Assembly: GCA_001657325.1 (NCBI GenBank)
Contig: LWRO01000008.1
Location: 62,001-126,000 of the forward strand
Length of the DNA: 64,000 bases
Source of the DNA: Geitlerinema sp. BBD 1991-9
GTDB lineage: Bacteria > Cyanobacteriota > Cyanobacteriia > Cyanobacteriales > Geitlerinemataceae
Direction: 5' to 3'
Below the pieces are notes generated by a model. That model had not been told where the DNA came from, searched no databases, and saw only the letters and a list, made by a program, of their open reading frames with translations. The position numbers were made by a program, and so were the translations under genes. How positions within the stretch are numbered: the stretch's first letter is position 1; every line of letters starts with the position of its first letter. Positions 1-64,000 of the stretch are shown piece after piece.

Positions 1-2
1 TG

Positions 3-713
3 AAAACCGAGAAAGAAGGCATTGTCCTCGAAAATATCAACGGCGGACGCACGGAAGTCCTCGGCGGTTTGATTTATCCGTCCGGTGGCGGCGATCGAAT
101 TCCGGTCGATCGACCGGCGTTTATCAACAACGAATCTCAACTTACCATCGCGGGGGTTGGCGAATCGCGTTATGGCGTGGGCAGTTACGAGATTCTTGTT
201 GAGGATACGCAAAACGGTGTAACGGAGCAGATTCTCAACACGACGGCGTTCACGCAGCGGGGGAACGGTTTCTTAATTCCGCTCTATGCGGGTTCTAACG
301 AAGGGGCGGAAACCCTCAGCGGCGACGGAACGGCGAATAGTTTCAACGGCGGCGCGGGTTCGGACACGATTACGGGGAACGGTGGCGCGGATACGTTCGT
401 TTACGCCAAACCCCAAGACGGTGCGGACGTGCTGACGGATTTCGACAGCGACGACACGCTGCAAGTCTCGGCGTCTGGTTTGGGTGGCGGCTTGCAAGCG
501 GGCGTGTCGTTGAGTGCGACGGCTTCAGATACTGGTGTTTTCATCAGTGGAGCCGATCCCACGCCGCTCAGCAGCGATCCGACGTTCCTCTACGATACGG
601 CAACGGGCGCGGTGAGTTTCGATATCGACGGAACCGCCGCAGGCGCACCCGTGACGCTGGCGATTCTGGAGGGTACACCAACGCTCGTCTCGAGTCAGAT
701 CGCCATCGTGTAA
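3..713 (+). CDS. RTX-like calcium-binding repeat protein, C-terminal part (partial at 5' edge)
   Basis: The frame is open from the first bases, so the gene starts before the window and only about 236 C-terminal residues are seen. The middle holds glycine/aspartate-rich RTX-type nonapeptide turns (GGAGSDTITGNGGADTF) followed by DVLTDFDSDDTLQVS, which is the usual end of a hemolysin-type calcium-binding block. The C-terminus resembles the tail of secreted repeat proteins exported by type I systems. RTX repeats bind Ca2+ outside the cell. The upstream domain that would give a specific function is missing, so the family cannot be named further. Confidence 0.75.
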   Translation, partial: KTEKEGIVLENINGGRTEVLGGLIYPSGGGDRIPVDRPAFINNESQLTIAGVGESRYGVGSYEILVEDTQNGVTEQILNTTAFTQRGNGFLIPLYAGSNEGAETLSGDGTANSFNGGAGSDTITGNGGADTFVYAKPQDGADVLTDFDSDDTLQVSASGLGGGLQAGVSLSATASDTGVFISGADPTPLSSDPTFLYDTATGAVSFDIDGTAAGAPVTLAILEGTPTLVSSQIAIV

Positions 714-766
714 CAGATGAGGTGGTGAAGCGGTGAAGCGAAAAAACAGTTGGAAGGCTTCCCGCT

Positions 767-1225
767 TCACTCGTCCTTGAAAAAATCTTCCCATTTGGTA
801 ATTTGCTCGTCCAAGCCTTGCTCGATGATGAGACAGTTGCGATTGTCGCGACATCGTTCGTAGACGACTCGATCGGACAGCCGGCGGAGGAGAAACCACC
901 CGTATCCGCCCTGACGCAACGTACCAGGTTTGGGTTCTTCGAGGGTTTCGGGATCGAAGGGTTCGCCGTAATCCCAGATGCGAATTTCCAAGCGATCGTC
1001 GTAGAGTAAGAGCGCCAGATCGATCGGTGTATCGAGGGGGCGGCCTCGGTGGGCGTGGCGAACGGCGTTACTGAACCCCTCTGCAATCGCGAGTTTCAGA
1101 CAATAGCGTCGATCTTCCGACCACACCGACAGCGGCTTCTGTTGGCAGCAAAAGTCCTCGAACCACCTCTGAATCTGTGTTAGAACGCTCAGATCGCTCT
1201 GAACCCTCAGATGGCGTTGCCTCAT
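767..1225 (-). CDS. Anti-sigma regulatory factor (RsbW-like Ser/Thr kinase, HATPase_c_2)
   Basis: 152 residues, a single GHKL-type ATPase domain. The N box is visible (LAIAEGFSNAVRHAH), followed by IRIWDYGEPFDP, the G1-like box, and a GGYGWFLLRRLSD glycine-rich loop. This is the arrangement of RsbW/SpoIIAB-like kinases that bind a sigma factor or phosphorylate an anti-anti-sigma partner (STAS protein). No STAS or PP2C partner is adjacent, although a PP2C gene lies about 7 kb away. The gene converges on the RTX gene with about 50 bases between the stops. Start chosen at the ATG after which the domain begins. Confidence 0.85.
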   Translation of the reverse strand: MRQRHLRVQSDLSVLTQIQRWFEDFCCQQKPLSVWSEDRRYCLKLAIAEGFSNAVRHAHRGRPLDTPIDLALLLYDDRLEIRIWDYGEPFDPETLEEPKPGTLRQGGYGWFLLRRLSDRVVYERCRDNRNCLIIEQGLDEQITKWEDFFKDE

Positions 1226-1356
1226 GCCTGTCTTCGATCGATCTCCTTATCTATGAGAATTGTAACGGGAGTATCTGGGCAACGGCTTCACTCAATTCCA
1301 ACACTCATATCGAGGTCGAGGCGGCGTTCGCCTAGAGCGCCAGTACAGAAGTAATG

Positions 1357-1424
1357 GTAGGGTGTGTTGCGCGGACGAAAAATGGGTTAAAAATCCAGTT
1401 CATGAGATTTCCGCATAACGCACC
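1357..1424. repeat. Family B dispersed hairpin element, copy 1
   Basis: Ends GTAGGGTGTGTTGCGCGG and CCGCATAACGCACC form imperfect terminal inverted repeats around an A/T-rich centre. Three related copies lie at 4015-4083, 39018-39084 and 40763-40832. It sits in the 340-base spacer between the anti-sigma gene and the ABC-F gene; I see no gene in the rest of that spacer. Confidence 0.6.
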
Positions 1425-1566
1425 AAGCACTTTTGTACCGCTGCTCTAGCAGCATCCGATCCGATCCGGCTGAAGGACAACCAATTTCGACTATAATTTT
1501 AGGTGCTGTCTGTTCCTACAGCAAACTGAATTTTTAGGGTTTGAAAAGCCTTTTTTGAGATCGGTA

Positions 1567-3495
1567 ATGAGCATTATAACGCTACAATCTGTAAAAAAAG
1601 ACTTCGGTATTAAAGAAATTTTACACGATGCAACTTTCAGTCTCGATGTGGGAGAAAAAGTCGGACTCATCGGTACGAACGGCTCGGGAAAATCGACGTT
1701 ACTGAAAATTGTTGCGGGTAGCGAGCCGTTCGATAGTGGAGAGCGCTTTCTCAACCGCAACTATCGCACGATCTACCTCCCCCAACAACCCGATCTCGAT
1801 GAAAGACGAACGGTATTAGAGCAGGTTTTCGCTGATTGTGGCGAGAAAATGTCGGTCGTGCGGCAATATGAAGAATTATCGCATCAAGTGGCAGGAGCGA
1901 CCGGCGCAGAACTCGATCGAATTTTGTCGAAACTCAACTCCGTCACCGAACAAATGGACGCGATCGGGGCGTGGGATTTGGAAACGGAAGCGAAGATTAT
2001 TTTGTCCAGGTTGGGCATTGAAGACTTTGAGGTCAAAATCGAAAAACTATCGGGAGGATATCGAAAGCGGATCGCACTCGCTGCGGCTTTGCTGTCCGAT
2101 CCCGATCTGTTGTTAATGGACGAACCGACGAACCATTTAGATGCGGAGTCGGTGGAATGGTTGCAAACGTACTTACAACGATATTCCGGTGCAGTTCTTT
2201 TGGTGACGCACGATCGATACTTTCTCGACAAGGTCACAACGCGAATTATTGAGGTCGATCGAGGCGATTTATTGACTTATTCTGGTAACTATTCTTACTA
2301 CTTGGAAAAGAAAGCACAATCGGAAGAGGTAGCAGCAGGGCAAGAACGGAAGCATTACAATCTCTTACGGCGCGAACTGGCCTGGCTCAAACGAGGCCCA
2401 AAAGCGCGAAGCACGAAACAAAAAGCACGCATTCAGCGTGCTGAAGTCCTTCAAGAAACTGAATTCAAACAATCTCTCGGAAACGTCGATATTTCAACGG
2501 CGAGTCGCCGCATTGGCAAGAAGGTCGTTGAGTTAAAAAACGTCTGTAAATCCTATGAAGATCGGGTTTTATTCAAAGATTTTACTTACGAATTCGATCG
2601 AGTCGATCGCGTAGGAATTATCGGCGGCAACGGTGCGGGAAAATCGACGCTGCTCAACATCATCACAGAACGCATTCAACCGGATTCTGGCACGGTTGAA
2701 GTTGGCGAAACGATTCACTTTGGCTATTTCGACCAACATTCGGAAAGTCTCATCGAATCTGCGAACGAAAACCAGCGAGTCATCGACTATATCAAAGACG
2801 TTGGAGAACTGGTTAAAACGGCTGATGGAAGCGTTATTACGGCTTCTCAAATGTTGGAGCGCTTCCTGTTTGCGCCGAACCAACAATACGCACCGCTCCA
2901 CAAACTGTCTGGTGGTGAAAAACGGCGGTTATTTTTGTTGCAAGTTTTGATGGGTGCGCCGAATGTTTTAATTTTAGACGAACCGACGAACGATTTAGAC
3001 GTACAAACATTAGCCGTTTTAGAAGAGTATTTAGAAGACTTCAACGGCTGCGTTATTGTTGTTTCTCACGATCGATATTTCCTCGATCGAACGATCGATA
3101 AAATTTTTGCAGTCGAACCAGGTGGAACGGTGCGTCAATATCCTGGCAATTACTCGGTATATTTAGAACGTAAGTTAGCCGAAGAAGAGCGTGCTAAACA
3201 AGCCGAAGCCGAACGAAAAGCAGCGGAACCTAAGCCGACGGTGAAAACGCGAAATGTCGAAAAAAAAGAGCGTCCCCGTCGTTTGTCGTATAAAGAAAAA
3301 CGCGAACTCGAACGGCTTGAAGTGGAAATTCCCGAGTTGGAAACTCAGAAAGCTGAGTTAGAAGCAACGTTTTACGAAAATCCCCCGATCGATCGATCGG
3401 AACTCGAAACACTTTCTCACAAACTCGCTGAACTCAGTCAAACCATCGACGATGCAACAGTGCGATGGATGGAGTTATCAGAAATTGAATCTTAG
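1567..3495 (+). CDS. ABC-F family ATPase, Uup-like
   Basis: 642 residues from the ATG at 1567; an in-frame TTG 12 bases upstream is a less likely start. It carries two ABC domains with no membrane segments. Walker A motifs are GTNGSGKST and GGNGAGKST; signatures are LSGGYRKR and LSGGEKRR; each is followed by DEPTNHLD or DEPTNDLD. The ABC-F linker lies between the domains (LLRRELAWLKRGPKARSTKQKAR). The last ~90 residues are charged and predicted coiled coil (ELERLEVEIPELETQKAELE), as in Uup, whose C-terminal domain binds DNA. ABC-F proteins act on the ribosome; Uup also affects transposon excision and replication. The assignment to Uup rests on the C-terminal domain. Confidence 0.9.
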   Translation: MSIITLQSVKKDFGIKEILHDATFSLDVGEKVGLIGTNGSGKSTLLKIVAGSEPFDSGERFLNRNYRTIYLPQQPDLDERRTVLEQVFADCGEKMSVVRQYEELSHQVAGATGAELDRILSKLNSVTEQMDAIGAWDLETEAKIILSRLGIEDFEVKIEKLSGGYRKRIALAAALLSDPDLLLMDEPTNHLDAESVEWLQTYLQRYSGAVLLVTHDRYFLDKVTTRIIEVDRGDLLTYSGNYSYYLEKKAQSEEVAAGQERKHYNLLRRELAWLKRGPKARSTKQKARIQRAEVLQETEFKQSLGNVDISTASRRIGKKVVELKNVCKSYEDRVLFKDFTYEFDRVDRVGIIGGNGAGKSTLLNIITERIQPDSGTVEVGETIHFGYFDQHSESLIESANENQRVIDYIKDVGELVKTADGSVITASQMLERFLFAPNQQYAPLHKLSGGEKRRLFLLQVLMGAPNVLILDEPTNDLDVQTLAVLEEYLEDFNGCVIVVSHDRYFLDRTIDKIFAVEPGGTVRQYPGNYSVYLERKLAEEERAKQAEAERKAAEPKPTVKTRNVEKKERPRRLSYKEKRELERLEVEIPELETQKAELEATFYENPPIDRSELETLSHKLAELSQTIDDATVRWMELSEIES

Positions 3496-3570
3496 GGATG
3501 GGGGCGCATTGCCATGACGCCCCTACGGTAAGATGGGGTACATTTTAAACTTGCTAAAATAAGCAACATA

Positions 3571-3603
3571 AGAACCCCGGCATCTTGGAGATGCCGGGGT
3601 TCT
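3571..3603 (+). terminator. Perfect 13-bp stem-loop, probable terminator
   Basis: Arms AGAACCCCGGCAT and ATGCCGGGGTTCT with a 7-base loop, 75 bases after the ABC-F stop. No long T-run follows (GGAAATTTATTTAT), so it may end transcripts weakly or be a dispersed hairpin. Confidence 0.55.
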
Positions 3604-3633
3604 GGAAATTTATTTATATTCAATTTACATTTT

Positions 3634-3645
3634 TGAGATGCACCC
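3634..3645. repeat. Solo family A terminal repeat (TGAGATGCACCC)
   Basis: This matches the right-hand terminal inverted repeat of the MITE copies at 50184-50286 and 53324-53424. A left-hand end, GGGTGCATCTCA, lies at 3983-3994 in inside-out order, so the two do not bound one element. The bases after it (GACAAGATGCCTGTG) resemble those after copy 1. Confidence 0.5.
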
Positions 3646-3689
3646 GACAAGATGCCTGTGCTACACAATGTTATGGCTGATTTAAGATC

Positions 3690-3926
3690 CTATCCGTGAT
3701 GGTTCGTTTTTTCGGAGGTACGACTTCCGAGAAACCACCATAACTCTAAGCCAATTAGGGTCATTCCGCCTAAAGTGATAGCAATTTTAATGGGAAGGGG
3801 TTGCTCGATCGTATTAAATTGCCCCGTTGCTCGATCGTGTTCTCGAATTTCAGCGATCGCGGGTTTGCCCACGATTAGCAGAACACTTGCAAGCACGAAC
3901 ATTGAATTCTTAAGATCGATCGACAT
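3690..3926 (-). CDS. Small membrane protein, cupredoxin-family N-terminal region without the cupredoxin domain
   Basis: 78 residues. The ATG at 3926 is preceded by a strong AGGAGG in the spacer, which decides this start over the longer upstream frame. A hydrophobic N-terminal segment (FVLASVLLIVGKPAIA) looks like a signal peptide. The later PLPIKIAITLGGMTLIGLELWWFL is a membrane helix typical of cyanobacterial cupredoxin-domain proteins that are often found beside copper ATPases; in those proteins a metal-binding domain follows. Here the frame stops after SRTSEKTNHHG, so the metal-binding part is absent. It lies just downstream of the copper ATPase on the same strand, separated by a 53-bp duplication and inserted repeats. 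It may be a shortened gene or a genuine small partner. Confidence 0.55.
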   Translation of the reverse strand: MSIDLKNSMFVLASVLLIVGKPAIAEIREHDRATGQFNTIEQPLPIKIAITLGGMTLIGLELWWFLGSRTSEKTNHHG

Positions 3927-3929
3927 TAT

Positions 3930-4138
3930 CTCTTTTCCTCCTACCTCTTGCCTATTTCCTTGCCAACACCAACGGATTTTGCGGGTGCATCTCAAAACGG
4001 TAAAAATCGTTGTTGGTGCGTTACGCGGGCATCTCATTTATCTCGACTTTAGCGGAATTTTGTCGCCCGCTAACACACCCTACGCCTCTTTTCCTCCTAC
4101 CTCTTGCCTATTTTCTTGCCAACACCAACGGATTTTGC
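3930..4138. repeat. 53-bp direct duplication flanking an inserted repeat block
   Basis: 3930-3982 and 4086-4138 match at 52 of 53 bases. The second copy covers the last codons and stop of the copper ATPase (NPLVLARK); the first copy carries the same codons and the ribosome-binding site of the small downstream gene. The 103 bases between begin with a family A end (GGGTGCATCTCA, 3983-3994) and finish with a family B hairpin (4015-4083). The simplest reading is that the two genes were once tightly adjacent and an insertion with duplication pushed them apart. Confidence 0.75.
4015..4083. repeat. Family B dispersed hairpin element, copy 2
   Basis: Begins GGTGCGTTACGCGGGCAT and ends GCCCGCTAACACACCCTAC, giving an imperfect hairpin. 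It forms most of the insert between the two 53-bp duplicates downstream of the copper ATPase. Confidence 0.65.
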
Positions 4139-6363
4139 CGCAATCGTAACGCATTCGTCACCACCGAAACCGAACTAAACGCCATCGCACCTCCGGCGAT
4201 TGCAGGATTGAGCAACCAACCCAATAGAGGATATAAAATCCCCGCCGCGATGGGAATGCCGAGGGTGTTATAAATATAAGCAAAAAAGAGGTTTTGTCGA
4301 ATATTTTGCATCGTGGCACGGCTGAGTTTAACCGCCGTGACAATACCTCGCAAATCGCCCGACATTAGCGTAATATCGCTGGCTGACATGGCGATATCTG
4401 TCCCCGTTCCGATGGCGATTCCCACATCCGCTTGGGCTAACGCCGGTGCGTCGTTAATGCCATCTCCCACCATCGCCACGATTTTTCCTTCCAATTGAAG
4501 TGATTTCACACGATCGACTTTTTGATGGGGACGAACTTCTGCAAACACACGATCGATCTCCACCTGACGCGAGATCGCATTGGCCGTTTTGAGGTTGTCT
4601 CCCGTCAACATCACCACTTCCAACCCCATGCGGCGGAGTTCTTTCACCACCTCCGCCGAAGAGGGTTTCACCGCATCCGCAATTCCCAACAATCCCTCAA
4701 TTTTTCCCTCGATCGAAATCCAAGCGGTGGTTTTCGCTTCGGCTTCCCAAACTTCCCGTTTCTCGCTTAACGCCGAAACGTCAATTTCCAACTCCGCCAT
4801 CCAGCGCGTCGTACCGATACAAATGCGTTTTCCGTCAACCGTCGCTTCAACACCGAGTCCCTCCTTCGCTTCAAAGTTTTCGACATTGGGAAACGGCGTT
4901 TTGACGTTTTGGGATTTCGCGTAATTGACGATGGCTTCAGCGAGGGGATGTTCTGAGTACTGTTCCACCGCCGCCACGAGACGCAACAGTTCGAGTTCGC
5001 CATCGATGCCCGACAAGGTAACGTAATCGGTGACAGTGGGTTTTCCCTGAGTCAGCGTTCCCGTTTTGTCAAGAACGATCGACTGAATTTTATGGGCGAT
5101 TTCTAAACTATCCGCCCCTTTAATCAAAACGCCCCGTTCCGCACCGAGTCCGATTCCCACCATAATCGATGTGGGGGTTGCCAAACCCAAGGCACAGGGA
5201 CAGGCGATAATGAGAACGCTCACCGTCGTCACCGTTGCCATGGTGAGATTGCCTGTGATGTCGAACCAGATGACGAAGGTTGCGATGGCAATGGCAATGA
5301 CGGCGGGAACGAACCATCCCGTCACGCGATCGGCGAGTTTCTGAATCGGCGCTTTGCTGCCTTGCGCGTCGCGAACCAGTTGTACGATTTGCGCCAAAAC
5401 AGTATCTTTTCCCACGCGGGTGGCGCGAAATTGAAAACTCCCAGTTTTATTTATCGTCGCGCCGATGACTTCGTCGCCGGTTTGCTTCTGCACGGGAATC
5501 GGTTCTCCCGTCACCATCGATTCGTCGATCGTGGAGGAACCTTCGGCGATTTCGCCGTCAACGGGGATTTTTTCACCGGGACGCACGAGGATGCGATCGC
5601 CGACTTTCACCGTTTCGATGGGAACGTCAACGGGTTCGCCGTCGCGGATGACGCGGGCCGTTTTGGCTTGCAATCCCATCAATTTGCGAATGGCTTCGGA
5701 GGTTTTACCCCGCGCGCGATTTTCGAGTAATCGCCCTAAGAGAATCAATGTAACGATAACAGCGGCGGGTTCGTAGTAAACATCGGGGGCAATTCCCTGT
5801 TGGCGGAAAAAATTGGGAAAAAATGTCGTCCATAAGGAATAGAGATACGCCGATGCCGTTCCCAACGCGACAAGGGTGTTCATGTCGGCGGCGCGACGCT
5901 GAAAGGCTTTCCACGCACCGACGAAGAAGCCTTTGCCACACCACACCATCACGGGAAGACTCAACACCAGTTGCAGGAGGGGATGGTGCAGCCAGCGGGG
6001 AATCCCCGGAATATCGAGTCCCGTCATCATCGGGAGGGAACCGACGACGAGAATGAGGCTGACAATACTGCCAAAAACGACTTTGCGAGTGAGGTTTCGT
6101 TGTTCGGCTTCTCGCGTCGATCGTTCGATGTCAGTGTCGTCGTCGTCTTGGATGGGTTTTGCACCGTACCCGGCATCGGAAACGGCTTGTTGAATTCGAT
6201 CGAGATCGGTAATGTCTTCGCGATATTGGACGGTGGCTTGCGTGGTGGCAAAGTTGACGTTACAGGTTTCAACACCGGGAACGTTGGCGATCGATCGTTC
6301 GATGGCATTGGCACAAGCGGCACAACTCATACCTTGTAAATGGAGGTGAACTGTTGTCATCAA
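4108..6363 (-). CDS. copA: Copper-translocating P1B-type ATPase (CopA/PacS/CtaA group)
   Basis: 751 residues. It opens with one heavy-metal-associated domain ([14 protein letters not shown], residues ~10-25). Next come the N-terminal helices, the actuator loop TGEPIPV, the membrane metal site CPC in [14 protein letters not shown], the phosphorylated aspartate in DKTGTLTQG, and the hinge [16 protein letters not shown]. This is the complete architecture for ATP-driven Cu(I) export or transfer. In cyanobacteria CtaA imports copper at the plasma membrane and PacS moves it into thylakoids for plastocyanin and cytochrome oxidase. I cannot tell which this is from sequence alone. The gene ends in the 53-bp duplicated segment. 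Confidence 0.93.
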
Positions 6364-6614
6364 CCCCTCTCCTTACCGATTTGGGAATTTACGTTTCAGA
6401 GGTTTGGGAGCATCGACTGAACTCACCGTTTTTATCCTCAGTTCCCTGCCAGAATGCTGTTTTGCTACTGCCGTGTTGAAACCGGTTGCACTTACGATCG
6501 GTCGTCGATGCGAAACCCTTTCATTTAAAGATAAAACATGGCACTTCAACGTGCTGAATGCCGATCGACCCCAGGCTTCAAAAATATGGATTAGGAAATG
6601 TCTGTTTTGCTGCC

Positions 6615-7622
6615 CTATAAATCCGCAATAACCGTTACGATCTCGTCACTGACAAGCCCCACGCCATCGAGATAGTCGATTGCTGTTCGATCGTTTAGGG
6701 CATAAGCTCTCAAAAAAACAGCACTCCATCGCGCAATGGTTTCGATCGACATTTCTTGTGGAATGGTCGGTGGGTTGGGTTCCCGTGGGGCTTTGGGGGG
6801 ATTGTCGAGATCGGTAATGCCGTAATGATTTGCCCCCTCAACGCGGACGTAAATTTTCGGAGAAAATTTGAGATGTTGGTAAGTTGTCCAGGTTTCCTCG
6901 GGCGTAATCAAACTATCGCGACTACCCGCTATTAACATCGTCGGGACGCGGGCGTTGTCAATAGTCAGATATTCGCCGTCTTCCCAGAGAAAGGTTCCGT
7001 AAAACGCTGCGGCTTTCAGCTCTTCGGGGAGTGCATAGTCGCCAATGCAGAACGGTACGTCACAGGCACCGCGAATGGCATCGAGTCCCATCATACCGCC
7101 GTGGGAATGTCCGAGGAGAACGAGGGTCGTCGGGTCGATTTTGCCGAAAAGGGGCGATCGAGCGTTTTGGTTTTCGCGCTGCATCGATGCGAGAACGTCT
7201 GTGACTTGTCCGACTTGGGCAAACAGTGCTTCTCGTCCGCGAACAGAGGTGCGGTGGTTGGGAACGACCACGATAAATCCGTAACGTCCCACCTGTTCGG
7301 CGTAGCGAGCGTAATAGGCCTTATCGACATTGAATCCTTGTAACAATAAGGCCACGGGCAGCGATCGATCGACGTTTGAGGGATAGTAGAGATCGATCGA
7401 ATCGCCAGCAACAGTCGTCGTTGCGTAACGGGTCATAGCGCTGTCTTGCAGAACGAAGTCGATCGGCATTGCGGCAAGCGATGGTGAGAGTGAGGGAATA
7501 CTGACAGGAACAAAGGGAACGTACCCGAGTCCGAGAAGCACGACCCAACTACAGGCAACGACCGCCAGCCCCAAATGCCATATCGATTTCGCTATCATCT
7601 GCGATCCAACTGAAACCGACAA
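6615..7622 (-). CDS. Membrane-anchored alpha/beta hydrolase, chlorophyllase/cutinase-like
   Basis: 335 residues. An N-terminal hydrophobic stretch (LGLAVVACSWVVLLGLGY) suggests a signal anchor. The nucleophile elbow is GHSHGG, close to the GHSRGG of chlorophyllases and similar to PET-hydrolase/cutinase families. The acid is probably the aspartate in AGSRDSL and the base the histidine in GANHYGI. The oxyanion region is LLLQGFNVD. It follows ftrV on the same strand with a 4-base gap, so the two are probably co-transcribed. The substrate (ester, lipid or pigment) is not decided by these motifs. Confidence 0.75.
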   Translation of the reverse strand: MSVSVGSQMIAKSIWHLGLAVVACSWVVLLGLGYVPFVPVSIPSLSPSLAAMPIDFVLQDSAMTRYATTTVAGDSIDLYYPSNVDRSLPVALLLQGFNVDKAYYARYAEQVGRYGFIVVVPNHRTSVRGREALFAQVGQVTDVLASMQRENQNARSPLFGKIDPTTLVLLGHSHGGMMGLDAIRGACDVPFCIGDYALPEELKAAAFYGTFLWEDGEYLTIDNARVPTMLIAGSRDSLITPEETWTTYQHLKFSPKIYVRVEGANHYGITDLDNPPKAPREPNPPTIPQEMSIETIARWSAVFLRAYALNDRTAIDYLDGVGLVSDEIVTVIADL

Positions 7623-7626
7623 CCAC

Positions 7627-7869
7627 TCAAGACAAGATATCGAGTTCTTCGATGCGGAAGTGTGCCTTATATTTTCGCTTTCCTGTGTTCAATTCAACGT
7701 GAACCGGTAAGTTTGGACTGATCGGACGACCCTCCCAATCTTTCAAAATTGCAATCACCTCTCCTTGACTCCCTTTTAAGTCAAACGGCTCGTTTCGATG
7801 TTCGGGATGGTGATAGATAACGATGGATTCTTTGATGCGAACGCGAGCGCCTACTTCGATCGTTGCCAT
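7627..7869 (-). CDS. ftrV: Ferredoxin:thioredoxin reductase variable chain
   Basis: 80 residues from ATG 7869, chosen because the conserved domain begins VGARVRIKES; an upstream in-frame ATG would add eight residues. The SH3-like barrel sequence includes VIYHHPEHRNEPFDLKG, GEVIAIL and KYKAHFRIEELDI, all typical of the FTR alpha/variable subunit. It pairs with the catalytic 4Fe-4S chain (not in this window) to pass electrons from photoreduced ferredoxin to thioredoxin, which controls redox-regulated enzymes. Length is that of the cyanobacterial family. Confidence 0.9.
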   Translation of the reverse strand: MATIEVGARVRIKESIVIYHHPEHRNEPFDLKGSQGEVIAILKDWEGRPISPNLPVHVELNTGKRKYKAHFRIEELDILS

Positions 7870-8051
7870 GTTTTCGGGTTCTCTTTCAGACACGACAGGG
7901 TACGATTACCTACCCACTGGTCAGATTTCACAACCTTCCTATCTTCCCATAGAAACCTATCCCGGCATAGGTTCTACCTTGAGGAGATGGGAAGATGACC
8001 GGATATTGTTTCATCATCTCGCGATCGCTTCATGACTTCATAATCATCTCA

Positions 8052-9896
8052 TCACCTCACCACCTCATCTTGATTTTCCGGTGCGCGATTGTTGCTCAGC
8101 TGGAGGTAAGCAATCCAAAATACGGCTGCGCTTAACACTAGAGTGACGAGAACGCCAATGGCGATCGTTAGAGGACGGTGGGAAGGGCGACGGCGACGGC
8201 GACGGGCGGCGGCGGGATCGACATCGACAGATTGTCCGTAAAGCAGGGCTTTGGACGATTCGGCAAATTCGGATTCGGGATAACCGACATTGCCCGATTG
8301 TCGTTGTGGATCGAACGCATTGAGGTCTTTGGGGGCAGGTGGCGTCACGCGACACACCATTACGACAGCGGAAACGTTGTCGTGGCCGTTTTTCTGGTTG
8401 GCCAGGTCGATCCAAAGTTCTACGGCTTCCCGGGCCGTGAGTTCCCCGTCAAGAACAGCTGGTGCAACGTGCGCCCAGGATTTTTCGACCCAGTCGTTAT
8501 CGCTCAGCCCGTCTGAACATAACAGTAAAATTCCATCTTCTTCGATGGCGAACCGCTGAATCGTCGGATTGAGGAAATCAGCATCTCGCGTTCCGACAGC
8601 TTGGGTGAGCGCACCGGCGTCAGTGCGTTGGAGGGCTTGTCGGTAGAAGTTCCGCCCCAGCCGTACTTCCCGAGTTGCAACGTCGTCGTCTACCGTCAAA
8701 CGTTGGCAGTACTCGCGGGTCAGCCAGTAGGCGCGAGAGTCCCCTACGTTGACGAGATAGAGTTCGTGGGCGTTGGCAAAGGTCGTTCCTGCTGTGGTTT
8801 CGATCGATTGGGGAACTTGCCAAGCCATCACGAGGGTCGTTCCCATCCGCCGACGGGCCGAGCGTTCTTGAGTGTCGTTTTGGTGGGCGATGGTATTGTT
8901 GGTGACGCGCACCATGGCGGCCAGTTGCTCGCTCAAGACTTTCGGGGAAAGGGGTTGGGTTTCCCGTTGTAATTCGCGCCAAAACGCCCGCACTTGCAGG
9001 GAAAGGGTGCGTAGAGCCGTTTGACTGGCCACTTCACCGCCTTCGTGGCCGCCGACACCGTCGCAGAGAACGGTAAGGTTAGGGAGCAGTCCATCTTCGT
9101 CCGGTTCTGCGAGATCGCTGTCGGAAGGATAGCAAGCATCTTCATTATGCGATCGACTCGGCCCGGCATCACTTCCGCTGGCGACTTCTAGCCTTAGAGG
9201 CTGTTGGGCCGCCAGTTGTTGCAGGAGGGTGTTGAGTCCGGTTTCGACGAACTCGATCGATTCGCCGTCTCGCATTTGCTGGCACAAGGTGCGCACGGGT
9301 TCGGCAACGACATCGGACGAGGCAGCGATCCAACTCGACCAGTGATAAGCTAAGTCGTTTAGGGTGTTTTTGGTGTTGCCCGATCGAACTTCTAACAGCC
9401 ACACGCGCCACCCTTGAACGCGCAGGTTTTCGGGATCGAGCAGACTGGCGGTGACGCCCTCTTCGTCTAAGGCTTGCCAGAGTTGTAGCGTTTGCCACAG
9501 CCAATAAATTTGACGCACGGGGGAGGCACTTGCCCAACTCTGGACGAGAGTGGGGTAGAGTTGTCCGCTGCCATCGACGGGGACGTTTTCGAGTAGCAAA
9601 ATTTCCGGTGCGTCGGAGGCTTCAGTCCAATGACAAAACCCGTAAATTTGCGGGACGTGCAGTTGTTGGGGACACAGTCGCAAGTAGGGCAGGACGGACG
9701 TTGGGATGTCTTCGGGGAAGTCGGGCGATCGATCGCTGTGGGTATCGACCCAAATTTGAGGCGCGACGACGCGATATCGATCGACAACCGTTTGACCGAC
9801 CGGGATTTTTGCAGCCAGAGTTCCGACGGCCCAGAGGTAGCGCACGTTTTCGGCTTCGGCGGAATCTTCTCGATCGAAAAGTTTATTTAACAACAC
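8052..9896 (-). CDS. PP2C-type Ser/Thr protein phosphatase with C-terminal membrane anchor
   Basis: 614 residues with a GTG start. The first ~240 residues are an N-terminal domain found in large cyanobacterial PP2C proteins, with no clear kinase motifs. The PP2C domain follows: SGSDAGPSRSHNEDACY (metal-binding aspartate), CDGVGGHEGGEVAS, VNVGDSRAYWL, LLCSDGLSDND and NGHDNVSAVVMVC, so the metal-ligand set is complete. After an arginine-rich linker (RRRRRRPSHR) comes one membrane helix (IAIGVLVTLVLSAAVFWIAYL). It should reverse Ser/Thr phosphorylation at the membrane; targets are unknown. It is divergent from nfeD. Confidence 0.87.
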   Translation of the reverse strand: MLLNKLFDREDSAEAENVRYLWAVGTLAAKIPVGQTVVDRYRVVAPQIWVDTHSDRSPDFPEDIPTSVLPYLRLCPQQLHVPQIYGFCHWTEASDAPEILLLENVPVDGSGQLYPTLVQSWASASPVRQIYWLWQTLQLWQALDEEGVTASLLDPENLRVQGWRVWLLEVRSGNTKNTLNDLAYHWSSWIAASSDVVAEPVRTLCQQMRDGESIEFVETGLNTLLQQLAAQQPLRLEVASGSDAGPSRSHNEDACYPSDSDLAEPDEDGLLPNLTVLCDGVGGHEGGEVASQTALRTLSLQVRAFWRELQRETQPLSPKVLSEQLAAMVRVTNNTIAHQNDTQERSARRRMGTTLVMAWQVPQSIETTAGTTFANAHELYLVNVGDSRAYWLTREYCQRLTVDDDVATREVRLGRNFYRQALQRTDAGALTQAVGTRDADFLNPTIQRFAIEEDGILLLCSDGLSDNDWVEKSWAHVAPAVLDGELTAREAVELWIDLANQKNGHDNVSAVVMVCRVTPPAPKDLNAFDPQRQSGNVGYPESEFAESSKALLYGQSVDVDPAAARRRRRRPSHRPLTIAIGVLVTLVLSAAVFWIAYLQLSNNRAPENQDEVVR

Positions 9897-10132
9897 TTGA
9901 TTAAAAATCCTGAATAAAATCTGTAACCGACTGGGATGTCAGAAACAATCAACCATAGTATAAGTGAGGGATTTCGGAACGGAAACAAACGGGGTTAAGG
10001 GGAGATTCAGAGACGCTTGCCGGTTTGCCATCTGCTTTTCCTCAACGTCCTCTCGCCTAAGATAGAAGAAAAGACCGTTTCTCGATCGACGCGATGCCGA
10101 TCGAGATGTGGGTTATGGAAGGCGGGAAAAGC

Positions 10133-10561
10133 ATGGTGGAAAATTACACGTTGCTTTGGTTAGTCGTCGGTGGGGCGCTCTGCTTGATGGAGCTGTTTAT
10201 CCCGACGGCATTCGTCGAAATGTCGATGGGCGTTGCTGCTTTGTTCGTTGCTTTGGTGTCGCCCCTCGTTCCTCAGTTGACGGTTCAGTTGTTTTTGTGG
10301 CTCGTGTTTTCGGTGTTTCTCGTGTGGGCGGTCAAACGGTGGCTTCCGAAGCAAAAACCGTATTCGATCGCCGATGCGACGGAAGCCACGACGTTGACTG
10401 AGATTTCGCCAGAAAGAATAGGGCGAGTGCTGTACGAGGGCAATTCTTGGGCCGCTTGTTGTGAGGGAGATTGGACGATTCCGACCGATTGTCGGGTCGT
10501 TGTCGTCGGTCGGCGTGGGAATACGTTAATTGTCATGCCGGAAGACTTATCGCGATCGTAG
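10133..10561 (+). CDS. NfeD-like membrane protein
   Basis: About 142 residues from the ATG at 10133, which has a GGAAGG upstream; in-frame ATGs lie up to 39 bases earlier. Helices are LLWLVVGGALCLMELFIP, VAALFVALVSPLVP and LFLWLVFSVFLVWAV. After them is a soluble OB-fold domain (GRVLYEGNSWAACCEGDWTIP, VVVVGRRGNTLIV), which is the NfeD C-terminal domain. NfeD proteins occur in operons with stomatin/SPFH proteins and are thought to assist membrane microdomain organisation or proteolysis. That partner follows 46 bases downstream. Confidence 0.88.
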   Translation: MVENYTLLWLVVGGALCLMELFIPTAFVEMSMGVAALFVALVSPLVPQLTVQLFLWLVFSVFLVWAVKRWLPKQKPYSIADATEATTLTEISPERIGRVLYEGNSWAACCEGDWTIPTDCRVVVVGRRGNTLIVMPEDLSRS

Positions 10562-10607
10562 CGGCACGTTCGCACTTTGTCGAACTGTTCGATCGAACTA
10601 CTAGAAA

Positions 10608-11609
10608 ATGGAAGCGTTTTGGACTATGGAAGCGTTTTGGACGTTTGTGGTTTTCGTGTTTTTTGGGGGTTCGGCCCTAGCCGGATCGGTCAAAATCGTC
10701 AATCAAGGAGATGAAGCCCTCGTCGAGACCTTGGGAAAATACAGTGGAAAAAAACTGGAACCGGGTCTGAATTTTATCGTGCCGTTTCTCGATCGCGTGG
10801 TGTTTAAGGAAACCGTTCGCGAAAAAGTTCTCGATATTCCCGCGCAACCTTGCATCACCAGCGATAACGTTTCGATTACGGTGGATGCGGTGGTGTACTG
10901 GCGGATTATGGATCTCGAAAAGGCCTATTACAAGGTGGAAAATCTTCGCAGCGCCATGCAAAATTTGGTGCTGACGCAGATTCGATCGGAAATGGGGCAA
11001 CTCGAACTCGATCGAACCTTTACGGCTCGATCGGACGTGAACGAGGTTCTGCTGCGGGAACTCGATATCGCCACCGATCCGTGGGGGGTGAAAGTAACGC
11101 GGGTGGAACTGCGGGATATCATCCCCTCGAAAGGGGTTCAGGATTCGATGGAATTGCAAATGTCGGCGGAACGCCGAAAACGGGCAGCCGTTTTAACTTC
11201 GGAAGGGGAGCGCGAATCTGCCGTCAATTCAGCCCGAGGACGAGCGGAAGCACAGGTGTTGGAAGCGGAGGCGGAACAACGAGCGGCCATTTTGGCGGCG
11301 GAGGCCGAAAAACAGGCGATTTTGCTGCGGGCAGAAGCACAACGTCAAGAACAAGTGTTGAAAGCTCAGGCAACGGCTGAAGCGATGCAGATTCTTGCCA
11401 AAACGTTAAAAGTTCATCCCAAAATGTCGGATTCACTACAATTTCTACTCGCGCAACGCTATTTGGAAATGGGTCTAGAAATTGGCACGAGTGAGAGTAG
11501 TAAAGTGATGTTTATGGACCCGCGCAGTATTCCAGCTACCTTGGAAGGGATGAAGTCGATTTTAAGCGAAAGCGTCGAGCTAGAGGACGACGGACTGTCC
11601 CATTTGTAG
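10608..11609 (+). CDS. SPFH/stomatin (slipin-like) membrane protein
   Basis: 333 residues. A single N-terminal hydrophobic segment ([18 protein letters not shown]) anchors an SPFH domain: [36 protein letters not shown] and [12 protein letters not shown]-like motifs. A long alanine/glutamate-rich coiled coil follows ([20 protein letters not shown]), then a conserved C-terminal tail. Such proteins oligomerise on the inner face of membranes. The start is odd: the first 18 bases (ATGGAAGCGTTTTGGACT) are repeated in tandem at 10626, so either of two ATGs could be used. The preceding NfeD gene supports the assignment. Confidence 0.9.
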
Positions 11610-11666
11610 GGTCGAACTGTTGGGCTTTGCAGTATCGATCGAATCGCTGAAAGATTCAAAATGAAA

Positions 11667-11704
11667 TGAGGCCGGCGATCGGTTCGATCCGAGTGCCAGC
11701 CTCA
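11667..11704. terminator. Bidirectional terminator between convergent genes
   Basis: TGAGGCCGGC (11667-11676) pairs with GCCAGCCTCA (11695-11704) with one G-U pair; CTTTTT follows on the plus side and an A/T-rich stretch on the other. It separates the convergent SPFH gene and hli. Confidence 0.65.
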
Positions 11705-11746
11705 CTTTTTAAAAGATTTCGTATCTGGAATAATGGCGTGGCTCGA

Positions 11747-11893
11747 TTACAGTAAGCCCAGTTGAGACAGGATGCCTTGACCGGTCAACAGTTCGGTTGC
11801 AATACCGACAAGGAAGCCCAGCATGGCCAAACGGCCGTTCCAGGTTTCAGCAAACTGCGTGAAGCCGAATTTGGTGGTTTCTTGGTTTTCCAT
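11747..11893 (-). CDS. hli: High-light-inducible protein (Hlip/Scp)
   Basis: 48 residues from the ATG at 11893. A clear AAGGAG lies 6 bases upstream of it, which rules out the longer frame that starts further up. The one-helix chlorophyll-binding motif is ETWNGRLAMLGFLVGIATE, with the conserved E, N and R ligands, followed by GILSQLGLL. Hlips sit in the thylakoid membrane, bind chlorophyll and carotenoid, and protect or aid assembly of photosystem II under light stress. A good sigma-70-type promoter lies about 100 bases upstream. Confidence 0.95.
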   Translation of the reverse strand: MENQETTKFGFTQFAETWNGRLAMLGFLVGIATELLTGQGILSQLGLL

Positions 11894-11994
11894 GGTTGGT
11901 TGCTCCTTAGAGGTGGGTGTCTCTGTTTCAAAAGTTAACACAGTCTCCCGACAACGTGCAACGTTTTATTAAAAGTAGTTGACAAGTGCGCGTT

Positions 11995-12022
11995 ATTATA
12001 AATAGAAAAAATTTTCCGTCAA
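11995..12022 (-). promoter_or_regulatory. Sigma-70-type promoter for hli
   Basis: On the minus strand TTGACG (12022-12017) and TATAAT (12000-11995) are spaced by 16 bases. Initiation near 11988 would give a leader of about 95 bases before the hli start. The surroundings are A/T-rich. Confidence 0.65.
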
Positions 12023-12225
12023 CCTTTTTCTAAAAAAAATATAAAAATCCATAAAATGCTATAGAGTAATTAAAGATCGATTGTGAAGCCAAGAGACCTG
12101 GTTTCGAGAGAAGCTAGGTCTCGCCCAATTCAGTTTTCGCAATTCTTTTTTGCCCGAAAATATAGCTATCGATCGGTGGTTTGTTTCCGAAGACATCATC
12201 TGTCTTCGATCGATCTCCAAAACGA

Positions 12226-14535
12226 CTAACTCTTCTGAGCGATGAGCGCCACAATTTTATCGAGGAACTGTTCCGGTTGCATGGGTCGGGACAAACACTC
12301 GTTCGCTCCGCTCGCCCGACACTGTTCGAGAATCTCAGGGGTTCCTTTCTCCGTCATCAAGAGGATTTTCAGCGATTGCGTGGCGGGACTCCGGCGCAAG
12401 GTCGAGATTAGTTCGCACCCGTCCATTTCAGCCAACCGTCGATCGACAATTGCCGCTACGGGATTGAGCAGTTCGATCGTTTCCAGGGCGGTCGAACCTT
12501 CTAACATCCAAATGGCGTGATACCCCGCTGTCGTGAGCAAATCGCAAATCGAGGTGGCTTCTTCTTCGCAATCGGCGATGAGGACGATGTGTCCTTGAGG
12601 GGCAGCACTGGCTGAGTCAGCGACCCTCGAGTTCGATCGATCGGCTTCAGGAGGCGGTGGCGGTTTCAAAACCTCCGGTTGAGAGGGCAAGCGCACGATA
12701 AACTTCGACCCCACTCCGACTTGAGACTCGACCTCGATCGAGCCGCCGTGTAGTTCTACCAGTTGCTTCGTCAGCGCCAATCCCAAACCCGTGCCGCCGT
12801 ACTTGCGCGTGTAGGTGGACTCGAGCTGTCGGAACGTCTCGAACAACAGCGATTGTTGCTCTTTGGGAATGCCGATTCCCGTATCTTCCACCTCGAAAAT
12901 AGCGTATCCGGCTTTGCGGTAAATTCTCAGAACGGCCTGCCCACCCGTCGCCGTGAATTTGATGGCGTTGCTGAGGAGGTTGAACAAAATTTGACTGACG
13001 CGATTGCGATCGGCTCGGAATCGATCGCCGTTCGTGTTGAGACACAAATCCAACTCTAAACGAACGCCGTTGACTGCGGCTCGATCGATCGTCATCTGAA
13101 ACATCTGTCGGGCCAGTTGCGTCAGCGAAAAGTCACTAATCTCCAACACCATTTTCCCAGACTCGATTTTTGACAAGTCCAGCAAGTCGTTAATCAACAC
13201 CATCAAATGCTCGCCGCTGTTGTAAATCGTTTGAATGTACTCCCGTTGTTTCGGGGTCAAGTGTCCGAAAGACCAACGCAACAGCGTCGCGGACATTCCG
13301 ATAATGCAAGTGAGCGGCGTTCGCAGTTCGTGGCTCACCGTTGCCAAAAACTCCGTGCGCGTCTGACTGGCGGCTTGAGCGGCGGCGAGGGCTGCTCGCA
13401 AATCCCGAGTGCGATTCGACACCCGCTGTTCGAGGGTTTGTTTTTGTTGTTGCAGTTCCGAGTACAGTTGGGCTTGGTGGACGGCAACGCCTAGATGCTC
13501 GGCGATGTGTTCGAGAAATTCGCACTCGCGAGGTTGCCAAGTGCGAACGCGATCGCATTGATGTGCGACGAGGAGTCCCCACAACAGGTTGCGGACTTGA
13601 ATCGGAACCACCAGTTGCGATCGAACGCGAGCATTTCGTAATTGACGGCGATACACGGCTGATAGACTCCGCGCTTTCGCCACATCGTTGAGGACGAGAC
13701 TTTTTCCTTTCTCGTATCGATCGCGGTGCTGACTTAAAAAATGCCACTCGTCATCGGTATTTGAGGAGAGCAACGACGGAATCTCGTCGCTGATGCGAGC
13801 TTCGTAAGTCATGCAGTTCCGGCCCGGCGCAGTATTTTTGTCGCTGGCCGAGTCCCAGGCCAATCGATCGAATTGATAAACGGCCAGTCGATCGAGGTCG
13901 AGAAACCGTTGCAAGCGATCGATAATACTGGAAATCAACGTGGGGAGTTCGACGCACTCGCGGGTTTGTGCGGTCACCCGTTCGAGCAATCGTTCCTGTT
14001 CGACGTGAAGACTGAGCGCTTTTTCAACCACTGGCTGACAGTCCACGCCCATTCCGGCTTGGTTATTTCCCTCCGTCAAAACTTCGGCTAACTGTAGCGC
14101 AAACTCGCTCGCGACGATCGGGTCGTTGGGTTGGAGCGTCGCGAGAATTTTTGCCCGTAAATCCTCTGCTAGGGGTTTGTTGCCCCATAACGAATTATCG
14201 GGTTGTAAAAATGCAGCGATCTCCTTGGGGTCAAAGGTCAGGCCCACGTACATCCGATTGGTGGGATCTTCAGGACATGACTCTCCGACGAGCAAGGCGC
14301 TAAACTTGGAAGACACGGCAAGGACAAACCGCAGGGGCAGCGGTTTTCGCGATCGCTTTGTTCTAAAACTGGTTTCAGTGAACAGGAAGGTCTGCGAGTC
14401 GATCGAGCCGCATTCCTGTCCCTCCCACGAACGTGGGGAATCGATCGAGATCGTGTGTTGTAGAAGCGTGCGAAGTTGCTCGAATGTCGTTGCGAGCAAG
14501 GTTCGGCGCACGAGAGACAGATCGGAAATATTCAT
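12226..14535 (-). CDS. Hybrid sensor histidine kinase: DICT-GAF-HisKA-HATPase-receiver
   Basis: 769 residues from the ATG at 14535; the frame stays open upstream to 14694, but the DICT domain begins at MNISDLSLVRRTLLA. Domains in order: DICT sensory domain (~1-200), GAF (~215-410, with AVYQFDRLAWDS and VVPIQVRNLLWGLLVAHQC), HisKA with the phosphohistidine in ATVSHELRTPLT, HATPase with NLLSNAIKFT, DTGIGIPKE and GGTGLGLAL, then a receiver with the likely aspartate in AAIVDRRLAEMDG. The receiver has SRPM where a KPx lysine is usual, so its phosphorelay may be altered. DICT domains occur with GGDEF, EAL, HD-GYP and light-sensing kinases in cyanobacteria. It is soluble; the signal is unknown. Confidence 0.88.
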   Translation of the reverse strand: MNISDLSLVRRTLLATTFEQLRTLLQHTISIDSPRSWEGQECGSIDSQTFLFTETSFRTKRSRKPLPLRFVLAVSSKFSALLVGESCPEDPTNRMYVGLTFDPKEIAAFLQPDNSLWGNKPLAEDLRAKILATLQPNDPIVASEFALQLAEVLTEGNNQAGMGVDCQPVVEKALSLHVEQERLLERVTAQTRECVELPTLISSIIDRLQRFLDLDRLAVYQFDRLAWDSASDKNTAPGRNCMTYEARISDEIPSLLSSNTDDEWHFLSQHRDRYEKGKSLVLNDVAKARSLSAVYRRQLRNARVRSQLVVPIQVRNLLWGLLVAHQCDRVRTWQPRECEFLEHIAEHLGVAVHQAQLYSELQQQKQTLEQRVSNRTRDLRAALAAAQAASQTRTEFLATVSHELRTPLTCIIGMSATLLRWSFGHLTPKQREYIQTIYNSGEHLMVLINDLLDLSKIESGKMVLEISDFSLTQLARQMFQMTIDRAAVNGVRLELDLCLNTNGDRFRADRNRVSQILFNLLSNAIKFTATGGQAVLRIYRKAGYAIFEVEDTGIGIPKEQQSLLFETFRQLESTYTRKYGGTGLGLALTKQLVELHGGSIEVESQVGVGSKFIVRLPSQPEVLKPPPPPEADRSNSRVADSASAAPQGHIVLIADCEEEATSICDLLTTAGYHAIWMLEGSTALETIELLNPVAAIVDRRLAEMDGCELISTLRRSPATQSLKILLMTEKGTPEILEQCRASGANECLSRPMQPEQFLDKIVALIAQKS

Positions 14536-15007
14536 GAGTTTCGATCCCAGTCGATCGACAAAATATATCCACGCCAGCGCCAAAACCGCCCTGTGGCTTT
14601 TGCTTGGTGACTGAGTAAAAATGCGTTCGGATCGCGGTTTGAGATGAAGACTTTCTGACGACTCAGCCAATCCCATATCCCAGCATCTCCTCACCCACGA
14701 ATTTCGCGAATGACGGGTTGTCCGTTGGTTTCAATCGGACTCAAATTGAAGACGCTGAGTTGCTTTGGATAAGGAGTTTTCGACGTATTCGATCGCTCGA
14801 AGCCGCAACCGATAACTCGGAAGGATTGCTAGACATCAAACGATCCACAGAAAGCTCTATTGCTATACTAGTGCGGTTTTGAACTTCTCTAAGAAACGAT
14901 CGTTTAAACTTCGGAATTGATGCGATCGCTACCATTTTTGCAGTCGCCAGTCATCAGTCACCCGTCACCAGTTAACGGTAAAGATAGTTTTCAGTTAACC
15001 GTTTTTT
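14536..15007. other. Spacer between the histidine kinase and lipB
   Basis: The first ~160 bases stay open in the kinase frame and may be leader or coding. Beyond 14700 I see no gene. Near 14941-14990 there are short degenerate direct repeats of the CAGTCA/CCAGT type that recur before nifB near 32120. Confidence 0.4.
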
Positions 15008-15721
15008 TCACCTCCCCACCTCCTCATCGTCCCACCGCTCCACCTCCCGGAAAGAGATCGATAAACCGAACACCTCCGCGAACGCCTCGGTGACAGCGGG
15101 AACAACTGTCGCAACGCAGAGATCGGGGCGCAATGGCGCTAAGCTGCCAACGGACTTGTCAGAAATTCCACACGGTACGATATATTGAAAACCCGTCAGA
15201 TCCGGGCAAACGTTGAGGGCAAAGCCGTGCATCGTAATCCAGCGTTTGACACCGATGCCGATCGCAGCGAGTTTTCGACCTTCCACCCAAACCCCCGTCA
15301 AGCCTGGAATTCGAGCGCCACACACGCCATACTTGGCTAATACGCGAATAATCACTTCCTCGAGCTGGCGTAGGTACCAATGAAGATCCGGGCGGTGGCG
15401 GTTTAAATTGAGAATTGGGTATCCCACCAGTTGGCCGGGACAGTGATAGGTCACTTCTCCCCCTCGATCGATACGGTGGACTTCCCATCCAGTTGTTTGG
15501 GGAGTAAACTTGAGAAATTCCGGGTTCGCACCTCGTCCTAACGTGTATACCGGTGGGTGTTCGAGAAGTAACAGCACATCGTCGAGCTGAGGATCGTGGC
15601 GGCGTTGTTCGACTAAAAATTGTTGCCAAGACCATGCTGCCCCGTAAGGGATCGGGGTTTTCACCCAGATAACTCGAAGCACACGGCTGGTAAGAATACT
15701 AAAAATCATATCAAAAATCAA
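15008..15721 (-). CDS. lipB: Lipoyl(octanoyl) transferase
   Basis: 237 residues. It moves octanoyl from acyl-carrier protein to lipoate-dependent enzymes and H protein; LipA then inserts sulfur. The LipB motif [17 protein letters not shown] is complete. The catalytic lysine is in [12 protein letters not shown] and the catalytic cysteine in [14 protein letters not shown]. The N-terminus has about 15 residues before the usual family start, so an internal start is possible. The gene stands alone on the minus strand, divergent from lrtA. Confidence 0.93.
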
Positions 15722-15826
15722 GGGAAATTCAAGACAGTTTAGTCTCGATTTCCAAAAATCAAATCACGAATTGTCAAGGAATGCAAAGGATTTTAAAGCC
15801 TATTCCAAGCTGTATGCAATCCGGAA

Positions 15827-16018
15827 TACAATAGGGAGTAAGAAAATTGAGGTTGCAAAAGGTCTTTACTGAAGACTCAAGAAGCTGGCAGGTAGCTCGA
15901 AAGCAAAGTGGCAATCCCCGCCCCGCTTTGAATAGAGTCGGCAGTCAGCACTCTGAAACAGCACGAAATATCCTTAATTTTCTAAATACAATGGGTTCTC
16001 GAGCGGGAAATTTCCAAG
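15827..16018 (+). promoter_or_regulatory. Long leader and -10 element upstream of lrtA
   Basis: A TACAAT at 15827-15832 is a good -10 candidate; no clear -35 is visible. It would give a leader of roughly 180 bases with no convincing gene. Long 5' leaders that set light/dark mRNA stability are known for cyanobacterial lrtA; assigning that role here is inference. Confidence 0.45.
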
Positions 16019-16633
16019 ATGAAACTAGTTATCCAAGGCAAAAATATTGAAATCACCGATGCAATTCGCGAATATGTCAACGAAAAAATCACGAAAGCGG
16101 TGAATCACTTTCAGAACCTAACTACGGAGGTGGACGTTCATCTTTCGGTCGCTCGCAATCCCCGCATCTCTACAAATCAATCGGCTGAAGTCACGATTTA
16201 CGCCAATGGAACGGTGATTCGCGCTCAAGAAAGCAGCGAGTCTATGTATGCGAGTATCGACCTCGTTGCGAACAAGATCGCTCGTCAGTTGCGGAAGTAC
16301 AAAGAGAAACGCAATCGCAAACTTCACGTTTCCACGAAAACTGGAGAAACACTGGCGCAAGCTCCAATTTCGGATACCCTTATCGGCGATCGAACTCCAG
16401 AACTTCCCGAAGAGGTGGTTCGCACCAAATACTTCGCAATGCCTCCGATGACGGTTCAAGAAGCCTTGGAACAACTTCAGCTTGTCGATCACGATTTTTA
16501 CGTGTTCTGCAATGTTGACACTGGAGAAATCAACGTGATCTACGAACGCAATCACGGCGGTTACGGTGTCATTCAACCGCGCAAAGCTCAAGAAAACGGC
16601 TACATTTCCGACGAGCTGTCAAAAGCCTCTTAA
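16019..16633 (+). CDS. lrtA: Long-form ribosome hibernation promoting factor (light-repressed protein A)
   Basis: 204 residues. The N-terminal S30AE/YfiA domain (residues 1-105) begins [20 protein letters not shown] and includes [12 protein letters not shown] linker and the C-terminal dimerisation domain follow ([39 protein letters not shown]), so this is the long form that pairs two 70S ribosomes into 100S dimers in darkness or starvation. In cyanobacteria the gene is lrtA. It is monocistronic, with a long leader and a terminator 70 bases after the stop. Confidence 0.94.
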
Positions 16634-16705
16634 ACCCTTCAAGTGCGCTCGACATCTCGCCTCTATTTGCACGTTGAATTGACAAGTTGAATTGATAAAC
16701 GTTAG

Positions 16706-16735
16706 AACCCGGTTCTTCACAGAAACCGGGTTTTT
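16706..16735 (+). terminator. Rho-independent terminator of lrtA
   Basis: AACCCGGTT and AACCGGGTT pair across a 9-base loop, and the right arm runs into TTTTTCT. Confidence 0.85.
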
Positions 16736-16798
16736 CTAGGACAATTGAATATCGAAATACAGCGTTTTCTCTTCAAGTTTTCTCTTCAAGTTTTCTCT

Positions 16799-17815
16799 TT
16801 AAGAATAATATCGATCGTCCGCTATTGCTCCGAACGTTACCCCCCGTTGTTTGAGCCATTGACGATAGCGAACGGAGGATCGATCGAAGGGAAGGTGAAA
16901 CTCTTCAGTGAGGTTTAGCGGAAGTCGTTTGGGTTGTTGGGATTCGACGATGGGAATATCTTGACGAACGACGGAATCTTGGAACGATCGAAGCTCTGAT
17001 TCGGGAATGATTTCGCCGTAATTCATGGCGATCCACATCCAACCGATGCAGCTTTCTGGATCGATCGATCGAATGGCAAAAAAGATCGTTAAACGACCCG
17101 ATGGCGATAACTTTTCAAACGAGGTAACTAACGGTTGCCAAACGTGATAATTGTAGGTGACTTTTGCCCCAATTCCGGTGCCGTCGGGGTCGGGTTGCCA
17201 CACGCGAACGTTTTTTAAAGCAAGTCCGGTTTTGTCGAGTTCGACTTGGTAATCTTCAACTTCGGGATGAGATCGATCGCCGAGAAAGCCATCGTGAACG
17301 AAGGGAAAGTGAGAGACATCGAGGAAGTTTTCCATAACACGAAGGCTACTCGATCGAATGCGATAGCCTCCACATAAAAACTTGCGATATTGCGAAGCAT
17401 CCCATTCTGGAAACGGCGGAATTTGAGATGGGTTTGATTCGGGTTGTAAGCATACCCAAATTAAACCGTAGCGAATTGCAGTGGGATAGCTTGAAACCTT
17501 TAGTTGTTCGGGAGGGTTCCAATTGGGACAACCGGGAACTTTAACGCAGTGTCCGGTTTCGTCGAACTGGAGTCCGTGGTAAGGACAAACGAGAACGTTG
17601 TCTTTGACGGTTCCCCCAGACAGCTTAACGCCGCGATGGGGACAGCGATCGATCCAAGTTGAGATGGGATTTGAGGTGAGATTTGAGTCTCGCTCGATCG
17701 ATCGCCACAAGACAAGATCTCGTCCCAACAAACGGATCGATCGAACGGTTCCCGGTGGTAGCGCATCGACTTCGAGAACGGGATGCCAATCGCGAACGAG
17801 GGAGCAGTCAGACAT
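16799..17815 (-). CDS. Rieske non-heme iron oxygenase
   Basis: 338 residues. The Rieske 2Fe-2S ligands are CPHRGVKL and CPYHGLQF (residues ~55-80). The catalytic mononuclear-iron motif is NFLDVSHFPFVHDGF (aspartate and two histidines, residues ~160-175). This is the alpha subunit of a VanA/pheophorbide-oxygenase-like ring-hydroxylating or demethylating enzyme. It needs a reductase partner, and none is adjacent. No C-terminal membrane helix as in chloroplast PaO is seen. It is divergent from the conflict-system operon; the substrate is unknown. Confidence 0.85.
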   Translation of the reverse strand: MSDCSLVRDWHPVLEVDALPPGTVRSIRLLGRDLVLWRSIERDSNLTSNPISTWIDRCPHRGVKLSGGTVKDNVLVCPYHGLQFDETGHCVKVPGCPNWNPPEQLKVSSYPTAIRYGLIWVCLQPESNPSQIPPFPEWDASQYRKFLCGGYRIRSSSLRVMENFLDVSHFPFVHDGFLGDRSHPEVEDYQVELDKTGLALKNVRVWQPDPDGTGIGAKVTYNYHVWQPLVTSFEKLSPSGRLTIFFAIRSIDPESCIGWMWIAMNYGEIIPESELRSFQDSVVRQDIPIVESQQPKRLPLNLTEEFHLPFDRSSVRYRQWLKQRGVTFGAIADDRYYS

Positions 17816-18028
17816 ATTTAGAGGGACATGGAAGAGAGCGAAGTAAGAGATCGATCGAACTGCTCAAATTGTAACGTTTGATGGCAAAAGTTAGAACCGA
17901 TGAGGTGTTTCAATTGGTTAAAATCGGCTCGATCGAGCTTTGGGAGGTGGCTATACTGGGTTTGGGGTTGAAAGTTTGTGAATATCGATCGATTCATCGT
18001 TCTCAACTGAAAAATTGGGAGTTTTTTA

Positions 18029-19099
18029 ATGACATCCGTGTTGCGGTTAACCGGAGAGGAGCGCAAACAACTCCGAAAGGCTATTCTCTCAGCCTATCCA
18101 AGACCAGGAGATCTGGAAATCTTTGTTGATGAAGCGCTAGGGGAAAATCTATTCGAGATTGCGGGAACTCATACTCAGACACAAGCAGCATTTGAGTTGA
18201 TTAAATGGTCGATCGCGAAAGGCCATATCGACGAACTGGTTATCGCATTGTACCGAGATACGCCGCAAAACCCAGACATTCAACGGTTTTGCGAACCAAT
18301 TTTAGAGTATTTAAGGCAGCGCATCGTTTTCGATGCTGATGTCGGTCGATCGATCTCCTTTTCGACATCCTTTGACTGGGAAGGGCCGATCGAAGATGTC
18401 GAGTTGCAGGCGTTTCTCCCTCGTCAGCTTTCCTTTGAAGCGGATGTCGGAACGCTGCGACGCGGTTTGCTCGATTGTGCGAATGCGGTTTGTAAAATTA
18501 CGTTTGTCGATCGAGACGAATTCGGAACGGGTGTTCTTATCGGTAAAGACTTAGTGTTGACGAACTACCATGTTCTCAGTCGCGACGAAACCACCGATCT
18601 TGACGCTCTTAACGCTATTGCTCGATCGATCCGTTTTGAGTTCGGCTATGTCAGTTCGGAACTTGGCGAATCTAGGCCGACTGCTGTTTTCGAGGCTGAT
18701 GGGAACCAACCCGTTTTGAAAGCGAGTGAGATCGATCGGCTCGATTACGTTTTGTTGCGAGTGGAACCGAAAATCGAAAATGTGGACTACATCAAACCCG
18801 TTCCCCTCGCGCCGGCTGCGCTTCCATCTCAGAAAACAGGTTTGAACGTTCTCCAACATCCAAACGGCGAACTGATGAAAGTGTCGCTGAGCGGTAACGG
18901 CGTTGTGGCCGCCAATTTACAGCGGGGACTCGTTTGGTATGTCAATCGCACCGCAGGCGGTTCGAGTGGTGCGCCGTGTTTTAATGACGATTGGAAGCTT
19001 GTGGCGTTACACCACGCCGAAATTCCCCGTAGATTCGGGAGTATCCGCGAAGGTATCTTATTTCAAGCAATTCACGCTGAAATTGCGTCGTTATTGTAG
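18029..19099 (+). CDS. EAD1-trypsin-like serine protease, probable effector of a conflict system
   Basis: 356 residues. Residues ~5-98 are a helical effector-associated domain of the EAD1 type (LTGEERKQLRKAILSAYP, LEIFVDEALGENLFEIAG, AFELIKWSIAKGHIDELV). After a linker, residues ~148-356 are a trypsin-fold protease with an intact triad: His181 (TNYHV), Asp239 (RLDYVLL) and Ser313 (GGSSGAP). There is no signal peptide, so it should act in the cytoplasm. EAD domains bring effectors to adaptors that carry the same EAD. The same domain starts the VMAP gene 430 bases downstream, so the two proteins probably bind through EAD1-EAD1 contact. First gene of a five-gene run. Confidence 0.88.
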   Translation: MTSVLRLTGEERKQLRKAILSAYPRPGDLEIFVDEALGENLFEIAGTHTQTQAAFELIKWSIAKGHIDELVIALYRDTPQNPDIQRFCEPILEYLRQRIVFDADVGRSISFSTSFDWEGPIEDVELQAFLPRQLSFEADVGTLRRGLLDCANAVCKITFVDRDEFGTGVLIGKDLVLTNYHVLSRDETTDLDALNAIARSIRFEFGYVSSELGESRPTAVFEADGNQPVLKASEIDRLDYVLLRVEPKIENVDYIKPVPLAPAALPSQKTGLNVLQHPNGELMKVSLSGNGVVAANLQRGLVWYVNRTAGGSSGAPCFNDDWKLVALHHAEIPRRFGSIREGILFQAIHAEIASLL

Positions 19100-19107
19100 G
19101 AGAAAGT

Positions 19108-19524
19108 TTGATGGGTCGTCGTATTGTTACACGTCAACTTCAAGCCGGTAAACCAAATCCGCCAGTCGATCGATATGCCGATCGATTACTCAAATATATT
19201 CCGGCCGATGTGGTCGCGTTTTGGTTGGCGGTGAACGGCTCGATTCAAAGTGCTGGAGATGACGTTCCTAAGTCAACGTTGTTGTGGATACTCTTTATAT
19301 TTGGTGTGTTTTTGACGTTGGGTTGGACGTTCAAGCAAACTCAGGAAGCGAAGAAGAAACCGGCTTGGACGCAAATCGGTATTTCTTGTGTGGCTTTTGT
19401 AGTTTGGGTTTTTGCGATTGGTGGCCCCTTTGCAGAACTCTCATTTTACACGCCGCTTTACGGATCGTTACTTCTTCTCGTTTATACCTCAACGGTTGCA
19501 CTGATTACACCACCGGAAAAGTAG
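19108..19524 (+). CDS. Three-helix membrane protein in the conflict operon
   Basis: 138 residues, starting 8 bases after the protease stop with AGGAGA just before the ATG. A soluble N-terminal ~50 residues are followed by helices at ~55-75 (LLWILFIFGVFLTLGWTF), ~88-107 (IGISCVAFVVWVFAIGGPF) and ~112-132. I do not recognise a named family. Its position between the EAD1 protease and the VMAP gene suggests a membrane-associated component or second effector of the system. Confidence 0.7.
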   Translation: MMGRRIVTRQLQAGKPNPPVDRYADRLLKYIPADVVAFWLAVNGSIQSAGDDVPKSTLLWILFIFGVFLTLGWTFKQTQEAKKKPAWTQIGISCVAFVVWVFAIGGPFAELSFYTPLYGSLLLLVYTSTVALITPPEK

Positions 19525-19534
19525 ATAAATTCAA

Positions 19535-20983
19535 ATGAAGTGGGATAAAGAAATAGAAAGAGAATTTCGTGAGGCATTGTGTGACAGCTATCCTAACACG
19601 ACTGAATTAGCAATATTTGTTGATGACAACTTAGAAGAAAACCTTGCAAAAATCACGACTGAAACAAACTTAACTTACATCGTTTTTAAGTTAATAAAGT
19701 GGGCAGAGATTCAAAAAAGACGGCTTGCACAACTTTTAGAGGCATTCTGCCAAGACAATTCACATCATACTCTTGTTGCTCGACTTCAACCTATTATCGC
19801 TCAACTTCAAGAAGATTTTGTCAATCCCAAGAATCACAATATCAAAAACGAAGATTGGGAACGACTGTTTGAAAACTTTCAGCAAAACAACTTACTTATA
19901 CTCAATAAAGCTTGGTATGAGGCACTTCAATATCAACCGTTAACTGAAATTTATACGAACTGTCCTTTCTTCGATCGAGTTGGGGCAATTCGAGAAATTT
20001 TAGAGCGTTACGACGATCCTAAGCTTGCAATCGCATTTGTTAATCGTGCGATTCGATTGCTTATAGCTTTAGAAAATATTGAAGATGACGTTATTCAAAA
20101 TTTAGAAAATTGGCGAGACAAGATTGCAGACTCACATCGAGTTCCAAAGATAATCGGAATGGGCAATAAAAACCTACATGGCTATTTGCTAGTACCTATT
20201 CAACTTCAAGCTGGTCACGTGACAATTTATCCTCAGTTATATATAACCGAGGACGATCGAACTTATCCAGAAATAGAGAAAATTGAATCTACTTGGGGAA
20301 TACAGTGTCAAATTAACGACGTTTCCAACTACTTATCAGAAACAATCGCTGAGGCAGAAAAAAAGCTAGAAGTACTAAAAGGTGAAGACACGATTACGCT
20401 CGAAGTGTTCTTACCCTGGCAATATCTCGATAGCCACGTTCACGAATGGGATGTGACTGATGAGCTGGACGATCCATGCCAACTCCACGTATATCGAAAG
20501 TTCCTCGTTCGCTCGCTCGATCGAGCAACAATTTCGGGCTTAAAGCTTAAACTTAAAAAGGCTTGGAACTGTTTGCAAAACTGCCTTCAAAACGGATCGA
20601 TCGATCGGAGTTTCGATAAATTCGATTGTTCGAGTTGCAAACCATTACCCGCTCTTGTTGGCAAACCAGGTGTAAAATTGGGAGGCGGACTTCCTGAAAA
20701 TATAGAACAACGTGAAGCTATATTAAAAAATCTCGTGAAATCAGCAATTCCCATCGCGTTTTGGACATACCAACAATTCGATCTGAACGAAACGATCGAA
20801 GCTTTTGATATGCTTTTGACTGTTGATAATCTAAAAAGTTTCCGTAACTTAGCCAAAGCCATTCGAGAAAAGCGTAATGCCGAAAATCCGAACCCCGTTC
20901 ACCAAGACCTCGGAATGCTTTGTGACTGTCCGACACGCCTGCCAACGTTGCCGGGTCAAGGTTCTCCACTTCGCACGCCTTAG
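19535..20983 (+). CDS. EAD1-VMAP adaptor of a vWA-MoxR ternary system
   Basis: 482 residues. The N-terminal ~90 residues are an EAD1 domain paralogous to that of the protease (LAIFVDDNLEENLAKI, VFKLIKWAEIQKR). The middle is helical. The C-terminal ~300 residues match the VMAP-C (vWA-MoxR associated protein) architecture: GYLLVPIQLQAGHVTIYPQL, ITLEVFLPWQYLD, PCQLHVYRKFLVRS and the tail LGMLCDCPTRLP. Such proteins link the vWA-MoxR pair to EAD-bearing effectors. The gene is clearly richer in A/T than its neighbours, a sign of separate origin or module exchange. The starts and ends fit an operon with the flanking genes. Confidence 0.8.
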   Translation: MKWDKEIEREFREALCDSYPNTTELAIFVDDNLEENLAKITTETNLTYIVFKLIKWAEIQKRRLAQLLEAFCQDNSHHTLVARLQPIIAQLQEDFVNPKNHNIKNEDWERLFENFQQNNLLILNKAWYEALQYQPLTEIYTNCPFFDRVGAIREILERYDDPKLAIAFVNRAIRLLIALENIEDDVIQNLENWRDKIADSHRVPKIIGMGNKNLHGYLLVPIQLQAGHVTIYPQLYITEDDRTYPEIEKIESTWGIQCQINDVSNYLSETIAEAEKKLEVLKGEDTITLEVFLPWQYLDSHVHEWDVTDELDDPCQLHVYRKFLVRSLDRATISGLKLKLKKAWNCLQNCLQNGSIDRSFDKFDCSSCKPLPALVGKPGVKLGGGLPENIEQREAILKNLVKSAIPIAFWTYQQFDLNETIEAFDMLLTVDNLKSFRNLAKAIREKRNAENPNPVHQDLGMLCDCPTRLPTLPGQGSPLRTP

Positions 20984-21027
20984 TCAGATTAATTTGTAAA
21001 ATTTACTCGTAATTCCTGTAAATTTCA

Positions 21028-22170
21028 ATGTCAGACTGGAAACTCTTTCTCGGCAACTGCGGCGACACTCCCCGTCCTTTAAGATCGATCCCCGATCGAC
21101 CTCCCTGGCGGGAATTCCTACCGCCGAAGCAAGTCGATTCCGAAGCTGACGAAGCGCGTTGGCAGAAATTACAGGCCAAAGCACGCCAAGACCCGCGAGC
21201 CGTCGAACGCGGTAGCAGCTTTCGCATCGAAAAAAACGAAGACGGACATTCTGAAATCGTCGATGCTGTCAACGCAGCGATTCACCTGCGCCGTCCGCTC
21301 CTCGTGACGGGAAATCCCGGTTCGGGGAAAACCTCGCTCGCCTATGCGATCGCCTACGAACTCCAACTCGGCCCCGTATTGGTTTGGCCGATTACCGCTC
21401 GATCGACCTTGAAAGACGCACTCTATCGCTACGATGCCATCGCTCGGCTACAAGACGCACAAATCGACAAAGCCAAACTCGAACTCGCCAAACTGCAAGG
21501 GCAAGAAGACACGCAACAACTCGAAGCCTTAAAAGAGGAAAGCAGCTTAGGCGATTACTTTCAACTCGGTTCTGTGGGAACGGCGTTTCTCCCTTCCCAT
21601 AGCCCTCGCGTCCTCCTCATCGACGAAATCGACAAAAGCGATCTCAACTTACCCAACGACTTACTCAACTTGTTTGAGGAAGGACAGTTTGAAATTCCCG
21701 AACTCGTTCGGCGTAAGGGGCACGTTCCCCGAGTGACAGTACGCACGGAAGACGACGAGATCGAGGCAGAGATCGAAAATGGAAAGGTTCGGTGTTGCGA
21801 GTTTCCAGTGGTCGTGATGACCAGTAACGGCGAGCGGGACTTTCCCCCTGCGTTTCTGCGGCGTTGCTTGCGCTTGCGAATGCCCGATCCGACACCGAAT
21901 GCACTTCATGCGATCGTTCGGTCTCACTTTAATCGATCGAACCTACAACCACCAGACACACAACCATCGGACGCAGACGATTGGCAAAATGCCAAATCTC
22001 GAATTAACGAGTTGATTAAAGCGTTTCGCGAAGGCAATAAAGCCGATCGAGCCACGGATCAACTGCTCAACGCCGTCTATTTAATGACGCGGGAAGCCAA
22101 ACCGGACGATGAGGAGTGGGAAGAGTTAAGGAAACTCTTGTTTAGACGGTTGAGCGAGGGCGATCGATGA
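21028..22170 (+). CDS. MoxR-family AAA+ ATPase
   Basis: 380 residues. Walker A is GNPGSGKTS (residues ~96-104), Walker B VLLIDEIDKSD (~194), sensor region VVVMTSNGERDFPPAFLRRCL with the arginine finger. This MoxR ATPase acts as the NTP-driven switch or chaperone of a vWA-MoxR-VMAP system. Its last bases overlap the start of the vWA gene (ATGA at 22167-22170), which indicates translational coupling and a stoichiometric complex. Confidence 0.9.
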   Translation: MSDWKLFLGNCGDTPRPLRSIPDRPPWREFLPPKQVDSEADEARWQKLQAKARQDPRAVERGSSFRIEKNEDGHSEIVDAVNAAIHLRRPLLVTGNPGSGKTSLAYAIAYELQLGPVLVWPITARSTLKDALYRYDAIARLQDAQIDKAKLELAKLQGQEDTQQLEALKEESSLGDYFQLGSVGTAFLPSHSPRVLLIDEIDKSDLNLPNDLLNLFEEGQFEIPELVRRKGHVPRVTVRTEDDEIEAEIENGKVRCCEFPVVVMTSNGERDFPPAFLRRCLRLRMPDPTPNALHAIVRSHFNRSNLQPPDTQPSDADDWQNAKSRINELIKAFREGNKADRATDQLLNAVYLMTREAKPDDEEWEELRKLLFRRLSEGDR

Positions 22171-24800
22171 ACGTCGATCGACTCGTGGCGATCCTGGCAG
22201 AATCGGAGCATCTCAGCGCGAGGGAAATCGCCGAGACGCTGTGGTTGGCGATGCAAATTCAAGAAGATCGATCGCCGCCTCCGCCTGAAGAACCGCGCCA
22301 ATTGGAACCGGTTGAAAATCGATACGACGGCGAGATCGAGCCGTCGATCGCCGATCCGGGTAACAAGATAACAGAGGCGCAATCTGAACCCACCGCCAAC
22401 GTCGTCACAACGCCACCGACGCAAACCGCTGGAATTTTGCCGGAAACTGCACTACCGCTGTGGGTGTCCGATCCGCCGATGTTGGACGACTCCCTCGATG
22501 TAATCCGAGCGTTGCGGCCGCTGTTGCGACAGGTTCCCTCGGGGGTGTCCGATCGAATAGACGAAGCGCAAACGGTCGATCGAATTGCGGAAACGGATAT
22601 TTGGTCGCCGGTTTTGGAACCCGAGCGCGAACCCTGGTTTGATGTGGTTTTAATTGTCGATCGAAATGCGTCGATGAACCTGTGGGGTCGCTTGGTGGAC
22701 GATTTGCAACTGGTACTCGAACGGTACGGGGCGTTTCGCGACCTGCAACGGTGGGAGATCGAAGCGACAATTAACGCGAAACCAGACGCGAAAGCAAACT
22801 CGCCAAAATATAACGTGCGACTCCGTGCCAATCCCAACCGTCCCTCGCGCAGTCCCCGCGAACTCCTCTCCCCCAACGGTCGGCGGATTGCCATCGTTCT
22901 GAGCGATTGCGTGGCCGATTACTGGTGGGATGGCGCGATGCTGTCGGTGTTGCAGGATTGGGGACGGGCAATGCCGACGGTGGTTTGGCAGATGTTGCCC
23001 GAGTGGATGTGGGAGCGAACGGCGTTGGGACTGGGAAACTACGTCGCGCTGCGGAATGCAATTCCAGGGGCAACGAACGCCCAACTGGATGCGGAAGTGC
23101 TGGCGTTGGAGCAACCGGACGATATCAGCAGTCGCGTGGCGCTCCCCATCGTCACCTCTGAGGCGGAGGAGTTGGCGGCCTGGAGTCGGGTTTTGGCGGG
23201 CGATCGTCGTGACGTGACGGCGGGTTTTCTGTTACCGCAGCGCGTATCGAGTGTGTCTGAGGGTTTGCCGGATTTGGAAGAAGCAGACGGAGAAGAATCA
23301 GAGAAGCCTTCGGTGGAAGAACGGGCGCGAGAACAAATTCAGGAGTTTCGGCTGTTGTCGTCGTTGCGGGCGAGACAGTTGGCGGCGCTGCTGTCAGCGG
23401 CTCCGGTCATTACGTTGCCCGTGATGCGTTTGATTCGCGCGTCGATGTTGCGGGAGTCCTCGCCGTTACCCGTGGCGGAGGTGTTTTTGAGCGGACTGTT
23501 GCGGCGACTGCCAGAGCAACCGAATACGACTGATGCGGAGTTGGTGCAGTACGACTTTGTGGAAGGCGTGCGGGAAGCGTTGCTCGATATGCTGCCCCCT
23601 GTCGATGCGGTGGAGGTGATTAATACGGTTTCGTTTTACGTGTCGCGGCGGTTGGGTTACTCGTCGTTGAAGCAGTTTAAGGCGTGGTTGCTGTCGCCCG
23701 AGGTGGAAAAGGCGGAAAACGTTCGGGGGTTGAAGTCGTTTGCCAGAGTGACGGCGCAGGTGTTGAAACGTTTGGGAGGCGAGTATGCCAAACTCGCGCG
23801 GGAGTTTGAGGTAGTCGAGCCACCAGAACCGCCACCAATTGTTTTTCCTGAGTTACAAACTTGTTCCTTTGATATTGCAACGGTTACGGTTGTCCGCGAG
23901 TTTGTGTTTGAGACGGCAACTGTTGGGTTTGAAACAGTTGAAAGGCAATCGGGTTTGTTTGGATTGAGACGAGAATCTCGATCGGAGTTGAAAATTAATC
24001 GCCGTCGTAAGCGAGCGTGGAGCTTTACGGAAGATTTAGGGGACAGTGTAGAACTCGAAATGGTCTACATTCCTAAAGGAACTTTTAAGATGGGATCGCC
24101 AGAGGACGAAGAAGAGAGTTTTGACTGGGAACGACCGCAGCGTGACGTGAGTGTACCTGAATTTTTCATGGGGAAATATCCCGTGACTCAGGCACAGTGG
24201 AAAGCAGTGGCTAAATTGCCCAGGATCGATCGAAACCTCAATTCCGATCCTGCAAATTTTAAAGGCGATAAGCGACCTGTCGAACAAGTCTCCTGGCTCG
24301 ATGCTGTCGAATTTTGTCAGCGTTTGTCAAAACATACGGGGCGAGATTATCGACTACCCAGTGAAGCAGAATGGGAATACGCCTGTCGAGCGGGGACGAA
24401 AACTCCGTTTCATTTTGGAAAAACGATAACAACTAAATTAGTAAACTATAATGGCAACTATACATATGGCCATGGAGTAAAAGGAGAGTATCGAGAAGAA
24501 ACAACGCCAGTCGGTAATTTTCCGGCGAATGCGTTTGGGTTGTACGATATGCACGGCAATGTTTGGGAATGGTGCGAGGACGATTGGCACGAGAATTATC
24601 AAGATGAAAATGCACCAACTGATGGAAGTGCTTGGATTGAAAACAATAATCGTATAAAAACAAGAAAAGTCCGGCGTGGCGGGTCTTGGTACCTCGAGCC
24701 GAGGCTCTGTCAATCGGCTTATCGTCTCAGGGACGTTCCCGGTTTCACCGACAACGATATTGGGTTTCGGGTGGCGTGCGGCGTGGCGAGGACTCTCTAA
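22167..24800 (+). CDS. vWA protein with C-terminal FGE-sulfatase-like (C-type-lectin-fold) domain
   Basis: 877 residues. An N-terminal low-complexity region precedes a SAV_2336-like vWA domain (from ~155): FDVVLIVDRNASMNLWGRL has a variant MIDAS with asparagine for the first serine. A helical region follows to ~600. Residues ~625-870 are an FGE/SUMF domain: MVYIPKGTFKMGSPEDEE, YPVTQAQWKAV, RLPSEAEWEYACRAG, GNVWEWCEDDW and RRGGSW. Only the first of the two catalytic FGE cysteines is present (Cys848 in RLCQSAYR), so it is probably a ligand-binding rather than an enzymatic domain. The C-terminal ~40 residues look like a retroelement-diversified variable region. It would be the sensor of the conflict system. 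Confidence 0.87.
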   Translation: MNVDRLVAILAESEHLSAREIAETLWLAMQIQEDRSPPPPEEPRQLEPVENRYDGEIEPSIADPGNKITEAQSEPTANVVTTPPTQTAGILPETALPLWVSDPPMLDDSLDVIRALRPLLRQVPSGVSDRIDEAQTVDRIAETDIWSPVLEPEREPWFDVVLIVDRNASMNLWGRLVDDLQLVLERYGAFRDLQRWEIEATINAKPDAKANSPKYNVRLRANPNRPSRSPRELLSPNGRRIAIVLSDCVADYWWDGAMLSVLQDWGRAMPTVVWQMLPEWMWERTALGLGNYVALRNAIPGATNAQLDAEVLALEQPDDISSRVALPIVTSEAEELAAWSRVLAGDRRDVTAGFLLPQRVSSVSEGLPDLEEADGEESEKPSVEERAREQIQEFRLLSSLRARQLAALLSAAPVITLPVMRLIRASMLRESSPLPVAEVFLSGLLRRLPEQPNTTDAELVQYDFVEGVREALLDMLPPVDAVEVINTVSFYVSRRLGYSSLKQFKAWLLSPEVEKAENVRGLKSFARVTAQVLKRLGGEYAKLAREFEVVEPPEPPPIVFPELQTCSFDIATVTVVREFVFETATVGFETVERQSGLFGLRRESRSELKINRRRKRAWSFTEDLGDSVELEMVYIPKGTFKMGSPEDEEESFDWERPQRDVSVPEFFMGKYPVTQAQWKAVAKLPRIDRNLNSDPANFKGDKRPVEQVSWLDAVEFCQRLSKHTGRDYRLPSEAEWEYACRAGTKTPFHFGKTITTKLVNYNGNYTYGHGVKGEYREETTPVGNFPANAFGLYDMHGNVWEWCEDDWHENYQDENAPTDGSAWIENNNRIKTRKVRRGGSWYLEPRLCQSAYRLRDVPGFTDNDIGFRVACGVARTL
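24675..24797 (+). other. Candidate diversity-generating-retroelement variable region (VR)
   Basis: The end of the FGE domain has the fixed frame R-G-G-S-W..PR.C.SA.R...P.....IGFRV..ARTL seen in retroelement targets. The codons at the variable slots are mostly C- or T-ended with free first and second bases: TAC, CTC, CTC, TAT, CTC, GAC, GTT, GGT, TTC, ACC, GAC, AAC, GAT (24690-24758). That is what A-to-N mutagenesis of AAC/AAT codons in a template would leave. The invariant GC-rich end (24762-24797) would serve as the initiation site. No template copy or reverse transcriptase was recognised in the window. This is inference from pattern. Confidence 0.55.
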
Positions 24801-25059
24801 CCCTCGGCGCTCTAGCACTTTTGCCCTTGGCACTTTTCTCTTTACCCTTTCCGATCTCGCCGTTAGGCGAGTCGAATTTTTTTTCAAAATTGAGTGTCTA
24901 AAATTGACGATCGAATAACACCTATTTTGAGTTTCAAGAAACAGCTTTAAAGACCAAAAATATCACCAATCTCTGTGTCCTCTGTGCCTGAAGTGGTTCC
25001 CAATTCATCCAACAAAAAACGTGCTAAAATTTTAACAAATACAATTATTTATATATAAA

Positions 25060-25905
25060 ATGAAATTCAATCTAAACTGTCAACTAAGCTACAGCCTTGA
25101 AGACGAAAGCACGTTCATCTTCAGCATCAAAGCCGCCCACAACCGCTCCCAAAAAATCCTTCAAGACGCAGTCGAAATCGATCCGCCCGTCCGCTACGAA
25201 GAATACATCGCCCCCGACACGCACAACTGTTACCTGCGATTACACGCCCCCGCCGGACACTTAAAAATCGCCTATCGAGCCACCGTCGAAGTCTCCTACA
25301 TCGAAGAAACTCCAACTCTCATTCCCGAAGTTTCCACCGACAAATTACCCATCGAAATATTACCCTACCTCTACCCCTCCCGCTACTGCCAATCCGATCG
25401 ACTCATCCGTCTCGCCCAATACGAATTCGGCGAATTTCTCCCCGGTTACTCCCGCATCACCGCCATTTGCAACTGGATTTACGACAACGTCGCCTACCTC
25501 TACGGTTCCACCAGTACCCACACCTCCGCCTACGATACCGCCACCGAACGAGCAGGCGTGTGCCGCGATTTCGCCCACCTCGGCATTGCCTTCTGTCGCG
25601 CCTTAAACGTTCCCGCTCGCTTCATCACAGGGTACGCCTACGGTTTAGATCCCCCCGATTTCCACGCCTGCTTTGAAGCCTACTTGGGCGATCGCTGGTA
25701 TCTGTTCGACTCCACGCGACTCGTTCCCCGGAAAGGTTTCGTGCGGATTGGCGCGGGGCGAGATGCCGCCGACGTGTCCTTTGCCACGATTTTCGGAACT
25801 GCCCAGATGGAAGAAATGGACGTTTCGATCGATCTTTCCAAAGTCAGCACTTCAATTTCCCATATCCCCACCTTCACCGACAACGCAATCGTCAGTTCCC
25901 TATAA
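25060..25905 (+). CDS. Transglutaminase-like cysteine protease-fold protein
   Basis: 281 residues. The N-terminal ~120 residues are a beta-rich domain usual before bacterial transglutaminase-like domains. The catalytic domain has Cys in ERAGVCRDFAHLGIAFCRAL, His in DFHACFEAYLGDRW and Asp in WYLFDSTR, so the triad is complete. These proteins are probably peptidases or amidases acting on peptide or peptidoglycan substrates. No signal peptide is seen. It stands alone, with an A/T-rich upstream region and no clear ribosome-binding site. Confidence 0.87.
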   Translation: MKFNLNCQLSYSLEDESTFIFSIKAAHNRSQKILQDAVEIDPPVRYEEYIAPDTHNCYLRLHAPAGHLKIAYRATVEVSYIEETPTLIPEVSTDKLPIEILPYLYPSRYCQSDRLIRLAQYEFGEFLPGYSRITAICNWIYDNVAYLYGSTSTHTSAYDTATERAGVCRDFAHLGIAFCRALNVPARFITGYAYGLDPPDFHACFEAYLGDRWYLFDSTRLVPRKGFVRIGAGRDAADVSFATIFGTAQMEEMDVSIDLSKVSTSISHIPTFTDNAIVSSL

Positions 25906-26431
25906 CTGTCATTTAGCCCTGTCGAGCCACCTCAAACTGAGACTGCATCAATGAATAGCAGCGTTCGGACGGGCAACAGATGACACTCGCAACAGGTTCT
26001 GTAGACTCACCCCTATGGCGGTTTCAGCCGAATCGATCGAACGGGTCGTATCGTCACGCTGTCGTATCGTCACGCTAAGGTATTGAGGTCTGTCGCTCCT
26101 TCAAAAAAGTTTGCGAACATCGGAGAAGCGCACCTCGATCGATTAAGAAATCAACCATAACAGTATCGTTTCCGAGACAGGCAGTTAGTTTAGAGGTAAT
26201 GATTGTTAATGCTGCACTCCCAGTTCAAAGAGAACGAAGGAGTGCTTCGAGAGGGTTCGTTCGGGGTTGAGAGTTGTTTCGATCGTTGCCTTGGGTGTTC
26301 TGAGTGCGGGGAGCGTCAGCAGTCTCAATGCAGAGAGGGAGAGAAGCTGCGGAAGGTCGAGATCGAAACCGTCGCGCTGGAACGATCGTCAAACTGTCAG
26401 ATGTATTCCTTGGCAAAGGCAGAGGTTAGCC
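25906..26431. other. Spacer before amrS
   Basis: No gene recognised. Frames open between 26203 and 26431 give no family-like sequence; the longest runs into amrS in frame but lacks conserved residues. A short tandem, GTATCGTCACGCTGTCGTATCGTCACGCTAAG in parts, occurs near 26050. Confidence 0.4.
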
Positions 26432-27463
26432 ATGAGGAAAGAAGCGTTACTTTACGACAAGTTAGCAGGCAACCAAGTTCGATGCAATCTTTGCTCGCAT
26501 CACTGCCAAATTGCTGAGGGCAGATTGGGGATTTGTCAGGTTCGAGAAAACTCAGGCGGCGTTCTCCATACGTTGGTTTACGGGCAAACCATTAGCCGAT
26601 ACATCGATCCGATCGAGAAAAAGCCGCTGTATCACTTCTATCCCGGTTCAACGGTCTATTCCATTGCCACTCCAGGGTGTAACTTTCGCTGTCACTGGTG
26701 TCAGAACTGGCAAATTTCCCAGACGTTACGGATGGATCGTTCGATCGTGGGCGATGAAATTTCTCCCGAACAACTGGTCGATCGAGCCAAACAAGCAGGC
26801 TGCCAATCAATTGCTTACACCTATACCGAGCCGACAATTTTCTTTGAATATGCTTACGATACCGCGCGCTTAGCTCGATCGGCGGGTTTATCGAACGTCT
26901 ATGTCACCAACGGCTACATGACTTCGGAGATGTTAGAAGCCATCGCACCTTACCTCGACGCAGCCAATGTCGATCTGAAGGCATTTCGAGATCGAACCTA
27001 TCGGCAATACATGGGTGCGCGGTTGCAGCCAGTTCTCGACAGTCTCAAAAAACTGAAACAGCTCGGTATCTGGTTGGAGGTCACAACCCTTGTCGTTCCA
27101 GGTATTAATGACGAGTCGTGCGAATTACAAGATATTGCGACCTTCATCCTTCGCGAGTTAGGCGCAGATACCCCATGGCATCTCAGTCGATTCTTTCCCG
27201 ATTATCAACTGCCTGGTGTTCCCATCACCCCTCTTGAAACTCTCAATCGCGCCCGCCGTCTCGGTCAGGCCGTCGGACTCCACTACATTTACATTGGCAA
27301 CGCCCCCGAGGCAGAAGGACAAGATACGCGGTGTCCTCAATGCGATCGAGCTTTGATTCGCAGGAGCGGTTTGACTGCGTTGAACAATCTCATCCAGCAA
27401 GGACGTTGCCCGAGTTGTGGGTATGCGATCTCCGGTATCGGACTCGATAGTTTTGAGTGTTGA
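26432..27463 (+). CDS. amrS: AmmeMemoRadiSam-type radical SAM enzyme
   Basis: 343 residues from the ATG at 26432, where conserved sequence begins (MRKEALLYDKLAGNQVRCNL). The radical-SAM cluster motif is CNFRCHWCQN (CxxxCxxC), preceded by a CxxC..C zinc-like region CNLCSHHCQ and GICQVREN. The C-terminus has a CPQC...CPSC zinc ribbon. AmrS-type enzymes resemble pyruvate-formate-lyase activases and occur with AmrA and the Memo-like AmrB in many genomes; neither partner is in this window. The true substrate is not established. Confidence 0.9.
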   Translation: MRKEALLYDKLAGNQVRCNLCSHHCQIAEGRLGICQVRENSGGVLHTLVYGQTISRYIDPIEKKPLYHFYPGSTVYSIATPGCNFRCHWCQNWQISQTLRMDRSIVGDEISPEQLVDRAKQAGCQSIAYTYTEPTIFFEYAYDTARLARSAGLSNVYVTNGYMTSEMLEAIAPYLDAANVDLKAFRDRTYRQYMGARLQPVLDSLKKLKQLGIWLEVTTLVVPGINDESCELQDIATFILRELGADTPWHLSRFFPDYQLPGVPITPLETLNRARRLGQAVGLHYIYIGNAPEAEGQDTRCPQCDRALIRRSGLTALNNLIQQGRCPSCGYAISGIGLDSFEC

Positions 27464-27645
27464 AGGTAGCACAGCCGTCAGCCTTACGGGAAAAACGTCT
27501 GTGGAAGTTCACAGATGAATCTTTAGTCAATATTTATTTTGAAACCACCGAAGAAATTGAAGAAGTCTGAGGTACACGACGTTGTATTCTGCTCCCCTCA
27601 AACAAACGACCACCCTCTGGCTTAGGCCTTCCTTTCCGCCCTCCC

Positions 27646-27910
27646 AGGAAGAAAAAGCGGGTTTTTTGGAATTGCGGTGTAGTTTAATTGCCTATGATAC
27701 CAAGACCCTTGTCGGGGCGAACGGCTGTTCGCCCCGACGCCAACAGTTTCAGAATTTCATAAACTCTGCGAGATTCTCGTTCCGAGACGCTTCGCGAACG
27801 CACTAACTCCAACAGACCCGAAAAAGGGGTCTCCTGAGATTACGGTGTAATTTGTTGAACTGAATACAAGATTTGGGTAGGGGCGAACGGCCGTTCGCCC
27901 CGACAGCAAG
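27646..27910. repeat. Two diverged direct repeats, each ending in a family C palindrome
   Basis: 27646-27738 and 27816-27906 share order: GAAAAAG.GG, TTGCGGTGTAGTTTAATTG versus TTACGGTGTAATTTGTTG, then GGGGCGAACGG palindromes. The palindromes are at 27711-27738 (GTCGGGGCGAACGG and its complement) and 27880-27901. A third, shorter palindrome lies at 56154-56173. The rest of 27464-28189 is A/T-rich spacer with no gene seen. Confidence 0.6.
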
Positions 27911-28189
27911 GGTTTTGACCGGGTATAAAATCAGCTTATCACCCCAAACTCAGAAGACCCCGAAAAAGCCAATAATATTGAGGTGATTCGGTCTGTCACG
28001 AATCAATTCTTAGTAAATCAATGCTTTTTGAAATCGTCGATAAACTGATTGCTTTATCGATAATTAATTCCTGCTAAAATCTGCAAAAAACTGACTTCTA
28101 TTATATCTTTTGAATCTAAAATTTAGATAGAAATTAATAACAATTAAAACTCCACATTATTTTAACATTTGTGGAGAGGAGGAGTCATC

Positions 28190-29887
28190 GTGTCTACAAA
28201 CGTTCCTTATTACATTAGTGCTTTGTGGTATGGCGAACAAGATCGCTGGAATTCCGACCAACCACCTGGCACACCTGTCACGTTGGAGTATAGCTTTAAA
28301 GAAACCGCAGGTGATTCGACAATTACGGGTTTTCAACCCTTGGATAGTGAGGAACAAGCTCTGATACGGGAAGTTCTTTCTCGTTGGTCTGAGGTTGCAA
28401 ATATTACTTTCGTCGAAACGAGTAGTGGAAGTGGGGAAATTCAGTTTGCTCGGCGAGAATCTCCAGGTCCACTTTATCCTGAGTTTTGGGGCGGTTGGGT
28501 TGAAGATCCTCCTTGGAACGGTGCGAGCAGTGACCCGAGTAACGTGTGGTTTCGGAGTAACGAGTCTTACGTCAATCCTGAGGGTAAAACAATTACATGG
28601 TCGATTCCGAATTTAAGCTCTCCAACCTATGACTCTCCAAGGGATTTAAACCCTCAAGTTAGTGGTGGTCTTGACTTAGCCATGCACGAAATCGGTCATG
28701 CTTTGGGATTGGATCACCCGGCGTGGCCACTATCTGGTGCAGAAAGCACGAAGCAATACACAGTTATGGGGGGGATTCATCCTACCATGACTACCTACAA
28801 CTCCAAAGGACAGGCCATTTGGACTACATATGCAGCAACGCCTCAACTCTACGACATCGCCACAATTCAATACTTTTACGGTGCAAACACTAGCACGCGC
28901 TCGGGAGATGATATCTATTATTGGGCGACAGATGCCGACTTTGTCGAAACCATTTGGGATGGAGGGGGTATCGATACGATCGATACGTTCAATCAAATAC
29001 GAGGAAGTGTCATCGATCTGCGGGAAGGCCACTTTAGTTCAATTGGGTCTTACACCGATGACCTTACGCCGCCCAGTCCGCGCCGTGACGCCCGAGATAA
29101 CCTGGCAATCGCGTTTGGCGTGACGATTGAAAATGCTGTGGGCGGGCTGGAAAGCGACAAGATCGTCGGTAATTCAGTGGCTAACATTCTCTCTGGACAC
29201 GACGGTAATGACGAGATTGATGGCGGGCCGGGTAACGATCGCATCGATGGCGGACGCGGACGAGATCGACTTCACGGCGAACTCGGAAGCGATGAAATCT
29301 ATGGCGGACTCGGAAGCGATGAAATCTACGGTGGACTCGGAAGCGACGAACTCTATGGCGAACCGGGAAACGATCGCATCGACGGCGGACACGAAGACGA
29401 TGAAATCTACGGCGGCCGCGGACGAGATCGACTCAATGGCGGGCCGGGAAACGATCGAATCCATGGTGGAAGCGGACACGACGTGCTTCTCGGAGATGTC
29501 GGACAAGACGAAGGTAGCGAAAGTGGAAGCGTACTTCCTCTCAGTGACGATATAATGTTCGGCGACCGTGGCAACGATGTCATGAAAGGAGTCTACGGAG
29601 ACGACCTTATCGATGGTGGACTCGGCGACGACAGGCTGTTCGGTCAGTCGGGAGCCGATCGATTTGTCTTACGGTCTGGCAATGGGGTCGATTTCGTCGC
29701 TGATTTTAAGGGTGGAGAAGACTTGTTGCTCTTGGCTGATGGTTTAACGTTTGCTCAACTTGACGTAAATCGGATTGGTGATGAAGGAGTATCGAAGCTC
29801 GTTCGCATTCGGGCCACGGGTGAGCTATTAGCGATTGTCGGAGGCGAAGAAAACTTGACTGAATTAGATTTCATGACCGTGACGTAA
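28190..29887 (+). CDS. Serralysin-like M10 metalloprotease with RTX repeats
   Basis: 565 residues from GTG 28190, which has an excellent GAGGAGG nine bases upstream; a TTG 21 bases earlier is not preferred. The zinc motif HEIGHALGLDHP (HExxHxxGxxH) is intact, with a Met-turn candidate in YTVMGGI. After the catalytic domain (~1-240) come RTX nonapeptides (GGPGNDRIDGG, LGSDEIYGGLGSDEIYGG) that bind Ca2+, and a C-terminal block ending RFVLRSGNGVDFVADFKGGEDLLLL. No signal peptide, as expected for type I secretion; no transporter is adjacent. Near-identical 27-bp units at 29280-29355 show recent repeat expansion. Confidence 0.9.
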   Translation: MSTNVPYYISALWYGEQDRWNSDQPPGTPVTLEYSFKETAGDSTITGFQPLDSEEQALIREVLSRWSEVANITFVETSSGSGEIQFARRESPGPLYPEFWGGWVEDPPWNGASSDPSNVWFRSNESYVNPEGKTITWSIPNLSSPTYDSPRDLNPQVSGGLDLAMHEIGHALGLDHPAWPLSGAESTKQYTVMGGIHPTMTTYNSKGQAIWTTYAATPQLYDIATIQYFYGANTSTRSGDDIYYWATDADFVETIWDGGGIDTIDTFNQIRGSVIDLREGHFSSIGSYTDDLTPPSPRRDARDNLAIAFGVTIENAVGGLESDKIVGNSVANILSGHDGNDEIDGGPGNDRIDGGRGRDRLHGELGSDEIYGGLGSDEIYGGLGSDELYGEPGNDRIDGGHEDDEIYGGRGRDRLNGGPGNDRIHGGSGHDVLLGDVGQDEGSESGSVLPLSDDIMFGDRGNDVMKGVYGDDLIDGGLGDDRLFGQSGADRFVLRSGNGVDFVADFKGGEDLLLLADGLTFAQLDVNRIGDEGVSKLVRIRATGELLAIVGGEENLTELDFMTVT

Positions 29888-29988
29888 GAACAGAACGATC
29901 TTCACGATCGATCGTGTTGACTATTACGTCCAAGAGATCGAATGTTGTGGATTTTCATCGCTACGTTGCTGGCGTGTTTGCAAGAGAC

Positions 29989-31161
29989 TTAACGCACTCC
30001 CGCCGCCTTCAACACCAAATCCATCACTTCTTCCGTTGTCAAGCTGCGCTTGAGTTGAATCGATCGATGGCGCAGATCGTCCAACACGCATTGCAATTGT
30101 GTCGCTTCGATCTCAACCCCACATCGATCGCACATTTCGCTAATCAGATGTCGCCCGGAATGCTTACCCGCCACCAAACAATGTTCGCGCCCGAGTTCTT
30201 GAGGATCGAAGGGTTGGTACGTTTTCGGATCTTGCAAAATTCCGTGAACGTGAATTCCCGACTCGTGCATAAACGCATTGTCGCCGACGATGGCTTTCCA
30301 CGGAGGCATCGGAGCGTTCGCCGCCTCAGAGACGCGACGAGATAACGGAAGCAGTTGACGGGTATCGAAGCCTAAATCCATCTGATAGAGATGTTTGAGA
30401 GCGACGATCGTTTCTTCGAGAGGAGCATTTCCCGCCCGTTCTCCCATTCCGTTGACGGTGGTATTCGCCGATTTCGCCCCCGCTTGAATGGCGGCGAGGG
30501 TGTTCGCCGTCGCTAAACCGAGATCGTCGTGGGCGTGAATTTCAATGGGAATGTCGAGGGTGGAAACGAGAAGGCTAACTTGCTGGTACGTTGTAATCGG
30601 ATCGAGAATTCCCACAGTGTCGCAGAAACGGAATCGAGATGCACCCCAACTTTGCGCCGATCGAGCAATATCTAAGAGAAACGCTGCATCAGCCCGTGAG
30701 GAATCTTCACCACCGACAGACACCCACAAGCCTCGATCGAGGGCAAAGGATAGCGTACTGTACAGGAGATCGAACACACGCTGATGACATCCGCCGAATT
30801 TAGCTTGAATTTGGATCTCGGAAACGGGTATGGAGACGTGAACGCGCGTCAAATTGCATTCGATCGAGGCTTCCAAGTCGGAACGAACGGCTCGATTCCA
30901 ACCTAACAGTTCGGCGTTTAATCCTAATTTTGCGATTGCGGAAATCGCCTCAGCTTCAGAACCTCCCATTGCGGGAATTCCGATTTCTAACTCTTGTACC
31001 CCCAGTGCGTCGAGGTGCTGGGCGATAGCGATTTTTTCAGCGACGCTAAAGGCAACACCCGCCGCCTGTTCGCCGTCTCGCAGTGTCGTATCGTTGATGC
31101 GAAGGGCCATTTGCGAGTGGGTGTGGTGAGAAGTGTCGGTGTGTCGGAGCAAATCTGGCAT
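29989..31161 (-). CDS. nifV: Homocitrate synthase
   Basis: 390 residues. It condenses acetyl-CoA and 2-oxoglutarate to homocitrate, the organic ligand of FeMo-cofactor. HMGL-like TIM-barrel motifs: [17 protein letters not shown] (metal-binding aspartate), [17 protein letters not shown] (two metal histidines), [14 protein letters not shown], and HESGIHVHG. The ATG at 31110 gives [15 protein letters not shown], the usual family start, so the first 17 residues from 31161 may not be translated; neither start has a clear ribosome-binding site. It is transcribed away from nifB across a 1-kb spacer. Confidence 0.93.
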
Positions 31162-32171
31162 TTTTACAGTGAAAAGTGAAAAGTGAGGAGGTGAGGCAGT
31201 TTCACATCGTCCGGTCGTCCCGTTATCTCACGATCTCATCGATAAAGTTTGGGTAGACTGTCCGCCATCGATGATTTAGGATGAGGCGCCGAGAAGTTGG
31301 TTTGTTTATACACGGGTCGTTCGAGGCGGTTGAGTAGTATTAATTTAATTACCGGGTTCGATCGAGGCGGAATTCTTTATCCTGCATGGCTTTGCACGTC
31401 TGACCGGGTTTAGGTAACAGGTATTTTGGGGTCGAGCAACGGGTATTTGAAATCTTGTAGAGCGTTATATGCAAACGGCAAAAAACCATGAATTTTCAGG
31501 GGTTTGGTCTAATCCTTAAAAGAAGTAACTCCTGTACTCAAACTGAAAGGATTCGTTGATTTCGTCAAAATTTCTTTATTAAGAGGTGAGCTTCTGCTAA
31601 ATTCGATACAAAAAAAATGCGTTCGCTCAAAAAAGTGTTAAACTCGATACAGAACAGTCCAATCTTCAGATAGATAAAAAAAAGATAAAATTGATACAGA
31701 AAAATTTTCATGCTAATATTATAGGAACAGGGATTTGAGTCTCCAGACCGGCAAGAGTGTACTCAATATTCATATTCTCAAGATCGAATACAATTCCTGT
31801 AATTCTTTACTGGTAGGGCTTTCAGAGTTTGAGCCATTCCGAGCTTACATCTACAAAATACTCGCTTCTATTGTCAAAAATACTCGTACATCGCTCCAAT
31901 ATTTTTTTAAAATAACGTCTTCATTAGACTTTGAACGAATTGAGTACCAGTCAATTACTTTAATTGCACTCACTCATTTTTAGACGTTTGGTACAACTGT
32001 CCCAACCGAACGCGAAAAGCACAAAAAACGAGCGAGATAACCCAAGACTTCCTCCTTAATCTTCTGAGTTAACGCTGCTCGTTGACTGGTATCAGATAGG
32101 GGCTGGACGCTCCTGCCCCTACTGATAACGGGTGACTGATAACTGGTGACTGATATTCGACCCTGAGAACT
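31162..32171. other. 1-kb divergent spacer between nifV and nifB
   Basis: Strongly A/T-rich between 31490 and 31980. It holds three spaced copies of a (T/C)TCGATACA-like motif (described separately). An 82-codon frame at 31735-31983 lacks family resemblance. Near 32098-32155 are degenerate GATAACTGGTGACTG repeats. It is the natural place for the control region of the nifB operon and nifV. Confidence 0.55.
31603..31698. promoter_or_regulatory. Three spaced GATACA motifs, candidate regulator sites
   Basis: TCGATACA at 31603-31610 and 31644-31651, and TTGATACA at 31691-31698, each preceded by an A-rich TAAA-like stretch. The spacings, 41 and 47 bases, are about four to four and a half helical turns. 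They lie 470-570 bases before nifB. CnfR, encoded at the other end of this cluster, is the known activator of nifB in Leptolyngbya; that it binds these motifs is inference. Confidence 0.35.
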
Positions 32172-33608
32172 ATGACGACCGCTCCGACTCACACCTACGC
32201 CAAAAACCGCACCGCTAGCGGTGGTTGCGCGTCCGAGGATTGCGGCGTTGCGAGCGATCGCCTCGACGCAGCCTTACAAGAACGCATCGCCGATCACCCC
32301 TGTTACAGCGAAGAAGCGCACCACCACTACGCCCGAATGCACGTTGCTGTTGCACCAATTTGCAACATTCAATGCAACTATTGCAACCGTAAATACGACT
32401 GTGCCAATGAAAGCCGTCCTGGGGTCGTTAGCGAACTGCTTACCCCCGAAGAGGCTGCCCTTAAGGTTCTGGTAGTTGCTCGCGAAATCCCACAACTGAG
32501 TGTTGTTGGAATTGCCGGCCCCGGCGACCCCCTGGCCAATCCCGAACGCACCTTTCGCACGTTCGAGTTAATCGCCGAGAGCGCACCGGATTTAAAACTC
32601 TGCCTTTCGACCAACGGATTGATGTTGCCGGATTACGTCGATCGAATCAAAGACTTAGGTATCGATCACGTCACCGTCACCCTCAACGCCATCGACCCCG
32701 AAATTGCCGCCAAAATTTATCCATGGGTTCGCTATAAGGGCAAATATTACAGAGGTCTCGAAGGGGCGAAGATTCTGCTCGATCGACAGATGGAAGGCTT
32801 AGAAGCCTTGCAACAAGCAGACGTACTTTGCAAAACCAACTCCGTTCTCATTCCGGGTATTAACGACGAGCATCTCGTCGAAGTCAACCAAGCCTTACGC
32901 GATCGAGGGGTTTTCCTACACAACATCATGCCCCTGATTTCCGCCCCGGAACACGGCACGTACTTCGGCAAAACCGGCCAGCGAGAACCCAGCCAAGCCG
33001 AACTGACGACATTGCAGGATCGTTGCGAAACCCACACCAACGTCATGCGCCACTGTCGTCAATGTCGAGCCGATGCCGTCGGGTTACTCGGAGAAGATCG
33101 ATCGCTCGAATTTACCAAAGCCAACCTCGCCACTGCAACACCGGAATACGACATGGCAGAACGCCAGCAGGTGCGAGAGGGAATCGAAGCCTTTCGAGCC
33201 GCATTGCGAACGGCCCGGGCCACCGTTGCTCGCGAACGTCAGGGCAACACAGGACTGACAGTGCAAGTTGCAATCGCCACCAAAGGCAGCGGTTTAATTA
33301 ACCAACCCTTCGGTCACGCCAAAGAATTCGCCATTTACGAAGTTAACGGCAGTCGCATTCGATTTGTCGGACACCGCAAAATCGATCGATACCGCCAGAG
33401 CGGTTACAGCGAAGCCGCCACCGAAAGCGGAGTCGTCCGCGCCCTGGACGGTTGCCGAGCCGTCCTCGCCTCGAAAATCGGACCCTGTTCGCGGGACGCA
33501 CTGGAACAAGCAGGGATCGAGGCTGTCGAAACCACTGGCGAAATCGAAGTCGCCGTCGCCAACTATTACGACCAAGTCCAACACCACGCGGTTAACGCCC
33601 AAGCGTAA
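32172..33608 (+). CDS. nifB: FeMo-cofactor biosynthesis radical SAM protein NifB
   Basis: 478 residues. NifB fuses two 4Fe-4S clusters with a carbide carbon from SAM to make NifB-co, the core of FeMo-cofactor. The radical-SAM motif is CNIQCNYC, preceded by [21 protein letters not shown], both diagnostic. From about residue 355 it carries a NifX/NafY-like cofactor-binding domain ([26 protein letters not shown]), as in the two-domain type. It is the first gene of the plus-strand nif operon, with only 30 bases to fdxN. Confidence 0.97.
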
Positions 33609-33638
33609 CAGTAGATCGTCACGACGACTGGAGAGCGA

Positions 33639-33992
33639 ATGATGTCTTACGCTATCACCGAACGCTGTATCGGCTGCGGCCGCTGCGAGACAGAATGTCC
33701 GACGGGCGCGATCGAAACAATCGCTCCGAAGCTTTACCACATTGACACGCAACGTTGTCATAACTGTTCGAGTTACAGTAACGCCCAGTGTGTAGCTGTC
33801 TGTCCCGTCGAAGAAGCTTGCACTCCTCTACTTCACGATTATTGGGATTTCTGGTTCGCTCGCTACCGTCGTCTGAAACATCGCTTAAAACATCGATCGA
33901 GTGCCGCCTATTGGGATCGCTGGTTCGGCCTTTTCGGCAAAACCGTCACTCGTATCGCCCGAGAACGCACCACCGAATCCATCACCTCATAA
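33639..33992 (+). CDS. fdxN: 2[4Fe-4S] ferredoxin FdxN
   Basis: 117 residues with two adjacent ATGs at the start and GAGAG upstream. Cluster motifs are CIGCGRCETECP and CHNCSSYSNAQCVAVCP; the second has the longer insertion typical of FdxN. FdxN supports NifB activity. The C-terminal ~50 residues (WDFWFARYRRLKHRLKHR) are basic and aromatic-rich. Its position between nifB and nifS is the standard cyanobacterial order. Confidence 0.93.
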   Translation: MMSYAITERCIGCGRCETECPTGAIETIAPKLYHIDTQRCHNCSSYSNAQCVAVCPVEEACTPLLHDYWDFWFARYRRLKHRLKHRSSAAYWDRWFGLFGKTVTRIARERTTESITS

Positions 33993-34049
33993 ACGCATCA
34001 ACGCATAAAACCGTCGCCCTCGTCTCTGTTTCTCCGCCTCACATCAACC

Positions 34050-35261
34050 ATGTCAAAAAACGTCATTTACTTAGATAACAACGCCACAACTCGTGTCGAT
34101 CCTCTCGTTTTAGAAACGATCCTTCCCTACTTCAGCGAGTATTACGGAAATCCATCTTCCATGCACGCTTTCGGCGGACAAGTCAGTAAAGCCGTCAGCC
34201 AAGCTCGCCAAAACATCGCGGACTTAATCGGTGCAAACAACACAGAAATCGTCTTCACCAGCGGTGGAACCGAAGGAAATAACGCAGCGATTCGAGCCGC
34301 TTTAAAAGCCCAAGGAAATCGCAAACAGATTATTACAACTCAAGTCGAACATCCTGCCGTTCTCAATACCTGCAAACATTTTGAAAAACAGGGATACGAC
34401 GTTACCTATTTATCAGTAGACGGCAAGGGTCAAATCGACCTGGCAGAGTTCGAGGAAGCCCTGAGTGAAGAGACGGCGTTGGTGTCGATGATGTACGCCA
34501 ACAACGAAACCGGAACGATCTTCCCCGTCGAAGAGGTTGCCCAACGTGCCAAACAGGTGGGAGCGATCGTTCACATCGATGCCGTGCAGGCGGTGGGTAA
34601 AGTTTCGATCGACCTCAGCCAAAGTTCGATCGATCTCCTGACCCTTTCCGGTCACAAACTCCACGCGCCTAAAGGAATCGGCGTTCTCTACGTGCGACGC
34701 GGTACTCGGTTTCGTCCTTTGCTCATCGGCGGACACCAAGAACGCGGCCGCCGAGGCGGTACCGAAAACGTTCCCGGCATCATCGGCTTGGGGAAAGCCG
34801 CAGAACTGGCGAAAGCGCACATTGAAAAAGAACAAACCCAAGTCAGAGCCTTGCGCGATCGCCTCGAACGGGGACTTCTCGAAGCCATTCCCGATTGCCA
34901 AGTCAACGGCGACCCCGTGCAGCGCTTACCGAACACCAGCAATATCGGGTTCAAATACATCGAAGGCGAAGCGATTCTCTTCTGGCTCAACCAATACGGC
35001 ATTTGCGCCTCCTCCGGTTCCGCCTGTACCTCCGGTTCCCTCGAACCCTCCCACGTTTTACAGGCAATGGGTTTGCCTTACACGATTCTCCACGGTTCGA
35101 TTCGGTTCAGCTTATCGCGCTATACCACCCAAGCCGAAGTCGATCGAGTGTTGGAAGTCATGCCCGCAATTGCCCAACGCCTGCGCGCATTATCTCCCTT
35201 TAATAACGATTCTGCCGACTGGCTGCAAGGACGCGAAGCGGCATTAGCGGCAAACGGATAA
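34050..35261 (+). CDS. nifS: Cysteine desulfurase NifS
   Basis: 403 residues. It releases sulfur from cysteine for cluster assembly on NifU. The PLP lysine is in LSGHKLHAPKGIG, and the catalytic cysteine in SSGSACTSGSLEPSHV. N-terminal YLDNNATTRVDP and EVVFTSGGTEGNN-type motifs (EIVFTSGGTEGNN) are present. This is a group I desulfurase, distinct from the group II SufS encoded at 62032-63294. Confidence 0.96.
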   Translation: MSKNVIYLDNNATTRVDPLVLETILPYFSEYYGNPSSMHAFGGQVSKAVSQARQNIADLIGANNTEIVFTSGGTEGNNAAIRAALKAQGNRKQIITTQVEHPAVLNTCKHFEKQGYDVTYLSVDGKGQIDLAEFEEALSEETALVSMMYANNETGTIFPVEEVAQRAKQVGAIVHIDAVQAVGKVSIDLSQSSIDLLTLSGHKLHAPKGIGVLYVRRGTRFRPLLIGGHQERGRRGGTENVPGIIGLGKAAELAKAHIEKEQTQVRALRDRLERGLLEAIPDCQVNGDPVQRLPNTSNIGFKYIEGEAILFWLNQYGICASSGSACTSGSLEPSHVLQAMGLPYTILHGSIRFSLSRYTTQAEVDRVLEVMPAIAQRLRALSPFNNDSADWLQGREAALAANG

Positions 35262-35326
35262 CGGGATGACGTGAAATCTCGCCATCTCCTCACTGTTCAC
35301 TGTTCATTGTTCACTGCTGACTGTAT

Positions 35327-37319
<1,993 letters not shown>

Positions 37320-37447
37320 GACCTCGCGATCGAGTGACAAGGGAGACCGAGGAGATGACCTGATGAGGAGAAATCTCCACACCTCCCCACCTCCTCACCT
37401 CCCCACTCTTTACTTTTCACTCTTCCCTCTTCACTGTCAACACAGCC

Positions 37448-38926
37448 ATGACACTAGCCAAAGAACGCCCGGAAGGTATCACTGAGAAACAAGAGCGACA
37501 AGCGCTTGTCCAAGAAGTCCTCGAAGCCTATCCCGAAAAAGCCGCCAAAAAACGCGCCAAACACCTCAACGTTTACGAAGAAGGTAAATCTGACTGCGGG
37601 GTTAAATCCAACGTCAAATCCATTCCCGGTGTAATGACCACGCGCGGCTGCGCCTATGCCGGGTCAAAAGGGGTGGTTTGGGGGCCGGTCAAAGACGGCG
37701 TTCACATCAGTCACGGTCCCGTCGGTTGCGGTTACTATTCCTGGTCGGGTCGTCGCAACTACTACACGGGTGTCACGGGCATCGATACCTTCGGCACGAT
37801 GCAATTCACCTCCGACTTCCAAGAACGAGATATCGTCTTCGGCGGTGACAAAAAACTGACCAAGCTCATCGAAGAAATCGAAGAACTGTTCCCCCTCAAT
37901 CGTGGGGTTAGCATTCAATCGGAATGTCCCATCGGTCTGATCGGAGACGACATCGAAGCAGTCGCCCGTCAAACCTCGAAAACCATCGGTAAACCTGTGG
38001 TTCCCGTCCGTTGTGAAGGATTCCGGGGCGTGTCGCAATCCCTCGGACACCACATTGCCAACGACAGCATCCGCGACTGGGTCTTACCCCGTGGCGACAA
38101 AGCCCTCGAATCCGGAGAAATTCCCTTCGAATCGACGCCCTACGACGTTGCCATCGTCGGAGACTACAACATCGGCGGCGACGCTTGGGCCAGCCGTATC
38201 CTCCTCGAAGAAATGGGTCTGCGGGTCATCGCCCAATGGTCTGGCGACGGTACGATGCAGGAAATGATGATTACAGCGAAATCGAAGCTGAATCTCGTTC
38301 ACTGCTACCGCTCCATGAACTATCTCGCCAAACACATGGAGACGACCTACGGCACGCCGTGGATGGAGTATAACTTCTTCGGTCCGACGCAAATCGCAAA
38401 ATCCTTGCGTGCGATCGCCGCCTGTTTCGACGCGACGATTCAAGCCAACGCCGAGAAAGTCATCGCAAAATACGTTCCCGAGGCGGAAAAAGTTATCGCG
38501 AAATACCGCCCGCGTTTGGAAGGGAAGAAAGTCATGATGATGGTCGGCGGTTTGCGTCCGCGCCACGTCATCCCCGCCTTTGAAGATTTGGGCATGGAAA
38601 TCGTCGGTACCGGTTACGAGTTCGCCCACAAAGACGACTATCAACGCACGGCGGACTACATCAAAGACGGCACGATCGTGTACGACGACGTCACGGCTTA
38701 CGAATTCGAGGAATTCGTCAAACAAGTCGAACCCGATTTGGTGGCTTCGGGCATCAAAGAAAAATACGTCTTCCAGAAAATGGCGTTGCCCTTCCGTCAG
38801 ATGCACTCCTGGGATTATTCCGGGCCTTACCACGGCTACGACGGATTCGCCATCTTCGCCCGCGACATGGATTTAGCCCTGAACAGCCCCACCTGGGGAT
38901 TAATTGGAGCGCCCTGGAAACGGTAA
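37448..38926 (+). CDS. nifD: Nitrogenase MoFe protein alpha chain NifD
   Basis: 492 residues, uninterrupted, with no excision element. P-cluster cysteines are in [24 protein letters not shown] and [14 protein letters not shown]. The FeMo-cofactor cysteine is in [11 protein letters not shown] and the histidine ligand region is [16 protein letters not shown]. The gene ends within the first copy of a 106-bp duplicated segment. Together with NifK it forms the catalytic heterotetramer. Confidence 0.98.
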
Positions 38927-39194
38927 TTCCAGAGAGAGAGAGGGGAACCAGGAGACACCGGTCAACTGAAAACTGTCTTCACTGCTCACTGCTCACTGTT
39001 CACTGCTCACTGTAAAAGGTGCGTGACGCGGCAATCCATCGATCGAACTTCAGCCACATCGATCGGCTGCGTCACATACCCGACCCCACTGGAAATGGTA
39101 ATTCCAGAGAGAGAGAGGGGGACCAGGAGACACCGGTCAACTGAAAACTGTCTTCACTGCTCACTGCTCACTGTTCACTGCTCACTGTAAAAGG
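38914..39194. repeat. 106-bp direct duplication between nifD and nifK
   Basis: 38914-39019 and 39089-39194 are nearly identical (for example ACGG versus ATGG, GGGGAACC versus GGGGGACC). Each starts in the nifD 3' end sequence CTGGAAA and runs through TCACTGC heptamer repeats to TGTAAAAGG. The second copy supplies the AAAAGGA ribosome-binding site of nifK. A family B hairpin separates the copies. The ancestral spacer was probably about 175 bases shorter. Confidence 0.8.
39018..39084. repeat. Family B dispersed hairpin element, copy 3 (nifD-nifK gap)
   Basis: Begins GGTGCGTGACGCGGCAAT and ends GGCTGCGTCACATACCCGAC. It lies between the two 106-bp duplicates and could fold into a hairpin in the nifHDK transcript. 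Confidence 0.65.
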
Positions 39195-39202
39195 ATTTCA
39201 TC

Positions 39203-40738
39203 ATGTCTCAGAACGTCGACAACATCCAAGATCACGCCAAGCTGTTCCAACAAGAGGAATACCAACAACTGTTCGAGAACAAGCGGCAGTTTGAAGGTTG
39301 CCCGAGTACCGACGAGGTCGATCGCGTTGCGGAATGGACGAAAGGCTGGGAATATCGCGAGAAAAACTTGGCACGCGAAGCGTTAACGGTGAACCCGGCG
39401 AAGGCTTGCCAACCACTGGGCGCGATTTTTGCAGCAGCGGGTTTTGAAGAAACGCTGCCCTTCGTTCACGGGTCTCAAGGTTGCGTGGCGTACTTCCGCT
39501 CTCACTTGACTCGTCACTTTAAAGAACCGTTTTCTGCGGTGTCTTCTTCGATGACGGAAGATGCAGCGGTCTTCGGGGGTATGACCAATATGCGCGACGG
39601 TTTGGCCAACAGCTACACCCTCTACGAACCGAAAATGATCGCGGTGTCCACCACCTGTATGGCGGAAGTGATCGGGGACGACTTGGGGGCGTTTATCCTC
39701 AACGCGAAAGAAGCTGGTGTCGTTCCTCAAGATTTACCCGTTCCTTACGCTCACACCCCCAGTTTCGTCGGTTCTCACATCGTCGGTTACGACAATATGC
39801 TCAAAGGCATTCTGTCGAATTTGACAGAAGGGAAAGAACGGGGCGAAAGCAACGGCAAAATCAACATCATTCCCGGCTTTGAAACCTACACGGGCAATTT
39901 GCGGGAAGTGAAACGCCTGCTGTCGTTGATGGACGTGCCGTTTACGATGTTGGCGGACAATGAAGAACTCCTCGATTCGCCCAACGATGGGGAGTTTCGG
40001 ATGTATCAAGGGGGTACGACTCTGGAAGATGCTGCTGATGCGATTAATGCCGACACGACGATCTCGCTGCAACGGTACTCTACAGTTAAAACGCGCGGCT
40101 TCATCGAAAAAAGCTGGAAGCAGGAATCGAAAGTGTTGCGTCCGGTGGGGATTCGCGGGACGGACGAGTTCTTGATGGCGCTGTCGGCGATGACGGGTAA
40201 ACCGATTCCCCGCGAGTTGGAAATCGAACGGGGTCGCGCGGTGGATGCGTACACGGACTCTCAAGCCTGGATTCATGGCAAGCGCGTCGCGATTTACGGC
40301 GATCCGGATTTGGTGATGGGCGTTTTAGGCGTGTTGTTGGAGTTGGGTGCTGAACCGGTTCACATTGTCGTTACCAACAGCAACAATGAATTTGAGGCGG
40401 AAGCGAAAGCACTGCTGGAATCGAGTCCTTGCGGTAAAGATGCGACGGTTTGGGGCGGTAAAGATCTGTGGCATTTGCGCTCGCTGATGTTCACGGAACC
40501 GGTCGATTTATTAATCGGCAATTCTTACGGGAAGTACCTCCAGCGGGATACGGGGACGCCGATGGTTCGCATTGGTTATCCGCTGTTCGATCGACACCAC
40601 CTCCACCGCTATCCGACGTTCGGCTATCAAGGGGCGATTAATTTGCTCACCTGGATTGTCAACACGATCCTCGACGACCTCGATCGAAACACGGACGTTC
40701 CGGGTAAAACGGACTATTCCTTCGATCTTATTCGTTAG
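39203..40738 (+). CDS. nifK: Nitrogenase MoFe protein beta chain NifK
   Basis: 511 residues, with AAAAGGA 8 bases before the ATG. P-cluster cysteines are in NPAKACQPLGA, VHGSQGCVAYFRSH and VSTTCMAEVIGDD. The N-terminal FENKRQFEGCPS and the C-terminal FDRHHLHRYPTFGYQGAINLL are typical NifK sequence. It pairs with NifD to hold the P-cluster at the subunit interface. The spacers on both sides carry family B hairpins. Confidence 0.97.
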   Translation: MSQNVDNIQDHAKLFQQEEYQQLFENKRQFEGCPSTDEVDRVAEWTKGWEYREKNLAREALTVNPAKACQPLGAIFAAAGFEETLPFVHGSQGCVAYFRSHLTRHFKEPFSAVSSSMTEDAAVFGGMTNMRDGLANSYTLYEPKMIAVSTTCMAEVIGDDLGAFILNAKEAGVVPQDLPVPYAHTPSFVGSHIVGYDNMLKGILSNLTEGKERGESNGKINIIPGFETYTGNLREVKRLLSLMDVPFTMLADNEELLDSPNDGEFRMYQGGTTLEDAADAINADTTISLQRYSTVKTRGFIEKSWKQESKVLRPVGIRGTDEFLMALSAMTGKPIPRELEIERGRAVDAYTDSQAWIHGKRVAIYGDPDLVMGVLGVLLELGAEPVHIVVTNSNNEFEAEAKALLESSPCGKDATVWGGKDLWHLRSLMFTEPVDLLIGNSYGKYLQRDTGTPMVRIGYPLFDRHHLHRYPTFGYQGAINLLTWIVNTILDDLDRNTDVPGKTDYSFDLIR

Positions 40739-40762
40739 ATGACTCGACGATGAGAGAGAGTC

Positions 40763-40832
40763 GGTGCGTGACGCGGTAATACCCCATTAATCGGATTTCG
40801 GCCACATTTTCCGGCCGCGTCACACACCCTAC
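40763..40832. repeat. Family B dispersed hairpin element, copy 4 (nifK-nifEN gap)
   Basis: Begins GGTGCGTGACGCGGTAAT and ends CCGGCCGCGTCACACACCCTAC. It is the longest and best-paired copy; no flanking duplication is seen. It is followed by a pyrimidine-rich CCCTTTTCCC-like stretch before nifEN. Confidence 0.65.
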
Positions 40833-40901
40833 CATTCCCCGTTTCCCCCTCTCTTGCCTTTTGCCTGTTCCCCGTTCCCTGTTCCCTCTTCCCTTTCTCC
40901 T

Positions 40902-43664
40902 ATGACTTCTACCTCCAAAGCCAAAGCTGTTCTCAACGAACCCGCTTGCAACCACAACCACCACGGAGACAGTCAACCGAAGAATAAGTCTTGTCGCCAA
41001 CAGGCGAAACCAGGTGCGGCTCAGGGTGGATGCAGTTTCGACGGTGCGGCGATTACGTTAGTACCGATCGCGGATGCGGTTCATTTGGTTCACGGGTCGA
41101 TCGCCTGTGCGGGAAATTCTTGGGGCAATCGCGGAAGTGGTTCTTCGGGCCCGAAGCTCTATAAGATGGGCTTCACTACGGATTTGACGGAAAACGACAT
41201 TATTTTCGGCGGCGAACAGAAGCTCTATCAGGCGATTCTCGACGCACAGGAACGATATCAGCCTGCGGCGGTTTTCGTATACGCAACTTGCATTACGGCG
41301 CTGACGGGTGAAGATATCGATGCGGTGTGTAAGGCGGCGACGGAGAAAACGGGTACTCCAGCGGTTCCAGTTCACGCGGCGGGGTTTGTCGGGAGTAAAA
41401 ATTTAGGCAATCGTTTGGCGGGTGAAGCGTTACTCGAACACGTCATTGGTACGGCGGAACCGGAGGAAACAACGCCCTACGATATTAATTTAATCGGCGA
41501 GTACAACATCGCTGGGGAACTGTGGAACGTACTGCCTTTGTTTGAAAAGGTGGGTATTCGCGTTTTGTCGAAGATTTCGGGGGACGGGCGCTTTAATGAG
41601 GTGCAGTACGCGCATCGGGCAAAACTCAACGTGTTGATTTGCGCTCGGGCGCTGCTGAATGTGGCGCGGAAGATGGAAGAGCGCTATGGCATTCCGTATT
41701 TAGAGGAGTCGTTCTACGGGGCGACGGATATGAGCCGCTGTTTGCGGAATATTGCTGCGAAAATCGGAGATCCGGCGTTGAAAGAACGAGTCGAGCGCGT
41801 CATTGCGGAGGAAAACGAGAAACTCGATCGATCTCTCTCCCCTTATCGCGATCGACTTCAGGGAAAACGGGCGTTGCTCTATACGGGCGGTGTCAAAAGT
41901 TGGTCGGTGATTTCGGCACTCAAGGATTTGGGTATTGATGTCGTGGCGACGAGTACCCGCAAGAGTACGGAAGAGGATAAAGCCCGGATTCGCGAGTTGC
42001 TCGGGGAAGACGGCGTGATGCTTGAACAAGGCGGCGGTCAGAAGTTGCTGGCGCTGAGTAACCGCCTGAATGCTGACATCATGATTGCCGGAGGACGGAA
42101 CCAGTTCACGGCGATGAAAGGTCGGCTTCCGTTCTTGCACATTAACCAGGAACGCCATCGGGCCTATGCCGGTTACAAGGGTTTGGTCGCGCTGGCGCAA
42201 GAACTGGATAAGGCGATTTACAATCCGGTTTGGTCGCAAGTGACCCGTCCGACTCCATGGGACGATGCGGTTGAAGCGGTTTTTACGCCGGAATTCTTGC
42301 AGTCTGCGAACGATGGACGGGAAAATTCTGCTCTGGCGACGTTTTTGTCAACCGCGACTCGAACGACGAAAGTATCTATACCACAAAAAAATCTATCTGT
42401 CAACCCCTTAAAACAAAGTCAACCCCTCGGGGCGGCGTTAGCCTTTTTGGGACTGGACGGTTCGATCTCGCTGTTCCACGGCGCACAGGGTTGTACCGCC
42501 TTTTCTAAGGTGATGCTCGTCAATCACTTCCAAGAAACGATTCCCCTGGCGACGACGGCGATGACGGAAATTTCGACGATCCTCGGCGGCGAGGAAAACG
42601 TGGAAGAGGCGCTGTTGACGTTGGTGGAGCGGTTCCAACCGAAATCGATCGGTTTGTGTACCACAGGGTTAACGGAAACTCGAGGCGATGACGTTCCGGC
42701 GGCGTTGAAATCGTTCCGCAAAAAGCATCCCGAACTCTCGGAAATTCCGATCGCCTTTGCTTCAACGCCCGATTTTCGCGGGGCGTTGCAAGATGGCTTT
42801 GCGGCGGCGGTTGAGGGAATGATGCGATCGATTCCTCTGGGGGGAGATGTCGATCCCCAACAAGTGACACTGTTGATGAGTTCGGCGTTTGCACCCGGCG
42901 ACGTACAGGAAATCAAAGATATCGTTGAAGCCTTTGGTTTGAAGGCGATCGCCGTTCCCGATTTGTCTGAGTCTCTCGACGGTCATCTGGCGGACGAGTT
43001 CAGTACGACGACGACGGGGGGAACCTCGGTTGAGGATTTAAAGGCGATCGGTCGATCTCGTTTTTCGATCGTTCTCGGCGAGAGTTTGCGCGGGGCGGCG
43101 AAGATTCTGAAAACGCGCTTCCAAACAGACTTTCAAGTGTTCCCGTCTCTGATGGGATTGCTGGAAACGGACGCGCTTTTAAACCGGTTGTCTCGTTTGA
43201 GTGGACGGGAAATTCCCCGTCGCTATCTCCGCCAACGCCGCCAGTTACAAGATGCGATGTTGGACGTTCATTTCTATTTCGGACGCCAACGCATCGCCTT
43301 GGCGTTGGAACCGGATTTACTCTATGCAGCGGCGTGGTGGCTGACAGCGGTGGGGGCGAACGTGCAAGTTGCGGTGACGACCACGCAATCGCCGTTATTA
43401 ACTCAATTACCCGTTGAATCCGTGTTGATTTCGGATTTGGAAGATTTCGAGAACTTAGCGGCGGAGACGGATTTGTTGGTGACCAATTCCAACGGTCGAT
43501 CGATTTCCAAACGGCTCGGCGTTCCACTGTATCGCATGGGTTTCCCGATTATCGATCGAATGGGGAACGGACTGCGTTGCCATGTTGGTTATCGCGGTTC
43601 GATGCAGGTTTTGTTTGATATTGCCAATCTCTTTTTAGATGGAGAATTTGCAAGACATTCGTAG
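40902..43664 (+). CDS. nifEN: Fused FeMo-cofactor scaffold NifE-NifN
   Basis: 920 residues from ATG 40902, chosen because NifE-like sequence begins just after it ([14 protein letters not shown]). Residues ~1-460 are Nif[41 protein letters not shown] and [18 protein letters not shown] linker of about 30 residues around [20 protein letters not shown] joins it to NifN (~500-920): [40 protein letters not shown] and [15 protein letters not shown]. There is no stop or frameshift between them. NifEN matures NifB-co into FeMo-cofactor as a heterotetramer, so here both chains come as one polypeptide in fixed ratio. Confidence 0.95.
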
Positions 43665-43741
43665 AATCGCTCGATCGAGAGGCCTTATTTTGCCAAGTTT
43701 GTCCCCAATCATACAATGTTGAATCAAGACTGAAGATTGAA

Positions 43742-44143
43742 ATGAAAATTGCTTTTGCGACAGACGATCTCGTTCACATTAACGCCCATTTTGGCTGGGC
43801 GAGTCAAATGTCGGTTTACGACGTAACAACTGATGGCTATGAATTTGTCGGACTTCTCAACTTTTCTGGCGATCTCAAAGAAGATGGGAACGAAGACAAA
43901 CTCGTTCCCAAACTCAAAGCCGTTGCCGATTGCACGATCGTCTATGTTTCAGCAATCGGCCCCTCCGCCGCCGCTCGCTTGGTCAACCGAGGAATTACCC
44001 CCATCAAATCTCGTTCTGAGGAGGACAAAATCGAGGATATTTTAAATCGACTCGTCCAAACGCTCAAAGGAAATCCGCCGCCGTGGTTGCGGAAAGCTTT
44101 GGGTCAACCCAAGCCTACTTTTATTCCTAACGTCGATCGATAA
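43742..44143 (+). CDS. nifX: FeMo-cofactor carrier protein NifX
   Basis: 133 residues. The Dinitrogenase_iron-molybdenum-cofactor-binding fold is seen: MKIAFATDDLVHINAHFGWAS, VYDVTTDGYEFVGLL, ADCTIVYVSAIGPSAAARLVNRGI, and the tail PPPWLRKALGQ. NifX carries NifB-co or VK-cluster between NifB and NifEN. It lies 77 bases after nifEN and 20 bases before the DUF269 gene. Confidence 0.94.
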   Translation: MKIAFATDDLVHINAHFGWASQMSVYDVTTDGYEFVGLLNFSGDLKEDGNEDKLVPKLKAVADCTIVYVSAIGPSAAARLVNRGITPIKSRSEEDKIEDILNRLVQTLKGNPPPWLRKALGQPKPTFIPNVDR

Positions 44144-44163
44144 AGACTTACCTTCAATCTACT

Positions 44164-44634
44164 ATGGCTGTCTCGAATTCAACAACAGAAGAACACTCCG
44201 CGATCGAAACACCATTTATCAAAGAGTTGATTCGGCAAATTCGCGTTCAAGATGCTTATGGCGTGTATCGCAAGCTCGACGATGAAAAGCTGCTCAAACC
44301 TTTCGTGCGAGATCGAGAAGAAAAACGGAAAATTTCCCTCGAAGAAGATATCGATCCGGCGACCCAAGGGCGGATTATCTTATTCTATCGTGCTATCGCA
44401 ACTTGCATCGAACAAGAAACCGGTTTAATCTCTCAAGTTGTCGTCGATTTAAATACAGAAGGGTTTGGGTGGGCGCTGGTATTTTCCGGTCGTCTGTTAC
44501 TGGTCGTCCGGACACTTCGCGACGCGCAACGTTTCGGTTATGCCACGCTCGAAAAACTGGCCAGCGAGGGCCAAACGCTAGTCGATAAAGGGGTAGACTT
44601 GGCGCGAAGCCATGGCGAAGTCGGACAACTATAG
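44164..44634 (+). CDS. NifX-associated nitrogen fixation protein (DUF269)
   Basis: 156 residues. Typical motifs are PFIKELIRQIRVQDAYGVYR, LLKPFVRDREEKR, ILFYRAIATCIEQETGL and GFGWALVFSGRLLLVV. It occurs next to nifX in most diazotrophs; the biochemical role is not settled. The end of the protein (SHGEVGQL) is followed closely by the DUF683 gene. Confidence 0.92.
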   Translation: MAVSNSTTEEHSAIETPFIKELIRQIRVQDAYGVYRKLDDEKLLKPFVRDREEKRKISLEEDIDPATQGRIILFYRAIATCIEQETGLISQVVVDLNTEGFGWALVFSGRLLLVVRTLRDAQRFGYATLEKLASEGQTLVDKGVDLARSHGEVGQL

Positions 44635-44661
44635 TGAGGATATAGTGAGGAGAATGAAGAC

Positions 44662-44877
44662 ATGGCACAGCCTGCTATGACAACTGATATTGACGAACTC
44701 AAAAAACGCATCAAAAAATTGAAAAGTCGATCGATCCAATTCAAAATGGATTTACACGACCTTTCTGAAGAACTTCCACTCGGCTATGAAAAAATTATGG
44801 AAGTGGCGTCTAAAACCTACGAAACTTATCGCGAACTCGATGACCTGCAAAAACAGTTGAAAGCGTTGGAGTCTTAG
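44662..44877 (+). CDS. CCE_0567-family metalloprotein (DUF683)
   Basis: 71 residues with GAGGAG before the ATG. Two helices form a coiled-coil hairpin: DIDELKKRIKKLKSRSIQFK, MDLHDLSEELPLGYEKIMEV and YRELDDLQKQLKALE. The family is found only in nif clusters, between DUF269 and nifW, and a homologue has been shown to bind metal. Two bases separate it from nifW. Confidence 0.92.
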   Translation: MAQPAMTTDIDELKKRIKKLKSRSIQFKMDLHDLSEELPLGYEKIMEVASKTYETYRELDDLQKQLKALES

Positions 44878-44879
44878 CC

Positions 44880-45209
44880 GTGAATCGCACGTTAGCTGAA
44901 TTTCAAACCTTGAGTGGAGCGGAAGCGTTATTAGAGTTTTTCAATCTCGAGTACGAGCCTTCTGCGCTGGCGTCGCGGCGAGTGGCGGTGTTGCGACAGT
45001 TTTCGCTGGCGGTACGGGAGATCGATCGAGATCGGAGTTTTACAACAGAAACCGAACGGCTCGATCGATACCAAGTTGCTCTCCAAACGGCTTACGAAAG
45101 TGCAATCGCCGATCCCCTTCCTTCTCGCAATTTACGTCCGAGTTGCGCGACATCTTGCAGTAGCTGCGGCTCGTTAACGTCGAACTCTTGCGAACCCGCT
45201 TCGCTCTAG
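44880..45209 (+). CDS. nifW: Nitrogenase-stabilising protein NifW with a cysteine-rich tail
   Basis: 109 residues with a GTG start 2 bases after the previous stop. The first ~80 residues are Nif[37 protein letters not shown] and [13 protein letters not shown]. NifW associates with MoFe protein and helps it survive oxygen. The tail after residue ~85 is unusual: [16 protein letters not shown] has five cysteines and could bind metal or be a by-product of local sequence change. Ordinary NifW proteins end near this point with a basic tail. Confidence 0.88.
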
Positions 45210-45249
45210 CCTTTCTCGAAATCTTTCTCGTACTACTCCTGAAACTCTC

Positions 45250-45546
45250 GTGGCTTATTTAACTGGATTGACTCTCGGTCAAAAACCTTGGACGCCTCAA
45301 TTTGTCAAATCGATCTCGCCCGATCTCTGTATTGGTTGCGGTCGCTGTTTTAAAGCTTGCGGCCGCGATGTTTTACAACTGAAACCTTTGAACGAAGACG
45401 GCGAATTCGTCGAGGACGAGGACGACGATGAATTCGAGCGCATGGTGATGACGGTCGCCAACGCCAACAATTGTATTGGCTGTGAGGCTTGCGCCCGTTC
45501 TTGTACGCGTAACGCCCTCACTCACGAACCTTATGAGTTGAATTAA
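45250..45546 (+). CDS. fdxB: Nif-specific ferredoxin III
   Basis: 98 residues, GTG start. Cluster motifs are [16 protein letters not shown] and [16 protein letters not shown], with an acidic insertion between them ([10 protein letters not shown]). [19 protein letters not shown] is the characteristic N-terminus. It is a 2[4Fe-4S] electron carrier of nif clusters. It sits where hesA-hesB-fdxH are found in many cyanobacteria; those are absent from this window. Confidence 0.93.
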
Positions 45547-45627
45547 AGGGTTGAACTAAAGGGTTGAATTAAAGACTCGATCGAAGGGTCGATCTCTCGA
45601 CTCAAATGACGATAATCTGCACTACTG

Positions 45628-46422
45628 ATGAAACGTCGCGCTGTCATTGCTATTGCTGTAAGTTTTGTTCTCAGTTCTGTTTTAGGAGCCTGCAATCGTC
45701 CGGCTGAAACTTCAGAAAAAAGGGAACTCGTGATTGCAGCGGCGGCGGGAACGAAGGTCGCCCTCGATGCGATCGAACCGGAATTCGAGCAAGCGCATCC
45801 CGACATCGATGTGGTTTATCACTACGCCGCTTCGGGAAAACTCCAACAGCAAATCGAGCAAGGTGCGCCAGTGGACGTTTTCCTGTCCGCCGCCGCCCCA
45901 CAAATGAACGCCCTCGAAGAAAAAGGACTCATCCACTCTGACACTCGCCGCATCGTCTTGAAAAACAACCTCGTGTTAATCGTCCCGCAAGGGAAAACAC
46001 CCAAACCCACGAGTTTTGAAGACCTCACCGACGATAGCGTTAAAACGATTTCAGTGGGCGAGTTCCGCAGCGTTCCCGTCGGTCAATACGCCGAAGCCGT
46101 TTTTGAGAGTTTGGGAATTCTCGATCGAATCACCCCGAAACTCGCCTTCGCCGGAACGGTTCGCGCGATTCTAGCGGCGGTAGAAAGTGGAAACGTCGAT
46201 GCAGGAGTCGTTTACGGAACGGAGGCCCGGCGTTCGGACGAGGTTGAAGTCGTCGCCGAAGCCAATCCCGCCCGACATCCGCCCATCGTCTACCCGATCG
46301 CCATTCTCCAACGCAGCAAAGTTCCCGAACCAGCTCGAGCCTTCCTCGACTTCCTCGACAGCGATCGAGCGACTGAAATTTTCGAGTCGAAAGGTTTTAC
46401 AGTCAACCGTGAGGACAGTTGA
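45628..46422 (+). CDS. modA: Molybdate ABC transporter substrate-binding lipoprotein
   Basis: 264 residues. A lipoprotein signal peptide ends LSSVLGAC, so it is anchored by Cys21. The binding fold has LVIAAAAGTKVALDAIEPEF, YHYAASGKLQQQIEQGAPVDVFLSA and GNVDAGVVYGTEAR, all ModA motifs. It delivers molybdate to the ModBC transporter encoded next, with about 45 bases between. Linking it with nif genes ensures molybdenum for FeMo-cofactor. Confidence 0.94.
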   Translation: MKRRAVIAIAVSFVLSSVLGACNRPAETSEKRELVIAAAAGTKVALDAIEPEFEQAHPDIDVVYHYAASGKLQQQIEQGAPVDVFLSAAAPQMNALEEKGLIHSDTRRIVLKNNLVLIVPQGKTPKPTSFEDLTDDSVKTISVGEFRSVPVGQYAEAVFESLGILDRITPKLAFAGTVRAILAAVESGNVDAGVVYGTEARRSDEVEVVAEANPARHPPIVYPIAILQRSKVPEPARAFLDFLDSDRATEIFESKGFTVNREDS

Positions 46423-46468
46423 CAGGTAACAGTTTTACCCCATCCCCTCATCTCATCATCACCTCACC

Positions 46469-48430
46469 ATGCTCTCCAATTGGTCTCCACTTTGGATTTC
46501 GCTAAAAGTCGCGACGGTTGCCACGGGAATCGCCCTTGTCGGCGGACTCGCCGCTGCGCGGTGGACGTTCGCTTCTCGCCGTCGGGGTAAGGCGTTTTGG
46601 TCGGTGTTGTTTCTCGCGCCGATGTTCCTTCCACCAACGGTGTTGGGGTTGCTGTTGCTGGTGGTGTTGGGAAAAAACAGCCCCCTGGGTCGGGTTTTGG
46701 CTGCATCGGGGATTGAGGTGTTGTTTACTTGGATAGCGGCTGTCATGGCGGCGAGTTTGGTGGCGTTTCCGCTGGCGTATAAAACAGCGTTGGGAGCCTT
46801 CGAGCAGATCGATCGAAATTTATTCAATGCGGCTCGAACCTTAGGTGCGTCGGAAGGTTTGATTTTTCGGCGGGTGCTGTTACCGTTGGCGCTACCGGGA
46901 ATTGTCGCGGGGGGAACCCTGGCGTTTGCGAGATCGATCGGGGAGTTCGGCGCAACGCTAATGGTGGCGGGAAACATACCGGGACGCACGCAAACGATTC
47001 CGATGGCGATTTATTTCGCGGTGGAAGCCGGGGAGTTTCAGGAAGCGGCGTTTTGGTCTCTCACCATTGCGGGAATTGCGTTTTCAGGTTTGACGGCGCT
47101 GCGATTGTGGCCAAGTCGAGGGATGGCGGGGCGATCGATGTCCAAACTCAACAGCTCTTGGAAGTGGGGGGTTCTTCTGGGAAAATATCTTCCTCAAACA
47201 CGATGGCCGTTTCCTCGCCGTCGATCGCGTCGGTTCCGTCGCGCTCCCTCTCCTGTCGTGCTGCTTTACGACGTTCCCCATCGCGCCAACCCGTCGCTGA
47301 CAGTGGAGATTCAAAAGCAGTTCGCCGATTTTAGGCTGGACGTTTCGTTCTCGATCGATGCTTCGATGTTGGGGATTTTGGGCGAGTCCGGCGCGGGTAA
47401 AAGTTCGATTCTGCGTTGCATTGCAGGGTTGGAAACCCCCGATTGCGGTCGCATCGTTCTCAACGGGCGCGTTCTCTTCGATAGCGATCGCGGAATCAAC
47501 CTCCCCCCACGCGATCGAGGGGTGGGTTTTCTCTTCCAAAATTACGCCCTTTTCCCCCATTTAACGGTGGCACAAAACGTTGCTTTCGGGATTTCGCCCC
47601 AAGCGTCTCGTCACCTCTCCCCCGAAATTCGACATCAAGTCGAAATGGAATTGGCGGCGGTACAACTGTCGGGATACGGAAATCGATATCCTCACGAGCT
47701 TTCTGGCGGACAACAGCAACGGGTGGCCTTAGCACGAGCAGTGGCGGGAAAACCGGATATTTTGCTGCTGGACGAACCGTTTTCTGCTCTCGATACGCAC
47801 TTACGGCAGCAAATCGAACGGTTAACGGTGGAACGGTTAGAACGCTTTCAGGGAATTGGCTTGTTGGTCACGCACGATCTCGAAGAAGCGTTTCGCGCCT
47901 GTGAGGATTTGCTCGTTCTCGATCGTGGGTCTGTTGCAGCACTCGGGGCGAAACACGAGATTTTTAAGTCTCCAAAAACGCCTAGTGTTGCACGGTTGAC
48001 GGGGTGTAAAAACGTGGTTTCTGCGGTGGCGGTTGGAGAACGAGAAGTCTTCGTTCCCGATTGGAATTGTACGTTAACCTGTCTCGATGCGGTTCCAGAG
48101 TCGTCGCTTCAATTGGGGATTCGAGCGCATCATTTAATGTTTACGCGCCATGGAGATCGAGAAAATACGATTCCCTGTTGGCTGGCGGGAACTAGCGAAA
48201 CACCGCACCGCATGACGCTGTATTTGAAACTGCACGAACCGGCCATCGATCGATGGGATTACCACTTACAAGCGGAAGTCTTTAAAGCACAATGGCTCAA
48301 GTTGAAAGATCGATCGTTTCCCTGGTTTGTGCGCCTCGATTCCCAGCGGTTGATGCTCCTAAGAAATCGGACTCCGCACCGAGTCGCACGAACGACATTT
48401 GACGAAACGTTCGATTCTCAGTCAGCCTGA
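46469..48430 (+). CDS. modBC: Fused molybdate ABC transporter permease and ATPase
   Basis: 653 residues. Residues ~1-215 are the ModB permease with five or so helices and the EAA loop (NAARTLGASEGLIFRRVLLPLALPGI). After a basic linker, residues ~270-490 are ModC: Walker A GESGAGKSS, signature LSGGQQQRVALARAVAG, Walker B LLLDEPFSALD, H-loop VTHDLEEAF. The last ~140 residues are a TOBE-like domain that may sense molybdate. ModBC fusions are known in cyanobacteria. The stop overlaps the next possible ATG (TGATG at 48428-48432). Confidence 0.94.
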   Translation: MLSNWSPLWISLKVATVATGIALVGGLAAARWTFASRRRGKAFWSVLFLAPMFLPPTVLGLLLLVVLGKNSPLGRVLAASGIEVLFTWIAAVMAASLVAFPLAYKTALGAFEQIDRNLFNAARTLGASEGLIFRRVLLPLALPGIVAGGTLAFARSIGEFGATLMVAGNIPGRTQTIPMAIYFAVEAGEFQEAAFWSLTIAGIAFSGLTALRLWPSRGMAGRSMSKLNSSWKWGVLLGKYLPQTRWPFPRRRSRRFRRAPSPVVLLYDVPHRANPSLTVEIQKQFADFRLDVSFSIDASMLGILGESGAGKSSILRCIAGLETPDCGRIVLNGRVLFDSDRGINLPPRDRGVGFLFQNYALFPHLTVAQNVAFGISPQASRHLSPEIRHQVEMELAAVQLSGYGNRYPHELSGGQQQRVALARAVAGKPDILLLDEPFSALDTHLRQQIERLTVERLERFQGIGLLVTHDLEEAFRACEDLLVLDRGSVAALGAKHEIFKSPKTPSVARLTGCKNVVSAVAVGEREVFVPDWNCTLTCLDAVPESSLQLGIRAHHLMFTRHGDRENTIPCWLAGTSETPHRMTLYLKLHEPAIDRWDYHLQAEVFKAQWLKLKDRSFPWFVRLDSQRLMLLRNRTPHRVARTTFDETFDSQSA

Positions 48431-48492
48431 TGTTGAAGTTTCAAGAATCGATCGATCTCAATCGTTTCTCTCTCAATCGTTTCTCTCAAACC

Positions 48493-48921
48493 ATGGCTAA
48501 AATCGCATTCTACGAAAAACCGGGTTGTCTCAATAATGGAAAGCAAAAAAGTCTGTTACAAGCAGCGGGACATGAGGTTTTGGCGTACAACCTTTTGACG
48601 GAGCCTTGGACTATCGATCGATTGCGTCCGTTTTTTAGAGCGTTACCCGTCGCCGATTGGTTTAATCGAACGGCGGTTCGCGTTCGATCGGGTGAAATTG
48701 TTCCCGAATCTTTCGATGCAGAAACGGCGTTAGCTGTCCTCGCCTCCGATCCGCTGTTGATTCGCCGTCCGCTGATGCAAATTGGCGATCGCTATTTCGT
48801 CGGTTTTGATTTGGAGTCGATCGAGCAGTGTGCCAGCCTCGAACCCGTTGACTTCAACAAAACTTTTGGAGAAACAGATCGATCGAAAATCGATCTAGAA
48901 ACTTGTCCGAATCAGGACTGA
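48493..48921 (+). CDS. ArsC/Spx-family nitrogenase-associated protein (NifO-like)
   Basis: 142 residues from ATG 48493, where the thioredoxin-like fold begins (MAKIAFYEKPGCLNNGKQKS). An ATG overlapping the modBC stop at 48430 would add 21 residues with a repeated FSLNRFSLNRFS and fits translational coupling, so both starts are possible. LRPFFRALPVADWFNRTAVRV and LLIRRPLMQIGDRYFVGFD are typical. These proteins are encoded in nif clusters near mod genes; NifO in Azotobacter has been linked to the allocation of molybdenum between nitrogenase and nitrate reductase. Confidence 0.85.
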   Translation: MAKIAFYEKPGCLNNGKQKSLLQAAGHEVLAYNLLTEPWTIDRLRPFFRALPVADWFNRTAVRVRSGEIVPESFDAETALAVLASDPLLIRRPLMQIGDRYFVGFDLESIEQCASLEPVDFNKTFGETDRSKIDLETCPNQD

Positions 48922-49037
48922 GTCGAAGATCGATCGACATTTTCTCGAGATGGAAGCTAGATCGAGATAATCCAAAAAGCCAGATCGATTAAACTTAAAC
49001 GATCTTAGCTTAAATCAAAAAAAATAAATCTCTAAAA

Positions 49038-49075
49038 TTTCAAGATATTTTTGCTGTTTTGAAAATATCTTGAAA
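49038..49075. terminator. Long A/T-rich stem-loop after the mod genes
   Basis: TTTCAAGATATTTT and AAAATATCTTGAAA form a perfect 14-bp stem with a 10-base loop. A TATTTTTTTAAT run lies about 15 bases beyond. It could end the mod transcript, or act in the leader of the CBS-CP12 gene. The remainder of 48922-49441 is A/T-rich spacer with no gene seen. Confidence 0.5.
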
Positions 49076-49441
49076 TGTCTCTTTGTCTATTTTTTTAATA
49101 AAGCATATGCTAAAATAATTATAAAATCAGCCTTGAAAACAAAAAACAAGAGCTATTATTTTATCGATATGCAATTTTCAAAAAGACCGAGAACTTGTGC
49201 GTCATGACAATCCCTTGTGATTGCCTTTAAGTTTTAAAGATCGATCGCGTTGAGTGAACCATAAAATCCAAGACAAACGATCCTCAAACGACCTGAATTT
49301 TCGGATTTCATATTTCGCTCGAATTTAAAGTCTCAAAACTCTAACGATCGATCTTTCCCGCTCGCCAAAAAACTCGGTTTTGGAGAAATCTCCAAGTTGT
49401 CTTTCATTGATTCTACTTCCGTAAAGAAAGTTGAGTTTGCT

Positions 49442-50065
49442 ATGTTAAAAGCATCTGACATTATGTCCCACGACGTAGCTACAATTCGCGGTTCTGCGAC
49501 TGTAGCTGAAGCCGTCAAGCTGATGAAGCTAAAAAATCTGCGGACGTTAATCGTCGATATCCGCAGCGAACTCGATGCCTACGGTATCGTGACGCTGTCC
49601 GATGTCGTTTACCAAGTCGTCGCCTACGGGAAAGATCCCGAGCAAATGCGCGTCTACGAAATCATGACCAAGCCGTGCATTGTCATCAATCCCGACTTGG
49701 GCGTTGAATACGTGGCGCGGTTGTTTGCGAATACTGGAATTCGCATCGCTCCTGTCATTCGCGGCGAGTTGCTAGGCATTGTTTCGGAAGCCGATATCGT
49801 CTATAAAGGTGATTTTTTAGAAAATCCCAAACTCCCACTTCTCCAACGAGAACTCGCTCGAACAATCGAGAACGCAAAAGCCATTTGTGAGGCAAAAGGA
49901 GCTGACTCGAAAGAGTGTATCGATGCGTGGGCGTTGGTTGAAGAGATTGAAGCTGAAGCCATTTATCAAGAAGGTGCCGATTCACCGGAAACAACTGCAT
50001 TTCAAGCATATTGTCTCGAACACCCCGAAATTCTCCAGGTTCGCCATAAAGCACTCGTTGAATAA
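49442..50065 (+). CDS. CBS-domain protein fused to a CP12-like C-terminus
   Basis: 207 residues from ATG 49442, where the first CBS motif begins (LKASDIMSHDVATIRGSATVAEAVKLM). The second CBS is at ~75-130 (VYEIMTKPCIVINPDLGVEYVARLF, VIRGELLGIVSEADIV). The last ~70 residues are CP12-like: ENAKAICEAKGADSKECIDAW has the first cysteine pair, AWALVEEIEAE is the core, and FQAYCLEHPEILQVRH has only one cysteine of the second pair. CP12 binds GAPDH and PRK to switch off the Calvin cycle; CBS domains sense adenylates. Its place inside a nif island suggests it tunes carbon metabolism during N2 fixation. Confidence 0.87.
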   Translation: MLKASDIMSHDVATIRGSATVAEAVKLMKLKNLRTLIVDIRSELDAYGIVTLSDVVYQVVAYGKDPEQMRVYEIMTKPCIVINPDLGVEYVARLFANTGIRIAPVIRGELLGIVSEADIVYKGDFLENPKLPLLQRELARTIENAKAICEAKGADSKECIDAWALVEEIEAEAIYQEGADSPETTAFQAYCLEHPEILQVRHKALVE

Positions 50066-50099
50066 CCGCTTGGCTTAACTCAACGTTGTAAGTTTTCAG

Positions 50100-50135
50100 A
50101 GAGGCGTTGTTGACGGCGTTGTTGACAACGCCTCT
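50100..50135 (+). terminator. Stem-loop after the CBS-CP12 gene
   Basis: AGAGGCGTTGT (50100-50110) and ACAACGCCTCT (50125-50135) pair perfectly, 35 bases after the stop. No T-run follows. Confidence 0.5.
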
Positions 50136-50183
50136 ACAGACCTCTCAGTCCATCGAATATCTGATGGATTTTACAGATTGGAT

Positions 50184-50286
50184 GGGTGCATCTCAACTTT
50201 TGAGATCGGAAACCCCACCCATCTTCCCCTGACTCAGGGGAGGTGCCGAAGGCGGAGGGGTCTTTCTACGAAATTGAGATGCACCC
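50184..50286. mobile_element. Family A MITE, copy 1
   Basis: 103 bp bounded by perfect 12-bp inverted repeats GGGTGCATCTCA and TGAGATGCACCC. An 8-bp direct repeat GATTGGAT flanks it (50176-50183 and 50287-50294). The interior holds ACCCCACCCATCTTCCCC and GGGGAGGTGCCGAAGGCGG, which can also pair. It has no coding capacity and would need a transposase in trans. Confidence 0.85.
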
Positions 50287-50334
50287 GATTGGATGCCTGT
50301 ACCCTAAAATTTCCCGCGAGATAAATCCAGAACG

Positions 50335-51192
50335 ATGACATTTTGGCTCACCGACTCCGATATCGAACAACTCATTCGAGAAGACATTCCCTATTTCGAT
50401 TTAACCACCACGGGTTTGGGAATTTCTAAAATTCCAGGACGCATCGAATTTTCGACTCGTCATCCCACAGTGGTTTGTGGGGTTGAAGAAGCGGTACGTA
50501 TCCTCGATCGATTCGGTGCTTCGATCGAGCACCAAGTCACCAGCGGAACCGAACTTCCTGAAAATACAACCATTCTAAGCGCCAACGGATCGGCGGGAGC
50601 GCTTCATCAAGCTTGGCGGGTGGCACTCAACCTCATGGAACACGCCTCGGGAATTGCCACACGCACGCGATCGCTCGTAGACATCGTTCGTTCCGTCAAC
50701 CCCAAAGCTTGCGTCGTCACGACTCGCAAAGTTTTTCCGGGAACCAAAGCAATTTCAGTTAAAGCCGTTTTAGCCGGTGGCGCACAACCACATCGTTTGG
50801 GTTTGTCGGAAACGGTTTTAGTGTTCGATCGTCACCTGGCATTTCTCGGTGGCGTAGAAGGCTTCATTAAATTGTCAGAACAGCTTCGAGAACGGTTTCC
50901 TGAAAAAGCCATCGGCGTAGAAGTCCACAACGAAGCCGATGCTTTCAAAATTGCGAAAGCAGATATCGATTTTCTGCAATTCGATAAATTTCCTCCCGAG
51001 GTTTTGACACGTATTGTCAAAGTTCTTCAAGTTCGCTTTCCTCATTTAAAGCTGGCTGCTGCTGGTGGAATTCATCGCGACAATATCGAAGTGTATGCCG
51101 CAACTGGCGTTCGTTCTCTCGTTACGAGCTGGCCCTATTTCGGCAAGCCGGCTGATATTGGCGTGCAGCTATTTCCTCGATCTCCAGAGTAA
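50335..51192 (+). CDS. modD: ModD protein (quinolinate phosphoribosyltransferase-like)
   Basis: 285 residues. It has the fold of nicotinate-nucleotide pyrophosphorylase: DSDIEQLIREDIPYFDLTTTGLGI, GVEEAVRILDRFG, NLMEHASGIATRTRSLVD, TTRKVFPGTKAISVKAVLAGGAQPHR in separate pieces, and AAGGIHRDNIEVYAATGV. ModD is found with molybdate transport genes and is named for that; its reaction is not established. Its position between modBC and cnfR agrees. Confidence 0.88.
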   Translation: MTFWLTDSDIEQLIREDIPYFDLTTTGLGISKIPGRIEFSTRHPTVVCGVEEAVRILDRFGASIEHQVTSGTELPENTTILSANGSAGALHQAWRVALNLMEHASGIATRTRSLVDIVRSVNPKACVVTTRKVFPGTKAISVKAVLAGGAQPHRLGLSETVLVFDRHLAFLGGVEGFIKLSEQLRERFPEKAIGVEVHNEADAFKIAKADIDFLQFDKFPPEVLTRIVKVLQVRFPHLKLAAAGGIHRDNIEVYAATGVRSLVTSWPYFGKPADIGVQLFPRSPE

Positions 51193-51555
51193 GAATCAGA
51201 TGGTCGGTTAAGCGTCGATCGAACTAGAGTAAAGTCTTTCCAGGTAAAGCTTATAGCGCTTCTAGCTCGGCCGATCGAACCCCAAAAAATACACCTAACA
51301 ATTCTATTGTAGACGCTCTAGAGTTTGTTGGGGAGGTTTGACATGAGAGTCGAATTTAACGATAAAAAATATCAATAGCATTTTTTTTGATATTAATAAT
51401 ACGAGATTTTCGACCGTGTGCAACAAAATTAGGAATCAAAAAAATGTTTTCTGTGAACTTTTTTTAAAAGAAGATTAAGTGTAGATTAATAACTAGAAGA
51501 TAGCGAATTTCAAATCTGAAACTAATTTCAAAATCGAACGCTGACTTATTATTCA
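51193..51555. promoter_or_regulatory. A/T-rich upstream region of cnfR
   Basis: Contains the inverted repeat AATATCAA (51368-51375) and TTGATATT (51387-51394), and T/A tracts to 51475. No perfect GTA-N8-TAC NtcA site was found by eye. No gene is seen. It probably carries the cnfR promoter. Confidence 0.4.
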
Positions 51556-53142
51556 ATGTCTTATATTCTTTCAGATCGATGTCTTTGGTGTGCAACCTGT
51601 CTACCCTACTGTCCGAATAACGCCATTGAGATTGAAAATGGACAAGTTTGGATCGATCCCGAACGCTGCGATAACTGTCAAGGCACAACGCCTCAATGTG
51701 TTATTCACTGTCCAGTGAACAGTCCTATCCCCGATCGAACGAAAAAAGGCCGCAACAAAGCTATTCCCTATACGAGTGAAATTTCAGATCTATTTCAAGG
51801 TAAAAGCATCATGTCTTTTGCCTCATCACTTGTCGTCTGGGAAGGGTGCAACATCCTCGCACAACGATCGTCTTTACCTTGGCAACTCACGGAAGACGGC
51901 GAACGAACCTACAAACGTTCCGTTAGTCGAGATCGAGGAAAACTCGAGTTTTATTTAACCGACGATCCGGGAATTACACCCGATGCCAATCGCCGATTAT
52001 TTCCCGGCTTGCAAGCGTTAGAGTCGATCGACCTGCGTTCGGCTTGTCTGCACCTCCTCTACGCCACCTGTGCCGCAACCCTCGATCGACCTTGGGAAAA
52101 CTCATTTACCCTCAGCGATCGCCAAATTGAAATGAGTTTAGGACTCGACAAACGACGCGATTTAAGTCGTGCCGAAAAACTCGCTCTGATCAAAGAACTC
52201 GCAAGACAACCGAGCCGCCTTGAAGTTGAAATCGACTGGCCCGCACAAGGTAAAATTCCGGCGTTTTCTGTGGCCCGTCATTCCCTATGGGAATTAGAGG
52301 AAACGCAGCACTACTTTCAAGAAGACGAGACAGGAACTCAACATCTCATCGGTCTGACATTTACCGTTCGTGCTGGGCGCTGGAGTTCGTTTTTTTTAAA
52401 CCGAGAACAAGCTCGTCGGCAACAAGCGTTTTATCAATGTGGGAGTTTACCACAGCCGTTACTCGCGTTTGTCACCAGTCAGTGGCATCGTCACGAAGGC
52501 GCTGTGAGAATTGCACTGTGGTTGCTGTTTAAAACGCGATTGGGAAAACGACAGCGATTAACCGTTCAAACGTTAATGAAAGTCGCCTATGGAATCGATC
52601 GATTGCAGAACGCTAATCGCGATTCTGGCGATCGTAAGCGGTTAATTCGGACATTTGAAAACGACTTATCGGCCTTGGTTGATTGTGGCTTTCAACTCAG
52701 CTTCGATCCGGTTTCATATCCTCTCGAAATTCAACCCTTTTGGGCGCGAGCAAGTGATTTACCTGACGATGCAGAAGCCGCGTTAGAGTTTTGGACGAAC
52801 GATGGAAGCGGAAATCACAGCATTACCGACAGCGCACCACGTGGAAAGTGGAATCGTTTAAAGAACGCCTGTTTTTCTTCAGTCAAATTACCGCCGGCTT
52901 GGGTGCCGTCTTCTCGAACAAAACAAAAATTGACAGATACAGAAACTGTCGATCGATCGAAAGACGAACTTTCCGGACAACAAATCGCTCAGGCACGGCG
53001 TTTACAAGGGTTTAGTCAACGGCAACTCGCGGCAAAAGTAGGAAAAAGCCAAAGTTGGGTGCGCGATATTGAAAACGGACGGTTGAGAATTAAACCCGAA
53101 GACCGTCAATTGTTGTGCGAAATATTGCAAATTGACACTTGA
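51556..53142 (+). CDS. cnfR: Nif transcriptional activator CnfR (PatB family)
   Basis: 528 residues. The N-terminus carries two ferredoxin-like cluster motifs: CLWCATCLPYCPNNAI and CDNCQGTTPQCVIHCP. A long middle region follows with FFLNREQARRQQAFYQCGSL. The C-terminal ~60 residues are a Cro/C1-type helix-turn-helix (GQQIAQARRLQGFSQRQLAAKVGKS, split here as QLAAKVGKSQSWVRDIENG). In Leptolyngbya boryana CnfR activates nif genes at low oxygen, with the clusters as probable oxygen sensors; PatB is the heterocyst homologue. It closes the island and likely switches the entire nifB-led operon. Confidence 0.93.
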   Translation: MSYILSDRCLWCATCLPYCPNNAIEIENGQVWIDPERCDNCQGTTPQCVIHCPVNSPIPDRTKKGRNKAIPYTSEISDLFQGKSIMSFASSLVVWEGCNILAQRSSLPWQLTEDGERTYKRSVSRDRGKLEFYLTDDPGITPDANRRLFPGLQALESIDLRSACLHLLYATCAATLDRPWENSFTLSDRQIEMSLGLDKRRDLSRAEKLALIKELARQPSRLEVEIDWPAQGKIPAFSVARHSLWELEETQHYFQEDETGTQHLIGLTFTVRAGRWSSFFLNREQARRQQAFYQCGSLPQPLLAFVTSQWHRHEGAVRIALWLLFKTRLGKRQRLTVQTLMKVAYGIDRLQNANRDSGDRKRLIRTFENDLSALVDCGFQLSFDPVSYPLEIQPFWARASDLPDDAEAALEFWTNDGSGNHSITDSAPRGKWNRLKNACFSSVKLPPAWVPSSRTKQKLTDTETVDRSKDELSGQQIAQARRLQGFSQRQLAAKVGKSQSWVRDIENGRLRIKPEDRQLLCEILQIDT

Positions 53143-53323
53143 AAAACATTTTTGTTATAATTTTTTTGAGGCGATCTTCAACAATTCCGTAAAGTTTTTG
53201 AAGATCGAGACTTTGCAGCGAGAGACATAAAAGATTTTTTAAAAGCTTAGATTTGTATTAAATTTTGATTGAAATTTTAGAATTTTGATATCAAAGCCAT
53301 CAATATTAAATTTCATTTCAACA

Positions 53324-53424
53324 GAGAGCATCTCACTTTTGCACTCGCAACCCCACCCATCCTTCCCTGGCTAAGGAGAGGTGCCGAAGGCGGAGGGGGC
53401 GTTCTACGAAATTGAGATGCACCC
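53324..53424. mobile_element. Family A MITE, copy 2
   Basis: 101 bp with left end GAGAGCATCTCA (three mismatches near the tip) and perfect right end TGAGATGCACCC. The 8-bp target duplication TTTCAACA is intact on both sides (53316-53323 and 53425-53432). Interior closely matches copy 1, including GAGGTGCCGAAGGCGGAGGGG. Confidence 0.85.
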
Positions 53425-53432
53425 TTTCAACA

Positions 53433-53832
53433 CCACTTATCACACTTTTATTCTTTCCTCGATCTCAGTTTAATTGACCCAATCGGCGGTACGATCGAAG
53501 ACTGCTGTGTGCTGTTCTTAAAAGTGAATTGTATGGAGACGGTTTCGTTTGGCAGTAGATTGATAGAATATCGAAATTGGCTTGAAAATCGTCACGTGCA
53601 ATCGATCCCCCAAAAGTGAGTTTGGTGATTGGGAAGTATCGATCGAGTTCGGCGTGACATTCGGGGCTGATGCGAAGTCGAGGGGTTTTAATTTGACGGT
53701 CTCGTATCAATTGACCTTTGAAAGCTCTAGCGAACGCTCGTTCGCGAAGCATTTCTGCAAAAGAAACATCGACATCGATCGATTCGATTCACCGATCCCC
53801 TAAAATAAACAAAATGTCATCTCCGCCGTGCG
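53433..53832. other. Spacer between MITE copy 2 and the methyltransferase gene
   Basis: A 95-codon frame on the minus strand (53465-53752) has no recognisable family and begins inside the common GCTTCGCGAACG repeat, so I do not call it. The rest is spacer. Confidence 0.4.
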
Positions 53833-55995
53833 ATGACCGAAACGTTACCCGACTACCTTCACCAACTCCTTCCCCCCGCCCTCGATGCGGGAATCCTAAC
53901 TGCGCCTCCCCGCAGCCTCGACGAACTTCTCACCCAACTTCCCCACGATCGAATCGCCGATTGCTGCATCCAAAGCGATTTCGGAAAAAAACTTCCCGCC
54001 GCCCTCTACGTTCACCGCCAAACCCTTCCCGTTCTCGCACTTCCCCTGCAACTCTACGAAGCTTGCGCCCGCGCCCTCGTCGGTGATATCAACGGTGCGA
54101 CGCTGGTCAAATTTTCCCTCGAATATCCCAAACTATCTTATCTGTCGTATCCCGAATTCGACAGCGAACCCCATCCCGTTCTCCACAGCAGCATCCAAGT
54201 CAACCTATATCACCAGACGATCGATCGACGCACGTACCAGATCGCCGAAAATCCGCCCGTTCTCCACCGCAAAGAAACCTTTGTCACCCCCGACTATCCC
54301 GGTTACGACGATTTCGTTCGCCTCACGCAACAGGAAGAACGCCTCGGACTTCTCGACAACCGCCGCCACATCGGAACGCTCTCGGGATGGGAAAACTGCT
54401 TGCTCGATGCAGGTGTCGAAATTCAGAATTACACCGTCGTTCGTCGCCACGATCGTCACGGAACCCCCGTCAAACCGAAAATCGAACGCCATCGCGCCGC
54501 GATCGTCCGTCACGATTTATCTCGTCCGATGAAACTGGCGTTAGAAGCGGGTTTCCTAAAACCCGAAACGACGTTTTTCGACTACGGTTGTGGTTACGGT
54601 GGTGATGTCGATCGAATGGCCCAACAAAATTTTATCAGCCACGGTTGGGACCCGTATTACGCCCCAAACAACCCGTTACACAGTGCTGATGTCGTCAATT
54701 TGGGCTACGTCATTAACGTTATCGAAGATCCCGCAGAACGGCGAGACGCACTGTTGAAAGCATGGGAACTGACACACGAGGTTTTAGTGGTTTCAGCGCA
54801 AGTGCTGGTTCGAGATCGAAATCGAGATAACGGACAACTGGCTTATGGCGACGGAATTGTTACCCGACGACGCACATTTCAAAAATATTACGAACAAGAA
54901 GAATTAAAGGTTTATATCGAAAGTGTGTTAGCTGTCGAAGCAATTCCCTTGGGATTGGGCGTTTACGTAGTCTTCCGCGATGAAGAACGCGCGCAGATGT
55001 TTCGCATTTCCCGATGGCGATCGAACGCGGCAACACCTAGGATTCGGGTTTCGGTTCAGAGGTTTGAGGAACACCGAGAAATTCTCGAACCGCTCATACA
55101 GTTTTTCAGCGATCGCGGACGACTTCCCAAAGGTGAAGAATTGGCAGACTGTGGAAAAATCCTCGAAACGTTTGGCACTTTTCGTCGTGCATTTCGCTCG
55201 ATTTTACAGGCAACCGACGAATCCGAATGGTATGAAATTGCCGAACGTCGCCGTCAGGAATTGTTAATTTATCTAGCATTGATGAAGTTCGGACGAGTTC
55301 CCGGTTTCGGACAGCTCGAAGAAACCCTGCAATACGATATTCGAGCGTTTTTCGGCACGTATAAACATGCTTTAGCCGCTGCGGATTTAATGTTGTTTGC
55401 AGTGGGAGATTTGGAGCGCTTGTCGAAGCTATGCAATCTCAGTGAAATCGGACAACGATCGCGTCGAGGTTTAATCGTGCACATCAGTGCGTTCGAGACA
55501 CTCGATCCCCTCTTACGGATTTATGAAGGGTGCGCCAGCCGAAATTTCGGCAGAATGGAAGATACGACGTTGATCCAATTTCACACGCAACACCCGAAAA
55601 TTTCGTACTTGTTTTGTCCTGATTTTGATAGCGATCCGCATCCAGCAATTCGTAAAATCGTACAAGTCAATTTGCAAGATGCAAGGGTGAGTTATTACGA
55701 CTATCGATCGTCTAAAAATCCAATTATTTTGCACAAAAAAGAAGAGTTCGTATCGCCAGAGTATCCATTGTTCGATCGATTCGCAAGACTGACCGAACAG
55801 GAAGAAAAATGGGGGCTGCTCGACAACCTAGAAACGATTCGACGCCGTCAAGATTGGTTGAAGTGTTTGGAAGGTCGCTGCGCCCACCTGAAAGGTCATC
55901 GCGTGTATTGGCGAAAAGATGCCGATCCGTACCAAATAAAATTGGTTCGTTCGCAACGCCGCCAAAAAGAACGATTGCGTCAACAAGAGCAGTAA
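53833..55995 (+). CDS. DNA phosphorothioation-associated putative methyltransferase
   Basis: 720 residues. A class I methyltransferase domain occupies about 220-415, with the SAM-binding loop FFDYGCGYGGDVDRM. On either side lies the same ~120-residue module: at ~74-195 (KLSYLSYPEFDSEPHP, VLHRKETFVTPDYPGYDDF, EERLGLLDN) and at ~563-682 (KISYLFCPDFDSDPHP, ILHKKEEFVSPEYPLFDRF, EEKWGLLDN). Proteins of this family accompany dnd phosphorothioation systems, but no dnd genes are nearby. Modification target unknown; it may be an orphan defence or anti-restriction gene. Confidence 0.85.
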   Translation: MTETLPDYLHQLLPPALDAGILTAPPRSLDELLTQLPHDRIADCCIQSDFGKKLPAALYVHRQTLPVLALPLQLYEACARALVGDINGATLVKFSLEYPKLSYLSYPEFDSEPHPVLHSSIQVNLYHQTIDRRTYQIAENPPVLHRKETFVTPDYPGYDDFVRLTQQEERLGLLDNRRHIGTLSGWENCLLDAGVEIQNYTVVRRHDRHGTPVKPKIERHRAAIVRHDLSRPMKLALEAGFLKPETTFFDYGCGYGGDVDRMAQQNFISHGWDPYYAPNNPLHSADVVNLGYVINVIEDPAERRDALLKAWELTHEVLVVSAQVLVRDRNRDNGQLAYGDGIVTRRRTFQKYYEQEELKVYIESVLAVEAIPLGLGVYVVFRDEERAQMFRISRWRSNAATPRIRVSVQRFEEHREILEPLIQFFSDRGRLPKGEELADCGKILETFGTFRRAFRSILQATDESEWYEIAERRRQELLIYLALMKFGRVPGFGQLEETLQYDIRAFFGTYKHALAAADLMLFAVGDLERLSKLCNLSEIGQRSRRGLIVHISAFETLDPLLRIYEGCASRNFGRMEDTTLIQFHTQHPKISYLFCPDFDSDPHPAIRKIVQVNLQDARVSYYDYRSSKNPIILHKKEEFVSPEYPLFDRFARLTEQEEKWGLLDNLETIRRRQDWLKCLEGRCAHLKGHRVYWRKDADPYQIKLVRSQRRQKERLRQQEQ

Positions 55996-56563
55996 TTTTA
56001 TAGAATCGAAACGATGAAAACAAGCAAAAAAATGGGGAATTTTGGATTTTTATTTGGGATTTTTACCAAAGTATTTGGCGTGGATTTAACTTGGATGGCT
56101 AACCGGCTTCGATTTAATACCATTTTTAAAAATTCATGCCATAGATGTCTGTAGGGGCGAACGGTGTTCGCCCAAGTTCAGCCGAAGATCTCTAGCAGGA
56201 TTACGAGAAATGATATAAGACGTAAGTTTGATTTTTTAGGCGACATTGTTCGTGGCGAACCTCGAGATCGGTAGGATCGCTCGGATTAGATCGAACGATC
56301 GAGGCGAAATTCAGAAGACATCTGATTGGGGTGCATCTCGCTGTTGTAATCGGAACCCCACCCATCCTCCCCGGGCTAAGGGGAAGTGCCGTTCGCGGTA
56401 GCGGGACGGAGTCCTTAGGCGGAGGGGTTATTCTACGAAATTCAGAAGACATCTGATTGAGAATACTCTTAAGCAATTGAGATGTTTGACCAGCCATTCT
56501 GGGGAAAGGAAAGCGGTATACTATCGATCGACCGATACATCGATCCCCTTTTTTTAAACCGTA
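55996..56563. other. Repeat-rich spacer before the ABC permease
   Basis: Holds a family C palindrome (GGGGCGAACGGTGTTCGCCC, 56154-56173) and a damaged family A MITE (56329-56435). The MITE has a good left end, but its right end is replaced by a 24-bp copy (56436-56459) of the sequence that precedes the element (56305-56328). No gene seen. Confidence 0.6.
56329..56459. mobile_element. Family A MITE, copy 3, right end lost
   Basis: Left end GGGTGCATCTCG and the interior ACCCCACCCATCC and TTCTACGAAATT match the other copies, with an extra GTTCGCGGTAGCGGGACGG insert. Where TGAGATGCACCC should follow CGAAAT, the sequence switches to the left flank (CAGAAGACATCTGATTG). This suggests recombination at the shared CGAAATT. 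Confidence 0.65.
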
Positions 56564-57631
56564 ATGACTTGGTGGCAAAAGCTAAAAACCAATCTTCTCG
56601 CCCGCTTGGGAGCGTCGATCTTGGCGTTTTTCTATGTCATCGTCATCGGAGCCGGTTTTTTTGCCCCTTACGATCCCATCGATGACATTCAAAAAGACGG
56701 ATCGCTGCTGCCCCCGACCCCCATTTACTGGTTCGACGAAGATAAAAACTTTATCGGCCCCCACGTCTACCCGGTCAAACAGGGGCCGACGGATTTAGCG
56801 ACGGGGAAACGAGAACTGCAAATCGATCGAACGTCGCCTTCTCCCATTCGCCTGTTGGTCAAAGGCTCCCCCTATCGCCTTCTCGAGATCGTACCGGGAA
56901 ACGTTCACCTGTTGGGTACGGTGGGGGAAGGCAAAATCAATCTTTTGGGAACTGACGAACAAGGGCGCGATCAGTTCAGTCGGTTGGTATTCGGCGGACA
57001 AGTCAGCTTGTTTATCGGTTTAGTAGGAATCGCCATTTCGTTCCCCATCGGACTGCTCGTTGGCGGTATTTCCGGTTACTTTAGCGGTTGGGTCGATACG
57101 GGACTGATGCGTTTGGTCGAAGTGTTGATGACCATTCCCGGCGTGTATCTGCTCGTGGCGTTAGCATCGATCTTACCGGCCGGATTGTCGAGCGCCCAAC
57201 GATTTTTGCTCATCGTCACGATTATTTCGTTTATCCGCTGGGCGGGTTTGGCGCGGGTGATTCGAGGCCAGGTTCTCTCAATTAAGGAACAGGAATTCGT
57301 TCAAGCGGCGCGATCGATGGGAGCCAATCCCCTTTACATCATCGTGCGCCACGTGTTACCGCAAACGGCAACTTATACGATTGTTGCGGCAACTTTGGCA
57401 ATTCCCGGTTTTATCGTGGCCGAGTCAGTTCTGAGTTCGATTGGTTTGGGCATTCAGCAACCCGATCCCTCTTGGGGAAATTTGCTCGCCAACGCCACCA
57501 ACCCCTCAATTTTAGTCTTCCAACCCTGGCTCGTCTGGCCGCCTGCTGCTCTCATCGTCCTAACAGTACTCTCGTTTAACCTCCTCGGCGATGGTTTACG
57601 GGATGCCCTCGATCCCAGAAGTTTGAGATGA
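56564..57631 (+). CDS. Peptide/nickel-type ABC transporter permease (DppC/OppC family)
   Basis: 355 residues. One N-terminal helix (LGASILAFFYVIVIGAGFFAPYDP), a ~115-residue soluble insertion, then the permease core beginning LLGTDEQGRDQFSRLVFGGQVS. The EAA-type loop is QAARSMGANPLYIIVRHVLPQ. The C-terminus FNLLGDGLRDALDPR is typical. It imports or exports peptides or similar substrates with a DppB-like partner, two ATPases and a binding protein, none of which are adjacent; scattered arrangement is common in cyanobacteria. Confidence 0.9.
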   Translation: MTWWQKLKTNLLARLGASILAFFYVIVIGAGFFAPYDPIDDIQKDGSLLPPTPIYWFDEDKNFIGPHVYPVKQGPTDLATGKRELQIDRTSPSPIRLLVKGSPYRLLEIVPGNVHLLGTVGEGKINLLGTDEQGRDQFSRLVFGGQVSLFIGLVGIAISFPIGLLVGGISGYFSGWVDTGLMRLVEVLMTIPGVYLLVALASILPAGLSSAQRFLLIVTIISFIRWAGLARVIRGQVLSIKEQEFVQAARSMGANPLYIIVRHVLPQTATYTIVAATLAIPGFIVAESVLSSIGLGIQQPDPSWGNLLANATNPSILVFQPWLVWPPAALIVLTVLSFNLLGDGLRDALDPRSLR

Positions 57632-57635
57632 GGCG

Positions 57636-60600
57636 TTAGAGAGGGTTATCCGTGTTTTCAACCTCTCCCCACCTCCCCACCGCTTCGTCTCCCCACTGTC
57701 TCTTCTCCTTATCGTTCCACGCCTCGATGGCTTTCGTAGCCGTATCGGCATCCAGGGGACGAGCAAAAAAATAGCCTTGTCCGAAACGACAGCCGAGGAA
57801 TTTCAGTCGATCGAACTGCCGTTTGGTTTCGATGCCTTCTGCAACCGTACTCATACCCAGCTGAATTGCGAGGTTGAGAATGGCTTGTACGATGCCGAGA
57901 TTTTCGTTGGTTCGATCGAGGGGACTGACGAACGATCGATCGACTTTCAGCGTATTGATGGGAAACCGTTGCAGGTAACTCAAACAGGAATATCCCGTGC
58001 CGAAGTCATCAATGCTGAGTTCGACGCCGCGAGTTCGCAACTGTTTCAAGACCGCCAGAATCGCTTCCCGGTCTTCCATGAGTATACTTTCCGTAATTTC
58101 GAGTTTCAAACAAGCACCGGGCAGTTGCGTCCGGGCTAAAACCCGATCGACTCGCTCGAGAAACTCCGGTTCTTCAAGTTGCTTACCAGACAAGTTCACA
58201 CTCACGTGGAGCAGTGGCGACAGGGGAAACTGTTTGCGCCAAAGACAAAGCTGTTGACAGGCTTCTTCTAAAATCCACTCTCCCAACGGCACGATCGCCC
58301 CGGTTTCCTCCGCCACTGGAATGAACTCAACGGGAGAAATCATGCCGCGTCTCGGGTGTTGCCAACGAATTAAAGCTTCAAAACCCACCAGGTGTCCAGT
58401 TTGCAAACAAACAATCGGCTGGTAGTGAACGCGAAATTCACTCGTTTTCAAGATGCGTGACGAGGGCGAAGCTACAATCGATACCGCCTGTTGGCGTTCG
58501 ATCGAAACGAATCTCGAAAGTGTCGTTCCGTTCAATCGATCGACGGCGTGCCACAACTCCGTTTCCAAACCCAACCGCGCCATGGCCCGCTCGTGCATGG
58601 CTCGATCGAACACTTCGTACCGAGCCTTTCCTCGCTCTTTCGCTCGGTACATCGCAATGTCAGCATCCCGCAACACCTCGACAGATTGTCGGTATCCTGT
58701 GGAACTGAGCGCGATGCCGATGCTGACCGTCGTGAACATCTCGTGACCGTCGAATTCAAAGGGCGGCAGTAAGGTTTTCTGGATGCGCCGTGCCACTCGC
58801 GTTGCCTCTTCCGGACTGTCGAGATCGTCGAGCAAGATGCTGAACTCGTCACCGCCCAACCGTGCCACGGTGTCGGAGGTACGCAGGCAATTTTCCAGGC
58901 GACGAGCGACTTCAACCAGGAGTCGATCTCCGGCAATATGGCCGACGCTTTCGTTGACGATCTTAAATCGATCGAGATCGATAAACAGCACGGCAAACAG
59001 GTAATTCGTGCGACGTTTGGCGTGGCGGATAGCTTGGTCGAGTCGATCGACGAATAGCGTGCGGTTTGGCAATCCCGTCAGTGCGTCGTGGAGCGCATCG
59101 TAACGGAGCTGTTCTTCGACTTGTTTTCGATCGGTAATGTTGCGAACGATGGCGATCGCTTGGTCTTGCGAAATTGGCATCAAGCGGCCTTCATAATGTT
59201 GTAACCCCGACTGTATCGGTAGCGTATATTCTAAAGTGACTAATTGTTGCGTTGCGAGTACTTTCTGGATAGCTCGATCGAACTGCTGGGCGATCTCAGT
59301 CGGAAAAATTTTGTCGAAGGATTGGTTGAGAAATTGTTCGGGGGGAACGAAGAATTGCGTACAGCAACCAGCTTGGTAGTCGATAATTTGACCGGTGCTG
59401 TCAACCCGAAAAAATAAATCCGGCACGGCTGAGAAAATTGCCCGTAACTGCGCGTTGTTCTGGCGCAATTGCTCTTCCATTTGTTTGCGTTCGGTAATAT
59501 CGATCGCCGTTCCTAGAATTTGCTTCGGTTGTCCTTCGATCGTGCGCGTCAGCACGATTTCCCAGGAGTGCCACCAACGCCATCGATATCGATCCGGCTG
59601 GTTTTTCAGGCGAAACTCGTTTTCGAGAATTTCCCCATCTTCTGCCGTTTCGATGCGTTCGTACAACGATTGAAGGGTCGGAATATCGTCGGGATGAAGA
59701 TACTCTTGAAGCTCGATTCCCATCGGTGTGAAACGCCATTCCCCTGTAGATTCGTTGTCATCGATCCCAAAAAAGTGCTTGGCTTGGCGATTGGCGTAAA
59801 TGATTTGCTGAGTTTCCAGATCGAGAATGCGGATGAAGTTGGGAGCCAAATCGGCAATTTGTTCCAAGAGATGCTGGCTCTGTTGTCGGGCCGCCTCAGC
59901 CGAACGGCAATCGGTGATATCCCGTAATAGGATGGCGTAAGCGGGTCGATCTTTCCATTGAATGGAAATCGCTTTCATCTGACTGATGTTCAAACGTCCG
60001 TTTGTGGCCAGCATTTCGACTTCCGTGGAAAGATTGTCGGCAATGGGAACGCCCAACTCGTGTCCGACGAGTGCGGAAACGGATCGATCGAACAATTTAG
60101 CCGCAGCGGGATTGGCAAATTGTACGCATCCACTCCGATCGACGACGAGAATCCCTTCTGAAATACCATTGACGAACGTGTCGAGTTGTTTTTCTCGTTC
60201 TCGAACCCTCTGTTCCATTTGTCTAACATCGCTTCGATCGAGACGGATACTGACAAATTTCACGTCACCGATCCCCGATAACGGGATTCGAGTTTCTCGC
60301 GTCCAACCTCGACCTCGATCGGGATATTGGCTGCAATATTCCACTGTGACGGGGTGGAAGAGCGCCGCAGCAGCGTTCACTTCCTGCAAAACGCGAGATC
60401 GATCGTCGGGACAAATTGTATCGAGCCAGGTTGCGCCCCCTGTCTTCGATCTCCACGCGCGGTTCTTGAAGTCAACACATCCCTTTGCATCGAGTGTGGC
60501 AATTTCGATCGGCAGTGCATCGAATAGGGCATAGAGATCGATGGACTCGTTCTTGTTTCGATCGGTTTGCGGTTGTTCGATCGCAAACGCCCACCGACCG

Positions 60601-60674
60601 ATACGATGGCAACAGAAGCGTAGAAATTTCGCAAGCAAAGAACGATTGCGGAATCGATGTTGGGTTTTAGACAT
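57636..60674 (-). CDS. PAS-GGDEF-EAL cyclic-di-GMP turnover protein
   Basis: 1012 residues, soluble. Four PAS-like domains lie at ~45-155, ~165-265, ~270-400 and ~405-520 (for example GISEGILVVDRSGCVQFANP and VPDLFFRVDSTGQIIDYQAG). Next is an intact GGDEF motif (RLGGDEFSILLDD) with DALTGLPNRTLF, and an intact EAL domain (VGFEALIRWQHPRRG, IDDFGTGYSCLSYL, NTLKVDRSFV). About 35 extra residues (GTTLSRFVSIERQQAVSIV) separate GGDEF and EAL. It may make and/or degrade c-di-GMP in response to PAS signals. Confidence 0.92.
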   Translation of the reverse strand: MSKTQHRFRNRSLLAKFLRFCCHRIGRWAFAIEQPQTDRNKNESIDLYALFDALPIEIATLDAKGCVDFKNRAWRSKTGGATWLDTICPDDRSRVLQEVNAAAALFHPVTVEYCSQYPDRGRGWTRETRIPLSGIGDVKFVSIRLDRSDVRQMEQRVREREKQLDTFVNGISEGILVVDRSGCVQFANPAAAKLFDRSVSALVGHELGVPIADNLSTEVEMLATNGRLNISQMKAISIQWKDRPAYAILLRDITDCRSAEAARQQSQHLLEQIADLAPNFIRILDLETQQIIYANRQAKHFFGIDDNESTGEWRFTPMGIELQEYLHPDDIPTLQSLYERIETAEDGEILENEFRLKNQPDRYRWRWWHSWEIVLTRTIEGQPKQILGTAIDITERKQMEEQLRQNNAQLRAIFSAVPDLFFRVDSTGQIIDYQAGCCTQFFVPPEQFLNQSFDKIFPTEIAQQFDRAIQKVLATQQLVTLEYTLPIQSGLQHYEGRLMPISQDQAIAIVRNITDRKQVEEQLRYDALHDALTGLPNRTLFVDRLDQAIRHAKRRTNYLFAVLFIDLDRFKIVNESVGHIAGDRLLVEVARRLENCLRTSDTVARLGGDEFSILLDDLDSPEEATRVARRIQKTLLPPFEFDGHEMFTTVSIGIALSSTGYRQSVEVLRDADIAMYRAKERGKARYEVFDRAMHERAMARLGLETELWHAVDRLNGTTLSRFVSIERQQAVSIVASPSSRILKTSEFRVHYQPIVCLQTGHLVGFEALIRWQHPRRGMISPVEFIPVAEETGAIVPLGEWILEEACQQLCLWRKQFPLSPLLHVSVNLSGKQLEEPEFLERVDRVLARTQLPGACLKLEITESILMEDREAILAVLKQLRTRGVELSIDDFGTGYSCLSYLQRFPINTLKVDRSFVSPLDRTNENLGIVQAILNLAIQLGMSTVAEGIETKRQFDRLKFLGCRFGQGYFFARPLDADTATKAIEAWNDKEKRQWGDEAVGRWGEVENTDNPL

Positions 60675-61149
60675 AGGTTGAGAGGCCGACGCTCGACTCG
60701 ATCGATAGGCCGGAAATGCAAATATAGTTCTATTTTCTCGAAAGTCCGTAGCAAACGAGTGGGGATCGCGCCTAAAAACCTAAAATGCTGAAGGGTACGC
60801 ACCGCGAACAGTAATGGTGTCGGGGCATTCCAACATTGTAAAATTTTTCCTAACTTCCTTTTGCAGCGAGGAAGTGGAAATTTTGGGGATCTATAGCGCG
60901 TTCAAATGACTCGTAACTGCTCGACTCGTTGACAACCCTATCGCGCAGAAATCTGGACTCAAAAGATTCGACTTCAGTACAATTACGGAATCGATCTCCT
61001 ATCTTCTCTCTTAGTGTCTTAGTAATCGGCGATCTCTTCGATAAGGTATTTTTCCTCAGTCGCGCTGTACGCTCCAATAAGGTACGCCTCCATAAAGTAC
61101 GTTTCCCAATTCTCTCGAGGTTTAGCGTAACGGTTCGGGAAATGCTTTA
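60675..61149. other. Spacer between the GGDEF-EAL gene and nrtS
   Basis: No gene or clear structure recognised. A short GGTACGCCTCCATAAAGTACG stretch near 61080 has a direct AAGTACG/AAGGTACG repeat. Confidence 0.4.
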
Positions 61150-61389
61150 TTAAATCGAGCGTTGACGGCTAGTATATTGCCCGTGTATGTTAACTGCATA
61201 GGGAACGAGATAGGTTAATACACCTGAAATCCATCGATCGACAGTCATTTTTCGCTTCACCAATGCTGTACCGTGGTTGATGCTAAAGAGGATCGTTTCC
61301 ACAATTAAAGCAACGCAAATGGCGGTCGGTCTGAAGTCTCGATCGATCGGTGCTGCAAAAAACGAATTTTGTTTGGAAGGTTGAGACAT
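61150..61389 (-). CDS. nrtS: NrtS-type nitrate/nitrite transporter
   Basis: 79 residues. The family signature is clear: TAICVALIVETILFSINHGTAL (first helix), KRKMTVDRWISGVLTYLVPY (second helix) and VNIHGQYTSR. NrtS is a small two-helix protein shown in marine cyanobacteria to take up nitrate and nitrite. It adds combined-nitrogen use to this nif-containing neighbourhood. No ribosome-binding site is obvious before the ATG. Confidence 0.88.
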   Translation of the reverse strand: MSQPSKQNSFFAAPIDRDFRPTAICVALIVETILFSINHGTALVKRKMTVDRWISGVLTYLVPYAVNIHGQYTSRQRSI

Positions 61390-61414
61390 TTAAGATATTT
61401 TGTATGACTAAAAG

Positions 61415-61876
61415 TTAGCTTGGCGATCGACAATTGCGAATCCATTGACGCAACAATTTTAATAACTCGATTTCACCGATTTCTAAGCTTTTCTGTGAAA
61501 ATCTCGCCAAATCGGGAGGGAGATCGCTTTGTAGATCGATCGATCGTTTGACTTGAATTTTTGAGGCATTTTGAACGTAATAACAATGACCCGGTTCAAT
61601 ACCTTTTTTCTTGGCCGATTGTCGCAACGTTGTCGAACCGGCACTTCAAATTTCAAGATTCAATTCTTCTGCCAGTGCAAAAACAAATCGATCGAACTGA
61701 ATCTTATACTGCTCGTGTTCGTAAAGTGGCGTCGTAATTTCCAACGTACACCCATCATATGCAAAGCGAGAACGGCGCTGTTCCCCCGTTTCCGATAACA
61801 ACGCCTCGAACGTCTTCCAAGTAATGTTCTGAAGTACCGTCCGCTGTTCTCCCGGTGTCGTCAGTGAAACAACCAT
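61415..61876 (-). pseudogene. Decayed Uma2-family (DUF820) nuclease gene
   Basis: Reading from ATG 61876, VVSLTTPGEQRTVLQNITW and FEALLSETGEQRRSRFAYDG start a Uma2 protein. The frame then meets TGA at 61648-61646 where CGA is expected (LEI-stop-SAGSTTLRQSAKK), so one base change broke it. Past that, in the same frame, QVKRSIDLQSDLPPDLA jumps straight to a C-terminal GEIELLKLLRQWIRNC, so the ~80-residue catalytic core is deleted. Uma2 proteins are PD-(D/E)xK nucleases greatly expanded in cyanobacteria. Confidence 0.85.
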
Positions 61877-62031
61877 CGCGAACCTATCTATGAATAACAA
61901 ATGAGGGGAGATAAGATGATGAGATAAGATGATGAGGTGAGAAGGGAGTGAGGAACAAAAACGCTACGGGTGAGTTTTCCCCACCCTTGTACTTCACGCT
62001 TCACTTCTCACACTTCACTCTTCACGGTCAA

Positions 62032-63294
62032 TTAGCCCATGATATTTTTAAAAAACGAGATCGTGTCTTTTAATGCCGCAACAAATCGATCGATCTCTTC
62101 TCGAGTATTGTAAAAATACAAACTCGCCCGCGCCGTTGAAGATTGCCCTAAAATTTTATGCAACGGTTGCGTGCAGTGATGCCCCGTGCGAATGGCAATT
62201 CCCGCCTCGTCCAACAGTGCAGAAAGGTCGTTGGCATGAACGTCAGCGGAAGTAAATGCCACCAAAGCCGCCCGTCCGCTGCCATCCGCCTGGGGTTTCG
62301 GCCCGTACATCGTAATTCCCGGAACCGAAGCCATCTTCTCGAACAAATACCGACACAACTCGTGTTCGTACTGGGCAATTTTATCCATGCCGAGACTTGT
62401 TAAATAATCCACCGCCGCACCGAGGGCAATGGCTTCGCCAATGGCAGGTGTTCCCGCCTCGAACTTATGAGGCAGTTCCGCATACGTCGAAGACTCTAAA
62501 TCCACCTCAGCGATCATCTCACCGCCCCCCAAAAATGGCGGCATCGCCTCCAATATATCGAGTTTGCCATATAAGAAACCGATGCCCGTTGGCGCACACA
62601 TCTTATGTCCCGACGCAACGAGCCAATCACAGCCGATCTCGCGCACGTCAACGTTCATGTGCGGTACGCTTTGACAGGCATCGATTAGAACCTTGGCACC
62701 TCGCTGATGTGCTAGTTCGGTAATTTCCCGAACGGGATTAATGCAGCCGAGGGCGTTAGAAACGTGAACCACAGAAACCAGTTTTGTTTTATCCGACAGC
62801 AGCGTTTGATACTGCTCGAAATCAAATTCTTGCGTTTCCGTCAGTTCGACAAACTTCAAAACTGCACCCGTGCGTTGTGCCACGAACTGCCAAGGAACGA
62901 GGTTGCTGTGGTGTTCCATGACCGAAAGAATAATTTCATCTCCCGGTTTTAGGGTGTTCGTTCCCCAGGAATAGGCGACTAAGTTAATGGCTTCGCTGGC
63001 ATTGCGAGTGAAGATGATTTCGTTGCGGGAAGCCGCGTTGACGAAGGCCGCGACTTTATCCCGCGTCGCTTCGTAGCTTTCAGTCGCGCGAACGCTCAGG
63101 GTGTGAACGCCTCGGTGAACGTTGGAGTTGTCGTGTTGGTAGTATCGATCGAGGGCTTCGATGACAGCCTGTGGTTTTTGAGCCGTTGCTGCGTTATCGA
63201 GATAAACCAAGGGTTTTCCGTGAACCTCCTGATGCAAAATCGGGAAGTCGTCGCGGACTCGATCGGCAAGGGTTTTTTCGGTGGCAAGAGTCAT
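62032..63294 (-). CDS. sufS: Cysteine desulfurase SufS
   Basis: 420 residues. Group II desulfurase: PLP lysine in [18 protein letters not shown], catalytic cysteine in [16 protein letters not shown]-terminal [19 protein letters not shown] and [18 protein letters not shown]. It supplies sulfur to the SufBCD scaffold in the main cyanobacterial Fe-S pathway. It follows sufD on the same strand with a 93-base gap, the end of a sufBCDS operon. Confidence 0.96.
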
Positions 63295-63387
63295 GTTTGG
63301 GCTTCGGCGCAGGAATTTTGCGTTCTACATTGTCAGACTACAGTTTCAGATTAGCGAGAAAAGGGACCTGTTCCTACTATTTCGACG

Positions 63388-63999
63388 CTATAATTCGACC
63401 CGACACGCCACACATTGCGCCATCGTTTTTTGCAGGGAGGCAACGGGAACGTCTTGCAGGATTTCGGCAGCGAAGGCATCGACGAGTAAGTTTTCGCTCG
63501 TGGCTTTGTCTAAGCCGCGACTTTGCAGGTAAAACACTTCGTCCGCTTCGAGTTGACTCACAGTTGCCCCGTGGCTGCACTTGACGTTATCGGCGACGAT
63601 CTCCAATTGCGGTTTGGTGTTGACTCGCGCCTTTGGAGACAGCAGTAGGTTTCGGTTGAGTTGGTTGGCGTTCGTCATCTGCGCTGCTTGGGGAACGACG
63701 ATGCGACCGTTGAAGACAGCGTGTGCTTTGTGGTCTACGATGCACTTGTGAAGCTGATTCGTCGTCCCGTTGGGGTGGTTGTGGACGATCGTGCTGTGCG
63801 TGTCTGCAACCTGGGTTTTCCCGATGAGGGTCAATCCGTTTAGGTTGGTATCAGTACCCTCTCCAACGTGAAAAACCTCGAGATTGTGTCGGGACAGTTT
63901 CGCCCCCAAGGTTAAAGCCGTGCAGCGATAGCGACTGTTCCGCGCTTGGGTGACAGCAGTTTTACCAATGTGAAAGGCGGTACCGTTGTCTCGTTGCAG
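63388..63999 (-). CDS. sufD: Fe-S assembly protein SufD, C-terminal part (partial at window edge)
   Basis: About 203 C-terminal residues; the frame continues beyond the window. The SufBD core is seen: TAFHIGKTAVTQARNSRYRC, ALTLGAKLSRHNLEVFHVGEG, THSTIVHNHPNGTTNQLHKC, AHAVFNGRIVVPQAAQMTNA and LEIVADNVKCSHGATVSQLE. SufD works with SufB and SufC to build clusters. The C-terminus has FYLQSRGLDKATSENLLVDAF. Confidence 0.93.
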   Translation of the reverse strand: MQRDNGTAFHIGKTAVTQARNSRYRCTALTLGAKLSRHNLEVFHVGEGTDTNLNGLTLIGKTQVADTHSTIVHNHPNGTTNQLHKCIVDHKAHAVFNGRIVVPQAAQMTNANQLNRNLLLSPKARVNTKPQLEIVADNVKCSHGATVSQLEADEVFYLQSRGLDKATSENLLVDAFAAEILQDVPVASLQKTMAQCVACRVEL

Positions 64000-64000
64000 G

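What the first reader, a model, noticed from the sequence alone, without database searches (positions are those of the whole stretch)
24675..24797. Probable retroelement-diversified variable region in the FGE domain
Seen: the last 40 codons keep the fixed RGGSW..PR.C.SA.R..IGFRV..ARTL frame, and the codons between are C/T-ended with scattered first and second bases, as expected if AAC/AAT template codons were A-mutagenised. Known: DGRs diversify C-type-lectin/FGE-fold domains, including sensors of conflict systems in multicellular cyanobacteria. The template and reverse transcriptase must lie elsewhere.
Basis: inference. Interest (0 to 1): 0.85.

Follow-up and report, generated by a model that had tools for sequence, protein, structure and literature searches.

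The report
Orphan hypervariable sensor tip in cyanobacterium
The last 33 codons before the tail of this immune-like gene are a real target of a mutation-making retroelement of a kind already known from cyanobacteria, but the reverse transcriptase and template that should write to it are not found in this genome's assembly.

Summary
Window 24675-24773 is a 99-nt variable region (VR) at the C-terminal end of an FGE/C-type-lectin-like domain, in the effector gene of a VMAP ternary conflict operon (18029-24800). Three kinds of evidence identify it as a diversity-generating retroelement (DGR) target. (1) A paralogue in the same genome (contig C44) differs from it at 19 of 25 predicted template-adenine sites but at 1 of 33 other first/second codon positions; third positions are homogenised (0.15 divergence, against 0.51 upstream) and the 26-nt tail is identical. 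A second paralogue pair (C4, C40) shows the same. (2) Relatives, including the same family, carry complete DGRs (FGE gene, RT, AAC/AAT-rich template) with the VR at the same site; 102 of 106 template-to-VR changes in eight pairs start at A. (3) The window keeps the VR-side tail and a pyrimidine tract that follows nearly all such genes. No template and no DGR reverse transcriptase were found in the window's own assembly (113 contigs), and its VR pairs carry more non-adenine differences than intact DGRs do. I therefore read these as orphan VRs whose diversifier was lost or not assembled. The system type is known (Kaur 2020); the orphan state and the pyrimidine tract are less expected.

The parts
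24675..24773 (+). Variable region (VR), 33 codons, C-terminal end of the FGE/CLec-like domain
   Evidence: Aligns without gaps with five templates and many VRs of relatives; A-site pattern against paralogues
24774..24797 (+). Constant tail, probable IMH (VR-type GGACTC form, not template-type GTACT/CTGAC)
   Evidence: 26/26 identical to the C44 paralogue from 24774 on; the relatives' VRs have GGACT where their templates have GTACT or TGACT
24798..24852 (+). Stop codon followed by a pyrimidine-rich tract (CTC/CCCTTT repeats)
   Evidence: Y=0.76 in the 45 nt after the stop; after 38 VR genes with a template in the same locus mean Y=0.80, against 0.46 after other ORFs and 0.40 after templates
24856..24871 (+). 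GC hairpin CTCGCC-GTTA-GGCGAG followed by a T-run; terminator-like, could also serve as a VR-downstream hairpin
   Evidence: conserved in relative G002
22167..24800 (+). Target gene, 877 aa: SAV_2336 N-terminal-like region + FGE-sulfatase domain
   Evidence: NCBIfam NF041121 E=2.7e-117; Pfam PF03781 E=5.2e-55
21028..22170 (+). MoxR-like AAA ATPase, overlaps the start of the target gene by 4 nt
   Evidence: Pfam AAA_5
19535..20983 (+). EAD1 - VMAP-C protein
   Evidence: Pfam PF19955, PF20028
18029..19099 (+). EAD1 - trypsin-like peptidase
   Evidence: Pfam PF19955, PF13365

Best explanation
24675-24773 is the variable region of a DGR target gene. In the past a DGR reverse transcriptase copied an AAC/AAT-rich template RNA with errors at adenines, and the cDNA replaced the 3' end of this gene up to the conserved tail. 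This changed the ligand-contacting residues of the FGE/CLec sensor of a MoxR/VMAP/trypsin conflict operon while leaving its scaffold intact. At least four VRs in this genome (window, C44, C4a, C40) were written this way from two template lineages. The reverse transcriptase and template are absent from the held assembly, and the VRs now look mostly static (orphan), kept as a fixed repertoire of sensors. Shown: VR anatomy, A-site pattern, complete DGRs in relatives, no RT/TR in the assembly. Inferred: ligand binding, conflict function, and loss rather than an assembly gap. The confidence given is for DGR origin of the VR; for true loss of the machine it is about 0.6.
For: Own-genome pairs: win/C44 third-position divergence 0.51 upstream against 0.15 in the VR, tail 26/26, Fisher p=3.9e-5; C4a/C40 0.56 against 0.15, tail 25/26, p=0.0045; A-site concentration p=3e-9 and 4e-7. 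Gene conversion would homogenise the variable sites too. Complete FGE-RT-TR cassettes in the same family (G005, G010, G012) and in G027 and G104, with the VR at the same site and 102/106 TR-to-VR changes from A. Over 38 VR genes with a template in the same locus, 502 of 519 mismatches have A in the template. 12 of 14 relatives with a VR/TR match at E<=1.5e-15 hold a strong DGR RT; only the window's genome and G002 do not. Own VR pairs carry 9/144 non-A differences against 4/576 in intact DGRs, p=1.4e-4 (site counts rounded), as expected if homing stopped some time ago.
Against: No template or RT in the own genome, so the copying step is not shown here. Non-A differences could come from two slightly different templates rather than decay. 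G002, also without an RT, has a clean VR pair (1 non-A difference), which fits an unassembled RT better than an old loss. No template among the held loci explains the window VR (best has 17 non-A mismatches).
Confidence: 0.9

Rival explanations
1. The DGR is intact and active, but its RT and template lie in a stretch missing from the assembly (gap or plasmid) and act in trans. (A rival to the orphan part only; it shares the DGR origin of the VR.)
For: 113 contigs; trans-acting and incomplete DGR loci are documented in Thiohalocapsa PB-PSB1 (PMC10907252); Kaur et al. report templates elsewhere in the genome (PMC7159879); the G002 VR pair looks fresh.
Against: Genome scored 100% complete; neither RT nor any template found by several kinds of search; own VR pairs carry excess non-A differences; G002 (8 contigs, 97%) lacks both as well.
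Confidence: 0.35
2. Ordinary fast protein evolution at the ligand-binding loop of an FGE domain, no retroelement involved.
For: The paralogue C4b, without DGR tail or tract, varies at the same sites.
Against: Cannot explain third-position homogenisation and identical tails in exactly the pairs that differ at A-sites, nor template/RT cassettes next to the same genes in relatives.
Confidence: 0.04
3. Gene conversion between paralogues explains the shared tails and frameworks.
For: Paralogues share tails and downstream tracts.
Against: Conversion tracts would carry the variable codons along; here 19/25 A-sites differ inside a stretch with near-identical framework.
Confidence: 0.04

Closest known systems
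DGR-diversified VMAP ternary conflict systems of cyanobacteria (Kaur et al. 2020, PMC7159879)
   Same: MoxR ATPase, EAD/VMAP-C protein and trypsin, with the FGE/FGS domain fused to the effector component and variable at its C-terminus
   Different: In the DGR-associated systems of that paper a template was confirmed nearby or elsewhere in the genome; here neither template nor RT is found in the assembly
DGRs of multicellular bacteria, Thiohalocapsa PB-PSB1 (PNAS 2024, PMC10907252)
   Same: CLec/FGE sensor targets of conflict systems; incomplete loci with targets diversified in trans
   Different: There an RT exists in the genome or in part of the population; here none is seen
Treponema denticola TvpA (PDB 2y3c)
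   Same: FGE-fold protein with a C-terminal VR; aligns with the window domain through the VR
   Different: Not fused to a SAV_2336-type module (the alignment covers the FGE part only)
Complete DGR cassettes in same-family genomes G005, G010, G012
   Same: Same gene type, same VR frame and length (99 nt), same kind of downstream tract
   Different: They hold RT and template beside the target

Membership tests
DGR target (variable region) | VR at the C-terminus of a CLec/FGE-fold protein | tested here: met
   Pfam FGE-sulfatase to residue 870 of 877; TvpA match
DGR target (variable region) | Variation confined to template-adenine positions | tested here: met
   Paralogue comparison with A-sites taken from relatives' templates: 19/25 against 1/33; strain-level variation not testable
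DGR target (variable region) | Conserved IMH at the 3' end of the VR | tested here: met
   26/26 identical tail with C44, VR-type GGACT form
Complete DGR | Template repeat with A at variable sites in the same genome | tested here: not met
   BLAST with two inferred templates and an A-rule pattern search of G000 find only the VRs
Complete DGR | DGR-type reverse transcriptase in the same genome | tested here: not met
   PF00078 and DGR-RT profile: only group II intron RTs, RT-Cas1 and one DRT-like RT
Complete DGR | Accessory protein (Avd/HRDC) | not tested
   Not searched
DGR target (variable region) | Hairpin/cruciform downstream of the VR (a subset of DGRs) | tested here: inconclusive
   Hairpin at 24856-24871 followed by a T-run; equally a terminator
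VMAP ternary conflict system | VMAP-C protein with effector-associated domain, MoxR ATPase and trypsin in one operon | tested here: met
VMAP ternary conflict system | vWA domain in the third component | tested here: inconclusive
   No vWA family rang; residues 18-497 match NCBIfam SAV_2336 N-terminal domain

The most novel reading that the evidence does not exclude
The pyrimidine tract directly after the stop codon of these VR genes (and not after their templates) is a cis element of target recognition in cyanobacterial-type DGRs, taking the role that a hairpin/cruciform plays in phage DGRs; and this genome keeps four such targets as a frozen sensor repertoire after losing the diversifier.
Probability: 0.3. 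Interest if true: 0.6.

Novelty: new member of a known kind. Interest (0 to 1): 0.42.

Why it matters
It adds a genome in which DGR-written sensors outlive their detectable writer, which makes the maintenance or freezing of a hypervariable repertoire testable. It also points to a compact downstream tract that marks DGR targets even when no template or RT is in sight, which could help find orphan VRs by sequence alone.

Tried and rejected
Template search in the own genome by BLAST with the window VR and two inferred templates, and by an A-rule degenerate 60-mer with up to 3 mismatches: only VRs. RT search by Pfam and by a DGR-RT profile to E=10: the four RTs are group II intron (2), RT-Cas1, and one closest to Drt4/Drt5. 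Search for a template in G002: none. Search over 391 genomes of the order for a template explaining the window VR: best has 17 non-A mismatches. Naming the organism through genome contigs failed because near records are left out. A-site concentration alone was dropped as proof because the non-target paralogue C4b shows it too. Literature search for a pyrimidine tract in DGRs in the held library: no relevant paper. Structure prediction was not run, since it would not decide between the readings.

Full report
Observation. The protein has a SAV_2336 N-terminal-type region (NF041121, E=2.7e-117) and a C-terminal FGE-sulfatase domain (PF03781, E=5.2e-55). It closes an operon of EAD1-trypsin, a small membrane protein, EAD1-VMAP-C and a MoxR-like ATPase, the layout of the VMAP ternary conflict systems of Kaur et al. 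(PMC7159879). By sequence the domain matches PvdO, TvpA (a known DGR protein) and FGE. In the HMMER alignment the first cysteine of the human FGE GGSYMC segment is replaced, so a binding rather than an FGE-type catalytic role is likely (the catalytic role of that cysteine is from my own knowledge).

Paralogues in the same genome. Four further FGE genes share the C-terminal frame. The window VR and C44 share an identical 26-nt tail and near-identical framework but differ at variable codons. C4a and C40 form a second such pair. Upstream of the VR these pairs differ at 51% and 56% of third codon positions, inside the VR at 15% and 15% (Fisher p=3.9e-5 and 0.0045). Within the VR, differences fall at 19/25 and 14/25 sites that are A in relatives' templates, and at 1/33 and 0/33 other first/second positions. 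Framework homogenised, A-sites scrambled: this is the mark of DGR copying, and neither drift nor gene conversion gives it. The fifth paralogue, C4b, has no shared tail and no tract, and its third positions are not homogenised. It shows that A-site concentration alone is not enough, because these residues vary in any case.

Relatives. Several genomes, including the same family, hold complete cassettes: FGE gene, DGR-type RT, and a template reading RGGSWNNNPRNCRSANRNRNTPDNRNNNIGFRV or similar. The templates have the same 99-nt length and register. In eight VR/template pairs, 102 of 106 changes start at A (A>T 56, A>G 35, A>C 11). Over 38 VR genes with a template in the same locus, 502 of 519 mismatches have A in the template.

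Missing machine. In the window's own genome no template was found. The only RTs are two group II intron RTs, one RT-Cas1 and one RT closest to Drt4/Drt5. Of 14 genomes with a VR/TR match at E<=1.5e-15, 12 hold a DGR RT above 500 bits; the exceptions are this genome and G002. The own VR pairs carry 9 non-A differences in about 144 sites, against 4 in about 576 for VR/template pairs of intact DGRs (p=1.4e-4; the site counts are my rounding). This fits drift after homing stopped, but two diverged templates would give the same. G002 has only one non-A difference between its two VRs, so there an unassembled RT is as likely as a loss. I put about 0.6 on true loss in the window's genome and 0.35 on an unassembled, possibly active DGR.

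Downstream tract. After the stop codon of nearly every VR gene comes a tract of CCCTTTGC/CTCTTTT units. Over the 45 nt after the stop the pyrimidine fraction is 0.80 (n=38) for VR genes with a template in the locus, 0.46 after other ORFs (n=82) and 0.40 after the templates themselves (Mann-Whitney p about 1e-17 and 2e-13). These genes are related, so the p-values overstate independence. The window has 0.76, C4a 0.84, C40 0.73, C44 0.71, and the non-target C4b 0.51. From the tail through the terminator-like hairpin, the window and its G002 counterpart are nearly identical. The tract may be a recognition element; this is inference, and I found no report of it in the held library.

Verdict. A real DGR variable region in a known kind of conflict-system sensor, with the diversifying machinery not found in the held assembly.

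Noticed in passing
window 24798-24852; downstream of VR genes in L081, L084, L085, L121, L126 and others: Pyrimidine-rich tract (CCCTTTGC/CTCTTTT units) directly after the stop codon of DGR target genes, absent after their templates and after the non-target FGE gene C4b.
   Followed up: partly
L082 (relative G002), reverse strand, VRs ending at 6391 and 5295: Two tandem FGE genes with a clean DGR-type VR pair (1 non-A difference, 17/25 A-sites differ) in a genome of 8 contigs with neither DGR RT nor template found.
   Followed up: partly
L023 (own genome C97:95177-95788): Reverse transcriptase fused to Cas1 (RT-Cas1) in the window's genome.
   Followed up: no
L024 (own genome C66:8387-8815): RT-like protein closest to antiviral Drt4/Drt5 but far below their cut-offs.
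   Followed up: no
L083 and L093 (relatives G012, G089): DGR reverse transcriptases read with one in-frame stop (TAA in the shorter G012 copy at C164, TAG in G089), so decaying DGR RTs may occur in the order.
   Followed up: no
window 28169-29887: ORF with a metalloprotease-like HEIGHALGLDH motif followed by glycine/aspartate-rich repeats (27-nt period at 29176-29499).
   Followed up: no
window 27711-27915: Two 39-nt copies of a palindromic GTCGGGGCGAACGGC.GTTCGCCCCGAC repeat, MITE-like.
   Followed up: no
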